60,606 nt of DNA from an uncultured Candidatus Actinomarina sp. (GTDB lineage: Bacteria > Actinomycetota > Acidimicrobiia > Actinomarinales > Actinomarinaceae). The notes beneath the pieces are model-generated. The model did not search any database. It saw only the letters and a list, made by a program, of their open reading frames with translations, and was not told the origin of the DNA. Below are positions 1 to 60,606 of this stretch, one piece after another (position 1 is the stretch's first letter; each line of letters starts with the position of its first letter). The stretch is taken from positions 1-60,606 of the forward strand of contig CACJIM010000007.1 in NCBI GenBank assembly GCA_902593475.1. Direction: 5' to 3'. Both the position numbers and the translations under genes were made by a program.

Positions 1-2
1 TA

Positions 3-311
3 CCAGGTGACATATATGGATTAGCCAATGAAAAATTCCGTAATAGGTTGGGACTTGCTCCTACAAACTCTTCATTCATAGCAATGGTTGCTTGTATGAT
101 TGAGTCTGATGGTGAAGAAAAAGTTTTAGAATGGCTAACAGCAATTAATGGTCTTGGATATGGAGAATATCCAAAAAACTCACCTCAAGTAGCAGCAGCT
201 GCAGCTGGTGAGCTTGATATTGGAATGATCAATCATTACTACACACTGAGAGTATTAGCAGAAGATGCTGGTGCTCCTATTAAAAATGTTTACTTAGACG
301 GTGGATGTGGT
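3..311 (+). other. FbpA-type iron-binding protein fragment fused to hemH
   Basis: This part of the frame resembles the C-terminal lobe of periplasmic iron(III)-binding proteins of ABC transporters. It has the LGLAPTNSSF stretch (family WAPTNxSF), a GEEKVLEWL helix, the YPKN stretch, and GELDIGMINHYY, in which the paired tyrosines (Tyr79 and Tyr80 of the visible product) correspond to the family's iron ligands. The family normally continues with a GDPGALVNVAGVG-like strand. Here it breaks after VYLDGG, and ferrochelatase sequence begins within a few residues (bases about 303-315). Such proteins work outside the membrane whereas ferrochelatase is cytoplasmic, so a working two-domain protein is unlikely. 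This assignment rests on family motifs recalled from memory. Confidence 0.7.
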
Positions 312-1037
312 GCAATGAGATACGAAGATCCAAGTATTGAAAGTGCATTACTTAATTTTAAAAACAAGGGTATATTTGAGCTCATAGTTATATCTCTTTA
401 TCCTCATAACGCTATGGCAACAACAATAACTACTGAAATGGAAACCAGAATTGTAGCTCACAAAGTCTCTGAAGATTTTAAATTGACTTTTACAAAACCT
501 TTTTTTGACAATGAAATATATATAGATGCTGTAAGTAATTCCATAAAACCTTTTATCGAAAAAGCTTCATTTGACAAAATTATATTTAGTTATCATGGAA
601 TTCCAAAGAGACAGGCAAAAAAAACAGATGAAACGGGAGAACATTGCTTTTCAACTGGTAACTGTTGTGAGGTTGAAGGTGCAGGCTCGAAAGACTGTTA
701 CAGGTCGCATACAAGGATTGCTTCAGACTTAACAGCAAAAAAACTCGGCCTAAATGATGACCAATGGGAAGTCGCATACCAATCTAGAATAGGTCCTGGA
801 TGGCTAACTCCCTTCACTGACAGGAGGCTCGCCGAATTACCAGAGGAAGGTAAAGATAATATAGCTGTGTTATGCCCGTCATTTATATCAGATTGTCTAG
901 AAACTTTAGAAGAAATAGATATTCGTGGAAGAAAAACTTTTTTTGATGCTGGGGGTAAGAATATGACCTACATACCATGTCTAAATGATTCAGAGGATAC
1001 TATTAATCTCTTAGAGAATTTAGTTAAGAGTGCCTGA
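3..1037 (+). CDS. hemH: Chimeric iron-binding protein / ferrochelatase, 5' end outside window
   Basis: The frame is open from base 3 and has no visible start, so the first codon lies upstream of the window; 344 residues are visible. Residues about 1-101 match the iron(III)-binding ABC protein family FbpA/SfuA (see the separate entry). From about residue 105 (base 315, MRYEDPS) the product is ferrochelatase, the enzyme that inserts iron into a porphyrin in the last part of haem synthesis. It has the YP/ATT region, the catalytic histidine in SYHGIP (His198), YQSRIGPGWL and CLETLEEI. Cys215, Cys221, Cys222 and Cys232 form the spacing seen in bacterial ferrochelatases with a [2Fe-2S] cluster. About 90 N-terminal ferrochelatase residues are absent, replaced in frame by the iron-binding segment. 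It may be a deletion fusion, a decayed gene or an assembly chimera. The ferrochelatase identity is sure; the function is not. Confidence 0.8.
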   Translation, partial: PGDIYGLANEKFRNRLGLAPTNSSFIAMVACMIESDGEEKVLEWLTAINGLGYGEYPKNSPQVAAAAAGELDIGMINHYYTLRVLAEDAGAPIKNVYLDGGCGAMRYEDPSIESALLNFKNKGIFELIVISLYPHNAMATTITTEMETRIVAHKVSEDFKLTFTKPFFDNEIYIDAVSNSIKPFIEKASFDKIIFSYHGIPKRQAKKTDETGEHCFSTGNCCEVEGAGSKDCYRSHTRIASDLTAKKLGLNDDQWEVAYQSRIGPGWLTPFTDRRLAELPEEGKDNIAVLCPSFISDCLETLEEIDIRGRKTFFDAGGKNMTYIPCLNDSEDTINLLENLVKSA

Positions 1038-1139
1038 TTTTGCTAACTTTTTAAAATTTAATGATTTGATCACAAATTTGCCACCATTACGAACAAACCA
1101 CATAAATCCGGCTAAAACATAAGCATAAGGACACATCAT
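1020..1139 (-). CDS. Possible small membrane protein, 39 aa
   Basis: This short open frame encodes a product with a hydrophobic N-terminal half (Ala-Tyr-Val-Leu-Ala-Gly-Phe-Met) followed by a basic tail. The start is one of two tandem ATG codons. A TATAAT hexamer on the same strand ends nine bases before the first ATG, a distance that fits transcription starting almost at the codon, and no Shine-Dalgarno is visible. The 3' end overlaps the end of the ferrochelatase frame. I recognise no family. It is listed because promoter spacing and hydrophobic composition go together, but a chance frame remains quite possible. Confidence 0.25.
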   Translation of the reverse strand: MMCPYAYVLAGFMWFVRNGGKFVIKSLNFKKLAKSGTLN

Positions 1140-1140
1140 A

Positions 1141-1178
1141 TTATTAATATTATACATTAAATACTAGAATATTAATAA
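1141..1178. repeat. 11-bp inverted repeat between two divergent small ORFs
   Basis: TTATTAATATT (1141-1151) and its exact complement AATATTAATAA (1168-1178) flank a 16-base spacer. The left arm overlaps a leftward TATAAT (1149-1154) and the right arm overlaps a rightward TAGAAT (1165-1170). It could be an operator covering two divergent promoters. AT-rich DNA makes such repeats fairly common, so function is only inferred. Confidence 0.4.
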
Positions 1179-1273
1179 TGCAAAAAGATCCTAAGCTCGT
1201 GAGAAAATATGAACCAATTATATGGTTGTTATTTTTTGGATTAACATTTGCCGTTGGCTGCCCAGCCTTTTAA
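1178..1273 (+). CDS. Possible small membrane protein, 31 aa
   Basis: An ATG follows a TAGAAT hexamer after seven bases, the spacing of a leaderless actinobacterial start. The product has a charged N-terminus (about 13 residues with Lys, Arg, Asp and Glu) and then one hydrophobic segment rich in Trp, Leu, Phe and Gly, ending GCPAF. It lies 43 bases before the DtxR-like regulator on the same strand and could share its transcript. No family is recognised. The evidence is promoter spacing and a membrane-segment pattern only. Confidence 0.25.
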   Translation: MQKDPKLVRKYEPIIWLLFFGLTFAVGCPAF

Positions 1274-1316
1274 TCTTCACTCCATTATGTGTTAATAACT
1301 GTTAACATATATAACA

Positions 1317-2000
1317 ATGAACAATAATCCAAATATCTTTATGCAAAGTGAAATTGAGAAGTTACCGAATTCTTTCTATTCTCATGCTGAAGCAATTTTC
1401 CATTTATCAGAAGTTGGAATAGACGTAAAGCAAACACGTGTAGCTGACTGGTTAGGTGTCAGTAGAGCTAATGTATCACAAGTTATAGGAAGAATGCAAA
1501 ACAGCGGTCTGATTGAGTTTGGTGATGAATTAAAGCTTACAAAAAAAGGTGACTATCTTGCAAAAATGATAGCTAGAAGACACAGAATTGTTGAACGATT
1601 TCTCTCTGAAATTTTAGATCTACCATGGGATCAGGTCTACGTAGAAACTAAAAAATGGGAAAATGTTTTAAGTTCTATTACCGAAGATGCAATGTTGAAA
1701 ATCCTTGGCAATCCAAAAACTGGATTGTTTGGAAATCCAATTCCATATTCTAATTATTTTGAAGGACCTATGGATAGATTGTGTGATGTTGATACAAACA
1801 AAAAATATTCAATTATAAAAATTTCTGAAGAGTTAAAAAGAGACAGTTCTGTTATTTCTTTTCTTGAAAGAAATAAAATATTACCTGGTAATAAGATATA
1901 CATATCTAATACCAATAAATACTCTATAACTGTCAGTGTGACAAAAGATAACTTTTTTGGTCTTGATCAATTTATAGCAAAAAGAGTATTTGTTAGTTAA
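1317..2000 (+). CDS. DtxR/IdeR-family regulator with degenerate metal site
   Basis: The 227-residue product has the family plan: an N-terminal winged helix (recognition region about 40-62), a dimerisation domain beginning RRHRIVERF, and a C-terminal FeoA/SH3-like domain from about residue 145. DtxR proteins normally repress iron or manganese genes when metal is bound. Aligned by eye to DtxR, the ligands Met10, His98, Cys102 and His106 correspond to Ser22, Tyr108, Lys112 and Asn116. Only Glu115 and the His89/Glu93 pair remain. The neighbour upstream is the iron-protein/ferrochelatase frame, so an iron role is plausible, but control by metal itself looks doubtful. The ATG start is the first in frame after the intergenic region. 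Family call firm; ligand unknown. Confidence 0.85.
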   Translation: MNNNPNIFMQSEIEKLPNSFYSHAEAIFHLSEVGIDVKQTRVADWLGVSRANVSQVIGRMQNSGLIEFGDELKLTKKGDYLAKMIARRHRIVERFLSEILDLPWDQVYVETKKWENVLSSITEDAMLKILGNPKTGLFGNPIPYSNYFEGPMDRLCDVDTNKKYSIIKISEELKRDSSVISFLERNKILPGNKIYISNTNKYSITVSVTKDNFFGLDQFIAKRVFVS

Positions 2001-2040
2001 TTCAATTTATGGTTAAACAGGAAAATTTTATAATTTAAGT

Positions 2041-2523
2041 ATGGAAGACTTTTTATCAAGAATACCTTACGAATTATTTTCATATATTGGTGGAGGAATC
2101 TTTTTGTTTATTATTTTGTACAGATTTTTCCCAAATTTATTTTTAAAAATTCATAAACCAGTATTTTTCACCATTGGAATCCTTTCGCTCTCATTAGGTT
2201 ATGTTGGTATAGTTGTGCCTGGGTTGCCAACAACAGTTTTTATACTTATTGCTGCATGGGCATTTTCAAAATGTTCTGAAAGATTCACGTTATGGCTCGA
2301 AAGTCACCGTATTTTTGGCCCTATAATTTTAAACTGGCAAACATATAGAGGTTTATCTAGACGAGCCAAAAAACTTGCAATATCTATGATTATCCCGACT
2401 TTCGTTTTAACAATTTATTTTGTATTTTCATTTGTAGGAGACTTAATTTTTGGTTCTTTCGGTATAGCACTGTGTACATGGCTTGCTACGAGGCCTGAAC
2501 CACCATTAGAAAACGGTTCTTAA
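2041..2523 (+). CDS. DUF454 (YbaN-like) inner-membrane protein
   Basis: This 160-residue protein has the DUF454 signature: a hydrophobic segment with GxxGIVVPGLPTTVFILIA (about 60-78), then the WAFSKCSERF and HRIFGPIILNW motifs before two further membrane segments. An additional N-terminal membrane helix is present near residues 12-30. The biochemical function of the family is not established. It follows the DtxR-like gene by 40 bases on the same strand and may be co-transcribed. Its stop lies two bases from the stop of the convergent thymidine kinase gene, leaving no room for a separate terminator. Confidence 0.85.
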   Translation: MEDFLSRIPYELFSYIGGGIFLFIILYRFFPNLFLKIHKPVFFTIGILSLSLGYVGIVVPGLPTTVFILIAAWAFSKCSERFTLWLESHRIFGPIILNWQTYRGLSRRAKKLAISMIIPTFVLTIYFVFSFVGDLIFGSFGIALCTWLATRPEPPLENGS

Positions 2524-2525
2524 AT

Positions 2526-3128
2526 TTAATTTGCTTCAGGTATCTGATATCCAATTGGAGAAACTTTATCTAGTTCAAAAACATCCCTAGCTTGTGCTTC
2601 ATAATTCAAACCAATAGATATTTGGTCTCCTTCAGTAACTCTATTTCCGTTTTCATCTAAACGTGCATTCATTGTAGCTTTTTTGCCTGACTTACAAATT
2701 GTTTTTATTTCAGTCATTTCATCGGCCCAAGCAAGTAAATAAACACTTCCTGGAAACGGCTCCCCCCTAAAGTCTGTTCTTAAACCATAACAAAGAACGG
2801 GTATTTTTAACTTATCGACTACAAGTGATAACTGGAGAACTTGTTTTGGACTCAGAAATTGAGATTCATCAACAAGTACACACGATACATGCTCCCTTTG
2901 ATGCTCATGTGCTGTCCAGACATACAGATCATCATCTGCAGTAAATATTTCACAATCTCTATCCAAGCCAATTCTTGAAGCGATCTTTCCCTCACCAAAT
3001 CTGTCATCAAGTTTTGGAGTAAATAAAAGTGTTCTCATATTTCTTTCTTCGTAGTTGTGGGCAGACTGAAGTAAAGTTGTACTCTTACCAGCATTCATTG
3101 CCGCATAATAAAAATATAATTTTGCCAT
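2526..3128 (-). CDS. tdk: Thymidine kinase, zinc ligands mostly missing
   Basis: A type II thymidine kinase (ATP + thymidine to dTMP) of 200 residues, close in sequence style to the enterobacterial enzyme. The P-loop AAMNAGKST is at residues 9-17, the VDESQFL motif carries the catalytic Glu/Gln region, and [12 protein letters not shown] is the lasso approach. The structural zinc site normally uses four Cys/His residues in two pairs. Here the first pair is reduced to one cysteine (TICKSGKKA) and the second pair is absent. The kinase would salvage thymidine, which fits the nucleoside uptake genes at 40-46 kb. The start is an ATG just after a short AT-rich gap from the next gene upstream on this strand. 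Confidence 0.93.
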
Positions 3129-3160
3129 TGTTTATATATTAGTTATTTAATTTTATGTTG

Positions 3161-4156
3161 CTATCTAAGAGCAACTATTCTTCCAACAGTTTTCCTACTG
3201 CCGATTAAATCTAGATAAGTAATAATCTCATCAAATTTTATTGTTTTATATACTGGTTCAATTTGTTGATTGCTGTATAAATCAAATATCAGCTCCATAC
3301 GTTTCTTAAGATACTCATTATCATCATTTTCAAAACTAATCATAAAAACTCCAATTATTGAAATATTCTTGACTAGCAAATAACTTAACATCTGCGAAGG
3401 TATATTTCCACTTGCAAACCCGACTATGAGAGCTCTCCCTTCAGACCCTAACAACCTAATACCTTGTTGGTATGCATCTCCCCCAACTGGATCATATAAA
3501 ACATCTACTGGCTTTTTACCAAACTTACTTTCAATTATTTCGTTTACATTTTCTTCACGGTAATTAATTACTAATTCAGGACCAAATTGTTTAACTAATT
3601 CTTTTTTTTCTTCAGAGCCAACTGCCGCAATAACTTTCGCACCACAGATTTTGGCAAGTTGAACTGCTGAAAGACCTACGCCACCAGCAGCAGCATTAAC
3701 TAAGACCAATTCATTTGGTTTCAACTGGGCACGTCTATGTAATGCAAAATCTGATGTAAGATAAGACATTAAAATAGCGGCACCAACTTCAAAAGATATA
3801 TTGTCTGGTAGTTTATATGTTAAATTTTCAGATACGACACAAATATCTCCAAAACTGCCATGTCTACCAGATCTAAAAACTGTAGTTGCAGCAACGACTC
3901 TATCTCCAACCGAAAAAGTACTTTCAGTTGAACATTCTTTAACATATCCTGCAACTTCAAAACCGGGAACAAAGGGCTGCTCTGGATTTGACTGATACAT
4001 ACCACTGGATAATAAAAGGTCAGCAAAGTTTAAAGTTGCAGCTTTTGTCTCAATAATTAACTCATGGTCTGCTAATTGTGGGTAATCCATTGAAGTAAAT
4101 TCAAGATTAGTAAATGGAGAGACCGTATTTTGTACCCATGCTTTATATTCCTTCAT
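3161..4156 (-). CDS. NADPH:quinone oxidoreductase-like (MDR family) enzyme
   Basis: This 331-residue medium-chain dehydrogenase/reductase has an N-terminal GroES-like domain with NFADLLLSSGMY and PFVPGFEVAGYV, and a Rossmann domain with the AAAGGVGLSAVQLAK nucleotide motif (about 155-169) and YDPVGGDAY. It lacks the cysteine/histidine zinc sites of alcohol dehydrogenases, so it belongs with quinone oxidoreductases of the Qor type. The substrate cannot be read from the sequence. It is on the same strand as tdk, 32 bases upstream of it, and is divergent from the small membrane protein at 4199. Confidence 0.85.
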   Translation of the reverse strand: MKEYKAWVQNTVSPFTNLEFTSMDYPQLADHELIIETKAATLNFADLLLSSGMYQSNPEQPFVPGFEVAGYVKECSTESTFSVGDRVVAATTVFRSGRHGSFGDICVVSENLTYKLPDNISFEVGAAILMSYLTSDFALHRRAQLKPNELVLVNAAAGGVGLSAVQLAKICGAKVIAAVGSEEKKELVKQFGPELVINYREENVNEIIESKFGKKPVDVLYDPVGGDAYQQGIRLLGSEGRALIVGFASGNIPSQMLSYLLVKNISIIGVFMISFENDDNEYLKKRMELIFDLYSNQQIEPVYKTIKFDEIITYLDLIGSRKTVGRIVALR

Positions 4157-4198
4157 ATAAATATCATAAAAGAATTGAACAGTGGTAGTCTTTTTTTT

Positions 4199-4579
4199 AT
4201 GGAAGTAATTTTAAAATTCATACACGTGGTTGGATTGTCAGTTTGGTTAGGATCTATGGTTACATGGGCAGTATTTGCTCCAAGAATGAATAAGTATGAT
4301 CCTACAAAAAACACAACAGGCGTCTTGCGTATTTCATTCAGTAAAATTTCATGGATTTCATATGCAATTACCGTAATATCTGGTGTAGGTATTTTATTAA
4401 CTGTGAACGATACTGCTGCTAATTGGAATTTAGAAATTGGAATTTTAGTTTTAGCAGGTATTGTTATTGCATTTCATAGTTTTGCAACAAACATTAGTGC
4501 TGCTCTCAGGGGCGCATTTAACGGTGTAATGCTTATACTTGCACTAATTGCTGTCTACTTAACTACTATATATATTTAA
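4199..4579 (+). CDS. Small four-helix membrane protein, CopD/DUF4149-like
   Basis: The 126-residue product has four predicted membrane helices: residues about 2-25, 46-66, 75-95 and 103-124. A HVVGLSVWLGSMVTW stretch in the first helix is typical of CopD-like and DUF4149 proteins, in which this region carries a conserved His and Trp. I chose the ATG at 4199 because an upstream in-frame codon at 4130 would overlap the divergent oxidoreductase gene and add an unlikely leader. Function is unknown. The stop overlaps the stop of the convergent lipoprotein gene by four bases. Confidence 0.65.
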   Translation: MEVILKFIHVVGLSVWLGSMVTWAVFAPRMNKYDPTKNTTGVLRISFSKISWISYAITVISGVGILLTVNDTAANWNLEIGILVLAGIVIAFHSFATNISAALRGAFNGVMLILALIAVYLTTIYI

Positions 4580-5121
4580 AAGGAACTTATTAAGTCCAAA
4601 TCTTCTTCAGCAATAATTCCATATCCTCTTGTGAGAATATTTTTGCTTCCTCTTTCAATCAAAAACCAATATATTGTTTCGTTAGAGGGTATATCTAAAT
4701 TTTCTAAAAATTGATCTAAATCAACATAAGCAGTGATTGTTCTATCTCTAATTCTGTCATCTCTAATTCCTGCTCGCATGATTCCATCTAAATAAACTTC
4801 AAATAATTTGGAACTCTTTTGTACGGTTGGGACTTCAATGATGTTGTGTGTATCACCAAAACCATTATTTTCTAATAAAGATATTGATTCATCTACCAAA
4901 GGTTGATGCCATTGTTGAAATGCAACAATAATAATTAGATTCTTATCAACGAAATCATCTGGAACAACTTTATCTCTTTTGTTCAAATCTCTTCCGTTAA
5001 TCTCCGGAAATTCTCCATATTCAACGGTCACTTCATTCTCCTGTTCTGCTTGACAACTTACAGAAAAAAATAAAATTAAAACAAGGAAGCTAGTCTTGAA
5101 CCGGACCAAGGACTGCCTCAA
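4576..5121 (-). CDS. Predicted lipoprotein, possible ATP10/thioredoxin-like domain
   Basis: A 181-residue product with an N-terminal hydrophobic signal (about 8-20) ending in SVSC, a lipobox for lipid attachment at about Cys23. The rest has an alternating beta/alpha pattern. The run from GIMRAGI through RTITAYVDLDQF to YGI resembles ATP10-like proteins of the thioredoxin fold, but no CxxC is present and the match is from memory. The start appears to be TTG and overlaps the end of the SRPBCC gene by 32 bases; a second TTG at 5109 is an alternative. The 3' end overlaps the convergent membrane-protein gene by four bases. Confidence 0.6.
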   Translation of the reverse strand: MRQSLVRFKTSFLVLILFFSVSCQAEQENEVTVEYGEFPEINGRDLNKRDKVVPDDFVDKNLIIIVAFQQWHQPLVDESISLLENNGFGDTHNIIEVPTVQKSSKLFEVYLDGIMRAGIRDDRIRDRTITAYVDLDQFLENLDIPSNETIYWFLIERGSKNILTRGYGIIAEEDLDLISSF

Positions 5122-5527
5122 GGTTTTTAATTTGTTTATCCATCAATTTGTTAAAAATAGGTCCTATAAAAATTCCCAAAACAAAAAAAGGAAAGTTATA
5201 TTTGATATCTACCGAGTAAGTAACTTCAGTACCTTTTGAGTTTGCGGACAAAAAAATTGTATCAATAATTGTAAATATAGAAGTGCTTGCTTGTAAAGAG
5301 ACTCTTAAAGGAGGACCCCACTCAATAATCTCATAGTTGTACTCCCTTGGCTTGTTGTTGAAATGCGTTTTTACTTTGAAAACTGAACCTTGCCTTAAAG
5401 GTTCTTTGGTAACAAGTTCGCCTTCGTCGCCTTCAGCCCATTTTTCTAAATTTCTAAAATCTGATAAAAACCCAAAAGCCGAATCAATATCTGAGCTAAC
5501 TGTTACTGTTCTTGAAAAGTTTGGCAT
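5090..5527 (-). CDS. SRPBCC-superfamily protein (START/polyketide-cyclase-like)
   Basis: The 145-residue product fits the single-domain SRPBCC hydrophobic-ligand fold. It has an opening beta strand (FSRTVTVSSDID), helices around AFGFLSDFRNLEKWAEG, a run of strands through TYSVDIKYNFPF, and a long C-terminal helix with KLMDKQIKNLEAVL. Such proteins bind lipids or other apolar ligands; the ligand is not predictable here. It overlaps the downstream lipoprotein gene by 32 bases, suggesting translational coupling. ATG start. Confidence 0.75.
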   Translation of the reverse strand: MPNFSRTVTVSSDIDSAFGFLSDFRNLEKWAEGDEGELVTKEPLRQGSVFKVKTHFNNKPREYNYEIIEWGPPLRVSLQASTSIFTIIDTIFLSANSKGTEVTYSVDIKYNFPFFVLGIFIGPIFNKLMDKQIKNLEAVLGPVQD

Positions 5528-5567
5528 AGGTTTATATTAAATAAATTAAATTTTTGTAGGGAATTGT

Positions 5568-6392
5568 TTATCTAAGATTTAAAGATCTATTTCTGAAACC
5601 TATAAATCCTATTACCAAAAATATTGCTATTTTTCCGATGACAAGCAATAAGTCTTCTGCAAATAATCCATCTTGATAAGGGTTTCCATATGCTCCAAAA
5701 GATGAAAGGTTATCATCAAACCACTGAAAGAAATCATTTGTTCCAGCTAGTGAGTTAGTTAAATATTCAAATGCCATTAAACCTCCACCAAAAGCCCAAG
5801 CCATTGAGGATTTTCCAGTAAATGCTCCAAGAGCAAATCCTAGAGCGCCAAAAGTAACCCCAGCTAAAGCGGCTTGAAGTGTTGCTTTCATAAGCGGAAC
5901 ATAATCAAGTGTTTGACTAAGTTCCATAGTTGCAATTGGAATAAACATAATATTTGTCCATGCAAAAGTTACAAATAAACCGAAGAGAACAGCAACAATT
6001 GATTGTGTTAAATACACAGAAGTTCTTGTCATTGGTAAAGCAGCAACAAATTCAAAAGTCCCGTCCTCTTCTGCTTTTGAACCTAATTTATTTAAAAGAA
6101 TTATTGTGGCAGTGCCAATTAAAAGTGGAACAAATGGTACTAAGAAATAAGTTGTTACCATTCCTTCTAATGTAAAAACATTGTCCCAATCCGAAATTCC
6201 CAATAAATTCATCATTGTTTCATTTTCTGACATTCCTCTAAAAGCTTCTCTTTGTGTGTCAATAAGCAAACTTTCTACACTTGAATTTGCAAAAGCTAGT
6301 GGAAGTATTAATAAGTAAACTCCACCAGAAATTGCCCAATTTAAAATAAATTTTCTTGGAACTGTAATCATATATTTGAAATAGTTAAACAT
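5568..6392 (-). CDS. ABC-2 type exporter permease
   Basis: A 274-residue membrane protein with six likely helices: residues about 14-35, 78-100, 125-150, 165-190, 195-215 and 250-268. A long external loop lies after the first helix. The pattern is that of permeases paired with single ATPases for export. The KLGSKAEEDGTFEFVAALPMTR stretch after the second helix is the kind seen in ABC-2 permeases of Gram-positive bacteria. Its start codon shares one base with the stop of the ATPase gene (TAATG), so the two are translationally coupled. The substrate is unknown. Confidence 0.8.
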   Translation of the reverse strand: MFNYFKYMITVPRKFILNWAISGGVYLLILPLAFANSSVESLLIDTQREAFRGMSENETMMNLLGISDWDNVFTLEGMVTTYFLVPFVPLLIGTATIILLNKLGSKAEEDGTFEFVAALPMTRTSVYLTQSIVAVLFGLFVTFAWTNIMFIPIATMELSQTLDYVPLMKATLQAALAGVTFGALGFALGAFTGKSSMAWAFGGGLMAFEYLTNSLAGTNDFFQWFDDNLSSFGAYGNPYQDGLFAEDLLLVIGKIAIFLVIGFIGFRNRSLNLR

Positions 6393-7105
6393 TACCCCTC
6401 TCTTCTATCATAGAATGTAAAAAAAGCATCTTCTAAATCTTGACCTTCTTCTTTTGCTTTATTTAAAAATGTCTCATATGTTTCATCATATACTTTTGAA
6501 CCTTCTCTTAAAACAGCCATCGAGTCGGCAACTTTTTCAACCTCAGAAATAATATGTGATGATAAAAGTATTGCTGCACCATTATTAGCAAATTCTTTTA
6601 CAATTTCAAAAAAAGTTCTTTGATGAAAGGGGTCTAGGCCCGAAGTTGGTTCATCTAAAATTAATGCCTTTGGCTTATGAAGTACCGCAAGTATCAATGC
6701 AACTTTTTGTCTGTTACCTTTAGATAATTCTTTGAGAGTTTGATCAACCTCCAATTCAAACTTTTCTGATAATTCCATAGCATAATCAGTTGATTGACCT
6801 CTCATATCCGCACCAAGTTTAAATAGTGACTTAGAATTTAAATTTTGTGGAAGTTGAGGATCTCCAGGTAAATATCCTATTATTTTCTTTGCCTCAACAG
6901 GGTTTTCAATTGTATCAATTCCCTCAACTGAAAGTGAACCTTCAGAGGGCATCAAAAATCCCATAAGACTTCTCATTGTTGTAGATTTTCCAGCCCCATT
7001 AGGACCAAGAAGCCCTTTAACCTCTCCATTATCAACAGAGATATTGATATCTCCAACGCCTTTTCCGTTTTTGTATTTCATTGTGAGATTTTTAATTTCA
7101 ATCAC
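6392..7105 (-). CDS. ABC exporter ATP-binding protein
   Basis: The 237-residue ATPase has a Walker A GPNGAGKST (about 34-42), a Q-loop region at YLPGDPQLP, the signature variant LSKGNRQK in place of LSGGQ, a Walker B LILDEPTSGLDP, and a switch histidine in LLSSHI. It is the energising half of the exporter whose permease starts at 6392. This class (CcmA-like, bacitracin or multidrug type) often exports lipids, peptides or drugs; nothing here identifies the cargo. It is the first gene of a two-gene unit downstream of the complex I operon, 36 bases beyond the small ORF at 7142. Confidence 0.9.
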   Translation of the reverse strand: MIEIKNLTMKYKNGKGVGDINISVDNGEVKGLLGPNGAGKSTTMRSLMGFLMPSEGSLSVEGIDTIENPVEAKKIIGYLPGDPQLPQNLNSKSLFKLGADMRGQSTDYAMELSEKFELEVDQTLKELSKGNRQKVALILAVLHKPKALILDEPTSGLDPFHQRTFFEIVKEFANNGAAILLSSHIISEVEKVADSMAVLREGSKVYDETYETFLNKAKEEGQDLEDAFFTFYDRREG

Positions 7106-7141
7106 AAAATAAGTTTAAAACAAAAAAATTAAAATTATAAA

Positions 7142-7276
7142 TTATTCCTCTGAATTTTCATTTTTTTGCTTATTTCTTAACCAAGTTAAAAGTAAAGCCG
7201 GGATTAAAAACATTAGCATTTCATCCCAACCACCCTGATGATTAAGTGCAGGTGGTGGAATTATTTTGATGTACAT
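7142..7276 (-). CDS. 44-aa membrane protein coupled to nuoN
   Basis: The ATG overlaps the nuoN stop codon (TAATG at 7274-7278), and a GAGGG ribosome-binding sequence lies nine bases before it (7286-7290). The 44-residue product begins MYIKIIPPPALNHQGGWDE, has one hydrophobic segment (about 20-33, MLMFLIPALLLTWL) and ends in a hydrophilic tail rich in Lys, Asn and Glu. Coupling to the last complex I gene suggests a role as a small accessory or assembly protein, or a partner in the membrane, but I recognise no family. The overlap, ribosome-binding site and clear membrane pattern make it likely to be a real gene. Confidence 0.65.
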   Translation of the reverse strand: MYIKIIPPPALNHQGGWDEMLMFLIPALLLTWLRNKQKNENSEE

Positions 7277-8748
7277 TAGAGATAACCCTCGACCATCCAG
7301 CGAGTTATGTTAACAAGCGAATCTGGAAGTAATCCAAAATATATTGTTAAAGCAGCCAATACACCTAGTAGCAGCTTGTCTGAGTTTTTAACCTGTATTT
7401 TTTCAACTACGTTTTCTGTTTTCTCAACTGCTGCTACCCATATTGGTCGTAAGTAAAAATAAAATCCTGCAACTGTAGTCAGCATTAAGACTGTTACCAA
7501 TATATATCTCTCATATGACCAAAGATTGGTAATTAAAATAAACTTTGAGACGAATCCACTTGTTAATGGTAATCCTGCAAGGCCAAGCATGAATATTGAA
7601 AATGTAATTGTTATAAATTTATTTTCCTTAAATAACCCTGAGATATTTGAGATTTGAAAGTCCGAACTTAATTGACCGCTTATAATTGAAAAAACTGTAA
7701 AGATTCCAATTAATTGAATAATGTAAGTTATCAAATAAAACGTTGATGCACTTATTCCATAAACTCCTGAAGATATGCCAGAAAGTATAAAGCCTGATTG
7801 AATAACTCCACTATAAGCAATTAGTCTTTTCAAATCACTTTGATTTGCAGCAAATAAAGCGCCAGCGAGTACTGACAAGATTACAACCGCACCAAAAAAT
7901 AAATCAAATTGGTCGATAATGAATGTTAAAGAGACTGCTACAAGCCTTGCGAGGACTATGAATGATGAAACCTTTGCAACCGTTGCCATATATCCTACAT
8001 ATCCAGTAGGAGAACCCTGGTATACGTCTGGTGCCCATGCTTGAAAAGGTGCAGCTGCAACTTTAAATAATAATCCAACAATTATTAATATCAGTCCGAC
8101 AAAAGTTGTTAGTGGAACATTATCTGGACCTATGAAACTAATTGCAATACTAGTTTCATATACGCCAATTATTGATAGTGAGACATAAATTAGAGCAATA
8201 CCGTATACAAATATACACGAAGCAAGCGAGCCAAGTAAGAAATATTTTAAAGCAGCTTCATTACTTAATTGATCCCCCCTGTTCAGCCCAGCTAAAGCAT
8301 ATAAACTAATTGAACCAATTTCTAAACCTATGAATAACATTATGAAGTTCTCAGCATCAATCATTAATAAAAATCCAGATGCAGACATTAAAATTAGTAT
8401 TAAAGCTTCAGTGGTTTTGTCTTCTATTAATTCTGAAGTTTTCCAGAAAGAATTAAAAGTAAAAAGCAAAACCATTCCAACAAGTACGTTTCCAACAAGG
8501 GCAAACTCATCAAGAAGAATTTTTTCTGTGAAATAAGAAGAGATACCATCAGTCAGAAATAAACCAAACTTTAAAAATATTGTAAATAAAGTTAGCAAAA
8601 TTCCAACAAACGAAACATATTTTTTTACGTACATAGGCGTTGAAATGGTTATTGTGCAAAATAATAAAACAATAACTGTCAGTAATAGTGCCAACGTAGG
8701 TGCAATTACGATGTAGTTTATTCCTAATATCTCAGAAACTGTTGTCAT
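7276..8748 (-). CDS. nuoN: NADH-quinone oxidoreductase subunit N
   Basis: One of three antiporter-like proton-pumping subunits of respiratory complex I, in the membrane arm. The 490-residue product has about 14 membrane helices. It carries the family motifs with a lysine in a broken helix (LLFKVAAAPFQAWAPDVYQGSP, about residues 225-246) and a second conserved region, LKRLIAYSGVIQSGF (about 305-319). The start overlaps the nuoM stop by four bases (ATGA type). It is the last classic nuo gene, followed by a coupled 44-residue ORF. Confidence 0.97.
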   Translation of the reverse strand: MTTVSEILGINYIVIAPTLALLLTVIVLLFCTITISTPMYVKKYVSFVGILLTLFTIFLKFGLFLTDGISSYFTEKILLDEFALVGNVLVGMVLLFTFNSFWKTSELIEDKTTEALILILMSASGFLLMIDAENFIMLFIGLEIGSISLYALAGLNRGDQLSNEAALKYFLLGSLASCIFVYGIALIYVSLSIIGVYETSIAISFIGPDNVPLTTFVGLILIIVGLLFKVAAAPFQAWAPDVYQGSPTGYVGYMATVAKVSSFIVLARLVAVSLTFIIDQFDLFFGAVVILSVLAGALFAANQSDLKRLIAYSGVIQSGFILSGISSGVYGISASTFYLITYIIQLIGIFTVFSIISGQLSSDFQISNISGLFKENKFITITFSIFMLGLAGLPLTSGFVSKFILITNLWSYERYILVTVLMLTTVAGFYFYLRPIWVAAVEKTENVVEKIQVKNSDKLLLGVLAALTIYFGLLPDSLVNITRWMVEGYL

Positions 8749-10232
8749 TTTAGGTCCTTAAACATTGCTATAGTATCACTCAGAAAACTTGCCTCTTGAA
8801 TTACAAAACTTTCAATATAGTTTGGATAAATTCCAATAAACAACATTAATAAAACTAATGGAGCTATTGATGCTGTTTCACGGGAATTGAGATCACTTAA
8901 GCTTTCATTTTCTTCATATTTAATAGGTCCAGTAAACATTCTTTGATATGCCCATAACATATATATCGCAGCTAAGACTACACCAAATGCTGCAAAGGAT
9001 GTCAGAATTTTATAGCTGTTAAAGCTTCCCATAAGAATCATGAACTCTCCGACAAAACCATTTAAACCAGGAAGGCCTATCGAGGCGAATGATGTAAATA
9101 GAAATATTGCTGCATACCTTGGCATAGATATCTTGACTCCACCAAAGTCACTAATTTTTCGAGTATGTCTTCTTTCGTATATAAATCCAACCAGCATAAA
9201 CAAAGCACCTGCAGTGATTCCATGATTTATCATTTGTATAATTGCTCCCTCAATACTTAAAAATCCACCAGCTGAAATTCCAAGCATAACAAATCCCATA
9301 TGACTAACTGAAGAATAAGCAATCAGCTTTTTGATATCGATCTGAGCAATGGCAACAATAGCACCATAAATAATTCCAATTACAGACAGTATTGCAATCA
9401 GATTTTTGTAAGCTAAAAAACCCTCTGTAAAAAATGGTATTGACACTCTTAGTATTCCGTAAGCACCAACTTTTAGAAGCACTCCTGCCAACATTATACT
9501 TCCAGCAGTTGGAGCTTCTACGTGTGCATCCGGCAACCAAGTATGCAGTGGAAATATAGGCACTTTAATTAAAAAGCCAAATGTAAATAATAAAAATAAA
9601 GTTTTTGACTGTGACTCAAGCAAACTTAATGAAGACAATGTTTCAAAATCTACAGCAAGCCTACCATTAACTCCAAAGCTTAAAACTGCTGTATAAACTG
9701 TTCCAATAAAAATAAATACCGAACCAAAAACAGTGTAAAGAATGAACTTTATAGTTGCGTATCTTCTATTCTCACCTCCCCATATTCCCATTAGGAAATA
9801 CATAGGGATAAGTAAAGCCTCAAAAAATATAAATAATGAAATTAAATCACCACTAATAAATACACCATTTATTGCAAAATGTAACATTAACAATGATCCA
9901 ACAAATCCTTTGCTTTCAGAGTGATCTTTGCCAATAGAAAGTAATGAAACAAATACTAACAATGAGCTGAGCAACAACAAAAGTGTTGACATTCCAGAGA
10001 GACCGAAATGTAGATTAATTCCGTAAGACTGTATCCATTGAAAAGTTGATAAAATTGTAAATTCTGTTTTTGCATATTCCCCAAATAGCAAATAAACACA
10101 TTGAGTTAACGTTATTAAAGAAAAGGCGATTCCAATTGGTCTAAATGTCTCTTTTCTTGAATTCGGAATCAAAAAGATAAGTAATGCACTAAAAAGTGGA
10201 ACTAACAACAAAGAGAACATAATAGAAATCAT
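8745..10232 (-). CDS. nuoM: NADH-quinone oxidoreductase subunit M
   Basis: A 495-residue antiporter-like subunit of the complex I membrane arm, of usual length. Diagnostic stretches are GFLIKVPIFPLHTWLPDAHVEAP (about 217-239), LLKVGAYGILR and IKKLIAYSSVSHMGFV. The glutamate in the helix-5 region (FFEALLIPMYFLMG) and the lysines of the pump channel are kept. It sits between nuoL and nuoN with four-base overlaps at both ends, so it is translated as part of one operon message. Confidence 0.97.
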   Translation of the reverse strand: MISIMFSLLLVPLFSALLIFLIPNSRKETFRPIGIAFSLITLTQCVYLLFGEYAKTEFTILSTFQWIQSYGINLHFGLSGMSTLLLLLSSLLVFVSLLSIGKDHSESKGFVGSLLMLHFAINGVFISGDLISLFIFFEALLIPMYFLMGIWGGENRRYATIKFILYTVFGSVFIFIGTVYTAVLSFGVNGRLAVDFETLSSLSLLESQSKTLFLLFTFGFLIKVPIFPLHTWLPDAHVEAPTAGSIMLAGVLLKVGAYGILRVSIPFFTEGFLAYKNLIAILSVIGIIYGAIVAIAQIDIKKLIAYSSVSHMGFVMLGISAGGFLSIEGAIIQMINHGITAGALFMLVGFIYERRHTRKISDFGGVKISMPRYAAIFLFTSFASIGLPGLNGFVGEFMILMGSFNSYKILTSFAAFGVVLAAIYMLWAYQRMFTGPIKYEENESLSDLNSRETASIAPLVLLMLFIGIYPNYIESFVIQEASFLSDTIAMFKDLK

Positions 10233-12148
10233 CTTGACACCAATGGTGTAGCAATAAACAATGCAATTAGAAGTAGTAAAAATAAACCAAAATAAACGAC
10301 ATAATTTCTCACTAAACCAGTTTGAGTTGAAGATGTAATTTTTGAACTTTTATTAAATGCAGTTGATACGAAGTTAACAGATCCATCAATCAACATTCCA
10401 TCAACAACAACTGCTACTTTACGACTAAGGTTCTTCATGCCGGAGACAAAGAAAAAATTACCGAATTTATTTAAATACAAAACATTTGAGGAAAGATCTT
10501 TAACTAGGTTGATAGGACCTTCAAGTTTAAATTTTTTCAAGTTAATTCTTTTATGAAGCTCCATTCCAAATAAGAGAAAAGCAATAATTAGTCCTGTGAA
10601 ACCAGCACCAATAGAGAGTACTGCTAACACAACTAATGTAATGCCCTTTGGTAAATGCGTTACTTCAACATTCTCTAAAGTCACGTGTAAAACTTTTTCT
10701 AGACCATGAAAAAATGGTGTATTTATAAAACCAATAAATATAGAAAATATACCTAAAAGTAGTAGGGGTCTCGTCATTGCTTTTGGTGCTTCAGCAACAT
10801 CTGAGTGTTCAAAACCATTATCTTTTTCAAAAATTAGCAACCAATGTCTTCCCATATAGAATGCTGTAAGAAAAGCCGCTCCTAATGCTAAAGCCCAAAA
10901 AACATAATAAATACCTCCATTTACAAAAACGGATGCAAGTATTTCATCTTTTGACCAAAAACCTGCAAGAGGAGGAATGCCTGATATTGCAAGAGTTCCT
11001 ATTCCCATCATTGATGCAGTAATTGGCATTTTTTTTCTAAGTCCACCCATTTTTCTAATATCCTGTTCATGGTGCATAGAGTGAATAACAGCACCAGCAC
11101 CAAGAAACAAAAGTGCTTTAAAAAATGCATGAGTGACTAAATGAAAAATTGCAGCGACATAAGCCCCTGCTCCAATTGCAATAAACATAAATCCGAGCTG
11201 AGAAATTGTTGAATATGCCAATACCTTTTTGATATCAAATTGATTTATGGCAGAAAATGCAGCAAGAAGTGCCGTTATAAGTCCAAAAATTATAATCAAT
11301 AAGCTAGCTATTTTTGAGTGTTGTAATAAGGGAGATATTCTAACAAGCATAAACACTCCTGCAGTAACCATTGTGGCTGCGTGAATAAGAGCGCTTGCAG
11401 GAGTTGGACCTTCCATTGCATCTGGAAGCCAACTAAAAAGAGGGAATTGAGCAGATTTGCCAAAAGCACCTAGCAATAAAAAGAGGGATATTGCCGTAAT
11501 GGTAGACTCAGCTATTCCAGTAGTATTTTGTAAAATTTTATAAAAATCAAACGTATTAAAAGTATCTAAAATAATCATTAATCCAATTAAAAATCCAAAG
11601 TCCCCAACTCTATTTATAACAAATGCTTTATTACCGGCTTTTGCAGCAGCTGGTTTTTTAGACCAAAATGAAATTAATAGATATGAACTCAAACCAACTA
11701 ATTCCCAACCAAAGAACATCACTAAGAAGTTTGATGACATGACTAGAAGTAACATTGAAAAAACAAAAAAGTTAAAATACACAAAATAATTACAATGATT
11801 TTCGTCTTTTTCCATATAAGAAGTGGAAAAAAGTTGAATTACAAAAGATAGTCCAGTTACCAAAATCAGCATAATTCCAGATAGTCCATCAAGAGTAAAA
11901 CCAATGCTTATATCAGGATTAGAGATCCATTGAAACAACTCAACTTTTATAGGTTTAAATTTATCAAGCCCTAAGGCAATAAATGCATAGGCGGCAATAG
12001 CAAATGACAAGAGTGCACTATTTAAAGTAAAAAAGTTAGTAATTAATTCATTAAATAATTTTTTGTTTAGAAAAAGGAAGACAGCAGTTAAAAAAGGTAG
12101 AAAGATTGGGAGAATAAAAATTAATTCCAATTTAACCTCTTGATACAT
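10229..12148 (-). CDS. nuoL: NADH-quinone oxidoreductase subunit L
   Basis: The largest antiporter-like subunit of complex I, 639 residues, which in known structures carries a long lateral helix at its C-terminal end. Motifs include [45 protein letters not shown] and [18 protein letters not shown]. The ATG at 12148 overlaps nuoK by 17 bases. An in-frame TTG at 12130, just after the nuoK stop and preceded by AGAGG, is an alternative start that would remove six residues. Confidence 0.97.
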
Positions 12149-12440
12149 TCAATACATCTACTGATGCAGATGACTGCTTTCTAAATATAGAAACAATAAT
12201 CGCAAGGCCAACTACTACTTCAGCTGCTGCTACTACAAGAACAAAAAATACAAAGACTTGACCATCAACCTGTCCAAAATGTTTTGATGCAGAAATAAAA
12301 GTAAGGTTTACTGCGTTGAGCATTAATTCAATGCACATAAACATAATGAGAGCATTTTTTCTAATCATCATTCCTATAAACCCTATTGAAAAGAGAATCG
12401 CTGCAAGTGTAAGATACCAATCGGTAGTTACTTCAAGCAT
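12132..12440 (-). CDS. nuoK: NADH-quinone oxidoreductase subunit K
   Basis: A three-helix membrane subunit of complex I. I place the start at the ATG at 12440 rather than at an upstream in-frame codon at 12464, because it gives the normal length (102 residues) and an eight-base overlap with nuoJ. The two conserved membrane glutamates fall in [14 protein letters not shown] and in [12 protein letters not shown]. Proton translocation in known enzymes depends on these residues. Confidence 0.95.
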
Positions 12441-12960
12441 TACTATTTCGTTTCTTAGTATCATAAGCCAAAGCTATAGCTGCAGCGGTGGCAACAATAA
12501 GAAGTAAAGAAATGATTTCAAATGGAAATATCCACTCTGTAAAAAGTGCGCCTGCAATTAATTGTGGTGTACCTTCTGCATCAAACTCAACAGGTGGGAA
12601 CCAGAGATCCCACTTGAAGTCTGAACTTATTGCAACATATGCTAAAAGGGAAATAAGAATTAAAAATACTCCACTCACTAAAAATGTTTGACCTTTAATA
12701 GAGTCAGTAGTTTGTTCTTTTTTATCTACCCCAATCATCATTATTACAAACAAAAATAGAGTCATAACTGCTCCTGCATAAACTAACATTTGAACCATTG
12801 CAACAAAAGTTGCATTTAAAGTTATATAGATTATTGCTAAGGAAACCAGTGTCATAACTAAACCCATAGCATTGTGTACAGGGTTTTTGGCAAATATAAC
12901 AATGAGTGCGCCTATGATAATGAGACTTGCTGGAGCAAAGAATAAAAGCGCCTCAACCAA
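12433..12960 (-). CDS. nuoJ: NADH-quinone oxidoreductase subunit J
   Basis: A 175-residue membrane subunit of complex I with five helices. The third-helix region, [18 protein letters not shown] (about 59-76), is the most conserved part of the family and contains the pi-bulge involved in coupling. The start lies one base beyond the nuoI stop, and the 3' end overlaps nuoK by eight bases. Confidence 0.95.
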
Positions 12961-12961
12961 C

Positions 12962-13576
12962 TTACTCTTCCTCCAATGTCTGTCCTTCTTCAGGAGGTTT
13001 CTTTCCTACTCCAAGTGAACCTGACCAATTTACAACATTTTGAAAATTTGGATTTCCATTAGGAGAAGTTGCTCTCATCCATCCATCAGATGTATTCAAA
13101 TCATCAAAATTAATAAGCTTAGTTTGTTCCTCATGGGTGTTAGGAGTTCCATCATCTTTTACAACTAATACCTCTTTATCAAATATTGCTTCGGACCTAT
13201 TAGCAACACTCATCTCAAAAAGAGAAGTCATAGTGATTGCTTCAGTTGGGCAGGCTTCCACACATAACGCACAATAAATACACCTGAGCATATTGATTTC
13301 ATAAATAAATCCGTATCTCTCCCCTGGGCTTACAGGGTTCTCTTCTGGATTATCCTCTCCTCGAACATAAATGCATTGTGCTGGACAAACTCCTGCACAC
13401 AGCTCACAACCTATACACTTTTCCATGCCGTCTTCATATTTGTTTAAAACATGGCGGCCGTGAAATCTTTGGGGCTTTTCTCTAAATTCTTTTGGATATT
13501 TGTCGGTAACTGATTTTCTAAATAATTCTTTGAAAGTTACTTTCAATCCTTTTATTAAACCAAAACTGTCACTCAT
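12962..13576 (-). CDS. nuoI: NADH-quinone oxidoreductase subunit I
   Basis: The ferredoxin-like subunit that carries clusters N6a and N6b between the hydrophilic and membrane arms of complex I. Two CxxCxxCxxxC motifs are intact: Cys54/57/60/64 and Cys99/102/105/109. The 204-residue product is somewhat longer than minimal NuoI, with a hydrophilic C-terminal tail after about residue 125, as in several Gram-positive homologues. It follows nuoH by three bases. Confidence 0.97.
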   Translation of the reverse strand: MSDSFGLIKGLKVTFKELFRKSVTDKYPKEFREKPQRFHGRHVLNKYEDGMEKCIGCELCAGVCPAQCIYVRGEDNPEENPVSPGERYGFIYEINMLRCIYCALCVEACPTEAITMTSLFEMSVANRSEAIFDKEVLVVKDDGTPNTHEEQTKLINFDDLNTSDGWMRATSPNGNPNFQNVVNWSGSLGVGKKPPEEGQTLEEE

Positions 13577-13579
13577 AAC

Positions 13580-14677
13580 TTAACTCCAAGGTAAACCAAA
13601 CTCTCTTAATCCTAGAACAATAGCGGACAAAATAAGCCAAACTAGAGATGCCGGTATAAGCCTTTTCCACCCAAGCTCCATCAATTGATCATATCTGAGC
13701 CTTGGTAATGTGGCTCTTATCCAAACAAATATGAATAAAAGTGCAAACGTTTTGACTCCTAACCAAATTATTGGCATAATTGCAGATATTATTGGAGGCA
13801 AAATCCCCTCAAAAGTAGGACCAAGCCACCCACCTAGAAAAAAGGTTGCAGTAATTGCACACATGTTGAACATATTTATATATTCCGCCAAGAAAAACAT
13901 AGCAAACCTGAATCCAGAGTATTCTGTATGAAACCCTCCGACCAATTCTTGTTCTGCTTCGACTAAGTCAAAAGGGGCTCTGTTTACTTCAGCTACAGCA
14001 GCTATGAAAAATATTCCAAATGCAATAAATTGAGGAAAAATATTCCATTTAGGAATAAATGAAACAATTGAGCTAAGAATTGGAATTGTTGTTGATAAGT
14101 TTCCGGATTGGCTACTAACTATATCTACAAGAGATAGTGAACCAGAATATAAGATTACTGGTACTAAAGATAATCCCATAGCTGCCTCGTAAGATATCAT
14201 TTGTGCGGATGCTCTAACACCGCCGAGAAGTGGGTATTTAGATCCAGAAGACCACCCAGCTAAAACTACACTATATACAGCAATTGATGACAAAGCTAAG
14301 AAATAAAGAACACCTACGTTTAAGTCTGCACCAACAAAATCAACAATATAATCTTTACCACCAATTTCAATGTTTAAGTCCGGACCTAATGGAATGATCA
14401 TGAAAATTAAAAATGATGGTACCAATGCAATTATTGGCGCCAACAGATACATAGCTCTATCAGCTTTTAGAGGCATGATTTGCTCTTTTAATAATAATTT
14501 AATTGCATCTGCTACAGTTTGTAAAATCCCAAAAGGACCAGCTCTATCAGGCCCCACTCTAGACTGCATTCCAGCAACTAATTTTCTTTCAAGCCATATC
14601 AACAATATTGTGTTGGTCAACAAAACTGCCAAAACAACATTTGATTTAATTAATGCAATTATTAGCTCAGTTGACAT
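13580..14677 (-). CDS. nuoH: NADH-quinone oxidoreductase subunit H
   Basis: The membrane subunit forming much of the quinone chamber of complex I; 365 residues with eight or nine helices. Motifs include ERKLVAGMQSRVGPDRAGPFG (about 30-50), ADAIKLLLKE, and the acidic loop AEVNRAPFDLVEAEQELVGGFHTEYSG (about 228-254), which carries residues needed for quinone reduction. It overlaps nuoG by 11 bases. Confidence 0.97.
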   Translation of the reverse strand: MSTELIIALIKSNVVLAVLLTNTILLIWLERKLVAGMQSRVGPDRAGPFGILQTVADAIKLLLKEQIMPLKADRAMYLLAPIIALVPSFLIFMIIPLGPDLNIEIGGKDYIVDFVGADLNVGVLYFLALSSIAVYSVVLAGWSSGSKYPLLGGVRASAQMISYEAAMGLSLVPVILYSGSLSLVDIVSSQSGNLSTTIPILSSIVSFIPKWNIFPQFIAFGIFFIAAVAEVNRAPFDLVEAEQELVGGFHTEYSGFRFAMFFLAEYINMFNMCAITATFFLGGWLGPTFEGILPPIISAIMPIIWLGVKTFALLFIFVWIRATLPRLRYDQLMELGWKRLIPASLVWLILSAIVLGLREFGLPWS

Positions 14678-16979
14678 TCAGCGCTTCTTTCACTTGAGTA
14701 GGAATGATTAATATCTCTCTTGAGAAATCAAATTTATTTAACTCTCTTCTGTTTGTTGGTATATAAACTAGGTCATTCGGAAAATTATTATTAACTTCAT
14801 AACTGACAGTAACTTCTAATTCATCTTGCGTTAATGTACAACTACCAGAAGTTAAATTGTACTTTTCAACTACACTCTCACTTACCTCGATAAATTTTTT
14901 TGAACCTAGCATAGAGATGCTGTCAGAATGTCTTTCAGTAGCAGAATCTCCATAAAGTTTTTCTCCAGTAAAAAACATGGTCTTATTTAGTTTATTTTCT
15001 GAAGTAGAAATCTTTGGTTTAGAGATGTTTATCATTCCATCTAAATTTGATGGTTTATCTAAATTATCAAATACTGGACTTAAAGAAGAATCAAGATTTT
15101 CATATGCTTTTCTATTAAGGTCTTCTAAGCTATTTGCCTCAGCTTTAAGACCTGCAAAATTCATTAAGCTAGTTATAAATTCCCAATCACTGACAGTTTG
15201 GCCAGGCGATGGAACAAGTTTTTCTATACGAGATGTTCTAAATTCGATATTTGTAAAAGTTCCTTCTTTTTCACCCAATGTTGAACTTATTGGTACGACG
15301 TAGTCAGAAAGTTCTGAAGTTTCGTGATTGAAATTATCTAATGTTACAACTGTATCTATGCTTTTGATAATTGATTTTATTTGATTTGAATAAACAGAAC
15401 GACCAATAGGATCTGCACCCACAATAAATAATAGATCTGTATTATCTTTTGATATATCGTTTACAAAATCATTGAGTCCTTTTAGGTTTTCTAAAGTTTG
15501 AAAAGCACCATAAGTATTACCTTTTGAATAAGCATTTAATACTTTTGAATTTGCATTTGAATTTAAAAATTCAAATAATTTTGTAATACTTTCATCAGCC
15601 TGATAGGGTGTGGATTTACCCAAAATAGCTGTAATATTTTTGCCCACTACTAAATTATTTATTTCTTTCATTTTTGAAAGATCTTTTAGAATTTCAAAGT
15701 TTTCTGAAACCATATCTTTACCGTAAAATACATCCGCAATATCACTTAAGGTCTCATTTGTATGGCCAAAAACTATTAACTTAACTCCATTTTTTACAGC
15801 CTGACGAATTCTCAAATAAAGTACAGGAAGTTTTTCTTTCAAATCTTCAGCCCATACAACTATTGCATCGGAAGAGTTTAAATCATCAATCTTTGCTAAT
15901 TCGATATTGTCACCAAAAAACCCTTTATAAAGCAAATCATCATTTAAATAAAAACTGCTTTCAGATTGAGAAATGGTCTTTGAAAATTCTCTGAATGCAA
16001 CATAGTCCTCATTTGTTAAATTTGAACCGAGTAAAAAGTTAACTTTTGTTTGTCTGTCTTTAATAAATTCTGTTAGTTCAGAATATACATCCTGAATTTC
16101 GATTTCTACTAATTTATTATCCATCATTTTAAGTGGAGTTTTTAATCTTGAATCAGAATTTAAATACTCAAAATTGTAACGTCCTTTATCGCACATCCAC
16201 CCTTGATTAACAGCATCATTGTCGACACCAAGAATTCTTAACATCTTATTTTGTGATGAATTCAATTCTATTGAACAACCCGTAGGACAACCGTTGCACG
16301 TTGATCGTGTAGATTTTAGGTCCCACGGCCTTGCTTTAAACCTATAGGATGTAGAAGTTAAAGCACCAACAGGACATATCTGAACAGTATTTCCAGAAAA
16401 GTATGACTTGAAAGGTTCATTTGGAAAAGTATTAACTTCTGTTTTGTTTCCTCTTTGGATAAACTCAATTAAAGGATCGCCTGAAATTTCATCTGAGAAC
16501 CTTGTACATCTTGCGCATAAAATACATCTCTCTCGATCAAGCAATATTATTTCAGATATATTAATTGGTTTTTCAAAATGTCTTTTTTCTTCAACAAAAC
16601 GACTCTCTCCTGGGCCGTAAGCCATTGTTTGATCTTGAAGCGGACACTCTCCAGCTTTATCGCATATAGGACAATCAAGAGGGTGGTTGATCAATAAAAA
16701 TTCTAAGACTCCCTCTTGAGCTTTTTTTACGACATCTGATTCTGTGTCAACAACCATTTCATCACTGACTTCAGTTGTGCAAGATGGTACCAACATTTTA
16801 CCTCTTGGTGTTTCAACTTCAACTAGACACATTCTGCACATGCCAACGGGATCTAAGCGTTTGTGCCAACAAAATCTTGGAATGTGAATTCCAGAGTCTT
16901 CACATGCTTCAATTAATAACTTATTAGGATCAGACTCAATTTCAATACCGTTAACATTTAAATTAACTTTTTCACTCAT
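14667..16979 (-). CDS. nuoG: NADH-quinone oxidoreductase subunit G
   Basis: The 770-residue iron-sulfur subunit of the complex I peripheral arm. Ligands are readable for N1b (Cys37/48/51/67), N5 (His99 with Cys103/106/112) and N4 (Cys152/155/158/202). The spacing Cys228-x2-Cys231-x3-Cys235-x27-Cys263 matches cluster N7, which only some bacterial complexes have. The remainder is a molybdopterin-oxidoreductase-like domain without evident cofactor function, and its C-terminal third is divergent. It overlaps nuoF by four bases. Confidence 0.96.
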   Translation of the reverse strand: MSEKVNLNVNGIEIESDPNKLLIEACEDSGIHIPRFCWHKRLDPVGMCRMCLVEVETPRGKMLVPSCTTEVSDEMVVDTESDVVKKAQEGVLEFLLINHPLDCPICDKAGECPLQDQTMAYGPGESRFVEEKRHFEKPINISEIILLDRERCILCARCTRFSDEISGDPLIEFIQRGNKTEVNTFPNEPFKSYFSGNTVQICPVGALTSTSYRFKARPWDLKSTRSTCNGCPTGCSIELNSSQNKMLRILGVDNDAVNQGWMCDKGRYNFEYLNSDSRLKTPLKMMDNKLVEIEIQDVYSELTEFIKDRQTKVNFLLGSNLTNEDYVAFREFSKTISQSESSFYLNDDLLYKGFFGDNIELAKIDDLNSSDAIVVWAEDLKEKLPVLYLRIRQAVKNGVKLIVFGHTNETLSDIADVFYGKDMVSENFEILKDLSKMKEINNLVVGKNITAILGKSTPYQADESITKLFEFLNSNANSKVLNAYSKGNTYGAFQTLENLKGLNDFVNDISKDNTDLLFIVGADPIGRSVYSNQIKSIIKSIDTVVTLDNFNHETSELSDYVVPISSTLGEKEGTFTNIEFRTSRIEKLVPSPGQTVSDWEFITSLMNFAGLKAEANSLEDLNRKAYENLDSSLSPVFDNLDKPSNLDGMINISKPKISTSENKLNKTMFFTGEKLYGDSATERHSDSISMLGSKKFIEVSESVVEKYNLTSGSCTLTQDELEVTVSYEVNNNFPNDLVYIPTNRRELNKFDFSREILIIPTQVKEALNVN

Positions 16980-18265
16980 AATAGAACTTTCGTAGGAATT
17001 AAACTCTCTACCTCATCTCTAAAATCATTCATTAGTGAAGTAATTGGAGAAACTGCTGATGGACCGAGGGGGCAAATTGTGGTCATTTTAGGTGGCCATG
17101 ACAAGCCTGGAGAGATATTATCGCAAACATCAAGTAGTAAATTTATATCAGAAGTTCTCCCTCTACCACTAGCTATCCTATCTAGTATCATTTCAAGCCA
17201 CGTTGTTCCTTCACGACAAGGAGTACACTGACCACATGATTCATGAGCAAAAAAACTGACAATGCTTTTTGCCGCACTTACAAGATTGGTATCTTCATCC
17301 ATCATTACCACAGCGCCTGAGCCAAGCATTGAATTATTGTTAGCTACATCATCAATTGTCATTTTTATGTCTAACTGATCTCCCCTAAACCATGGTGCGG
17401 AAGCACCTCCAGGTATATAAGCTTTAACTTTTTTATTATTTCTTATACCACCACCAAGTGTTTCTACAAATTCACCAAAAGAACTGCCCATTTCAATTTC
17501 ATAGTTTCCTGGGTTATTTACATGTCCAGACAAACTAAAAATTCTAGTACCTGTAGAGCCTTCAACTCCCAACTTGTTGTACTCTTCGCCACCATTCTCA
17601 ATTATCCAAGGCACAGAGGAAATTGTTTCAACGTTATTTACCAAAGTTGGTTTCATATATAAACCTTTTACTGCTGGGAAGTAAGGAGGTTTTAGTCTTG
17701 GTTCTCCTCTTCTGCCTTCGAGTGAATTAAGTAGTGCGGTTTCTTCACCACATATATATGCCCCTGCTCCTAGATGGACAACTATGTCAAGATTGATTTC
17801 GGAACCAAAAATATTCTTTCCCAAATATCCTTTTTGATATGCTTGTTCTACTGCTTGCTGAACTCTTCTAGCAGGCTTCGCGTATTCTCCTCTTATGTAT
17901 ATAAAAGCTTCTTTAATATTTGCTGAAAAACAAGTAATGATAATGCCCTCAATGAGTTGGTGAGGATCTCTTTCCAATAAAATCCTATCCTTGAATGTAC
18001 CTGGTTCTGACTCGTCTGCATTGATTACTAAATATCGATCTTCATCTTCAGCCAAAAATCCCCACTTAACTCCGGTTGGGAACCCAGCACCACCTCTTCC
18101 TCTTATATTTGATGCCTTAATTTCTTCTAATATTTTTTCAGGAGAGCTTTCTAAGATTGTTTTTTTTGCAGTCGAGTACCCATTGTTTTTTTCATAACTA
18201 TCAATTAGATGGCTGTCTTCCGGATTATCTCGCATGTGTTTTGTAAGAAGAATAGTTTCTTTCAT
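16976..18265 (-). CDS. nuoF: NADH-quinone oxidoreductase subunit F
   Basis: The 429-residue subunit that binds FMN and NADH and passes electrons into the cluster chain. It has the FMN/NADH glycine-rich loop GRGGAGFPTGVKWG (about 56-69), NADESEPGTFKDR, GAGAYICGEETAL, and the N3 cluster motif SCGQCTPCREGT near residue 345 with a fourth cysteine in TTICPLG about 40 residues later. Overlaps of four bases join it to nuoE and nuoG. Confidence 0.97.
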   Translation of the reverse strand: MKETILLTKHMRDNPEDSHLIDSYEKNNGYSTAKKTILESSPEKILEEIKASNIRGRGGAGFPTGVKWGFLAEDEDRYLVINADESEPGTFKDRILLERDPHQLIEGIIITCFSANIKEAFIYIRGEYAKPARRVQQAVEQAYQKGYLGKNIFGSEINLDIVVHLGAGAYICGEETALLNSLEGRRGEPRLKPPYFPAVKGLYMKPTLVNNVETISSVPWIIENGGEEYNKLGVEGSTGTRIFSLSGHVNNPGNYEIEMGSSFGEFVETLGGGIRNNKKVKAYIPGGASAPWFRGDQLDIKMTIDDVANNNSMLGSGAVVMMDEDTNLVSAAKSIVSFFAHESCGQCTPCREGTTWLEMILDRIASGRGRTSDINLLLDVCDNISPGLSWPPKMTTICPLGPSAVSPITSLMNDFRDEVESLIPTKVLL

Positions 18266-18876
18266 TTTTTTACCTCAGTTGTCTTTAAAGTTTGAAAGCC
18301 TGGAGCAGTGGAAGTAGCGCCAGAGTTATCTTGAATAGCCCAATCAAAAGATTTTATACCTCCGAAATTTTCTTGCATTTCATCAGCAACAACGACATCT
18401 GGTTTTGTTTCTTTTAACCATTCGCACAAATTTATTGCATTTTCAGGAGTTACACCCTCAACTGTCTCATAATTAACTTGTACTGCTGGAGCTCCACCGC
18501 AAGCACCAATACACTCCACAGCCTCAAAGGTGAACAATTCTTCCTCATCAGTTTCATTATTATTTAAGCCCGTAAATTCTTGAACTTTATTTATTACTTC
18601 ACTTGAATTATTGATCTCACATGATATTGATTTACAAACACTTAATAAGTACTTTCCAGTAGGTTCTTGTTTGTACATTGAGTAGAATGTCGAAACTGAT
18701 TTCACTTGTACTTCTGTTATACCTACTAATTCACTTATCACAGTTATGGAGTCGTCAGAAATATAGCCATCCTTACTTTGTGCTAAATGCAAAAGAGGAC
18801 CTAGTGCAGATCTTTTTTGAGGATAGAGCTTAATTATTTTTTTTGCCTGTTTTAATAATTTATCATCCCAACTCAT
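18262..18876 (-). CDS. nuoE: NADH-quinone oxidoreductase subunit E
   Basis: The thioredoxin-like [2Fe-2S] subunit (cluster N1a) of the NADH module, 204 residues. Ligands are Cys81/Cys86 and Cys122/Cys126 (CIGACGGAP). An N-terminal helical bundle precedes the thioredoxin fold, and there is a C-terminal extension of about 50 residues past the core, as in other actinobacterial forms. Four-base overlaps on both sides. Confidence 0.96.
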   Translation of the reverse strand: MSWDDKLLKQAKKIIKLYPQKRSALGPLLHLAQSKDGYISDDSITVISELVGITEVQVKSVSTFYSMYKQEPTGKYLLSVCKSISCEINNSSEVINKVQEFTGLNNNETDEEELFTFEAVECIGACGGAPAVQVNYETVEGVTPENAINLCEWLKETKPDVVVADEMQENFGGIKSFDWAIQDNSGATSTAPGFQTLKTTEVKK

Positions 18877-20249
18877 CTATCTACATCTCCTATCACGGGA
18901 TCTAAGGAAGCTATTGCAGCAACAGCATCTGCAATTGGACTATCAGTCATAATGACAGGAAGTGCTTGAAGATTACAAAAAGAAGGACCTCTGACATGCA
19001 TTCTGTAAGGTTTTGCTGAACCATCGGAAACTATGTAACAACCTAGCTCTCCTCTGGGTGACTCAACGGCAACATATGCATCACCCTCTGGAACTTTAAA
19101 ACCCTCAGTATAAATTTTAAAATGATGAATTAGAGCTTCCATTGATTCATCTAATCTTTTGCGTGGGGGTGGTGTTATTTTTTTATCTTGAACTTTATAA
19201 GGGCCTTTTGGCATATTGTTCATTGCCTGTTCAATGATTTTTAGACTTTCAAAAATTTCTAATACTTTTACTCTCCATCTAGCAAAGACGTCTCCTTCAA
19301 TTAAAGTTGGAACATCAAATTCATAATTTTCAATTCCCGAGTAAGGTTGAGACTTTCTTAAATCCCAAGAATACCCAGAAGCTCTTAAACTTGGTCCAGT
19401 TACGCCATAAGCAAAGCACTCCTCTGTTGTGAGGATTCCAACATTTTGTAATCTTCCTTTCCAAATAGGATTGTCCAGGAGCATGTCGTCATAATCTTGT
19501 AGCTTTTCAGGTATTATTTTTAAAATTTCTTCAACATCTTTCTGCCAACCATCAGGTAAATCTGCGGCTACTCCACCAGGCCTTATATAGTTGTGGTTCA
19601 TTCTTAGCCCTGTTGTTTTTTCAAAGAAATTTAAAATTAACTCTCTTTCTCTAAAGCCAAAAATCATCATGGATAAAGCTCCTATATCCATTCCGCCAGT
19701 CGCAAGAGCAACTAAATGTGACGAAACCCTATTAAGTTCGGTCATCAAAATTCTTATTGTTTCTGCCCTTTTAGGCACTTCAATACCAATAAGTTTTTCA
19801 GTTGTGAGAGAGAAAACTAACTCGTTAAATAAGGGGGAAAGATAGTCCATTCTTGTTGTGTTAGTTGGACCTTGAAAATAATTTAATTCTTCACCAGTTT
19901 TTTCCATACCTGTATGTAAATATCCAATAATTGGCTTAACACGCCTTACAACCTCTCCTTCAAGCTCTGCCTGAAGTCTTAAAACACCATGAGTTGAAGG
20001 ATGCTGAGGTCCCATATTAACTATCATTCTTTCATCGTCAGACGTATCCTCATCAATAACAAAATCATCAACAACTTCGGTTCCTGTCTGAATTTTTATT
20101 TGCTTTTCATTTTCGTCTTCAAGCATTTTTTGTGAACCTTCGTCAGTTGAAGATATATTCCAGCCACCTTCTTCTGAATTTGTAGCCCAAAAATCTAATT
20201 TATTTTTAAAATTACTGAGCTTACTTTTTTTAATTTTATTATTTTTCAC
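18873..20249 (-). CDS. nuoD: NADH-quinone oxidoreductase subunit D with N-terminal extension
   Basis: The 49-kDa subunit lining the quinone site. The core starts near residue 76 (MIVNMGPQHPSTHGVLRL) and carries GYLHTGMEK, RMDYLSPLFNE and the C-terminal RGELGCYIVSDG and DPVIGDVDR motifs. About 75 highly charged residues precede the core, rich in Lys/Asn at first and then Asp/Glu. This is longer than usual and looks disordered. The start is a GTG directly after the nuoC stop codon. An internal start near the core cannot be excluded. Confidence 0.95.
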   Translation of the reverse strand: MKNNKIKKSKLSNFKNKLDFWATNSEEGGWNISSTDEGSQKMLEDENEKQIKIQTGTEVVDDFVIDEDTSDDERMIVNMGPQHPSTHGVLRLQAELEGEVVRRVKPIIGYLHTGMEKTGEELNYFQGPTNTTRMDYLSPLFNELVFSLTTEKLIGIEVPKRAETIRILMTELNRVSSHLVALATGGMDIGALSMMIFGFRERELILNFFEKTTGLRMNHNYIRPGGVAADLPDGWQKDVEEILKIIPEKLQDYDDMLLDNPIWKGRLQNVGILTTEECFAYGVTGPSLRASGYSWDLRKSQPYSGIENYEFDVPTLIEGDVFARWRVKVLEIFESLKIIEQAMNNMPKGPYKVQDKKITPPPRKRLDESMEALIHHFKIYTEGFKVPEGDAYVAVESPRGELGCYIVSDGSAKPYRMHVRGPSFCNLQALPVIMTDSPIADAVAAIASLDPVIGDVDR

Positions 20250-20663
20250 TTAATCAACCTTTGGCGCATTTTTAAACTGTACTGGTATTCTTCCAGATCC
20301 ATAATTTTTTCTTAATGGATGCCCTTCCCAATCATCAGGCATTAAGATTCTTGTTAGGTCTGGATGGTCTTCAAAAATGATACCGAACATGTCATAGGCT
20401 TCTCTTTCATAAAAATTTGCACTGGGGTAAATTTCAGTTATTGAAGGTATTGTTAAATCTTCATCATTAACAAATACTTTTACTGTCTTACGTGAATTCT
20501 TTGAAGTTGATAAAAATTGAACAACTATTTCAAATCTAGGTTCTTTTTTTCTAAACCAATCAACTACTGTTAGGTCTACCATCATTTCAAATCCATCTTT
20601 TTTAAAGGATTCGATTAGTTCTTTATATTCTTCTGTTGTTGAACTAATAATTTCAGGGTTCAT
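20250..20663 (-). CDS. nuoC: NADH-quinone oxidoreductase subunit C
   Basis: The 30-kDa subunit of the complex I Q-module; 137 residues, at the short end for the family. The signature [43 protein letters not shown] region (about 84-126) is complete, so the shortness affects only the N-terminus. It overlaps nuoB by four bases and abuts nuoD. Confidence 0.96.
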
Positions 20664-21121
20664 CTATTTATCTCTCCATCCATTATTTTGTCGTGTAAAG
20701 TTAAAATTCCATGCATGAGCGACTGTGGTCCTGGTGGGCATCCGGGAACATAAATATCAACTGGAACTATGTGGTCTACACCCTGAACTAAAGCATAGTT
20801 GTTGAACATTCCACCAGTTGAAGAGCAAGCGCCCATAGCGATTACCCATTTAGGATCAGCCATTTGATCATAAACTTGTCTTAACACTGGTGCCATTTTT
20901 TGAGATACTCTTCCAGCTACAATCATCAAGTCTGCTTGTCGGGGTGATGCTCTAAAAACTTCCATTCCATATCTTGCTAGATCATACTTAGCACTTCCAG
21001 CAGCCATCATTTCTATTGCACAGCATGCAAGTCCAAATGTGACTGGCCACATTGACTGAGTCCTTGACCATCTGACAGCTTTATCAATAGTTGTTGTGAA
21101 GATATTGTCTGGAGTGTACAT
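20660..21121 (-). CDS. nuoB: NADH-quinone oxidoreductase subunit B
   Basis: A 153-residue subunit holding cluster N2, the last cluster before quinone. The four ligands are present as Cys33/Cys34 ([14 protein letters not shown]), Cys99 (GACSSTGGM) and Cys128 (VPGCPPGP). The start shares one base with the nuoA stop, so the two are coupled. Confidence 0.97.
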
Positions 21122-21522
21122 TATGCCACCTCCTGCAATTCTTCTTTGAAGTATCTCTCTCTACGTGGAATATTCCAATCTAGCACTCCTTTTTTCCAGA
21201 CATAGTAAAGAGTCTCTAAAACAAAAAATGTAAATATTGATATGGCAGCTATGCCGAACCATCCTAAGTCATTAAACCTTGTAGCCCATGCAAATAAAAA
21301 TATTATTTCAATGTCAAAAACAATATAAAGCATTGCAACCATGTAAAACTTGACTGGAAACCTTTGAGATGGTTCAACTTCTGGAAAAATCCCACATTCA
21401 TAGGGTGCAAGTTTTTCAGGTGTTGCTTTTTTTGGCGATAATATATATGAAGCACCAAGTGAAGCCAAAGCAAAACCAACTGCAACAACTAACATAACCA
21501 GTATCGGAAGCCAATCTAACAT
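21121..21522 (-). CDS. nuoA: NADH-quinone oxidoreductase subunit A
   Basis: The first gene of the 14-gene complex I operon. The 133-residue, three-helix membrane subunit shows [20 protein letters not shown] and [11 protein letters not shown], the family's most conserved loop and helix. A strong ribosome-binding site (GGAGGG, 21526-21531) precedes the ATG by three bases. The Rex operator lies 14 bases upstream of the start, so this is the point where redox control of the operon would act. Confidence 0.97.
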
Positions 21523-21525
21523 GTT

Positions 21526-21531
21526 CCCTCC
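21526..21531 (-). promoter_or_regulatory. Strong ribosome-binding site of nuoA
   Basis: GGAGGG on the minus strand, three bases from the nuoA ATG. It is among the strongest Shine-Dalgarno sequences in the window, where many other starts have weak or no visible site. Confidence 0.75.
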
Positions 21532-21535
21532 ATAT

Positions 21536-21553
21536 TTGTGAAATATTTCACAA
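21536..21553. promoter_or_regulatory. Rex operator upstream of nuoA
   Basis: TTGTGAAATATTTCACAA is a perfect 18-bp palindrome that matches the Rex consensus TTGTGAAnnnnTTCACAA. Rex binds such sites when NADH is low and leaves when NADH rises. It lies between the reductase gene stop and the nuoA start, just downstream of a candidate -10 box, a position suited to blocking transcription. The rex gene is 1.4 kb away. Confidence 0.92.
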
Positions 21554-21564
21554 GCACTATTCTC

Positions 21565-21570
21565 ATTTTA
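21565..21570 (-). promoter_or_regulatory. Candidate -10 box of the nuo operon
   Basis: TAAAAT on the minus strand, 12 bases before the Rex operator. A start of transcription about seven bases on would put the operator at roughly +5 to +22. No good -35 hexamer is evident, so this is a tentative call based on position. Confidence 0.35.
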
Positions 21571-21601
21571 GTACTAAAAATATGTTAAATAATTTCGCTT
21601 A

Positions 21602-22867
21602 TTAGTTTTTTGAACTTAGTGTTAAAAGTTTTGTTGGAATCATAAATTTATACGCTATCTTCAAAACTTCTTTTAAAGTTAGGTAGGCTTCGTCAAATAA
21701 TAATTCCACAACAAAGTCAATTGTATCCTGATCATTTGAGGCAACTCTTAACAATCTTTTGGTCATAAATGGACTCTGTAAAACTAGTCTTGCTAGAGCA
21801 CAACTTAAAAAGTGTTTTCTGAATCTTTTGCTGAACTCTTTTTCGTATAAGTCAATTCCATCACTTAATTTTTCTGAATGAATTATTTCATGAGTATTTT
21901 TAGCTAATAAATAACCTGCTTCCATGCCATAGAATATTCCCTCTCCACTCATCGGATTGATCATTGAGCTTGCATCTCCAATTAATGCAATATTTAGATC
22001 TTTATTTCGCTTTGGTCTCGATGAAGCAAAAGGAAGTAAATATGATTTTTGTTTTCTAATATTCTCAACAATTACTCCTCTGCTTTCGAGCTCAGAAACA
22101 AAATTATCTAGTAGTACATTAATATCTAATTTATCTTTTTTAAATATGCTGACCGGAACACCAATTCCTATATTTAACAAATTACCCTTACTTGGAAAAG
22201 CCCAAGCATATCCTTTGTCTGCAGATACATTTATTTCAAACATAAGCGTTCTCTCATTAAATATCTCTAAGTAGTTAGGACTATCAATGTATGCCCTTAT
22301 AGCTATTGCTTTATGCCAATCAGAATTCGATTTATAACTTAATTTTTTTCTGATTCTTGAATTTGCTCCATCGGCCCCTACAAGAATCTTTGTTAAAAAC
22401 TCTAAGTTTTCATTTTCATTCTTGATTTGTACACTTAAACTTTTGTCCAAATTAGAAGTGAAGTCTACAAAACTATATCCTTCATAAACATCAACTCCAC
22501 ATTCCTTAGCTAAGTCCAATATTCTATTATCTAGGTCTACTCGTGGAATAACATATACAATTGAATCTTCCTTATTTTTTACTTCAGGAATATAATTTTG
22601 AATACCAATGTTGTCCGGCCCGTAAAGAGTTGTTGAAACAACTTGTGGCTCACCATCTAAAATATGTTCATTGTTAAATCTTTTTAATGCATTTATTACT
22701 CCAGGACCAATCGCATCACCACATGATTTATCTCTTGGAAATATTGCTTTATCAACTAATCCAACAGTTAAGTTGGGATTTAGGTTTTTATAAGAAATAG
22801 CAGCGTTTGCACCAGCTGGGCCGGCACCAATTATTAAAACGTCATAATTTTTAGGGCTTTTTTCCAT
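21602..22867 (-). CDS. Geranylgeranyl reductase-family flavoprotein
   Basis: A 421-residue FAD enzyme with an N-terminal dinucleotide motif (IIGAGPAGANAAIS, about 12-25), DKAIFPRDKSCGDAIGPG in the region typical of geranylgeranyl reductases, VGADGANSRIRKK, and ALIGDASSMINPMSGEGIFYGMEAG near residues 290-314. Family members saturate isoprenoid double bonds in chlorophyll, archaeal lipids or, in actinobacteria, menaquinone side chains (MenJ). Its place directly upstream of the complex I operon supports a menaquinone role, which is inference. It is 80 bases upstream of nuoA on the same strand and divergent from rex. Confidence 0.85.
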   Translation of the reverse strand: MEKSPKNYDVLIIGAGPAGANAAISYKNLNPNLTVGLVDKAIFPRDKSCGDAIGPGVINALKRFNNEHILDGEPQVVSTTLYGPDNIGIQNYIPEVKNKEDSIVYVIPRVDLDNRILDLAKECGVDVYEGYSFVDFTSNLDKSLSVQIKNENENLEFLTKILVGADGANSRIRKKLSYKSNSDWHKAIAIRAYIDSPNYLEIFNERTLMFEINVSADKGYAWAFPSKGNLLNIGIGVPVSIFKKDKLDINVLLDNFVSELESRGVIVENIRKQKSYLLPFASSRPKRNKDLNIALIGDASSMINPMSGEGIFYGMEAGYLLAKNTHEIIHSEKLSDGIDLYEKEFSKRFRKHFLSCALARLVLQSPFMTKRLLRVASNDQDTIDFVVELLFDEAYLTLKEVLKIAYKFMIPTKLLTLSSKN

Positions 22868-22960
22868 ATTTTACTAACTTACATTGTATTTCCATTAATA
22901 CGAAACTAAATAAAGCTAATAAATAACTTTAAATAATTACATATAATTTCAGTATCTAAT

Positions 22961-22966
22961 TAGATT
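22961..22966 (+). promoter_or_regulatory. Candidate -10 box for leaderless rex transcript
   Basis: TAGATT ends eight bases before the GTG of rex, and TTACAT lies 18 bases upstream of it as a possible -35. No Shine-Dalgarno is present. The spacing suggests that transcription begins at or next to the start codon. No copy of the Rex palindrome is seen here, so autoregulation is not indicated. Confidence 0.4.
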
Positions 22967-22974
22967 GTGCATTA

Positions 22975-23619
22975 GTGAAAGAAAATAAGAAAATACCACC
23001 AGCTACGGTAAAGAGATTACCGCTCTATTTACAGTGTCTGGATCTAGTGGGTGATGATGAAATTGGTATTTCATCAAGTAAATTAGCTGAACTAGCTAAA
23101 GTAAATGATGCTCAAGTTAGACGAGATTTGTCATATCTTGGTACGCTAGGCACAAGAGGTGTTGGTTATGATATCTCTACTCTTAGAAATCAACTTCAGC
23201 TTGAACTAGGCCTTGTCGAAGGCTGGAGTGCTGTAATTGTTGGTATTGGTAATTTGGGTTCAGCTTTGGCACATTATGGTGGATTTAGAGAAAAGGGTTT
23301 TGGAATTGTTGGACTGTTTGATGATGATCCTAAGAAAATTAATAGTCAAGTAGCAGGCTTAGTTATCAAACCTTTAAGTGACTTAGAAAAGTACTGTGAA
23401 AAATTCAACGTAGCAATTGGAATAATTGCGACTCCTGGCGAATATGCTCAGGGTGTTGCAGATCAATTAATTGGATGCGGAGTAAGATCAATTCTTAACT
23501 TTGCCCCTGTACTTCTCAAAAATGTACCTGATGTACAAATAAGATCAGTTGACCTCTCCCAAGAATTACAAATTTTGAGTTATTACCTAGATAGACCTGT
23601 CCTAAAAGCAGTTGACTAG
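22975..23619 (+). CDS. rex: Redox-sensing transcriptional repressor Rex
   Basis: The 214-residue product has an N-terminal winged helix with the recognition region NDAQVRRDLSYLG (44-56), a Rossmann domain with GIGNLG (90-95) and LFDDDP, and the C-terminal domain-swapped helix ending in LSYYLDRP. Rex senses the NADH/NAD+ ratio. The expected target, a perfect operator, lies in front of nuoA 1.4 kb away. GTG start without a visible ribosome-binding site. The stop is one base from the stop of the convergent MATE gene. Confidence 0.97.
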   Translation: MKENKKIPPATVKRLPLYLQCLDLVGDDEIGISSSKLAELAKVNDAQVRRDLSYLGTLGTRGVGYDISTLRNQLQLELGLVEGWSAVIVGIGNLGSALAHYGGFREKGFGIVGLFDDDPKKINSQVAGLVIKPLSDLEKYCEKFNVAIGIIATPGEYAQGVADQLIGCGVRSILNFAPVLLKNVPDVQIRSVDLSQELQILSYYLDRPVLKAVD

Positions 23620-23620
23620 A

Positions 23621-24901
23621 CTATTTTTGATACATATATCCTAATACTGCTCTAATTACCAAACTAACATTTAAACTTAACCAAAGTGTTGATATAGTAT
23701 TTTCAATTCTTAGAAGATAACTACAAATTAAAAATCCTGAAATTGAGGAAATTACAGTTAACAGTGAGAATTCTTTTGACTTATCAAGTCCCAACAAAAT
23801 TCCATCCCAAAGAAATGCAAAACAACCAATAAATAAACTTGCAGCTACCATCAATTTTAAATTTGTGTTTAGTAATGAATCAAAACTGCTAGCAGCAAAT
23901 AACTGTACAAAATCTTCAAGAAATATTAGTGTTGCTACGGTAAGGAAGATCGAAATTAAAGTTGTTACAGAAATAAGTTCTTTTTGTAATATAGATTTCT
24001 GATATTTTTCATTTTTTGAAATTAATTCAGAAATTAAAGTTTGTGAGGCTATTGCAATTGCGTCGACAAAAATATATCCAACAGACCAAAGTTGTAAAAG
24101 AATATGCTGTAGAGCAATTTCTTCCATTGACATTAATGAAGACCTATTTCTTAAGTAGGCCATGAAAAGAGTCAAAAATAGTGACCGAATGAGTATATAA
24201 ACACCAACACTGAAAAATTTCTTTCTCATGCTAACTTTGTCAACATTTTCACTTGTTGAGGAGAGGTTGTTTTGGTGCTTTTTTAATACAACAGTTGAAT
24301 AAATTGACGAACAAAAGAACGCAAGTGAGCTTGCAAAGCCAATTCCAGCTGCACCAAAACCTAGGAATAAGCCAAAAAACAAGCTATAAACTATATTGAA
24401 AGCTGACACTATAAAAGCACTATAAAAAGTGATCTTGGCAACTTTAAGGCCCCTCAAAACAGCTGTTGAGTGCATATTTACTAAGTAAAATGGTAATCCA
24501 ACACATCTAAAAATTAGATAGTCAGATGACAAAACTTTGATCTTATTGGTTGGCTCAAATGTAGAAATAAAATAGTCACTACTTAAATAAAGAATTAAGA
24601 ATGAAACTAAACCTAATAATATAGATACATTTCTTCCAAACTTTATGAAATAATTTAATTTATTTACTTCATTTTTTGTATTTAATGATGATACAAGTGG
24701 TGTTGTTCCATACGCTAAAAATATAAAAACCCAGATGAAAACAAAATAAATTGTTTCACCAATCCCAATAGCAGAGAGAGTATCTAGATTTATAATACTT
24801 GCTATTTTTGAATCAATTAACCCTACTATTGGTTCCAACGCAAGCCATAGAAATATTGGATAAGAATTAATCCATATGTCTTTTCTAACAGAATTAATCA
24901 T
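23621..24901 (-). CDS. MATE-family efflux transporter
   Basis: A 426-residue membrane protein with about 12 helices in two similar halves, as in MATE drug/cation antiporters of the DinF branch. Recognisable stretches are LEPIVGLIDSKIASIINLDTLSAIGIGE in the first helix pair, GTTPLVSS, and RCVGLPFYLVNMHSTAVLRGLKVAKITFY before helix 4. The substrate is unknown. It overlaps the small unknown gene upstream by eight bases and converges with rex with a one-base gap. Confidence 0.88.
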   Translation of the reverse strand: MINSVRKDIWINSYPIFLWLALEPIVGLIDSKIASIINLDTLSAIGIGETIYFVFIWVFIFLAYGTTPLVSSLNTKNEVNKLNYFIKFGRNVSILLGLVSFLILYLSSDYFISTFEPTNKIKVLSSDYLIFRCVGLPFYLVNMHSTAVLRGLKVAKITFYSAFIVSAFNIVYSLFFGLFLGFGAAGIGFASSLAFFCSSIYSTVVLKKHQNNLSSTSENVDKVSMRKKFFSVGVYILIRSLFLTLFMAYLRNRSSLMSMEEIALQHILLQLWSVGYIFVDAIAIASQTLISELISKNEKYQKSILQKELISVTTLISIFLTVATLIFLEDFVQLFAASSFDSLLNTNLKLMVAASLFIGCFAFLWDGILLGLDKSKEFSLLTVISSISGFLICSYLLRIENTISTLWLSLNVSLVIRAVLGYMYQK

Positions 24902-25193
24902 TAAATTTTCTTGCTTTAGTTAGGCCCCATAACATAATTTGTTCATGTGCATCAGGTCCTAAATTTTGTGGTGTAATAATTTTCTTCAGATCATATTTAT
25001 TTTTTACAAACTCGTTTAAAAATTGAGTTGGGGTTTGTGTTTGGTCGATATACGGAAGAGAAAATTCAGAAAATAATTCATTCTCTAATGTTTGAAAATC
25101 AGATTCTTCTATTTTGACTTTTTCATTTTTTAGGTAAAACTTTAAACCATTAGTTAAAATCTTTACGAAAGAATTTATATCAATACTACTCAT
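24894..25193 (-). CDS. Hypothetical protein, 99 aa
   Basis: I recognise no family. The product is soluble, acidic and predicted mostly helical, with a possible short domain ending LGPDAHEQIMLWGLTKARKF. It is held between two genes by overlaps: four bases with the CvpA-CAP gene upstream and eight with the MATE gene downstream. That argues for a real gene translated from a common message. Orphan proteins of this size are common next to CvpA genes, but I can assign no role. Confidence 0.6.
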   Translation of the reverse strand: MSSIDINSFVKILTNGLKFYLKNEKVKIEESDFQTLENELFSEFSLPYIDQTQTPTQFLNEFVKNKYDLKKIITPQNLGPDAHEQIMLWGLTKARKFND

Positions 25194-26200
25194 GAAAAAA
25201 CCTGAACAATTATTAGTCCAATCGGTCCTGATACTACTCCAATACCTACCCTGCGAAATTCATTATCTAAAATAGTATTTCTATGTGAATCTGATTGCAT
25301 TAAGCTTTGATGACCTGACCTTACAGTTGATGCAATTGCTAAGTTTTCTCCTACTGTTGTAAAAGGAAAGCCAACTTTTGAGAGTCTTTCATTAACACTT
25401 TCACCATTATTTGGATTCTGATGACACCAAAAACCACCGACATACATTTCATATGCATAAGCTTGAGCAACATTGGATAATATTTGATTTAGCTCAAGTC
25501 CATCAACATTTTCATTTTGTCTCTCTAGAGAAAGTAAGTTATAAATCTCTATAGAAAAATCTTGTCGCGACTGAAGATTGGATTCATTATATCTTGGAAT
25601 TTCTAGACAACCATCATCATCAACGACTACAGATGATTTCCCGGTTAAATAATTAATCCTATTTACAACTTTTAACAAATCCGTACCGATAACCACTTCT
25701 AAAGTTTGTTGAGGTGATCCTTCTGGGCTTACATAGAAATTAACAAGATTTGATTCTTTTACCGAATTTTCAAATAAGTTTGGGAGATTTACAATGTTTA
25801 GTGCAGTAAAAATTAAAGTCAGAATTAAATTACTTACTAAAAGTGATATGGCAGCTCCCAAAGCTTTGCTTCCTAAATCTGAAGTCTTTATACGATTATT
25901 TAACAAATTTTGTAGAAATGATGCAATAGTTAATATTGCTACAAAAATTATTATGCCCCCAAATACTTCTGACAACTGTAGATTTGAATTTAACCAACTG
26001 CTAATGTATGCACCAATCTCATCTGAATATCGAAAACTTAGGGAAACAGCAATTAAAAGTGAAAATAGATAAAATATTTGAAAAACTGCCCCTTTTTTCC
26101 ATCCCAAATAGAGGAAATAAAGCATGAAAATATACATAAATACGTCCAAATACTGTTGATTAGATAAATCAATTAGTAAATTTTCGATTATTTCACTCAT
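25190..26200 (-). CDS. CvpA-like membrane domain fused to CAP domain
   Basis: The 336-residue product joins two families. Residues about 15-135 are a CvpA-like membrane domain with four helices, including YLGWKKGAVFQIFYLFSLLIAVSLSF. After a linker with two cysteines, residues about 215-336 form a CAP/SCP (YkwD-like) domain: AQAYAYEM, GGFWCHQNPNNGESVNERL, GENLA and SDSHRNTILDNEFRRVGIGV. The His and Glu of the CAP cleft are present. CvpA is known from colicin V production and envelope integrity; CAP domains are secreted and may bind lipid or protein. The fusion would tether a CAP domain outside the membrane. Its start is divergent from livK. Confidence 0.8.
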   Translation of the reverse strand: MSEIIENLLIDLSNQQYLDVFMYIFMLYFLYLGWKKGAVFQIFYLFSLLIAVSLSFRYSDEIGAYISSWLNSNLQLSEVFGGIIIFVAILTIASFLQNLLNNRIKTSDLGSKALGAAISLLVSNLILTLIFTALNIVNLPNLFENSVKESNLVNFYVSPEGSPQQTLEVVIGTDLLKVVNRINYLTGKSSVVVDDDGCLEIPRYNESNLQSRQDFSIEIYNLLSLERQNENVDGLELNQILSNVAQAYAYEMYVGGFWCHQNPNNGESVNERLSKVGFPFTTVGENLAIASTVRSGHQSLMQSDSHRNTILDNEFRRVGIGVVSGPIGLIIVQVFS

Positions 26201-26274
26201 TATTACCCATTTTATTTGTAAATTATTTAATTCTGCTATTGAATAGTACTAAATATCCGCTATTGTTTAATAAT

Positions 26275-26298
26275 TCCTACAAATTAGTAGGATTTTTT
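26275..26298 (+). promoter_or_regulatory. Terminator-like hairpin in the livK leader
   Basis: TCCTAC and GTAGGA form a perfect 6-bp stem with a six-base loop, followed by TTTTTT, 28 bases before the livK ATG. The adjoining genes are divergent, so no gene ends here. The structure is therefore better read as an attenuator in the livK leader than as an ordinary terminator. The stem is short and the call needs testing. Confidence 0.45.
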
Positions 26299-26326
26299 AA
26301 TTTCAGTGACTGAAAGGAAATTATAT

Positions 26327-27625
26327 ATGAAGAATCGCAAAGCTTTGGCTTTGATTGCGATTTTAGCACTTGTTGCTGCGGCTTGTGGCGGTAGTGATGG
26401 TGGAAGTGATGATGCAGTAGTGGAAGTTGAAACAACTGAAGCACCTGCAACAACTGAAGCCCCTACAACTACAGCTGCTCCTGCGCCTGCTAGTGATCCA
26501 TTAATTTTGGCATCTTTAATGCCATTATCTGGTGACCTTGCATCGTTAGGACCTGGTATTGCACTAGGTGCAGCTCTTGCTGTTGAGCAAATCAATGCTG
26601 CTGGCGGTATAAACGGACAACCAGTTCAACTTATTGAAGGTGATAGTGGTTGTGATGGAGCTGTAGCTCTTACAAGTTTAAATGATGTAATTGCCCAAGG
26701 TGCTCAAGGTGTTATGGGAGCTGCATGTAGCGGTACCTCACTAGCTATTCTTGACACAGCAATTGCAGCTGAAGTTGTAATGGTATCTCCATCAAATACA
26801 AGTCCTCAATTTACCAAAATGGATAAAAAAGGATTTTATGCAAGAACTGCTCCTTCCGATCTTCTACAAGGTGATGTTTTGGCATCATTATTAATTGAAG
26901 ATGGTGTAGGTACAGTTTCTATTATTTCAAGAGCAGATGCTTATGGTAGAGGTCTAGCAGAAGCAACTGCTGCTGCGTTTGAAGCTGCAGGAGGAACAGT
27001 TAAAACAATTGTTTATCATGCTCCTGATGCGACAGAATTTACTGCTGAAGTAACAGCTGTCGGTAAAGGTGCTTCTGATGCTATTGTTGGAATCTTATTC
27101 CCAGAAACTGGTTGTGGAGTATTGCAACCTGCTTTTGAGCAAGGATTATTAGATACACCTTGGTATATGACTGATGGTGTAAAAGATGCTGGTCTTGCAT
27201 CTTTGTGTGGACTTGGTACCGCACTTGATGGATTTAAAGGTACTGCACCTGGTTCTGCAGCTGGAGAAGCTAAAGATGCTTTTGAAGCTGCTTATGCTGG
27301 AGTTAGTGCCGACGGATCACCAACATTTATTTTTGCTCCACAAGCATATGATGCTGTCATGTTAATGGCAATATCAGCTGCTGCAAATGGTGTTACTGGA
27401 CCTGAAATTGCTTCAGGACTAGTCGAAGCATCATCTGGTGGAGAAAAATGTATTGGAGTTAGCTGTATAGCACTTGCTGCTGACGGCGTTGACGTAGACT
27501 ATGTTGGAGCTTCTGGTGAGATTGAATTAAATCAAGCTGGTGACCCAACTGCTGCTACATATGATATTTGGACAACTGAGGGTGATACTAACCCAGTCCT
27601 TAAATCAGTAGACTTCGGTTCATAA
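26327..27625 (+). CDS. livK: Branched-chain amino acid-type ABC substrate-binding lipoprotein
   Basis: A 432-residue periplasmic-type binding protein of the LivJ/LivK family. The signal peptide MKNRKALALIAILALVAAAC ends in a lipobox cysteine. A Thr/Glu/Pro/Ala-rich tether (about 31-55) follows, and then the family core starts with LASLMPLSGDLASLGPGI. I choose the ATG at 26327 over a GTG at 26306 because AAAGGA precedes it and the signal peptide is then normal. The ligand may be leucine, isoleucine or valine, but related proteins bind amides or urea. The gene converges on the four transporter genes and shares a bidirectional terminator with them. Confidence 0.92.
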   Translation: MKNRKALALIAILALVAAACGGSDGGSDDAVVEVETTEAPATTEAPTTTAAPAPASDPLILASLMPLSGDLASLGPGIALGAALAVEQINAAGGINGQPVQLIEGDSGCDGAVALTSLNDVIAQGAQGVMGAACSGTSLAILDTAIAAEVVMVSPSNTSPQFTKMDKKGFYARTAPSDLLQGDVLASLLIEDGVGTVSIISRADAYGRGLAEATAAAFEAAGGTVKTIVYHAPDATEFTAEVTAVGKGASDAIVGILFPETGCGVLQPAFEQGLLDTPWYMTDGVKDAGLASLCGLGTALDGFKGTAPGSAAGEAKDAFEAAYAGVSADGSPTFIFAPQAYDAVMLMAISAAANGVTGPEIASGLVEASSGGEKCIGVSCIALAADGVDVDYVGASGEIELNQAGDPTAATYDIWTTEGDTNPVLKSVDFGS

Positions 27626-27640
27626 TCTTTAATTAGATTT

Positions 27641-27673
27641 AAAAAAAGGCCTGAGAAATCAGGCCTTTTTTTT
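27641..27673. terminator. Bidirectional intrinsic terminator between livK and livF
   Basis: AAAAAAAGGCCTGA, a GAAA loop and the complementary arm form a 14-bp stem with T-runs on both strands. It sits between convergent stop codons, so it can end transcripts from either side. It is the clearest terminator in the window. Confidence 0.92.
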
Positions 27674-28388
27674 ATAGCTTACCTAAATATAAATCAATAA
27701 CTCTAGGGTCATTCAGTAAATCTTCACCGTTGCCCTGGTATGCATTTCGTCCCTGATCAAGAACATAGCCTCTGTCACTAAATGCAAGTGCTCTTTTAGC
27801 ATTTTGTTCAACTAATAATATAGAAACTCCTGAATCATTTATTTCTTTAATTGAAGAAAAAACTTCATTAATTGCTACAGGAGATAAACCTGCTGATGGT
27901 TCATCAAGTAATAAAAGATTTGGTGATGTTATTAAAGCTCTTGCTAAAGCAAGGATTTGTCGTTGTCCACCAGACAAGTTTCCAGCTTTATCTTTTTTTC
28001 TATCAGACAACATTGGGAAATCAGAGAATGTTTTTTTTATCGCCTCCCTTTTATTTTTTATGCTCCATGATCCAATTTCTAGATTTTCTTCAATTGTTAA
28101 GGATGGGAAAACATTTGCTACTTGAGGAACGTAACCTATGCCTTCCATGACAATTTTATGTGTAGATAAATTAGTTTTTTCAATTCCATTTATATAAAAT
28201 CTGCCTGCAGAAACTTTTATTAAACTCATTATTGCTTTTAATAAAGTTGATTTTCCTGCCCCGTTTGGTCCTATGATTGAAACAATTTCACCATCGTTAA
28301 CTACTAAGTCAACTCCCTGTAAAATGTTTAAACCTTTAACATACCCAGCTGCAATTCCATTACACTCTAAAATTGTTTTATTCATCAT
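27672..28388 (-). CDS. livF: Branched-chain amino acid ABC transporter ATPase LivF
   Basis: A 238-residue ATPase with Walker A GPNGAGKST (about 37-45), the signature LSGGQRQILALARAL, Walker B LLLLDEPSAGLSP, and a switch glutamate/histidine region (LLVEQNA) typical of LivF. The start is taken as the tandem ATG at 28388/28385, 11 bases inside livG, rather than an upstream codon at 28409. It is the last gene of the livHMGF unit. Its stop overlaps the bidirectional terminator stem. Confidence 0.95.
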   Translation of the reverse strand: MMNKTILECNGIAAGYVKGLNILQGVDLVVNDGEIVSIIGPNGAGKSTLLKAIMSLIKVSAGRFYINGIEKTNLSTHKIVMEGIGYVPQVANVFPSLTIEENLEIGSWSIKNKREAIKKTFSDFPMLSDRKKDKAGNLSGGQRQILALARALITSPNLLLLDEPSAGLSPVAINEVFSSIKEINDSGVSILLVEQNAKRALAFSDRGYVLDQGRNAYQGNGEDLLNDPRVIDLYLGKL

Positions 28389-29148
28389 CTTTCCCCAGAT
28401 AAGCTTCAATTACATTTTTATTAGTTCTAATTTCATTAGGACTACCATCAGCAATTAATGAACCCTCAGCAAGTACAACAACCCTCTCGGAAATCTTCAT
28501 TACGGCTTCTATATTATGTTCGACCATAACTATTGTGATTCCGTCTTCTGACAATTTTTTAATAAGTGATAAAATATCCTCAGCTAATTTTGGATTAACT
28601 CCCGCCAATGGTTCGTCTAAAAGCAAAATTTCAGGTTCATTAATTATTGCCCTAGCAAGCTCAAGAAGTTTTTTCTGTCCACCAGAAAGTTCTCGAGCAT
28701 AAGAGTCAGCCATATGTCCAATATTTAAATCGTTCATAATTTCATTAGCCTTATCTTTAAGACTATTTTCATAAACTTTTTGTGAATTTAATTTTAAAAT
28801 TGACCTTAAGAAAGAGTCGTTATTAACATCCGAACCAGAAAAAAGTAAATTTTCCATAACCGTCATTCTGTCAAAAACTTTTGTCAATTGAAAAGTTCTT
28901 ACCATGCCCATTCTTGCAATCTTATATGGTTGTGAATTTGATATATTTTTTTCTTTCAAAAATATATCTCCGCTGTCCGCATTTTGAAATCCTGAAATTA
29001 AATCAAAAAAAGTAGTTTTGCCAGCGCCATTAGGCCCAATTACTGAAGTAAGCTCACCCTCTATAAATGACAACTCTTTTATGTCTACAGCTGTAATACC
29101 GCCGAAAGATTTTTTAAGATTTTTTACAGAAATTAAATTATTTAACAT
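28378..29148 (-). CDS. livG: Branched-chain amino acid ABC transporter ATPase LivG
   Basis: The second ATPase of the transporter, 256 residues. Walker A is GPNGAGKTT (about 37-45), the signature is LSGGQKKLLELARAI, and Walker B is EILLLDEPLAGVNP, all in the LivG style with a longer helical insert around QKVYENSLKDKANEIMNDL. It overlaps livM by 11 bases and livF by about 11, so all are made from one message. Confidence 0.95.
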   Translation of the reverse strand: MLNNLISVKNLKKSFGGITAVDIKELSFIEGELTSVIGPNGAGKTTFFDLISGFQNADSGDIFLKEKNISNSQPYKIARMGMVRTFQLTKVFDRMTVMENLLFSGSDVNNDSFLRSILKLNSQKVYENSLKDKANEIMNDLNIGHMADSYARELSGGQKKLLELARAIINEPEILLLDEPLAGVNPKLAEDILSLIKKLSEDGITIVMVEHNIEAVMKISERVVVLAEGSLIADGSPNEIRTNKNVIEAYLGKDDE

Positions 29149-30202
29149 CTAAAAGTAACTCTTCTTTTTTACCCAATAGCCCACTTGGTCTAAATATCAT
29201 TAGAAACATAATTAATACTCCAACTAAAAGAAATCTGACTCCAGCTAATTGTTGGCCATTTGCATTTTCAAACAAGAGGTATGCTAATCTGTCAGTTTCC
29301 GATATTATTACCCAAAAAATTATTGAACCAAAAATTGGACCTGTAATTGTACCTACGCCCCCCAATATCATAATTGCCCATACATAAAAAGTTAACAAAG
29401 GTATAAAAACTGTTGATTCAAGCGACCCATAGTTAAATGCTAAGAGGACTCCCGATAAACCTGCTATACCCGCTCCAAGCATGAAACTTTGAAGCTTAAG
29501 CCATACAGCATTTTTACCCATTGCTCTTACAGCATCTTCGTCTTCCCTGACAGCTCTTAATGCACGTCCCCAAGGTGACTTACTTAAGCGTTTTAAAAAT
29601 AAAACTGTAAAAAATATTGAAATCCAAGCTGCTAAACAGACCCAACCCTGAGAAGCAGAAAAACCTAAATTATCTGAAAGTTCGTCAATAAAACTGGGTC
29701 TGTATTTTTGAAAATTTTCTGTGTAGTTAATAATGCCGTAAACTCCACCTGTTATTGATTCTAGATCTCTTACGAGAAGCCTAAATATTTCTGCTGCAGC
29801 GATTGTAACAATTGCTAAATAGTCACCTCGTAATCTTATAGCTGGTAGTCCTAACAATAGACCGAATAAGGCTGCTGCTAAAATACCTATTATTAATGCT
29901 ACAAAAAAAGGTAGTCCAGTTGTGACTACAACTCCTTCTCTGCCTGCTGCATGAGGCATCAAAAGTAATGTAACATAAGCACCAACTCCCATAAATGAAG
30001 CATGGCCAAAATTTAAAAGTCCAGTCCAACCAAAATGAACATTCAATCCAATTGCACTTAGTCCATAAATTCCTGCAAATGTAACTAGATTCAAAAGAAT
30101 CCTAATAGCACCGTCGGGATTCAAGAAAAATACTAAATAAATTGAGAATATAGATATAGATAAAGCAAAAATAAACTGTAGTGAAAATCTTTTTGTAATC
30201 AT
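29138..30202 (-). CDS. livM: Branched-chain amino acid ABC transporter permease LivM
   Basis: A 354-residue permease with about nine helices. Family motifs include LNVHFGWTGLLNFGHASFMGVGAYVT (about 52-77), GDYLAIVTIAAAEIFRLL, and the coupling-helix region GRALRAVREDEDAVRAMGKN (about 210-229), which docks on the ATPases. It overlaps livH by four bases. Confidence 0.95.
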   Translation of the reverse strand: MITKRFSLQFIFALSISIFSIYLVFFLNPDGAIRILLNLVTFAGIYGLSAIGLNVHFGWTGLLNFGHASFMGVGAYVTLLLMPHAAGREGVVVTTGLPFFVALIIGILAAALFGLLLGLPAIRLRGDYLAIVTIAAAEIFRLLVRDLESITGGVYGIINYTENFQKYRPSFIDELSDNLGFSASQGWVCLAAWISIFFTVLFLKRLSKSPWGRALRAVREDEDAVRAMGKNAVWLKLQSFMLGAGIAGLSGVLLAFNYGSLESTVFIPLLTFYVWAIMILGGVGTITGPIFGSIIFWVIISETDRLAYLLFENANGQQLAGVRFLLVGVLIMFLMIFRPSGLLGKKEELLLDVK

Positions 30203-31116
30203 GAAATTCTTTCTTTTTGGCCAAATATTCCCTGAGGTCTAAATAATAGAATTAAAATCATTACTGCAAGTGCTACTGCATTTTTAGCTTCAGCATGTCC
30301 TTCCATAAATGGTAATCCGACTGAAACTTGAACTAAAATCCCAATCATAAATCCTCCTACCATTGCACCAAAAGAAGTTCCAATACCACCTAATACTGTT
30401 CCAGCGAAAATAAGAAGCAAAATTAAAAATCCCATATTCCACCTAACATCGTTAATCGTTGCTTGAAATATACCAGCTAAACCTGCCAACATACTTGACG
30501 CAACCCAAGTAAGCAAAATAATATTGTCTGAATTTATGCCAGAAACACTTGAAAGTTCTTCTGAGTCTCTTACCGCTCTCATAGCCTTTCCTAAACGAGT
30601 GTAAGTCAATAAAAGCCCGACAATAATCATTACAATAATTCCAGCAATCAAAACATTAAAGTTCCTAGGAGTCATATCAAAAAATAAATAGGTTTGTCTT
30701 CTTTGAAGCTCAAGAGGGAAGTTCTGCACTCTACCAGTAGCGAATAGTAAATATAAATGTCTTACCAATATTGAAAGACCTATAGTTACAACTAATACAG
30801 CAATATTTCCAACATCATTTTTTCTTAAAGGCCGGAATAAAAATACCTCTAATAAACCACCAAATAAACCACACACTAATATTGCCAAAAAGCATGAAAT
30901 TGCAAAATTTAGACCTAAAGGTGAAAATTTCTCTAAAAATAATACTCTGTAATCAAGTGGGCTTGAGAAAAATAAAGTAGCAATTGCACCTAGAGCAATA
31001 ATTTCTCCATGAGCGAAATTAACGATTCTTGTGACACCATATAACAAAGATAGTGCAACAGAAGCTACAGAAATTATTATCCCTAATAGAAGCCCATTAC
31101 CAAGTTGATCTAACAA
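30199..31116 (-). CDS. livH: Branched-chain amino acid ABC transporter permease LivH
   Basis: The partner permease, 305 residues, about eight helices. Motifs are LLYGVTRIVNFAHGEIIALGA near the N-terminus and the coupling loop LGKAMRAVRDSEELSSVSGIN (about 178-198). It directly follows a membrane protein gene, whose stop is adjacent to its start, so that gene and the liv genes are probably co-transcribed. Confidence 0.95.
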   Translation of the reverse strand: MLDQLGNGLLLGIIISVASVALSLLYGVTRIVNFAHGEIIALGAIATLFFSSPLDYRVLFLEKFSPLGLNFAISCFLAILVCGLFGGLLEVFLFRPLRKNDVGNIAVLVVTIGLSILVRHLYLLFATGRVQNFPLELQRRQTYLFFDMTPRNFNVLIAGIIVMIIVGLLLTYTRLGKAMRAVRDSEELSSVSGINSDNIILLTWVASSMLAGLAGIFQATINDVRWNMGFLILLLIFAGTVLGGIGTSFGAMVGGFMIGILVQVSVGLPFMEGHAEAKNAVALAVMILILLFRPQGIFGQKERIS

Positions 31117-31974
31117 TTAGGAACCTTTTTCTTCATCATAAAACTTAACCTCAGAACCATCCTCTACGATTATTTTTAATTTGTATACTTCATCAGCTTG
31201 GTTTAAATATCCTATTGTAGCACCTATCCATGAGGCTGGGGTCTCTACTTTTCCTACAACTACAACTGCCAAATCTTCAGATACCCTTACTTCAAAATTT
31301 CCATTTATCTTCAATTCTTCAACTTCTAATCCTTCACCAAGAAAGATGGTTCCAGTACCTGCGATTCTTGAATCATTTAATTTAATATTGTCTAAATTTA
31401 TTTCGGAATTGAAAGATATTAAATTTAGTTGCCACATGTTTTTATTTCCAATATTGACATTCCATCCTGCAACTTTTAAAAGAGTTGATGTTTGCATTTC
31501 TCGAAACAAAACAGCTTTAGGTTCTCCAACTAAAGTTTCAACTGCTTCTGGGTAACCTATATTTCCTGGTTTATCTATAACGTTGGCCGTATAACCTGTT
31601 TCATTAAAAGTATTTAAATTTATACTTCCACTTGTATCAATAACAAGTAAATATTCTGAATCTTTGTTGAGCTCCCTATTTTCTAGATATGAAGGGAAAC
31701 TATAAGTTGTTAGAAATTTTGCATCAAAAATCTGAGCGATTGGAAACAATAATAAAACTGCTGAAAGATATATAGTTAGATAGAAATAAATCCTATTGGT
31801 AATTTTTTTGATGTTTAAATATAAATAAATAACTGCAGGAATAATAGTAAAAGGGAAAAAATCAATATAGTCATAGATAATAGAAGGTCTCAGATAACCA
31901 AAAAAATACAGGGCAATTTGAACACCTAATATTGAAAATATAAAAATTTTAAAAGAATTTATATACTTACTCAC
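31117..31974 (-). CDS. Membrane protein with LiaF-like beta domain
   Basis: The 285-residue product has four closely spaced membrane helices (residues about 5-25, 35-52, 60-80 and 86-105) followed by a beta-rich domain. The latter part (LISFNSEINLDNIKL, then GTIFLGEGLEVEELKINGNFEVRVSEDLAVVV) looks like the right-handed beta, toastrack type found in LiaF and related envelope-stress proteins. The match is by pattern only. It sits directly before livH without a gap and after tRNA-Thr. Its job in or near the transporter operon is unknown. Confidence 0.6.
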   Translation of the reverse strand: MSKYINSFKIFIFSILGVQIALYFFGYLRPSIIYDYIDFFPFTIIPAVIYLYLNIKKITNRIYFYLTIYLSAVLLLFPIAQIFDAKFLTTYSFPSYLENRELNKDSEYLLVIDTSGSINLNTFNETGYTANVIDKPGNIGYPEAVETLVGEPKAVLFREMQTSTLLKVAGWNVNIGNKNMWQLNLISFNSEINLDNIKLNDSRIAGTGTIFLGEGLEVEELKINGNFEVRVSEDLAVVVVGKVETPASWIGATIGYLNQADEVYKLKIIVEDGSEVKFYDEEKGS

Positions 31975-31978
31975 TCAG

Positions 31979-32051
31979 AGCCGGAGAGGGGAGTCGAACC
32001 CCTGACCTGCCGATTACAAGTCGGCTGCTCTGGCCACTGAGCTACTCCGGC
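31979..32051 (-). tRNA. trnT: tRNA-Thr (anticodon TGT)
   Basis: A 73-base cloverleaf on the minus strand. The acceptor stem is GCCGGAG/CTCCGGC, the D-arm contains TAGCTCAGTGG, the anticodon stem GCCGA/TCGGC encloses CTTGTAA (anticodon TGT), and the T-arm contains GGTTCGACTCC. The discriminator base is T and no CCA is encoded. It follows rlmB by 33 bases on the same strand, the usual actinobacterial arrangement. Confidence 0.95.
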
Positions 32052-32084
32052 AAACAGTAAAATAATAGCAAATTCAGTTTTGAA

Positions 32085-32819
32085 TCAGCTACTTTTTTTA
32101 AAAAAATGGTTCATTGCAATCGCTGCAGCAACAGAGGCATTAAGAGATTCGACAGTATTGTTCATATTTATTTTTACAATTAAATCTAATTTGTTTTGTA
32201 TCTCCTTACTTAATCCATTTTCTTCCGAACCAATAAATAGGGCAACTTTTTGATTATTCAAGTCAACATTCAATAAATCCTCTTTGGCATTCATTTCCAA
32301 GCCAACAGTCCAATACTCAAGTGACTTTAATTTCTTGATTAGAGAAAAGATAGAATTATAAAAAACAATATTTACATTTTCAAGACCACCTGAAGAAATT
32401 GCAAAAGTTCTCTCTGAAATATTTACTGACCTTTTTTTTGGAATGCAAACTATGTTAAAGTTAAATGCTGATGAAGTTCTGGTTATAGCACCAAAATTAT
32501 TTGTATCTTGAATATGATCTAATACAACAATGTTGCTATGTGTTAACTGATCAAAAGTTTTTTCATCATAGGTCTTTTTGGGAGTACAAAGCGCGACAAC
32601 CGAATGCCTATTGTTATATGTCCAACCATCTTTTTTACTAATTTTTTCAACTATTAACCCTTTATTTTTTGCTTTCTCAATTAAAAGCTCTAAACGATGT
32701 GATGTAGTTTTATCAGATTCTAAGAAGATAACTTTTTCTGCTCGATCAGAATCAATAGCACTGTTTACTGAATTAATTCCTTCAACTATTTTCCCAATAC
32801 CAGGCACTATCATCACCAT
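32085..32819 (-). CDS. rlmB: TrmH/SpoU-family RNA 2'-O-methyltransferase (RlmB-like)
   Basis: A SPOUT methyltransferase of 244 residues. The three SpoU motifs are present: LDHIQDTNNFGAITRT (about 99-114), FIGSEENGLS, and NNTVESLNASVAAAIAM near the C-terminus, with an N-terminal substrate domain starting VEGINSV. RlmB methylates guanosine 2251 of 23S rRNA in E. coli; the precise target here is inferred from order and similarity. The 5' end overlaps cysS by 38 bases. A start nearer to VEGINSV, such as GTG at 32807, is possible. Confidence 0.88.
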   Translation of the reverse strand: MVMIVPGIGKIVEGINSVNSAIDSDRAEKVIFLESDKTTSHRLELLIEKAKNKGLIVEKISKKDGWTYNNRHSVVALCTPKKTYDEKTFDQLTHSNIVVLDHIQDTNNFGAITRTSSAFNFNIVCIPKKRSVNISERTFAISSGGLENVNIVFYNSIFSLIKKLKSLEYWTVGLEMNAKEDLLNVDLNNQKVALFIGSEENGLSKEIQNKLDLIVKINMNNTVESLNASVAAAIAMNHFFKKSS

Positions 32820-34179
32820 CCTTAATTAACAAGCCTATTTCCTTTAATTTATCTCTCATAACATCAGCTTGATTAAAATCCTTATCGCTTCTAAGTTTTT
32901 CTCTTTTTGCAAGAAATTCTTCCATTGCTTGTTCTAAATTGTCATAATTTATTTGAAATGTATTGAAAAATTTGGAGAGTTCATCCTGATTAATTTTTAC
33001 ATTATCTTTGATATCAAAGTTAAAACCTAAGATTTCAAATATAAATTTGATAGTTTCTTTTAAATTTTTTTCTTCATCTACACTGATATTGCTTAAATTG
33101 TTCATTTTTTCGAAGATTTCTCCTAAAAACTTCGGTGTATTTAAATCATCATTCATAGAATTTTTAAATGTTTCAATAATTGATAAATCTGAAACATTTG
33201 CCTCAACACCACTTGTGAAATCCTGTATTCTTTTTAAAGTTGTTTTTGACTCTTCTAATAAGCCTTCAGAAAACTCCTGTGGCTTTCGATAGTGTGATCT
33301 TAAAAAGAAAAATCTAATAACATTTCCACCAAACTTATCTATATATTCATTTAGGAGTTTAATATTACCTTCCGATTTAGACATTTTTTGTCCTGAAAGG
33401 TTAATCATGCCATTATGTAACCAGTATTTTACAAATACCTGATTTTCAAATGCAGCAGAAGATTGTGCAAGCTCATTTTCATGGTGAGGAAAAATTAAAT
33501 CATTACCTCCACAATGAATGTCAATGCCTGAGTCAAATATTTTATCTATCATGGCAGAGCATTCAATGTGCCACCCAGGTCTCCCATCTCCCCAAGGTGA
33601 ATTCCACGAAGGTTCGTTTTCCTTTGAAATCTTCCATAGTGCAAAATCTTCAGTATTTTTCTTATCAGACTCTAAGTAAACTCTGGTTCCAGAAATGACT
33701 TCATCTTTATTTCTACCCGATAATTTCAAATAATCTTTAAATTTAGTAACTTCAAAATAAACACCTGATTGTGTTACATATGCATATCCATTTTCAATTA
33801 GGATCTCAATAAAATTTATTATATGATCTATAGTCTCAGTAGCCTTGGGTTCATTATCTGGTGGTAAGCAATTCAGGCTTTTATAGGCATCTTGAAATTC
33901 TTTTGTTACTCGATCAGCTAATTCCTTCGTAGTGATTCCTTCTTCTGCTGCCCTTTCAATTATTTTGTCTTCAATATCAGTTATATTTCTAACAAAATTA
34001 ACTTCATAGTCTAGATAAACCAGATATCTAATTAAAAAATCAAAAACTACAGCAGATCGTCCATGCCCAATGTGTGGTGAAGATTGTACTGTTGGGCCAC
34101 AAAGATAAATTTTTACATTATCTGAATTTGGTTTAAACTCCTCAACAGTATTGGAATATGTATTATGTAGTTTAAGCAT
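32782..34179 (-). CDS. cysS: Cysteinyl-tRNA synthetase
   Basis: A class I synthetase of 465 residues that charges tRNA-Cys. Cys27 and the HIGH motif (36-39) begin the Rossmann domain. Zinc ligands appear at Cys27 and in WHIECSAM and FPHHENE, and the KMSKS loop is intact (QKMSKSEGN, about 266). A helical C-terminal domain follows. The ATG is inside the end of ispF by eight bases, as is common in this actinobacterial block. Confidence 0.97.
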   Translation of the reverse strand: MLKLHNTYSNTVEEFKPNSDNVKIYLCGPTVQSSPHIGHGRSAVVFDFLIRYLVYLDYEVNFVRNITDIEDKIIERAAEEGITTKELADRVTKEFQDAYKSLNCLPPDNEPKATETIDHIINFIEILIENGYAYVTQSGVYFEVTKFKDYLKLSGRNKDEVISGTRVYLESDKKNTEDFALWKISKENEPSWNSPWGDGRPGWHIECSAMIDKIFDSGIDIHCGGNDLIFPHHENELAQSSAAFENQVFVKYWLHNGMINLSGQKMSKSEGNIKLLNEYIDKFGGNVIRFFFLRSHYRKPQEFSEGLLEESKTTLKRIQDFTSGVEANVSDLSIIETFKNSMNDDLNTPKFLGEIFEKMNNLSNISVDEEKNLKETIKFIFEILGFNFDIKDNVKINQDELSKFFNTFQINYDNLEQAMEEFLAKREKLRSDKDFNQADVMRDKLKEIGLLIKDGDDSAWYWENS

Positions 34180-34642
34180 CTTTCACCGAAACTAATGCAA
34201 CACAAGCCGATGCTATTCCATCTCCAATCACACCTAGGTTATCAAAAGACTTACCCTTTACATTTATTAATTGTTTGTCAATCCTTAGTAAATCAGCAAG
34301 ATTTGAGATAATAGCCTCAGATATTTTTGAAATGTTAATAACTTGTGAAAGAACCGTTATGTCAATATTGTTTATAACTACTTTGTCATACTCAATAATT
34401 TCTAAAACTTTATTTAACATTTCTACGCTCGATATATTTTTTGGCGTACTTTCATTAGATGGAAAATAAAAACCTAGATCCTTTTTTGCTTTAGATCCAA
34501 GCAAAGCATCGCTTAGTGAATGTAGAATTATATCTCCATCCGAATGAGCTTCAAAACCAGGTCCTTCGACCGATATCCCTCCGAGGACTAATTTTTCATT
34601 ATTAGAATGTTTGTGTATATCAAAACCATTACCTACAAGCAT
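34172..34642 (-). CDS. ispF: 2-C-methyl-D-erythritol 2,4-cyclodiphosphate synthase
   Basis: The fifth enzyme of the MEP isoprenoid pathway, 156 residues. Metal ligands Asp8, His10 and His41 (ILHSLSDALLG) are present, along with the AHSDGD motif. The later TTTEK-type segment is altered to KGKSFDN, which keeps a lysine but replaces the Thr and Glu by Ser and Asp. In most actinobacteria ispD lies between carD and ispF; here only 26 bases separate the two. Confidence 0.93.
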   Translation of the reverse strand: MLVGNGFDIHKHSNNEKLVLGGISVEGPGFEAHSDGDIILHSLSDALLGSKAKKDLGFYFPSNESTPKNISSVEMLNKVLEIIEYDKVVINNIDITVLSQVINISKISEAIISNLADLLRIDKQLINVKGKSFDNLGVIGDGIASACVALVSVKDA

Positions 34643-34668
34643 TATGCCTCTTTTGATTTATATATAAA

Positions 34669-35226
34669 TTATAAACCGTCGTCAGGGTCTTCCTCAGGAA
34701 GATATTGGTTAATTTTTTCTACAGCTGCTTCTTCATCAATACTTAATGCACATGCTATTTCACTTGCTAGAGTTGTTCTTGCTTTTGCAAGCATTCTCTT
34801 AAGTGCAGGCGAGATGCCCTTGTTAATTTGAGCGTGTGTAAGGTCCCTAACAACTTCGGCAACCTGTATAACATCTCCAGAAGTCATTTTTTCTGTCAAA
34901 ACTTTATACCATCTACTCCAATTAGTTCCTGCCTCTTCTGGTTTTTCTTTAAATATAGGAAACACTTTTCTTGAGACTGCATTTTTTGAGATAACAGGTC
35001 TTATAACTTCATCAACATTTTCCACTGGCACCATTACTAGTAATCCATCTGTAAGGACTTCAATCTCAAAGTACTGTCTTCGTTTTGATTTTACTTCACC
35101 ATTTTCATCAAAAATTTCAACATTCTTGTTAACTTTTCTAACAACTTTTGCAGCGCCATGGTGGGGATGAACTACAAATTGGTTTGGTTTATATTTATCA
35201 GTAGTTTTTTTTGTTTTTGTTGCCAT
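34669..35226 (-). CDS. carD: CarD-family RNA polymerase-binding regulator
   Basis: CarD binds RNA polymerase and steadies open promoter complexes, notably at rRNA promoters. The 185-residue product has the N-terminal Tudor-like domain (VVHPHHGAAKVV) and a C-terminal DNA-binding part with NWSRWYKVLTEKMTSGDVIQVAEVVRDL (including the tryptophan that wedges the bubble) and KRMLAKAR. I use the ATG at 35226; a TTG at 35238 is less likely. An insert of about 15 charged residues (IFDENGEVKSKRR) interrupts the Tudor-like domain relative to the mycobacterial protein. Confidence 0.95.
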   Translation of the reverse strand: MATKTKKTTDKYKPNQFVVHPHHGAAKVVRKVNKNVEIFDENGEVKSKRRQYFEIEVLTDGLLVMVPVENVDEVIRPVISKNAVSRKVFPIFKEKPEEAGTNWSRWYKVLTEKMTSGDVIQVAEVVRDLTHAQINKGISPALKRMLAKARTTLASEIACALSIDEEAAVEKINQYLPEEDPDDGL

Positions 35227-35258
35227 AGATGTCAACAATACTATATATTCAGAACTAT

Positions 35259-36317
35259 TTAATGTCCATTTATATATGAAAAACCTATATTTTTAAGCAA
35301 TGTATCGAAATAATCTCTTAATTGTTGTGCCCTACTTCTTCCAATACCCTCAACTTCAAACAATTTTTCTGGTGAAGCAGTGAGTAATTTTGGTAATGTT
35401 TTAAATTTTTGAATAATTTGATCATGTAAATTTTCAGGTAATCCTGGTAATCTTGCGAGAACCCTATATCCTTTTGATACTGAAATGTCATCAAGAGGAA
35501 GCTTGGACAACACGCTGCCAAGATAATCTACCGCATTCAATTCATCATATGACAATTTACTTATCTCATTAATTGCTTTAGTGGTAGTTCGAAATTTCCT
35601 TACTGGAAGATGGTCTTTCAAAACTAGATTTAATGTATTTAGAACACCTGATTCTAAAGAATCTATCTGAATCATGATCAATCCTGCATCCTCACCAAGT
35701 TTAAGTGCTTCAGCTTTGACTTGGTTAGCAAGCCGAGTAAGAAGCTCTCCTCTTTGAATGACTTCTAAAACTTCTTGATTTGTTATTGTGTTTTCAATCT
35801 CAAGCTCTCCTAAATTTGTTACAGCGTCGTCAAACCTTCTTCTCATCCTGTCAACTGATTGCAAAGATTCATTAACCCTTCCTAGTATTGCTGATGACTC
35901 CTCTAACTCTATAGTCTGAAGGTTTTCAAATACTTTAATTAAAGAAGTTTCTTCAGATACAGCTATCACTGTCAAACCAGTAGTAGCTGCAGTTCGTTCT
36001 GCAGTTCTGTGCCTTGTTCCGGTTTGTGTGGTAGAAATTGAGTCACTTGGATTTAAATGAACATTAGCTTTTAAAATTTTTGTAACACTCTCATTTACAA
36101 CAATAGCGCCATCCATTTTTGATAATTCTGAAAGCATCTCAGGTGAAAATTCACAATCATTTAAAATTAGTCCACCTGAAGAAATTTTTTCTAATTTTGT
36201 TGTTGAACCTATGACGATTAATGCTCCTGCTTTTTTGTCAGCAATTAAATCAACACCAATCCTTAAAGGTTGGCCTGGTAATAACTGACTTACACTTGTG
36301 TTATTGTTTAAGTTCAT
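35259..36317 (-). CDS. disA: Diadenylate cyclase DisA
   Basis: DisA converts two ATP to cyclic di-AMP and scans DNA. The N-terminal DAC domain has the DGA motif (69-71) and RHR (102-104, in TGTRHRTAERTA). A helical linker follows, then a C-terminal helix-hairpin-helix domain (EKLFEVEGIGRSRAQQLRDYF). Length (352) is normal. It lies upstream of carD on the same strand with a 32-base gap and is divergent from the zinc-ribbon gene. Confidence 0.96.
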   Translation of the reverse strand: MNLNNNTSVSQLLPGQPLRIGVDLIADKKAGALIVIGSTTKLEKISSGGLILNDCEFSPEMLSELSKMDGAIVVNESVTKILKANVHLNPSDSISTTQTGTRHRTAERTAATTGLTVIAVSEETSLIKVFENLQTIELEESSAILGRVNESLQSVDRMRRRFDDAVTNLGELEIENTITNQEVLEVIQRGELLTRLANQVKAEALKLGEDAGLIMIQIDSLESGVLNTLNLVLKDHLPVRKFRTTTKAINEISKLSYDELNAVDYLGSVLSKLPLDDISVSKGYRVLARLPGLPENLHDQIIQKFKTLPKLLTASPEKLFEVEGIGRSRAQQLRDYFDTLLKNIGFSYINGH

Positions 36318-36397
36318 ATTCCTCTTTATTATTTGAACAATATTGTTATTTGAATGTTACTGTATTATTTTATAAATAGGGACAATAGGCTAATTAA

Positions 36398-37213
36398 ATG
36401 GAAAAAGTAGAATGTAAGGCTTGCTCAGCTACAGTAGACAAATCAATTGAGTTTTGTTCAAGTTGTGGTGAATGGCTTGGTTTAAGCATAAAAGACATAG
36501 AAAATTCAGATGCTAAAACAGAACCTGAAGTTACTCGAAGAGTTAGACCTCCTGAAGAATTGTTGTCACAACCACTCTCAAATTATGGCGCAACTTCTTT
36601 ACCAACAAGAAATGAAGTCCCTGGTATCAGAGCTGTTTTTTTTCTAGCAATAATCATCCCATTAATTGCTGCGGCTAGTTATTACTACAACCAAAATATC
36701 GCAGAGGAAGTTATTGAAGAAATTCAAGTTGTAGAACAGTCAACAACAACAAGTACCTCAACTACAGTGCAAAGCTTACTTCAGCTACAATATCCATTTA
36801 GCTGTTCATCTTCAAGTAGCCTTGGGGAAGGATGGTCTTGCGAAAAAATATATGATGATGAACCGTCTTCGTGGCAAGATAACAGCTCAGAATGTGCAGA
36901 TGCCACGTTAGAATTTACTTTCTCAAAAGATATTTATTTTCAATTTTTGACTTACGAAAATATAGAAGATTCAAAGTCTTTTAAAAGAAACTTTAAACCA
37001 AGAGATATATTAATAACATCAGAAGAAGAGGGGTTCTCAATAGAATATGAGCTTGAAAATCAAAACACTAGCTCACAATGGATCGATTTAAATACATCAT
37101 CATCTGTAATTACAATACAAATTTTAAGTGCATATCCTGGGGAAGAGGTTAATGGTGCAGAACCATTTCTCGAATGTTCTATTCAGGAAATTACTTTTTA
37201 TGGACGTGGATAA
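36398..37213 (+). CDS. Zinc-ribbon membrane protein with discoidin-like domain
   Basis: The 271-residue product has an N-terminal zinc ribbon (CKACSATVDKSIEFCSSCGEW, four cysteines in residues 5-22), then a polar region and a single membrane helix (about 77-98). A Thr/Ser-rich linker follows, and a C-terminal beta domain resembling discoidin or NADase-type glycan-binding domains (LEFTFSKDIYFQFL, NFKPRDILI, SAYPGEEVNG, EITFYG). Similar actinobacterial proteins exist without known function; carbohydrate binding outside the cell is inference. Divergent from disA. The M20 gene starts next to its stop. Confidence 0.7.
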   Translation: MEKVECKACSATVDKSIEFCSSCGEWLGLSIKDIENSDAKTEPEVTRRVRPPEELLSQPLSNYGATSLPTRNEVPGIRAVFFLAIIIPLIAAASYYYNQNIAEEVIEEIQVVEQSTTTSTSTTVQSLLQLQYPFSCSSSSSLGEGWSCEKIYDDEPSSWQDNSSECADATLEFTFSKDIYFQFLTYENIEDSKSFKRNFKPRDILITSEEEGFSIEYELENQNTSSQWIDLNTSSSVITIQILSAYPGEEVNGAEPFLECSIQEITFYGRG

Positions 37214-37214
37214 G

Positions 37215-38369
37215 ATGGATATCAATTCTCTCAAGTCTCAATTTTCAAAATATAAAAAAGACTTGTTAGATCTTAATAAATACATGTATGAAAATCCTGA
37301 ATTAGGATATCAAGAGATTAAGTCTGTAAATAAAATTACTAAACTTATCAAAAAGCATACAGCTGATGCAAAATTTAAAAAGTTTACTGATATTCCTACT
37401 GCTTTTACTGCTTCAATCAATAATAAGCCCAGAAAAAAAAATATTGCTATATGTATAGAATATGATGCATTACCGAATGTTGGACATGCTTGTGGACATA
37501 ACCTAATATCATCCATAGGATTAGGTGCATTTTTTATCCTTTCGAATTATATAAACGACCTATATTACGAAATAAAGTTAGTAGGTTGTCCTGCTGAAGA
37601 AATCATTCCATTGACCTATGAAAATGGGGGTGGTGGTGGAAAAATAAAACTTTTAGACCAAGGTGCCTTTGATAACACTGCATATTCTGTAATGATCCAT
37701 CCGGCTACAAGAAATGAAGTTGATCCTTTAATGATTGCAGTAAAACAAATTGATATAGAATATTTTGGTAAAGCTGCACATGCGTCTGGTTCAGCATATG
37801 TTGGAAAAAATGCATTGGATGCTCAAATCCTTGCATACAACAACATCAGTGCTTTAAGGCAGCAGCTACAATCTGTAGAAAAAGTTCATGGAATAATTAC
37901 TCATGGTGGTGAGTCACCCAATATTATTCCAGATTACACAAGATCAAGTTGGATGATTCGTGCTCAAAAAACAAAAGACTTAAATAGATTAGAAAAGAAA
38001 ATTATAAATTGTTTCAAAGGAGCTGCAGAGTCTACAGGTTGTAAGTTAAACATTGTTGAAGGTAATGGGACTTATGAAAATTTAGTTACAGACAAAAAAT
38101 TAAAGTCAATATTTATGGAAAATTCAAAAAAACTTTCTTTAGATATGAAAACCAATGAAAGTTATGATCAAAGTAAAAACGGATCTACAGATTTTGGAAA
38201 TATTTCAAAACAAGTTCCTTCATTACACGCATTTCTTCAAATTGTTGATGATGATGGAAAGATTGTAAACCACCAACCTGAATTTGCTCATGCAACAGTT
38301 ACTAAAAGAGCTACTGATATGATTGAAACTGGTAGTGTTCTTTTAGCTTCTACTATTTTAGATTTGTAA
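37215..38369 (+). CDS. M20-family amidohydrolase/peptidase
   Basis: A 384-residue zinc hydrolase of the M20D type (AbgA/AbgB and PM20D2-like). Metal-site motifs are HACGHN (about 92-97), CPAEE and the MIHPA region. The dimerisation domain contains FGKAAHASGSAYVGKNALDAQI, and the C-terminal metal-site region GSTDFGNISKQVPSLHAFLQI. The substrate could be an aminoacyl amide or a small dipeptide. I choose the ATG at 37215 just after the upstream stop; an ATG at 37200 overlapping the previous gene by 14 bases is equally readable. The 3' end overlaps the convergent adenosine deaminase gene by 17 bases. Confidence 0.85.
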   Translation: MDINSLKSQFSKYKKDLLDLNKYMYENPELGYQEIKSVNKITKLIKKHTADAKFKKFTDIPTAFTASINNKPRKKNIAICIEYDALPNVGHACGHNLISSIGLGAFFILSNYINDLYYEIKLVGCPAEEIIPLTYENGGGGGKIKLLDQGAFDNTAYSVMIHPATRNEVDPLMIAVKQIDIEYFGKAAHASGSAYVGKNALDAQILAYNNISALRQQLQSVEKVHGIITHGGESPNIIPDYTRSSWMIRAQKTKDLNRLEKKIINCFKGAAESTGCKLNIVEGNGTYENLVTDKKLKSIFMENSKKLSLDMKTNESYDQSKNGSTDFGNISKQVPSLHAFLQIVDDDGKIVNHQPEFAHATVTKRATDMIETGSVLLASTILDL

Positions 38370-39333
38370 ATCTTGCATCAATAGCATTCTTTACAAGTTG
38401 ACTGTGTAAATTTCCATCTAACTCTAAATAATTTTCAGCTTTTTTAAATTCCTCAGAAATCTTTGTTTTTGCCATTAATCGATTATCTGAATTTAGAGTT
38501 ACCTTAAACCCAGATTTTAACAGCTTTATGGCTGGGTGGTTTTCAATAGTTACTGAACTTGCACCTGATTTTACATTTGAAGAAATACATATTTCTAATG
38601 GAATCTGCTTATCCAAAACATATTGAGCTATTCTGGAATTTGGAATATAAGTGTCGTTTTTGTATTGACAACCATCAATAATTTGCCAACCATGCCCTAT
38701 TCTTTGTGCTTGACAATTAAAAACAGCGTCTTCTATATAGGACAAGTCAGCTGCTTCTCCTGCGTGTATAGTTAAACCTACTTCAGATTCTGAAATTAAA
38801 TTACAAGCTTCTTTGTGAAGTGAGGGAGGAAAATTATACTCTGGACCTGCAAGGTCAAATCCAATAACATTGTTATTAAAATTTTTTATAGCCAATTCTG
38901 CAACTTCAGTTGAGTTTTTATGTTGTCTCATTGCACATAAGATTGTATAAAATTCTCCACCAAAGTCTTTTTGTCCATCTTTAATACCTGTTGACACTGC
39001 ATCAACAACTTCCTGTGAAGATAGTTTTCCTTGTAAATGTTGTAGAGGAGCATATCTCAACTCACCATACACAACCCCATCTTCTACTAAGTCCTCAACT
39101 GCTTCATATGCAACTCTTCGGATTGAATCAGTGTCTTGCATAACAGAAATTGTCATCTCAAATTTTTTGAATACTTGTTTTTTATCAGTTGAAATATTTT
39201 CAAAAAACCAATTTTCTAATTCTTGTTCGTTTGAAGAAGGAACAGTCAAGTTTTTAGTTTTAGCAATATCTATAATGGTTTTTGCTCTTAGCCCTCCATC
39301 AAGATGTTCGTGTAAAGCTGAAAATTCTTTTAT
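38353..39333 (-). CDS. add: Adenosine deaminase without a normal start codon
   Basis: Catalytic residues are readable: the zinc-binding HxH in LHEHLDGGL, AGE (general acid), RIGHGW and SDNR, so the enzyme would turn adenosine into inosine. The HxH region is encoded only if translation begins upstream of 39249, the first ordinary start (TTG). Between an in-frame stop and HxH there is no ATG, GTG or TTG. The best candidate is ATA at 39333, seven bases after GGAG and overlapping the stop of the upstream amidohydrolase (ATAA). The product would be 326 residues with His8 and His10. Alternatively, one extra A in AAAA after the ATG at 39346 shifts the frame. The upstream amidohydrolase and nucleoside transporter support a purine-salvage role. 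Confidence 0.85.
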   Translation of the reverse strand: MKEFSALHEHLDGGLRAKTIIDIAKTKNLTVPSSNEQELENWFFENISTDKKQVFKKFEMTISVMQDTDSIRRVAYEAVEDLVEDGVVYGELRYAPLQHLQGKLSSQEVVDAVSTGIKDGQKDFGGEFYTILCAMRQHKNSTEVAELAIKNFNNNVIGFDLAGPEYNFPPSLHKEACNLISESEVGLTIHAGEAADLSYIEDAVFNCQAQRIGHGWQIIDGCQYKNDTYIPNSRIAQYVLDKQIPLEICISSNVKSGASSVTIENHPAIKLLKSGFKVTLNSDNRLMAKTKISEEFKKAENYLELDGNLHSQLVKNAIDARFTNLK

Positions 39334-40649
39334 GAGAAATCTCCATTATCTATTTTCTTATCAAATCCTGTTTTAGTAAATAATTTATTAAATGCCTCTA
39401 ATCCTTCCTCAAAAACTTTTTGTTCATCGATTAGTTGAAATTTTGAATCCTTTAATATGCATTCTCCGTCTATAAATACATCCTTTATTTCATTAGATGA
39501 TGCGCACATTACAATATTATTTACTACATCATGCAGTGGTTGCATTCTAGGAGAATTAATTGAAATTGTTATAAAATCTGCTTTTTGATTTTTTGATAAA
39601 TTTCCTGAAAAGTTACCACCAGAGATCCTTTTTATGTTTTCCTCAGAAGCTTTTCTAAATATTTCTTTTGGTTTAATGAAATCTTTTTTGGCTACGGAAT
39701 TATTTAAGACTAATGCAGTCCTCATTTCTTCTAACATATCATAATCATCGTTACCCCCAGAACAATCTGTACCTATTCCCCAGTCAACATTCAATTCTGA
39801 CAAAAAATTAGTATTCATTGGCTTTCCAGCTATTCCGTGAGTTGTTGGGCAAAATATTGGAAATGCTTTTGACTCTGCAAGTAACTCCAAATCTCCATCC
39901 TCTACAACATTGCAATGAGCAGCTATTACTTTTTCATTCAATATTCCGAGGTTAAATGCGTGTTTAATTGGGGAAGTATCATAGTTAGATTTAATATAGT
40001 CCATCTCTTTTTGAGTTTGAGCTAGGTGTATATGTGTTAATAAATTATTTTCTAGCGCATAATTGCTTAATTCTTTAAGTTCTTTTGGGCTTACTGTTGA
40101 AGTTTCATGTGGTGCAACAATTGGATGAACTGTACTATGATTTTTCCAATTATTATTAAAGGACTTTGCTAGTTTAATTTGTTCTTTACCAGTCCATGGA
40201 CCATACTCAGTCATAATTGTGTGCCCAATAAACCCTCTTATTCCAATATATTCACACGCTTTTGCAACTGAATCAGCAAAAAAATAATGATCATTAATTG
40301 ATGTTGTGCCAGATGATATAGCATCCATCATGCCTAATAAAGAAAGCTTGTAAACTAAATCTTCATCTAGAGCTGGTTCAATCCCCCACATCACATCATA
40401 CAGTGCACTTGCGTTTCCATAACCAAGTCCTTTTACAGAATTTAAAGCAACATGTGAGTGTGCATTTGTAAAACCTGGTGAGATTATTACATCTCCTAAT
40501 TCGTTAATTTTACTTAAGTCTTTAGTTATTGTTTCTATCGGTACTATATTCTCTATGTATTTTCCATTAACAATTAAAACAGAATTTTTATGAACAGTTT
40601 TGTAATCTTCAACTATGTATCGAGCTGAGAAATATTCTTTACTTATCAA
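39330..40649 (-). CDS. TRZ/ATZ-type amidohydrolase (purine-like deaminase)
   Basis: A 439-residue metal-dependent amidohydrolase. It has the N-terminal metal motif FTNAHSHVALNSVKG (about 59-73), TSINDHYFF, VAPHETSTVSP and THIHLAQT (further histidines), a metal-site Asp in GTDCSGGNDDYDM, and a C-terminal composite beta domain. Relatives deaminate S-adenosylhomocysteine, methylthioadenosine, guanine, cytosine or triazines. The surrounding nucleoside transporter, nucleoside hydrolase and adenosine deaminase genes favour a nucleobase or nucleoside substrate, which is inference. Its stop overlaps the proposed ATA start of adenosine deaminase. Confidence 0.85.
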   Translation of the reverse strand: MISKEYFSARYIVEDYKTVHKNSVLIVNGKYIENIVPIETITKDLSKINELGDVIISPGFTNAHSHVALNSVKGLGYGNASALYDVMWGIEPALDEDLVYKLSLLGMMDAISSGTTSINDHYFFADSVAKACEYIGIRGFIGHTIMTEYGPWTGKEQIKLAKSFNNNWKNHSTVHPIVAPHETSTVSPKELKELSNYALENNLLTHIHLAQTQKEMDYIKSNYDTSPIKHAFNLGILNEKVIAAHCNVVEDGDLELLAESKAFPIFCPTTHGIAGKPMNTNFLSELNVDWGIGTDCSGGNDDYDMLEEMRTALVLNNSVAKKDFIKPKEIFRKASEENIKRISGGNFSGNLSKNQKADFITISINSPRMQPLHDVVNNIVMCASSNEIKDVFIDGECILKDSKFQLIDEQKVFEEGLEAFNKLFTKTGFDKKIDNGDFS

Positions 40650-41576
40650 TTATTGTTCAGGAATAGGGACAGGTCTTACCCTTATTCTTTGTCTTATGCC
40701 AATAAGTATTAACACAACAACTGTTAGAGCATAAGGGACCATTAAGATTAGTCTTGAGTCTAATTCATATACACCTTGAAGTCTTATACCGATTGCGTCT
40801 CCTAAACCAAAAAATAAACTAGCACCAAATGTACCAAGTGGAGTGTTGTTACCAAATGAAGAAGCAACAAGTCCTATATAGCCTTTTCCAGCTGACATTC
40901 CCTCTGTAAAAAGAGTCATGTTTTCTAGTGAAAGAAAAGTACCACCTATACCTGCTAAAACTCCTGAAAAAATAACAGTTAACCATTTCATTCTTAAAGT
41001 ATTAATTCCAGCATCTTCTGCAGCCTCAGGATTTTCACCAGTAGCTCTAATAGCTGTTCCCAATCTTGTCTTGTAATAAACCAAATATAAAACAATAGCT
41101 AGAAAAAAAACAAGGTAAATTGAAGGTGTGTATCCTGAAAGAATTTTTTCAAAACGAGTATCTACAAGAAATTCGAAATTTATTGGATCGATGCCTTGAA
41201 TGGAAGGGTCAGAAAAAAAACCTCTACGTTTGAATAATGTTTCTAATAAATATCTTGTACCAGCAATAGAAAAAATGTTGATCGCTAAACCTACTAAAAC
41301 TTCATCTGCACCTAAATTGAAACTTAAAACACCAAATAAAATTGCCGTAAGCACTCCAGCAGATACTCCCCAAATAAAACCAGTTAGGGCACTTCCTGAA
41401 TAGTAGCTTGCTGCGATTCCAACAAATGCTGCGTTGAGCATTTTGCCCTCTAAACCAATATTCAAAACACCAGAAGCGGAGCACATTGCTGCACCAAACC
41501 CAATTAAGGCAATTGGAGTTGCACTACGAATTAAGCTCCTAAAAAGAGAGATATCAAATATTTCAAGCCATTCCAT
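40650..41576 (-). CDS. nupQ: Nucleoside ABC transporter permease (NupQ-like)
   Basis: A 308-residue permease with about eight helices, of the BMP-type transporter family. Diagnostic stretches are SGVLNIGLEGKMLNAAFVG (about 34-52) and the coupling region LGTAIRATGENPEAAEDAGIN (about 172-192). It pairs with the longer permease gene, whose stop is adjacent. Its stop is one base from the start of the amidohydrolase gene, so transport and catabolic genes share an operon. Confidence 0.9.
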   Translation of the reverse strand: MEWLEIFDISLFRSLIRSATPIALIGFGAAMCSASGVLNIGLEGKMLNAAFVGIAASYYSGSALTGFIWGVSAGVLTAILFGVLSFNLGADEVLVGLAINIFSIAGTRYLLETLFKRRGFFSDPSIQGIDPINFEFLVDTRFEKILSGYTPSIYLVFFLAIVLYLVYYKTRLGTAIRATGENPEAAEDAGINTLRMKWLTVIFSGVLAGIGGTFLSLENMTLFTEGMSAGKGYIGLVASSFGNNTPLGTFGASLFFGLGDAIGIRLQGVYELDSRLILMVPYALTVVVLILIGIRQRIRVRPVPIPEQ

Positions 41577-42659
41577 TTATTTAATCTTTCTAGTAAAAAA
41601 AGCGTCTAGTTTTCTAACGAATTTAAATCTTTCCAGTGAAGATACAAGCTTTTGTGCACTAACAAAAAATATTAAAATTGAGAGTAGAATTACAACTATT
41701 TCTCGAGAAACTTCAGTTTTATAATCTACAAATAAACCTCCGTTTCTTAGAGCACTCCAAAATAAAGAAGCAATTAAACCGCCGATTGGTTCTAATTTAC
41801 CCACAATTGCAATAAGAATTCCATCAAACCCTTGGTTAAAAAGAAGTTCTTGGTAAAAATATCTAGCATTTCCAAGAATTTCGATACCACCAGCAAGCCC
41901 CCCAAGTCCTCCAGAAATTAACATTCCTGTTATTGCAGATCTATCTGAAGGTATTCCAAGGTATGAACTATATCTAGATGGATAAAACCCGACAAGACCA
42001 TCGCCGCCAGATCTTAATTCGTAACCAAATGTTGTTTTTTTAAGAATAAAATATGTTAAAAATGCAATAATTACCGCTATGAAAAAACCAGAGTTAAATT
42101 GTGAATTTGGAAAATATTGTTTTAATTCAGCAGTTTCTAATATTCTTGGAGTCGCAGGTGCTATAGGGTCTGCTCTAAATGGTCCATTAGCCATATAGGA
42201 AACAAACAATACAGCAACGAAATTAAGAATAATTGTTGAAATTATCTCACTTACACCCGCATAAACTTTTAATAAAGCTGGTAGCAACATCCACAAACTT
42301 CCAGTAATAATGGCAATAGCTATACATAAAGATACATGGGGAATATGGCCCAAGGATGTAAATTTATATCCTGCCCATGCAGCATATAAACCCCCAATAT
42401 ACATTGATCCATTTATTCCAATATTAAACATACCAACTCTGAAAGAAACCACAGTTGCAATTGACGTTAGAATATATGGAGTCGCAATATTTAAAGTATT
42501 CAAAATATTTCTCTGTCCAACAACAGCGCCTTCAAAAAATAATTTCCCAATTTCTCTAGGAACAAAACCAGTAACAGTTAATAAAACCCAAGCAATACCA
42601 ATAGTTATTATTGTTCCTGCAAAAAGAATGAGTACATCTTTAAATGAAAATTTTTCCAT
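41577..42659 (-). CDS. nupP: Nucleoside ABC transporter permease (NupP-like)
   Basis: The second, 360-residue permease of the BMP-type system, with about ten helices. VSFRVGMFNIGINGSMYIGGLYAAW (about 71-95) and TFGYELRSGGDGLVGFYPSRYSSYLGI (coupling region, about 210-236) match the family. It lies between the ATPase gene (two-base gap) and the shorter permease gene with no gap. Confidence 0.9.
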   Translation of the reverse strand: MEKFSFKDVLILFAGTIITIGIAWVLLTVTGFVPREIGKLFFEGAVVGQRNILNTLNIATPYILTSIATVVSFRVGMFNIGINGSMYIGGLYAAWAGYKFTSLGHIPHVSLCIAIAIITGSLWMLLPALLKVYAGVSEIISTIILNFVAVLFVSYMANGPFRADPIAPATPRILETAELKQYFPNSQFNSGFFIAVIIAFLTYFILKKTTFGYELRSGGDGLVGFYPSRYSSYLGIPSDRSAITGMLISGGLGGLAGGIEILGNARYFYQELLFNQGFDGILIAIVGKLEPIGGLIASLFWSALRNGGLFVDYKTEVSREIVVILLSILIFFVSAQKLVSSLERFKFVRKLDAFFTRKIK

Positions 42660-42661
42660 TA

Positions 42662-44188
42662 TTAATCCTTTATTCCAGCCATATATAGACCCATTTGTTG
42701 CTGATCTACATCTTTAGGGTTTACCCATTCAACTATTTCACCCTCATAAATAACTGCTACTCTATCTGCGACTGACATAACCTCATCTAATTCTGCGGAA
42801 ACTAATAAAACTGCTTTTTCAGAATCCCTAATCTCAACAAGTTGTTTATGAATTGCTTCTATATTTCCTATATCAACTCCTCGAGTTGGTTGAGATGCTA
42901 TTGTCAAAAGTGGATCTTCTGAGAGCTCCCTAGCAATAACAACTTTTTGTTGGTTACCGCCAGATAAAGATCCTGTTCTTACAAAAACTCCAGGTGTTCT
43001 AATATCAAATTTTTCCCTTAAATTATTACTATGGTCAACAACGTTTTTCATACTAATAATTCCACCCTTAGAAAGAGGGCTTCTGAAATATGAGGTTCCG
43101 ACTAAGTTTTCCCAAATATCTAATTTCAAATTGAGTCCAGTATTAGCCCTGTCCTCTGGAACATGTGCCAAGCCAGCTCTTCGTCTTTTTCGTGGAGAAA
43201 TAGATTCTATGTTTTTACCATCAAAAATAACCTCACCTTTACTTGTTGGTCTTAAGCCTGACAAGGCTTCAACTAGTTCTGTTTGACCATTTCCATCAAC
43301 ACCTGCGATTCCAACAATTTCACCTTTATGAACATCTAAAGATAAGTTTTTGACAGCAAGCAATCCTCGTGCATCATGTACCCATAAATTTTTCACTTCT
43401 AAGACTTTTTCAGTAGGTTTTGCTTCTTCTTTTTCAACTTGCATAAATACTTCACGTCCTACCATTAATTTTGCTAATTCTTCAGGAGAAGTGTCTTTTG
43501 TATTGGAGACTCCTTGAACTTTTCCATCTCTCATGACTGTTACTCTGTCAGAAATTTCCATAACTTCTCTTAACTTATGGGTAATAAAAATTACTGTTTT
43601 CCCTTCATCAACAAGACTTCTGATAACTTCAAATAATTCATCGGTCTCTTGGGGTGTAAGCACTGCGGTTGGTTCATCTAAAATTAAAATGTTTGCGTTT
43701 CTATATAAAGTTTTTAGAATTTCAGTTCTTTGTTGAATACCTACAGAAGCGTCTATCATTCTAAGTTTTGGATCAACATCTAATCCATACTTTTTTGCAA
43801 TATTTGAAACTTCAGAATTTAATTCATCCCAATCAATAAAACCTCTTGAATTTCTTGGCTCTTGGCCTAATCCAATGTTTTCTGCAGCAGTAAAAGATGG
43901 CACTAAATGAAACTCTTGATGAACCATGCCTATGCCAAGCTCAATCGCTTTATCTACTTTGTTTATTTCAACCGGTTTATCATTTATAAATATTTCGCCT
44001 GAATCAGGTTGTTCAATTCCATATAAAATTTTTACGAGAGTTGATTTTCCAGCTCCATTTTCTCCAACTAGAGCGTGTATCTCACCTTTTAAGACCTTGA
44101 AATCTACAGAATCATTAGCAGTAACTCCCGGATAGGATTTTGTTATATTTTTTACTTCTACTGCTGTTTCTATATTGTTTTGAGTCAT
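42662..44188 (-). CDS. nupO: Nucleoside ABC transporter, two-domain ATPase (NupO-like)
   Basis: A 508-residue protein with two ABC domains, as in sugar and nucleoside importers of the CUT2/BMP kind. The first has Walker A GENGAGKST (about 37-45) and LILDEPTAVLTP. The second has the degenerate Walker A GVDGNGQTE (about 296-304), LSGGNQQKVVIAREL, and ASQPTRGVDIG instead of a canonical Walker B glutamate, typical for this family. It follows the binding-protein gene after a 61-base gap containing a hairpin. Confidence 0.92.
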   Translation of the reverse strand: MTQNNIETAVEVKNITKSYPGVTANDSVDFKVLKGEIHALVGENGAGKSTLVKILYGIEQPDSGEIFINDKPVEINKVDKAIELGIGMVHQEFHLVPSFTAAENIGLGQEPRNSRGFIDWDELNSEVSNIAKKYGLDVDPKLRMIDASVGIQQRTEILKTLYRNANILILDEPTAVLTPQETDELFEVIRSLVDEGKTVIFITHKLREVMEISDRVTVMRDGKVQGVSNTKDTSPEELAKLMVGREVFMQVEKEEAKPTEKVLEVKNLWVHDARGLLAVKNLSLDVHKGEIVGIAGVDGNGQTELVEALSGLRPTSKGEVIFDGKNIESISPRKRRRAGLAHVPEDRANTGLNLKLDIWENLVGTSYFRSPLSKGGIISMKNVVDHSNNLREKFDIRTPGVFVRTGSLSGGNQQKVVIARELSEDPLLTIASQPTRGVDIGNIEAIHKQLVEIRDSEKAVLLVSAELDEVMSVADRVAVIYEGEIVEWVNPKDVDQQQMGLYMAGIKD

Positions 44189-44203
44189 GATATATATCTT
44201 ATA

Positions 44204-44235
44204 TTTTCTAGCCCGAAAGAAATCGGGCTAGAAAA
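44204..44235 (-). promoter_or_regulatory. Intercistronic stem-loop between binding-protein and ATPase genes
   Basis: TTTTCTAGCCCGA and its exact complement form a 13-bp stem with a six-base loop, 15 bases after the binding-protein stop. No U-run follows it on the transcribed strand, so it is unlikely to be a full terminator. It could protect the upstream message from 3' decay and so give more binding protein than transporter. Confidence 0.7.
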
Positions 44236-44249
44236 TAAATTTTTATATA

Positions 44250-45374
44250 TTAGCCACCAGCTGTAACGTCGGTAACTACTATTTCACCAGATACAATCTT
44301 AGCTCTAACTTCTGCAACTTCTTCAACAAGCGCATCAATCTCAGCTGCCATGTCTGGATTTTGTTCTTTGAAGAGATTTGTTCCATCAACAAGCCATGTT
44401 GATCCAACAAAATTTTCTGCTAATCCATAGCTATCAATTGAGCTAAATACTTGACCATTAGCTGCAATTGTGTCTTGGATAACTTTATAAACTGATTTAT
44501 CAACACCCTTCATCATTGATGTAATCATTGTTCCTGGTTGAATATAGTCTTGATTTGAATCAACACCTACTGCATAATTACCAGTTTCTGCTGCTGCTTC
44601 GTATGCTCCATCACCTGTAGCACCACCAGCGGCGAAAATTACGTCAGCACCTTGTTCAAAGCAACTGAGCCCAATTTCTTTACCTTTTGCAGGGTCTCCC
44701 CAGCTTCCAGCATAACCTGCGCAGAATTCAACATCAGGATTTGCGTATCTAGCACCTTCTTCCCAACCAGTTTGGAATTTTCTAATGATTGGAACGTCCA
44801 TTCCTCCCATGAAAGCTACCTTTCCAGTTTTAGAAAGTTTTGCAGCAATATAACCTACCTCAAAAGAACCTTCATGTTCTTTGAATATAATATTTGCCAC
44901 ATTAGGCAATAGATTTCCGTCATCATCAGTAACAACCATATCTACAATTGCAAACTGAATATCTGGGTTAGCAAGAGCTGCTTCTTTAATTCTCTCTGCT
45001 TCAGAAAAGCTAATTCCAATAATTAATTCTTTTCCGTCAGCAATGAGATTTTGATAAGCTGCTGCTCTTTCAGATTCTTCAGCTTCAATAAAGTCGCCGT
45101 CGATTCCTAATTCAGCAAGTGCTTGATCGAAGCCTCTTTTCGCTGAGTCCATAAATGAACGGTCACCTAAAGCTCCAAGTACTATACCTACTTTTAACGC
45201 TTCTGCTTCTGGCTCTTCTGCAGGTGCTGCAGTAGTAGCTGGAGAATCAAGAGTCTCTTGTTCTGCTGCTGGTTCTGCAACCTCTTCAGTAGTTGTTTCT
45301 GAGCTGCCACCACAGGCAGACAAAATCAACATTAATGACAGAAGTACAAAAACGGATTTCTTTTTAGTAATCAT
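44250..45374 (-). CDS. nupN: BMP-family nucleoside-binding lipoprotein
   Basis: The 374-residue product has a signal peptide ending in the lipobox LSAC (Cys21), an acidic Ala/Glu/Thr/Pro tether (about 25-60), and a BMP/PnrA domain with LGDRSFMDSAKRGFDQAL, FKEHEGSFEVGYIAA, KVAFMGGMDVPIIRKFQTGWEEGARY and VDSNQDYI. BMP proteins of known structure bind purine nucleosides. A good ribosome-binding site (AAGGAG) precedes the ATG by eight bases. An 18-bp palindrome lies just upstream of it. Confidence 0.94.
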   Translation of the reverse strand: MITKKKSVFVLLSLMLILSACGGSSETTTEEVAEPAAEQETLDSPATTAAPAEEPEAEALKVGIVLGALGDRSFMDSAKRGFDQALAELGIDGDFIEAEESERAAAYQNLIADGKELIIGISFSEAERIKEAALANPDIQFAIVDMVVTDDDGNLLPNVANIIFKEHEGSFEVGYIAAKLSKTGKVAFMGGMDVPIIRKFQTGWEEGARYANPDVEFCAGYAGSWGDPAKGKEIGLSCFEQGADVIFAAGGATGDGAYEAAAETGNYAVGVDSNQDYIQPGTMITSMMKGVDKSVYKVIQDTIAANGQVFSSIDSYGLAENFVGSTWLVDGTNLFKEQNPDMAAEIDALVEEVAEVRAKIVSGEIVVTDVTAGG

Positions 45375-45386
45375 TAATTTACTCCT

Positions 45387-45404
45387 TCATTATTTAAATA
45401 ATGA
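45387..45404. promoter_or_regulatory. 18-bp palindrome upstream of the nucleoside-binding protein gene
   Basis: TCATTATTTAAATAATGA is a perfect palindrome that ends at the ribosome-binding site of the gene starting at 45374. Its place in a 91-base gap between two same-strand nucleoside genes suggests an operator or an mRNA fold over the translation start. Composition makes chance possible. Confidence 0.4.
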
Positions 45405-45465
45405 TTTAATAATTCTATCTGAAATTATTAAAAGTGTCTTATTGATTGAAGGTAAATATTTACTT

Positions 45466-46398
45466 TTATGGGAGAAGTTTTGAGGTATTTGTTATTATAT
45501 TAAACAACTTTTCATCATCTACTTTGTTCATCCAGTGGACGTTTTTATTTCTTCCAGAAATATGATTAGTGTCAACCACTGTTTGGCCTAGTGTTAATTC
45601 TGAATCAACCTCAACTTCGACATTGGTAACTTCTCCAGTAGTTAAAGAGCAATCGACTAAATAAGCAGTTACAAATGCATCATGTACTGGAGTTCCATCT
45701 GGAAACTTTTGTTTAACTATTTCTAAATCAGCTAAGGACCCCATTAAACCAACAAGATATTCTCCAGTAGTGGTACCTGTTTCATGAATTGTATTCAGTC
45801 TTTCACTTGTAGAAATTGCTTGATGTGTAACGTCTAATCCCATCATTACCAATTTTGCACCTGAACTTAAAACAACTTTTGCTGCTTCCGGGTCAACTAA
45901 AATATTAAACTCTGCCACAGGTGTATGGTTTCCAAAACCTGCTCCTCCTCCCATGAAAATAATTTGATCTATGTTTTTAGCTAACTCAGGGTTAGTATTT
46001 AAAACTTTTCCGATATTTGTCATTGGGCCAAGAACACAAATGGTAATTTTCTCATCACTGTTTTTTAGTAATTCAGTTATGTAATCTACTGCTCCAATAG
46101 ATTCTTCGCTTTTTGAAGGCTCAGGAAACCCAACTCCATTTAATCCATCTGTTCCGTGAACCCATTCTGCTGTAAGTAAATCTCTATTTAAAGGCTTCGA
46201 TTCCCCTTTATAAACTGGGATACTGTTTCTATTGGCATGTTCGAGAATTCTAAGAGCATTTCTTGTTCCAACATCTACGCCAACATTTCCTCCAACTGTA
46301 GTTATTGCAAGTAATTCCTCATCCGTAAAATGTGCTAAAGCAATGAGAATTGCTACGGCGTCATCAGTACCTGGGTCGGTATCGATAATGAATTTCAT
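45466..46398 (-). CDS. Ribonucleoside hydrolase
   Basis: A 310-residue inosine-uridine-type nucleoside N-ribohydrolase, which splits nucleosides into base and ribose. The calcium-binding DTDPGTDDA (7-15), the N-rich loop AEFNILVDPEAAKVVLSSGAKL and the catalytic-site HDAFVTAYL are intact. It is the first gene of the leftward nucleoside island, followed after 91 bases by the binding protein of the transporter. The specificity (purine, pyrimidine or both) is not readable. ATG start with a short gap from clpC. Confidence 0.93.
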   Translation of the reverse strand: MKFIIDTDPGTDDAVAILIALAHFTDEELLAITTVGGNVGVDVGTRNALRILEHANRNSIPVYKGESKPLNRDLLTAEWVHGTDGLNGVGFPEPSKSEESIGAVDYITELLKNSDEKITICVLGPMTNIGKVLNTNPELAKNIDQIIFMGGGAGFGNHTPVAEFNILVDPEAAKVVLSSGAKLVMMGLDVTHQAISTSERLNTIHETGTTTGEYLVGLMGSLADLEIVKQKFPDGTPVHDAFVTAYLVDCSLTTGEVTNVEVEVDSELTLGQTVVDTNHISGRNKNVHWMNKVDDEKLFNIITNTSKLLP

Positions 46399-46416
46399 TT
46401 AATTATTGTAGTATTT

Positions 46417-48897
46417 TTATGATTCAGATTCTACAAAATCTACAGGTGGTTCATCTGGAGCTTCAACTGATTCAAACTCTAGAGTATTTTCATCTTTATT
46501 TAATGAAATTATTATTGTTGATCCAGCTTTATATTTACCTTGTAAAAGCTCTTCTGAAAGAGGGTCTTCAAGTAATCTCTGTATAGACCTTCTTAAAGGT
46601 CTCGCTCCAAATTCTTTATCATAACCTTCGGTTGCTAAAAATTCTTTAGCTTCATCAGAAAGTACAATTTCTAAGTCAGAGTTTTTAAGTTGATTGTGTA
46701 CTCTATCAAGCATTAAATCAACAATTTCTTTAACTTCATCAATTAATAGCTCATGGAAAACAATTGTTTCATCTATTCTATTTAAAAATTCAGGCCTAAA
46801 ATATCTTTTTAATTCTTCACTAACTTTTGATTTCATTTTTTCATAATTATCGATTTCGCTTAAATTACTGAAGCCGATATTTTTGGCAATATCTTTGGTT
46901 CCTAAATTTGAAGTCATGATAATTATTGTGTTCTTAAAATCAACTGTTCTACCTTGTGCGTCGGTAAGTCTTCCATCTTCTAGAATTTGGAGAAGTGTAT
47001 TAAATACATCAGGATGAGCTTTTTCTACTTCATCAAGAAGAACTATACTGAAAGGTTTTCTTCTTACAGCTTCAGTGAGTTGGCCTCCTTCATCATAACC
47101 AACATAACCCGGAGGTGAGCCAATTAATCTACTTACTGTGTGCTTTTCCATATATTCAGACATGTCTATCTGAATTAATGAATCTTCATCGCCAAAAAGA
47201 AACTCTGCTAAAGCTTTTGCGGTCTCAGTTTTACCAACACCAGATGGTCCTAAAAATATAAATGAACCAGATGGTCTTTTTGGATCCTTTAATCCAGACC
47301 TTGTTCTTCTTATAGCTTTTGAAACTGCCGCAATTGCTTCATTTTGACCAATAATTCTCTTATGTAGCTCGATTTCCATTTCTAACAATCTAGCTGTCTC
47401 TTCTTGGGTTAATCTATGAACTGGTATGCCTGTCCATTGAGCTAGAACTTCTGCAATTTCTTCTTCATCAATTACCATTTCAATTTCTGAAGCAGATGCT
47501 GAGTCTATAGTGTTTACTTCATCAAGTAATAGTTTTTCCTGATCTCTTATTTGAGCTGCTTTCTCAAACAATTGAGATTGAACAGCATCAATTTTTTGCT
47601 CTCTTAAATTCTTAAGTTTGTCAGCTATTTCTTGTTTATCTTGATCAAGAGGTTTCTTGTAAACTCTCATGCGACTACCTGCTTCATCAATCAAGTCAAT
47701 AGCTTTGTCAGGTAAGAATCTATCAGATATATATCTGTCTGCCATATTGACAGCAGAAGCGATAGCTTGATCTGTAAACCTGACTCCGTGGTGGACCTCA
47801 TATCTATCTTTCAATCCATCTAATATTTCTATAGCATCTGAGAGTTTTGGCTCATCAACTTGTACGGACTGGAATCTTCTTTCAAGTGCAGCATCCTTTT
47901 CAAAATGTTTTCTAAATTCTTCTAGTGTTGTGGCACCTATTGTCTGAAGTTCGCCTCTTGCTAACATTGGCTTTAAAATTGACGCAGCATCAATCGCTCC
48001 TTCAGCAGCTCCGGCACCAACAAGTGTGTGTATTTCATCTATAAATAAAACAATGTCACCTCTTGTTTTTATTTCCTTTAAGACTTTCTTTAGACGTTCT
48101 TCGAAGTCACCCCTGTATCTTGATCCTGCTACTAAAGCAGATAAGTCAAGTGTATAAATTTGTTTACCTTCAAGAGTTACTGGGACGTCACCTGAAACGA
48201 TTTTTTGAGCTAAACCTTCAACAATCGCAGTTTTACCAACTCCTGGCTCACCAATTAATACTGGGTTGTTCTTTGTTCTTCTGGATAGTATTTGCATTAC
48301 TCTTTCAATCTCTGTTGTTCTGCCAATAACAGGGTCGAGCTTTCCTTCTTTTGCCATTCTTGTAAGATTTCGTCCGAATTGATCTAAGATAGCTGAACCT
48401 GTTCCTGAACCAGGTCTTTCCCTACCTCCTGTAGATGCAGCTTGTTGCTTTTTGCTTTCACCTGCAGATGAAATTAATTTGATCACTGTTTGTCTAACTT
48501 GAGATAGTTCAGCACCTAATTTTTTTAAAACTTGAGCAGCAACGCCTTCTCCTTCACGAATCAATCCGAGAAGTATATGTTCTGTTCCTATGTAATTATG
48601 TCCTAGTTGTAAGGCTTCTCGTAGTGAAAGTTCTAAAACTTTTTTTGCTCTAGGAGTAAAAGGAATATGCCCACTCGGTGATTGTTGGCCTTCTCCAATA
48701 ATTTCAACAACTTCTGACCTAACGCTATCAATATTGATATTTAATTCTTCCAAAGCTTTTGCAGCATGGCCTTCGCCTTCTTGAATTAAACCGAGAAGTA
48801 TATGTTCTGTTCCTATGTAATTATGATTAAGTCTTCTAGCTTCTTCCTGCGCTAGAACTACGACCCTTCTGGCTCTATCAGTAAATCTTTCAAACAT
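46417..48897 (-). CDS. clpC: ATP-dependent chaperone ClpC
   Basis: An 826-residue Clp/Hsp100 unfoldase that feeds ClpP. It has two N-terminal Clp repeats ([21 protein letters not shown] and a similar copy around residue 80), Walker A1 GEPGVGKTA (about 209), a middle domain with a UVR-like helix pair (about 425-455), and Walker A2 GPSGVGKTE (about 549). A C-terminal domain carries [18 protein letters not shown]. Upstream a TAATAT ends six bases before the ATG and no ribosome-binding site is seen, so it may be leaderless. No ClgR-like operator was recognised. Confidence 0.97.
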
Positions 48898-48903
48898 ATA
48901 GTT

Positions 48904-48909
48904 ATATTA
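48904..48909 (-). promoter_or_regulatory. Candidate -10 box for leaderless clpC transcript
   Basis: TAATAT on the minus strand, six bases from the clpC ATG, with no Shine-Dalgarno between. It fits a transcript starting at the codon itself. A TATAAC overlapping it is an alternative reading. Confidence 0.35.
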
Positions 48910-48976
48910 CCAAGGGTCTGTTTATACACTTAAATGAAAATTACAACTATTTATACATTTACTTTATTCTTTAGTT

Positions 48977-49960
48977 ATGGAAAGCAATGAAATCAAAAAA
49001 ATTATTCCTTTCGATGATATTTGGGATAACTTAAATGTATTAGAAGAAAGACTATTAGAAATTTCTAGCTCTTCAAATGATTACCTTACATCAATTTCTC
49101 AATATCTTATAAATGCCGGAGGAAAAAGATTTCGACCAATCGTTACCTCGCTTGCTGGAAAGTTTGGGAATGAAATTGAAAATATTGGCAAAATTATAGA
49201 CGCTGGTGTTTGTGTAGAACTAATTCACATTGGGAGTTTATATCATGACGATGTAATGGACAATGCTACAACAAGAAGAGGTGTTGAAAGTTCAAACTCA
49301 AAATGGAACTCTACCCTTTCAATACTTGCAGGAGATTATTTACTTGCGAGATCTTCTGAGCTTGCAGCTGAAAGTTTAGGATTAGAATCTGTCAAACTGT
49401 TGGCATCAACTTATGCAGAATTAGTTGAAGGTCAAACTAAAGAGTTAAATTTAGCTTTTGACCTTGATCAAAATATTGATGATTACTTAACAGTTATTGA
49501 AGGAAAAACTGCGAGCCTTATTAGAACAAGTGCAAGGCTTGGTTCTCTTGCTAGTTCAGCTGATAGTGAGATTGTTGATGCCTTGAGCAATTGGGGTTGG
49601 AACTGTGGAATAATTTTTCAAATATCTGATGATATATTAGATTTAACTTCTGACTCGCAAACGTTGGGAAAGCCTGCAGGTAATGATATTTTAGAAGGAA
49701 CTTACACATTACCGGTCTTAATTGCATTGAATAAAGACAAAGGTAAGTATCAGGAACTCTTGACTGAAATAAAAGAAGAGAAAATTGATGTTAAAAATGT
49801 GCTTGATGAATTTACTACAAAGGAAATAATTGACGACTCAAAAGAAATAATCAACGGCTACTTAAATGAGAGCGTAGAGGCGATATTTACTCTCAAAGAT
49901 CATGAACTATTTCCAGTTCTAGAAAACATTAACAATTATCTTATTAATCGAACAAATTAA
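48977..49960 (+). CDS. Long-chain polyprenyl diphosphate synthase
   Basis: A 327-residue trans-prenyltransferase. The first aspartate-rich motif is DDVMD (91-95) and the second DDILD (about 214-218), with NAGGKRFRP and the lysine-containing IEGKTASLI. The residues four and five before the first motif are Ser and Gly, so the pocket is not blocked by a bulky side chain and a long chain, such as the menaquinone side chain, is likely. It is alone on the plus strand. A TATTCT lies six bases before the ATG. The stop overlaps lysS by four bases. Confidence 0.93.
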   Translation: MESNEIKKIIPFDDIWDNLNVLEERLLEISSSSNDYLTSISQYLINAGGKRFRPIVTSLAGKFGNEIENIGKIIDAGVCVELIHIGSLYHDDVMDNATTRRGVESSNSKWNSTLSILAGDYLLARSSELAAESLGLESVKLLASTYAELVEGQTKELNLAFDLDQNIDDYLTVIEGKTASLIRTSARLGSLASSADSEIVDALSNWGWNCGIIFQISDDILDLTSDSQTLGKPAGNDILEGTYTLPVLIALNKDKGKYQELLTEIKEEKIDVKNVLDEFTTKEIIDDSKEIINGYLNESVEAIFTLKDHELFPVLENINNYLINRTN

Positions 49961-51438
49961 TTTTCAGGTTTTAAATGTGGAAAGGCAATAACCTCTCTAA
50001 TTGATTCATTGTTTGTAAGCATCATTACAAATCTATCTACTCCAAAACCAAGTCCACCAGTTGGAGGTAGCCCATACTCCAAAGCTTCAATGTAATCGCT
50101 GTCTTCTACATGTGCCTCTTCATCTCCCTCAGCTTTTTTTTGTGCTTGTTCCTTTAACCTTGCCTCTTGATCAACTGGATCAATGAGTTCGGAAAAACCA
50201 TTGGCTAATTCACTACCAAAAGCAAATAATTCAAACCTTTCAGTCACTCCGTTCTTTTCTTTACTTTCCCTAGCAAATGGTGAGGCTTCTTTGGGGTAAT
50301 CAGTTACAAATGTAGGATTTACAATATTGTCTTCAATGTATTTTTCAAACAAATCGTAAACTAACATTCCTGTAGTTTTAGATTCATTCTCAATCTTATG
50401 TTTTGTTAAAAACTCTTCTTTGATTTTTTTTAAATCTGAATTGTGTTTGATTTCAACATCAAAATATTCACTTACCAAATCAAACATACTTATTCTTTTC
50501 CAAGGAAAACTAAAATCTGCTTCTTTTTCAGTAAATTCTATCTTTAAATCATGATTTAATTGACTTAATATGTACTCGCACATATTTTCAACCATATCCA
50601 TTACACCATTTACATCTGTGTAAGCCTCGTAACTTTCCATCATCGTGAACTCAGGTGAGTGTGTTTGGTCAATGCCTTCATTTCTAAAAACTTTTCCAAC
50701 TTCAAAAACTTTTTCATAACCACCAATAATCAATCTTTTTAAATATAGCTCAGGAGCAATTCGAAGAAACATGTCAATACTCATTGCATTATGGTGTGTC
50801 ACAAAAGGTTTGGCAATGGCACCTCCTGCTTTTGGCTGGAGTGTGGGGGTCTCAACTTCAATAAAACCATCACTAACCATAAACTCTCTTATTAATTTGA
50901 GAACTTTAAATCTCGTATCTATAGTTTTCTTTGCATCATCATTTACGATTAAATCAAGATACCTTTGTCTAAATCTAGTTTCTTTATCTTTCAATCCATG
51001 CCACTTTTCAGGAAGTGTTCTTAAAGATTTGCTCAAAACTATTAAATTGGAAATTTTTAATGAAAGCTCTCCCTTTTTTGTTTTCATTATGCTTCCAGAA
51101 GTACCTACTATGTCTCCTACATCCATTAATTCAATGTGTTCTTCTAATTTCTCATCTAAATCGTCTTTAGAAGCAAGTAATTGTATTTTGCCAGTTGAGT
51201 CTTTTACATCTATAAATGTTAATTTTCCAAAAGACCTAATACTTAGCACTCGACCTCTCACAGCAACACTAATATCTGTTTGTTCTCCATTGTCTAGGCT
51301 TTGATGGTTGGCATGAATATCGCTTATAAAACTTGCATTTTTATAGTATGTTGGAAAAGACTCTGTTCCTTTTAATTTTTCAACCTTCTCACGTCTAAGG
51401 TCATATATTTCTTTTTCAGATTTTGATAATTCGGTCAC
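49957..51438 (-). CDS. lysS: Lysyl-tRNA synthetase (class II)
   Basis: A 493-residue class II synthetase with an N-terminal OB-fold anticodon-binding domain (VRGRVLSIRSFGKLTFIDVKDSTG) and a catalytic domain with motif 1 (FMVSDGFIEVETPTLQ), motif 2 (VFRNEGIDQTHSPEFTMMESYEAY) and motif 3 (GLGFGVDRFVMMLTN). GTG start; it follows coaX by nine bases. It closes the tilS-to-lysS unit. Confidence 0.97.
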   Translation of the reverse strand: MTELSKSEKEIYDLRREKVEKLKGTESFPTYYKNASFISDIHANHQSLDNGEQTDISVAVRGRVLSIRSFGKLTFIDVKDSTGKIQLLASKDDLDEKLEEHIELMDVGDIVGTSGSIMKTKKGELSLKISNLIVLSKSLRTLPEKWHGLKDKETRFRQRYLDLIVNDDAKKTIDTRFKVLKLIREFMVSDGFIEVETPTLQPKAGGAIAKPFVTHHNAMSIDMFLRIAPELYLKRLIIGGYEKVFEVGKVFRNEGIDQTHSPEFTMMESYEAYTDVNGVMDMVENMCEYILSQLNHDLKIEFTEKEADFSFPWKRISMFDLVSEYFDVEIKHNSDLKKIKEEFLTKHKIENESKTTGMLVYDLFEKYIEDNIVNPTFVTDYPKEASPFARESKEKNGVTERFELFAFGSELANGFSELIDPVDQEARLKEQAQKKAEGDEEAHVEDSDYIEALEYGLPPTGGLGFGVDRFVMMLTNNESIREVIAFPHLKPEN

Positions 51439-51447
51439 ATTTATATC

Positions 51448-52215
51448 CTAATTATTTAAGTTAAATATTTCTTCTAACCCAACTAATGTTAAATTTTCTT
51501 CATACTGTGCATTTAAATTAAGTGCAGGCTGAATAATTGGACTTAAACCTCCAGTTAGAATAATTTTTGGTTTTGTTCCCAATTCTTGTAAAAGTTTCTC
51601 AATCATAGAATCTATCATAGATGCGTGCCCAAAGATTAACCCGCTCTGAATAGCTTCATAAGTATTTTTACCTACAACTTTTTTTGGAAGGTCTAATTCA
51701 ACAGATTTCAAAGAAGCGGTCTTCGATGTTAAAGCGTCCAAGCTAATTTTTATACCCGGTGCAATAGCTCCGCCTAGATACTCTTTTTTATTGTTTACAA
51801 TATCAAAAGTAGTTGCTGTCCCTAAATCAACAATTACAACATCTGACTCGGCAATTTTATAACCAGCAACTGAATTTGCTATTCTGTCAGGTCCTAATTC
51901 TTTTGGATTATCAATATTTACTTTTAAACCTGTTTTAATACCAGGCCCCACAACGATAGGTGGGAAATCTAAATATTTCTCAATTGCTTGAACCATATTG
52001 TTAGTTACTTGAGGAACAACTGAGCAGACTATAGAACCTGCTAATTCATTTCTTTTGTCATCTATTAGGTTAAAAGTGGAGTTAAAAAGTGCCAACAATT
52101 CATCTGGAGTGTTTGCATCTCTAGTAGTAAACCTGTAAGAATCCCAGCCATCCTTGTTTCCTATTCCTACTGTTGTTTCAGTATTTCCAATATCAATTGC
52201 TATTATTTTTTTCAT
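51448..52215 (-). CDS. coaX: Type III pantothenate kinase
   Basis: The first enzyme of coenzyme A synthesis in many actinobacteria, 255 residues. ASKHA-fold motifs are present: IDIGNTETTVGI (6-17), the pantothenate-binding GPDRIAN (about 108-114), VDLGTATTFDIV (catalytic Asp, about 130-141) and GLIFGHASMID. It overlaps panC by four bases, so the pantothenate synthesis and activation steps are coupled. Confidence 0.95.
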   Translation of the reverse strand: MKKIIAIDIGNTETTVGIGNKDGWDSYRFTTRDANTPDELLALFNSTFNLIDDKRNELAGSIVCSVVPQVTNNMVQAIEKYLDFPPIVVGPGIKTGLKVNIDNPKELGPDRIANSVAGYKIAESDVVIVDLGTATTFDIVNNKKEYLGGAIAPGIKISLDALTSKTASLKSVELDLPKKVVGKNTYEAIQSGLIFGHASMIDSMIEKLLQELGTKPKIILTGGLSPIIQPALNLNAQYEENLTLVGLEEIFNLNN

Positions 52216-53030
52216 ATTTCTATATCAATGTTGTCTATCAGCCTTACATTTTCAACATAAGCTGCAGTTAATAACTTTAATTTCTTTGAGTATTTATTTG
52301 GATAATTAAAATTTTCTTCATCCACTATTTCAAGATAGTCCAAATCTATTTCATTTTGATTAAGTGAATTAATACCTAGTTCAACAGATTCTTCAAAACT
52401 TTTACCTAAATTTATTTCTTTAGACACTTTTTGTAAAGATTTAAAAATATTTGCTGCAATTAATTTAGCATCATGTGATAAATGCTTATTTCGGCTACTC
52501 AAAGCAAGGCCATTTATATCTCGAAATATTTCGCCTTCTATTATTTCAATATTTAAATCAAGCCGACTAACCATGTCCTTAATTAAAAATAATTGTTGCG
52601 CATCTTTTTTCCCGAACACAGCATGGCTAGGCTTTATTAAATCAAACAGTCTATTTACAACAGTTAAAACTCCCTCGAAATGGCCAGGCCTTGAAGCTCC
52701 CTCAAGAATAGATCCAACTTTACTAGGAACAATAGAAGGGACTCCTTCACTAGGGTAAATGTAGCTATCCTGAGGGAGAAAAATAAAATCAACACCCCTA
52801 CTTTTCAAAAATTGAATATCTTGTTCATGCTCGATAGGATAATTTTTGAAATCGTCATCATTATTGAATTGTCTTCTATTAAGAAATATGGATACCAAAG
52901 TTTTTAAATTTGTTTCTTTTCCAATATCTACAAGTGACAGGTGGCCTTCATGTATTGCTCCCATTGTGGGAATAAAACATATGTTTTCAGACAGGATGTC
53001 ATCGTTAATTGTATTTATCACTTTTGTCAT
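52212..53030 (-). CDS. panC: Pantothenate synthetase
   Basis: It joins pantoate and beta-alanine using ATP; 272 residues. The HxGH motif is HEGH (27-30) in FIPTMGAIHEGHLSLV. Further motifs are FGKKDAQQL, FRDINGLALSSRN and a C-terminal clamp domain. panB and panD are not in the window. It is co-directional with coaX and folK. Confidence 0.95.
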   Translation of the reverse strand: MTKVINTINDDILSENICFIPTMGAIHEGHLSLVDIGKETNLKTLVSIFLNRRQFNNDDDFKNYPIEHEQDIQFLKSRGVDFIFLPQDSYIYPSEGVPSIVPSKVGSILEGASRPGHFEGVLTVVNRLFDLIKPSHAVFGKKDAQQLFLIKDMVSRLDLNIEIIEGEIFRDINGLALSSRNKHLSHDAKLIAANIFKSLQKVSKEINLGKSFEESVELGINSLNQNEIDLDYLEIVDEENFNYPNKYSKKLKLLTAAYVENVRLIDNIDIEI

Positions 53031-53057
53031 TATCGTGCCCTAAAATGGTGCCCGTAC

Positions 53058-53531
53058 TTAAGTTTTAATTTTACCAATATTAGTTATTTTTTGATCAAAA
53101 ATTTTAAAACTAGATTTATCTAAAGGCTTATTTAAAACCTCATATAAAGGTTCGACAACAAAAAGTCTATTTTGCCAATCATAATGAGGGATAATCAAAT
53201 CTTCTTCCTCAATTTCTTCACCTTTAAAAAATATAATATCTATATCTATCAACCTTGGTCCGTATCTAAAATTTTTCTTTCGCCCCATTTGAGTTTCTAT
53301 TTCCTTAATTTTTATTAGTAAATTTCTAGCTGTTCCTTGGTATTCAATTTCAATAACAATGTTGAAAAAATCATCTTGTTCTTTGTAAAGTAGTGGTTCT
53401 GTTTTGTAGACTGATGAGATTTTAATAATCTTGGCAAAATTAGAAATTAGCCTTACTCCATCAATTAAATTACTTTCTTTATCACCAATATTTGAGCCCA
53501 ATGAGAGAAATATACTATTTGAATTCTTCAC
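53058..53531 (-). CDS. folK: Dihydropterin pyrophosphokinase (HPPK)
   Basis: A 157-residue pyrophosphokinase of folate synthesis. It has the N-terminal LSLGSNIGDKESNL, the pterin-site VYKTEPLLYKEQDDFFN, and the magnesium/ATP motif YGPRLIDIDIIFF (about 90-102), all well conserved. It starts at a GTG that overlaps folB by 17 bases, a likely case of coupled translation. Confidence 0.93.
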   Translation of the reverse strand: MKNSNSIFLSLGSNIGDKESNLIDGVRLISNFAKIIKISSVYKTEPLLYKEQDDFFNIVIEIEYQGTARNLLIKIKEIETQMGRKKNFRYGPRLIDIDIIFFKGEEIEEEDLIIPHYDWQNRLFVVEPLYEVLNKPLDKSSFKIFDQKITNIGKIKT

Positions 53532-53883
53532 GATAAGAAACCGAAATGCCCTCTGTTCTATCTTTTAAAATTGTATCTGGTTTATGAACTGTGACCTTGA
53601 TTTCTCGAAACATAGATTCATTTTTTGCGTATTTCAATACAATTTGTTCAGAAATTTGTTTTGCCAGAGTTTCAATTAAATCATAGCTTTCTGTGTTTAC
53701 GAATTTTATAACTAAATTAACAATTTCCTCATAATTAAGTGTTTTGTTAATATCGTCTACAGAAAAATCAGAAATATTGATATGAACATCTACCAAAAAT
53801 TCTTGATCGTTTTGTTTTTCGTGATCATAAATTCCATGTTTTCCAAAGCACTTTATTTTAGAAATATTTATGTCGAATGACAT
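53515..53883 (-). CDS. folB: Dihydroneopterin aldolase
   Basis: A 122-residue enzyme of folate synthesis that cleaves dihydroneopterin. The family motif reads FGKHGIYDHEKQNDQEFLVDV (residues 13-33), with a glutamate in the active-site loop, followed by SYDLIETLAKQI and a catalytic lysine in VTVHKP. Overlaps folK; three bases from the pseudophosphatase-like gene. Confidence 0.93.
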   Translation of the reverse strand: MSFDINISKIKCFGKHGIYDHEKQNDQEFLVDVHINISDFSVDDINKTLNYEEIVNLVIKFVNTESYDLIETLAKQISEQIVLKYAKNESMFREIKVTVHKPDTILKDRTEGISVSYREEFK

Positions 53884-53886
53884 TAT

Positions 53887-54357
53887 TTATATAGTGGGAA
53901 TAAGAGCTATAGCTTTTGGTGAAAGTGGTTTTTCTAATATTTTTTCAAGTATGGTTCTTGCCAAAATAGGATCGTCCAAAAGTTTGGAGTAAATTAAATA
54001 ACCAGCAAGAATTCCCGGAACTTGTTCATCTAATAATTCTCGATGTATTAGAAGCTTTCGATCCTTGTCTGATAATGCTTCTTTGATTGCATCAAAAATA
54101 ACATTTAGAGACTCTTTTGGAATATCATCACTTAACGGATAGTGATAAGTTCTAAAACCTACTTCTTGATAGTTTTTAAGATTAAAGTCTGAATCAAGTA
54201 GAGAGAAGATAGCATTAATGCCCTGTCCTTTTAGCCACTGAATTTCTTCTTCCCTCCTTATTTTACGAGGAGTAAGGCCACCGCCACCAATACATTCGGA
54301 AACAGCTAGTTTTCCTTCAATAATCCAATGAAAATCATTGGGTTTTAAACCAGCCAT
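53887..54357 (-). CDS. Dual-specificity phosphatase-like protein, active site absent
   Basis: The 156-residue product resembles the dual-specificity phosphatase fold: RREEEIQWLKGQGINAIFSLLDSDFN (about 34-59), YHYPLSDDIPKESL, then a strand and helix that should hold HCxxGxxR. Here the strand reads LLIHRELLDEQVPG (about 102-115), with neither the nucleophilic cysteine nor the arginine. Related genes sit in actinobacterial folate operons by my recollection. It is probably a pseudoenzyme that binds rather than hydrolyses. Between folP and folB on one strand. Confidence 0.65.
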   Translation of the reverse strand: MAGLKPNDFHWIIEGKLAVSECIGGGGLTPRKIRREEEIQWLKGQGINAIFSLLDSDFNLKNYQEVGFRTYHYPLSDDIPKESLNVIFDAIKEALSDKDRKLLIHRELLDEQVPGILAGYLIYSKLLDDPILARTILEKILEKPLSPKAIALIPTI

Positions 54358-54394
54358 TGTAACCTCCGTAAATTATATTAGCTTAAATGTAAAA

Positions 54395-55138
54395 CTAAGA
54401 AGCTATGTGTAGCCTAACCAAAGAAACGCCAGAGTTTATACAGTGGTCATAAAGTTCTTCATCTGTCATCTCTAAATTTTGAGCAAATTTTTTCTTCGAA
54501 TAACCCACAACTAATGGAAATCCAAAGGAAAAATAATCTAGATTTTCAAATAATTTTTGAGAGTCCTCCATTGATTTACCAAAGCCTAATCCTGGATCAA
54601 TAGAAATTCTGTTTTTATCAACTCCATGAGAAATTAAATTTTCTATTTTTTCTTCTAAATGATCTCTTACTTCTTTTACAACATCTTTGTAATTCATCTT
54701 TTCTTGAATATCAGATGAATTTGGGTGCCTATGTACAAGAATAATCTTTGGAGCTTTTTCAATAATTAATTGAATCATTTTTAAATCATTGAAACCACTT
54801 ACATCGTTAACAATTTCAAAATTATTTTCTAAAGCATGTCTGGCAATCTCATAATTCATCGTATCTACAGATAATTTAAACTTTCCAAAATAATTAGAAA
54901 TAAAAAAATTAAGTCTTTTTAATTCTTGTTCATAACTAACTTCTTTAAAGCCGGGTTTAGTTGAAACTCCACCAACATCAAGAATTTTTATTTTCTTTTC
55001 TTCTGCTGTTTTTAATAGAAAACCCAATCTCTCTTTGTTTTCAAAAACACCGTCACCAGTAAATGAATCCGTTGTTGAATTAATAATTCCAATTACTTTT
55101 TGGTTAACTGAATTTAAAAGATTATTCCAATCCGTCAA
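54395..55138 (-). CDS. folP: Dihydropteroate synthase, divergent
   Basis: It condenses a pterin with 4-aminobenzoate. The TIM-barrel order is visible: GIINSTTDSFTGDGVF (17-32), DVGGVSTKPG (54-63), VDTMN, NDVSGFND, DPGLGFGK (about 187-194), YSKKKF and RLHIAS at the C-terminus. Usual residues are changed: GGESTRPG is GGVSTKPG, and SRKS-like is SKKK. The end is short; the 247-residue product stops soon after the RxH motif. It overlaps nothing and lies two bases downstream of folE. Function is probable but not certain. Confidence 0.82.
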   Translation of the reverse strand: MTDWNNLLNSVNQKVIGIINSTTDSFTGDGVFENKERLGFLLKTAEEKKIKILDVGGVSTKPGFKEVSYEQELKRLNFFISNYFGKFKLSVDTMNYEIARHALENNFEIVNDVSGFNDLKMIQLIIEKAPKIILVHRHPNSSDIQEKMNYKDVVKEVRDHLEEKIENLISHGVDKNRISIDPGLGFGKSMEDSQKLFENLDYFSFGFPLVVGYSKKKFAQNLEMTDEELYDHCINSGVSLVRLHIAS

Positions 55139-55140
55139 TT

Positions 55141-55701
55141 TTAAGAAAAGTTTAAAAGTGCTTCGTTTCTTAAAGAAAAGTCTAATTCATATACACCCGT
55201 TGAGTATGTAGTTATGACCTCTTCTGATGAATTTTGTGAATTCAATAAATCAGAGCAAAGATGTTTTGCAGACATTTTAACAAACACTCCATCGGCATCT
55301 AAAGTTTCGTGTATGAACGAGGCAATTTTTTCAGTTAACTTTTCCTGTAATGTTAAGTCGTTTGAAAAATGCCCTACAAGATCACTAAATTTTGAAATTC
55401 CCAATATCTTTTTCTTTGGGAAAACAGCAATACTTGCTGAGCCATGAAAAGGCATCATATGATGTTCACATAAGCTAATGTATGAAATTCCATTTATATA
55501 AATGGGTTGATTGTGTGTAACTTCTTTTAGTGATTCAAAAATAAGTGTTTCATCACCTTTATTAGATAATTTTTTTTGAACTTGGTCTAAAAACTTAATT
55601 GATAAATTTTTTATTTCTTCATCACTCTTATCAGTTATTTCTTTCAATAAGAAAAATAAAGATTCCTGTGCCTGGATTAGGTTAGTTTGAACTTCGCTCA
55701 T
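55141..55701 (-). CDS. folE: GTP cyclohydrolase I, missing phosphate-binding arginines
   Basis: The first step of folate synthesis from GTP; 186 residues. Zinc ligands are kept (Cys78, His81 in LCEHHMMPF; Cys149 in KHLCS), as are Gln119/Glu120 for guanine binding and Lys104. The E. coli residues Arg139 and Arg185, which hold the triphosphate, correspond by alignment to Asp107 and Leu153 here, and the RGV-type motif is lost. Placement between ftsH and folP is standard, but the altered site suggests weaker or different activity. The start codon shares one base with the ftsH stop. Confidence 0.85.
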   Translation of the reverse strand: MSEVQTNLIQAQESLFFLLKEITDKSDEEIKNLSIKFLDQVQKKLSNKGDETLIFESLKEVTHNQPIYINGISYISLCEHHMMPFHGSASIAVFPKKKILGISKFSDLVGHFSNDLTLQEKLTEKIASFIHETLDADGVFVKMSAKHLCSDLLNSQNSSEEVITTYSTGVYELDFSLRNEALLNFS

Positions 55702-57566
55702 CAGGCAAGCCTTAAGCTTTTACCAGTACCCTGAATTTTTACTTTTTTAATAGCTTTAAATACTTCGGCTACTTCATCTTTATTAATAGTCTCTTTCTCC
55801 ATTAATAAATTAACCATTGCATCCATTTGTTTTTTAAACTTCTTTAATATTTTTCCAGCAATTATGTGAGCGTCATTCAATAAATTTCTTACCTCGTCAT
55901 CTATAGATGAAGCGACTTCGTCAGAATAGTCTTGTTGTCTTCCATAGTCTCGACCAAGGAATACTTCATTTGAACCTTTGCCATAAAGCATTGGTCCAAG
56001 CTTTTCACTCATACCAAATTCCATCACCATTCTTCTTGCAATATCTGTTGCTTTTTCAATATCGTTTGATGCCCCTGTAGTTGGGTCTGCAAATATTAAC
56101 TCCTCTGCAACTCTGCCTCCCATAAGCATTGCGAGTCTATCTTTTAATTCAGCCTTAGATGAAAGATACTTTTCACTATCGGGCAATGCCTGAGTATAGC
56201 CAAGCGCTCTTCCCCTAGGGATAATGGTAACTTTGTGAATTGGGTCTGCATTTGGAAGTGCCCAGCCTACTAAAGCATGGCCAGTTTCATGATAAGCAAT
56301 AATTAACTTTTCCTCTTCTGTCATTACTTGACTTTTCTTTTCAGGACCAGCCATAACTCTATCGATTGAGTTCTCGATATCGGCAATACCTATCGTTTTT
56401 TTATTTTTTCTTGCAGCAAGTAGTGCTGCTTCGTTTAATAAATTGGCAAGATCAGCACCGGTAAATCCTGGTGTTTGTTTAGCCAAAGTTTCAAAGTTAA
56501 CATTTTTTGCTAATGGTTTATCTTTAGCGTGAACTTTTAGAATCTGAGTTCTTCCTGCTAAATCGGGCCTGCCAACGATTACCTGTCGATCAAATCTTCC
56601 CGGCCTTAATAGAGCAGGATCGAGAACGTCTGGCCTGTTTGTTGCTGCCATAAGTATTACACCTTGGTTAGCTTCAAAACCATCCATTTCAACAAGTAAT
56701 TGATTTAGAGTTTGTTCTCTCTCGTCGTGTCCACCACCAAGACCAGCACCCCTCATTCTTCCAACTGCATCAATTTCATCAATAAATATGATTGCTGGAG
56801 ATGATTCTTTGGCTTTTTTAAATAAATCTCTTACCCTGCTGGCTCCAACCCCTACAAACATCTCAACAAAGTCAGATCCTGAAATGCTAAAAAATGGAAC
56901 ACCAGCTTCCCCAGCAACTGCTTTTGCAAGAAGGGTTTTCCCTGTTCCTGGAGGTCCTACAAGTAAAACTCCTTTAGGAATTTTTGCACCAAGTTTGTTA
57001 AATTTTTCTGGAGATTTCAAAAACTCTTTTATCTCTTCTAGCTCTTCTTTAGCTTCTTCAACACCTGCTACATCCTGAAACGTAACTTTTGGTGCTTCTT
57101 CGTCGAGCTCTTTTGCTTTTGATTTACCAAATTGCATGATCTGATTTCCATTTGATCTAACTTGAGAAAACATATAGAACATAAATGCTGCAAGAAATAG
57201 CCAAGGTAAAAATGCAAATACATAATCTTGAAACCCTGCAGGCTCTGTATCAGTATTTAAGACTATATCTTGATCAACTAAGAGTTGAAATACTTCTCCT
57301 TCAAAACCCTCTGGATATTCTGTTTGATATACGGTTTCATCATTTGCTATTTTAAATTCGACCATATTTGATTGTTCTTTTATTGTGGCTTCTATTACAG
57401 AGCCGGCGATAATTTCATTTTTAAACGCAGTAAAAGATTTGCTTTCAGGTGCGTTAACCGTAGAGTTGTACTGCTGGACGCCAAGAAAGATAAGTAGTCC
57501 TAAAGCAAAGTACATAAAAAATGACTTATTGTTATTTTTTTTATTCATTTCTTTTTTCTTATCCAT
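55701..57566 (-). CDS. ftsH: ATP-dependent membrane protease FtsH
   Basis: A 621-residue AAA+ protease anchored by two helices (about 14-31 and 112-134) with a small extracytoplasmic domain between them. Walker [10 protein letters not shown] (about 204), Walker [13 protein letters not shown], the second region of homology and the zinc motif HETGH (about 425) are intact, so it is active by sequence. It degrades misfolded membrane and regulatory proteins. Between hpt and folE in the standard actinobacterial order. Confidence 0.98.
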
Positions 57567-57610
57567 CTTATTTAATTTAATACTCTTGGGTTTAAAAGCA
57601 ATACTGACAT

Positions 57611-58123
57611 TTAAGAGAGAAGGGCTAAATAAGGCAATTCTCTATATTTTCCGTTGTAGTCTAGACCATAACCAACTACAAATTCAGGGCCAATTTCAAA
57701 TCCACTGTAATCGATTTCAATTGGGTCTTTTGAAACTCCTTTTTTAACAAACATGCTAAAAATTTCAATACTTTTTGGATTTCTAGATTCAAGTAATTTT
57801 TTTAAGCTTGAGAGGGTTAATCCTGTGTCATAGATGTCTTCGACTATCAAAATATTTTTATTTGAAATGTCATACTCCAAATCTTTAATAATTTTAATTT
57901 GTCCAGATGATTCAGATCCGTAATAAGATTTAATACTCATAAAGTCAAAGGTAACATCAATCTGAAGTTGCTTAGCAAGGTCGCTTACAACTATAAAAGC
58001 TCCTTTCAGAATGCCAATAACTACAAGTTCTTCGTCTTTATACTTACTATTTATTGTTTCTGCAATTTCCGAAATTTTATTTTCTATTTCTTCTTTTGAT
58101 ATTAAAGTTTTAGAAATTTTCAA
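57611..58123 (-). CDS. hpt: Hypoxanthine phosphoribosyltransferase
   Basis: It converts hypoxanthine (and probably guanine) to nucleotides with PRPP; 170 residues. The PRPP motif is [11 protein letters not shown] (about 91-101), and the purine hood motif lies near [18 protein letters not shown]. The TTG start at 58123, preceded by AAAGG and overlapping tilS by 14 bases, gives a normal-length N-terminus; an upstream in-frame ATG at 58147 is an alternative. It is the natural sink for bases freed by the nucleoside hydrolase and adenosine deaminase at 38-46 kb. Confidence 0.93.
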
Positions 58124-59375
58124 TACTAACCTTTTCTGTAGAAGCACTTATTATAAATTTATCTTTCTGTGTTTCCAACCAGTTTCCCTCACTAGATTTT
58201 CTTATTCCTGGTATCCATAGAATAGTATCTTTCAGTTTAAGAACTGGCCAGACCTCTCTAAGTGACTTATTTACCCCATATGAACGAAATATTTCAGCAG
58301 CTTTTTGGTTATGACTACCTGTTTTAAACAAATCTCCATCAGAAATTTCACTAAAGTAAATTTCATTTTCTAGGTATTTTGGCAATGATATAGACCAATT
58401 ATTTAAAGAGTCGATAGAATCGTATTTTTCGAAATTAAAATAACCTTTTGGTTCTAGCAAATCTGCACTACCTGTCCATTTCTCTTTATTGACAAAGATA
58501 AGAAGCCCGCTTTGACTTGAAACTTCCCAATTTTCAAAAAAACTTTTCCTAATATTTTTTTCAATGACAGAAAATATTTTTTTGATATCGGAATTCTGTA
58601 ATCCGCTTTGTCCAATATATTGAGATATTGTTGACAGCAAATAATAAGAGGCTGAGTTGTCCATATTAATCAGTGAAATTGGAACTTCTACATATCCTTT
58701 TGCACTTTTAATATACGAAATTAGGTTTTTATCATTTTTTGTAAGTTCATCTATTTCGTAAATTAAACCTTGTATTTTGCTATTTAAATCTCCTTTGAAA
58801 TTCTTTTCAATGCTCGGAATAATTTCATTCCTTAACCAGTTCCGTAAAATTGAATTGTCTTTGTTTGTAGAGTCTTCTAAAAAATTTATTTTTTTATCCT
58901 GAGCATATTTAATGATTGAAGACTTTTTAATATCAATTAGTGGTCTTAATATACCTTTTATCTCTTGCTTTATAGAAAGTAGACCTTTGAGTCTTGTCCC
59001 TCTGAACAGATTTATCATAAAAGTTTCTACTCTATCATCACTATGATGTCCAAGAAGAAGAATTTCATCTTTTTGCATGTTATTAAACAATGCTTCGTAC
59101 CTTGCATCTCTCATTTTTGTTTCTGACGAATCAGAATCTAACTGAGTATCTACATTCAAATGATCTATACCTAAATCTTTAGCAAAACTCTCAGCTGATT
59201 TTTGAAGTTTGTCTGAATCTTTTTGATTGTGGTTAACAAAAACACTCCTGACATTTGATGTATAAGAATGCACTATATGCAGCAGTACTGAGCTGTCAAC
59301 GCCCCCGCTTAATGCAACAACATAGTTTTGAGTTGGATTAAGTAGATTTGTAATTTTATTTTCAATTTCAGTCAT
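58110..59375 (-). CDS. tilS: tRNA(Ile)-lysidine synthetase
   Basis: It changes the wobble cytidine of tRNA-Ile (CAU) to lysidine; essential. The PP-loop SGGVDS is at residues 23-28, followed by LLGHHSDDRVETFMINLFRGTRLKGL (about 109-134), the TilS-specific motif. The long C-terminal extension (421 residues in all) resembles TilS with TilS-C. First of the tilS-hpt-ftsH series; 15 bases downstream of the small membrane protein gene. Confidence 0.95.
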   Translation of the reverse strand: MTEIENKITNLLNPTQNYVVALSGGVDSSVLLHIVHSYTSNVRSVFVNHNQKDSDKLQKSAESFAKDLGIDHLNVDTQLDSDSSETKMRDARYEALFNNMQKDEILLLGHHSDDRVETFMINLFRGTRLKGLLSIKQEIKGILRPLIDIKKSSIIKYAQDKKINFLEDSTNKDNSILRNWLRNEIIPSIEKNFKGDLNSKIQGLIYEIDELTKNDKNLISYIKSAKGYVEVPISLINMDNSASYYLLSTISQYIGQSGLQNSDIKKIFSVIEKNIRKSFFENWEVSSQSGLLIFVNKEKWTGSADLLEPKGYFNFEKYDSIDSLNNWSISLPKYLENEIYFSEISDGDLFKTGSHNQKAAEIFRSYGVNKSLREVWPVLKLKDTILWIPGIRKSSEGNWLETQKDKFIISASTEKVSIENF

Positions 59376-59390
59376 TACAAGAAGACTAAT

Positions 59391-59684
59391 TTATTTTTCT
59401 ATAACTTTGTATCTTTTTCTTGTTACTTGTCTGAAGTACTGGATGACATTACCAAGAATCACCAGAGTAGCTATCGCAACAGTAGTTGGAATTAAAAACC
59501 TGTAAGTCCAAGCTACATCCTCTATCTGCTCTGGTGGTTCCTCAATAACTATTGCAGGTACTGGTAAGTTCTCATCCATTGTTCCCTGTTGGGTTTCATT
59601 TTCCTCAACATGATCATCAGCTAATGCAGACATTGCTGGTGTCATGACTAAAAACAAACCGAGTACAAATGCAAACTTTTTCAC
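59391..59684 (-). CDS. Small exported membrane protein, 97 aa, unknown
   Basis: The product has a signal peptide (MKKFAFVLGLFLVMTPAMSALA, cleavage after about residue 22), a short acidic, proline-containing stretch (about 23-58) and one C-terminal membrane helix (about 63-85) followed by a basic tail (RKRYKVIEK). This is the plan of a single-span envelope protein with a short external part. I recognise no family. It lies between the exonuclease and tilS genes on the same strand with short gaps. Confidence 0.65.
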   Translation of the reverse strand: MKKFAFVLGLFLVMTPAMSALADDHVEENETQQGTMDENLPVPAIVIEEPPEQIEDVAWTYRFLIPTTVAIATLVILGNVIQYFRQVTRKRYKVIEK

Positions 59685-59723
59685 ATTATGAGACTAGTAA
59701 AAGTTTAAAAAAATATAAAGATT

Positions 59724-60563
59724 TTAAAAATTAATATTAAGTTGATATTTTGTAGAAAATTTTTCTAATTCATCGGAGCTGAGTTTAGATAATGAATATT
59801 TTTCTATTTTCTTAGGTACTTTAACGTCCACTCTCAGAGTTGTAAGACTTTTAAATAGCTTAAGCAATTCATAGTTTTCGAAAATTGTGTTTGCATGCCT
59901 TTCTCCACTTCTTATATTGTTTTTCCAGATATTTAAATTTTGATAAATGTTTTCAATATTTTCATACTCTTGAAGTAGTGCTGATGCAGTCTTTTCACCA
60001 ATACCATTCATACCTGGAATGCCATCAGAAGAATCTCCAACAAGTGCCAGAAAATCTGGTATTTGATGAGGATGTACACCAAATTTCTTATAAACATCAT
60101 CTCCTGTTGTAAAAGATTTATACCTGGTGGAGTACATTGAAATATTTTTAACATTTAGACATTGCATTAGATCTTTATCTAATGATCCAATAATAATTTC
60201 TATATTTTCATTTTTAAATAATTCACATACAGACGCAATAGCGTCGTCTGCTTCATAATGGTCCATTGGTAATAAAGTAAGTCCAAGTAATTCTGTAACT
60301 TTTTCAGCCAAAGGGAATTGATCTAATATTTCTTTATCAATATTTTTACTAGATTTGTATTCGTTATAAATTTCATTTCTAAAAGATTCCACCTTTGAAT
60401 CGAATGCAACACCTATATATTCATATTTTTTTCTTAAGGATTGTAAGTGGTTTATGTATCCTTTTAATGCACCTACTTCTTTTCCCTGTTTTGTTTTCCT
60501 GCTTGGATAACCAAAATGTGCCCTGAATAGCTCGTAAGTACCATCAACTAGGTAGATTTCCAT
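59724..60563 (-). CDS. Stand-alone 5'-3' exonuclease (PolA N-domain/FEN-like)
   Basis: A 279-residue nuclease of the FEN superfamily, equal to the 5' nuclease domain of DNA polymerase I but without a polymerase domain. Metal-site acidic motifs are present: LVDGTYELFRA (5-15), MDHYEADDAIAS (about 98-109), GSLDKDLMQ, and the helix-hairpin-helix LVGDSSDGIPGMNGIGEKTA (about 172-191). It could process RNA primers or flaps. The gene starts at an ATG 43 bases from the window edge; those bases show nothing else. Confidence 0.93.
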   Translation of the reverse strand: MEIYLVDGTYELFRAHFGYPSRKTKQGKEVGALKGYINHLQSLRKKYEYIGVAFDSKVESFRNEIYNEYKSSKNIDKEILDQFPLAEKVTELLGLTLLPMDHYEADDAIASVCELFKNENIEIIIGSLDKDLMQCLNVKNISMYSTRYKSFTTGDDVYKKFGVHPHQIPDFLALVGDSSDGIPGMNGIGEKTASALLQEYENIENIYQNLNIWKNNIRSGERHANTIFENYELLKLFKSLTTLRVDVKVPKKIEKYSLSKLSSDELEKFSTKYQLNINF

Positions 60564-60606
60564 ATTTAAATTTTAATTTCGATTTATTTTCACTGCAAAA
60601 AGCAAA

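Follow-up and report, generated by a model that had tools for sequence, protein, structure and literature searches.

A probable AUA start codon within a stop-codon overlap in an adenosine deaminase gene of Candidatus Actinomarina

The deaminase locus and its start region

The window analyzed here is a 60,606-nucleotide stretch of DNA, contig 7 of an 837 kb assembly in 30 contigs from an uncultured Candidatus Actinomarina sp. The closest named relatives of this genome (G000 below) include Candidatus Actinomarina AH-321-N21, MED-G97 and AG-390-E09. Actinomarina are marine actinobacteria with AT-rich, streamlined genomes in which the median intergenic spacer is 2 bp (PMC7771536). The region of interest lies on the minus strand and contains the following features.

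40650-41576 and 41577-42659, minus strand: two ABC-transporter permease genes (from the open reading frame list), upstream and in the same direction
39330..40649, minus strand: upstream amidohydrolase (TRZ/ATZ, chlorohydrolase/deaminase-like; PF01979, 5.7e-36)
39344..39346, minus strand: out-of-frame ATG, the alternative start of the initial annotation, rejected here (no preceding Shine-Dalgarno sequence, not conserved in relatives)
39341..39344, minus strand: GGAG, Shine-Dalgarno-like, 7 nt ahead of ATA
39331..39333, minus strand: proposed start codon ATA; no other AUN codon occurs from the in-frame stop to HxH
39330..39332, minus strand: TAA that ends the upstream gene; two of its bases also belong to ATA, giving a 4-nt overlap, ATAA (39333-39330)
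38353..39333, minus strand: add-like adenosine deaminase gene, open over 326 codons from ATA, without internal stop
39304..39312, minus strand: HEH (HxH) zinc-ligand motif, upstream of all in-frame canonical starts
39247..39249, minus strand: TTG, the first in-frame canonical codon and the likely pick of an automatic annotator, with which HxH is lost
38755..38766, minus strand: HAGE active-site motif, kept in 14/14 orthologues
38482..38493, minus strand: NSDN (metal-binding Asp region), NSDN or NTDN across an eight-genome clade

The full deaminase frame matches the Pfam A_deaminase profile (PF00962) at 2.3e-73 over model positions 4-315 of 330, scores 226 bits against TIGR01430 (cut-off 216.55) and contains the motifs HEHLDG, HAGE, GHG and NSDN. 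By profile and motifs, we assign the gene to the adenosine deaminases (Add, A_deaminase). Its neighbors are less sharply defined: the NCBIfam N-ethylammeline chlorohydrolase and TRZ-ATZ models match the amidohydrolase below cut-off, as do the putative B6 ABC permease 1 and 2 models for the permease pair. The two permease genes, the amidohydrolase and the deaminase likely form an operon. At its 3' end the deaminase gene is overlapped by 17 bases (38353-38369) by a convergent, plus-strand M20-peptidase-like gene. The same small genome holds two more adenosine-deaminase-like paralogues (G000:C4:33568-34515, 43% identity; G000:C1:10356-11216, 38%), and most of the genus paralogues examined start with ATG or GTG.

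In the deaminase frame of the minus strand, the codons from the last in-frame stop to the zinc-ligand motif are TAA TGG AGA TTT CTC ATA AAA GAA TTT TCA GCT TTA CAC GAA CAT. The initial annotation had stated that HxH is encoded upstream of every in-frame ATG, GTG or TTG, and this codon reading bears it out: none of the three occurs between the stop and HEH, and the first, TTG at 39249, comes after HEH. A protein begun at this TTG aligns to the Pfam model from position 28 instead of 4 and therefore lacks the HxH strand. It was likewise correct that the ATA at 39333 is the only near-start, with GGAG 7 nt before it and overlapping the TAA of the previous gene. The gene thus has no usable in-frame AUG, GUG or UUG, and carries an AUA at Shine-Dalgarno (SD) distance. 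RNA folding around the start was not stronger than in shuffled sequences (local folding, z = 0.03).

One alternative is that the peculiarity is an assembly or base-calling error in a run of four A, and that the true start is the ATG at 39346, read with one A fewer (MEISHKEFSALHEHL). The run, which had been placed at 39328-39332, does exist, but it spans 39331-39328 because 39332 is a T. The sequence permits the shorter reading, and homopolymers are error-prone. Nevertheless, we consider such an error highly improbable. The ATG has no SD, the conserved SD would become coding, no relative starts at that position or in that frame, and the separately assembled genomes G013, G060 and G030 equally lack a usable canonical start.

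The start column in Actinomarina orthologues

Deaminase orthologues are present in 14 of 42 Actinomarina genomes, including the window. The column occupied by ATA in the window is ATG in two of them (G061, G021) and TTG in four (G024, G026, G065, G059), with the same SD spacing and an unshifted frame. Four of the 14 have ATA without any ATG, GTG or TTG in SD reach (the window, G013, G060 and G030; G030 has a TTG directly before HxH, ~25 nt from the SD). Three have ATA followed immediately by GTG (G004, G029, G003) and one has TTA followed by GTG (G009). The four nearest relatives of the window have this GTG one codon downstream, which the window itself lacks. In all, ATG, TTG or ATA stands at one column in nine further genomes. 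Most orthologues have GGAG or GGTG 7 nt from the column, and all 14 overlap the upstream stop, by 4 nt in 10 cases and by 1 nt in four.

Of the four explanations offered initially, these comparisons back the very rare start codon, which G013, G060 and G030 share and which is replaced by ATG or TTG elsewhere, and speak against a slip, a recent frameshift and a base-calling error. A plain in-frame ATG in relatives had been named as evidence against an unusual start. Such an ATG was found, but at the ATA column itself, where it is consistent with substitution of a codon rather than with a frameshift.

The conservation of the column has to be read with care. It is partly dictated by the last codon and stop of the upstream gene (TCA+TAA), so that its conservation alone is weak evidence. 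In general, an upstream TAA or TAG in a -1 overlap forces NTA, and ATA in this position is therefore often incidental: NTA with TAA or TAG occurs in 202 of 427 co-directional pairs of that frame, mostly as TAATG-type junctions with ATG right after. The unusual feature is the absence of any usable nearby ATG, GTG or TTG, not the ATA triplet itself. As judged from the sequences, the case rests on the missing alternative start, the SD, and the ATG or TTG at the same column in sister genomes.

In a maximum-likelihood tree, the four ATA genomes occupy two positions within one supported eight-genome clade, which makes a base-calling error or a single fresh mutation unlikely. Pairwise dN/dS for the deaminase is 0.095-0.12 at dS near 0.9 with motifs intact (0.095 for G013 and G060, both ATA), indicating strong purifying selection on the gene. 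The shared ATA arrangement and the low dN/dS imply that the gene is used and that the peculiarity of its start is inherited.

These values also bear on the possibility that the gene is decaying: that it has lost its start, that the deaminase is untranslated or yields only a truncated, inactive product from TTG 39249, and that paralogues cover its function. With two further adenosine-deaminase-like genes in the genome, on C4 and C1, such a loss would be tolerated. However, the frame stays open over 326 codons, the catalytic motifs are intact, pairwise dN/dS is about 0.1 at dS near 0.9, and a separate clade has the same arrangement, again with dN/dS about 0.1. We regard decay as very unlikely, and we rejected the pseudogene reading on the basis of dN/dS.

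A programmed frameshift, either -1 near the stop of the upstream gene or on the A4 run from ATG 39346, would produce a fusion or an extended deaminase. The deaminase is indeed read in the -1 frame of the upstream gene, and the two frames meet in the stop overlap. Against this, the junction has no conserved slippery heptamer, and the surroundings of the stop vary (TCATAA, TTATAG, TCTTAG, GCATGA, AATTGA) while the spacing of SD and start stays constant. Orthologues, moreover, have plain ATG, TTG or GTG starts. We judge a frameshift to be extremely unlikely. Both a sequencing error and a programmed slip at A4 were rejected, as neither the alternative ATG nor its frame is used in any relative. The out-of-frame ATG at 39346, proposed in the initial annotation, is real and could be read into the gene with one A fewer, but has neither the SD nor the conservation of a start.

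Putative AUH start codons in other Actinomarina genes

We scanned stop-to-stop frames of four genomes in divergent pairs for conserved N-termini lying ahead of every canonical codon, and examined the best cases across the genus. Divergent relatives were needed because non-coding DNA upstream of genes is also conserved between close genomes, so that the pairwise comparison with G004 alone was uninformative.

In all 30 loci examined (L065-L094), the gene for initiation factor IF3, infC (G000:C11:25528-26019), carries ATA at SD distance. In nine of them no canonical codon precedes it in frame; the other 21 are less decisive because an ATG, GTG or TTG occurs at or before the SD. A terminator-like hairpin with a T run behind it stands shortly before the infC ATA. 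In nuoN (G000:C13:14070-15566, minus strand; L194-L223), the start directly after GGAGG or GGGG is ATT in 29 of 30 loci and ATC in one, and 24 of the 30 lack an in-frame canonical codon upstream. For aroQ (L254-L283), a nine-genome clade has ATT six codons before NGPN, in a column that is ATG in other species. ATT occupies this column in four further aroQ loci, of which three also have a TTG close by in frame. A DMT/EamA-type transporter gene reads GGAG-7-ATA-AAA-TCT-GAA-TAT in G004 (C5:11695-12624, minus strand) and GGAG-6-ATG-AAA-CCT-GAA-TAT in G065 (C1:124193-125080, minus strand), the ATG falling in the column of the ATA.

Two more genes have conserved N-termini ahead of their canonical starts. 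A signal-peptidase-I-like lepB (G000:C3:44359-44955, minus strand) has ATT behind a weak SD, and a D-alanyl-D-alanine-carboxypeptidase-like gene (G000:C1:12581-13693, minus strand) has ATT, replaced by ATC in G065. Both probably use AUH starts (AUA, AUU or AUC).

The rate of AUH starts is ~5 of 410 tested genes (about 1%), a figure internal to G000. In a crude SD-anchored count, AUH codons were not enriched at SD distance across the genome, so AUH starts are confined to few genes and the data do not support a general change in start rules. The initiator fMet tRNA gene is ordinary in G004 and G065, with a CAU anticodon and GGG/CCC stem, and an altered initiator tRNA was rejected on this ground; the gene was not found in the examined parts of G000. 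When adjacent gene pairs were screened for the absence of a canonical start nearby, most of the genes recovered had an ATG 12-25 codons further on.

The scanned genomes also contain a stretch of a different kind. In the upstream part of G000:C1:89873-90880 (minus strand), 29 codons are near-identical in DNA to a region of G065:C1 near 275611, with 29/29 translated residues the same; the proteins behind it are only 56% identical. The stretch, which has no Rfam match at the gathering threshold, suggests a conserved RNA or DNA element.

Proposed initiation at AUA and its meaning

We propose, with a probability of roughly 85%, that translation of the deaminase begins at a genuine AUA codon, read by the normal fMet-tRNA with help from the SD and from translational coupling. 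The GGAG seven bases upstream would position a 30S subunit, or a ribosome that has just terminated at the overlapping UAA of the amidohydrolase, and ordinary fMet-tRNA(CAU) would read AUA with a third-base mismatch. The protein would begin M-KEFSALHEHLDGG, giving the predicted N-terminal peptide (M)KEFSALHEHLDGGLR. By analogy with AUA starts whose activity has been measured, output would be weak (about a tenth of AUG), sensitive to IF3 and partly rescued by coupling. We infer the initiation at ATA, the reinitiation, the reduced output and the IF3 dependence alike, the last because AUU and AUA starts are known to behave in this way and because infC itself uses ATA. The arrangement could have arisen easily in an AT-rich genome, as replacing the G of ATGA by A yields ATAA, with TGA becoming TAA and ATG becoming ATA in one step.

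In Escherichia coli, infC and pcnB have AUU starts under IF3 control. As in these genes, the Actinomarina add start is a non-canonical AUN codon led by an SD, and similar discrimination by IF3 may be expected, although the codon is AUU there and AUA here.

The closest parallel in the codon itself is Staphylococcus aureus, in which infC, ccpN and citZ have an AUA start behind an SD (PMC13009471), infC being AUA in Actinomarina as well. These starts work at about 10-30% of AUG output, and the AUA of ccpN is conserved in relatives (PMC13009471), as is the start position of Actinomarina add. In contrast, the S. aureus starts have their own leader and an extended SD (PMC13009471), whereas Actinomarina add overlaps an upstream stop and has a short GGAG or GGTG. 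Initiation at AUA was measured in S. aureus (PMC13009471), while Actinomarina add is a metabolic gene of an uncultured actinobacterium, with an AUA start predicted from sequence.

Overlaps of 4 nt couple translation in bacteria (PMC6728339, PMC12548453). The deaminase junction resembles the NTGA (-4 nt) termination-reinitiation overlaps described there in its 4-nt stop/start overlap (ATAA, 39333-39330), its co-directional genes and its SD inside the upstream gene. It differs in that the Actinomarina junction is ATAA or ATAG, with an ATA start and a TAA or TAG stop (TAA in the window), in place of an NTG start and a TGA stop. Another actinobacterial gene with a non-canonical start is Streptomyces sigR, whose GTC start is reported to be repressed through IF3 (PMC5472188). 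It differs from Actinomarina add in having GTC and not ATA, in being a regulatory gene and in its experimentally demonstrated control. Among the papers searched, none connects Actinomarina with start codons beyond a single passing mention of the two.

A broader and more speculative idea, which we think is rather unlikely, is that Actinomarina keeps a small conserved set of AUA, AUU and AUC genes as an IF3-responsive start-codon regulon, in which ATAA and ATAG overlaps would represent a modified NTGA junction, allowing the upstream gene to retain TAA or TAG. The proposed members would be infC, nuoN, aroQ, add and the DMT transporter gene, probably with lepB and the D-alanyl-D-alanine-carboxypeptidase-like gene.

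AUA is a start codon that bacteria almost never use, and AUA starts as such are already known. What appears to be new is an AUA start within a stop-overlap junction, and a genus with putative AUH starts in several conserved genes. Gene finders restricted to ATG, GTG and TTG would set the start inside the deaminase and delete its zinc site; nuoN would lose about 22-88 residues (G004, G000), and other genes of this abundant marine lineage would suffer similar damage. The ATAA junction raises the question of whether reinitiating ribosomes tolerate start codons that are rejected in de novo initiation. With core genes of uncultured bacteria that have conserved AUH starts, the idea linking IF3 to non-canonical starts would become testable beyond model organisms.
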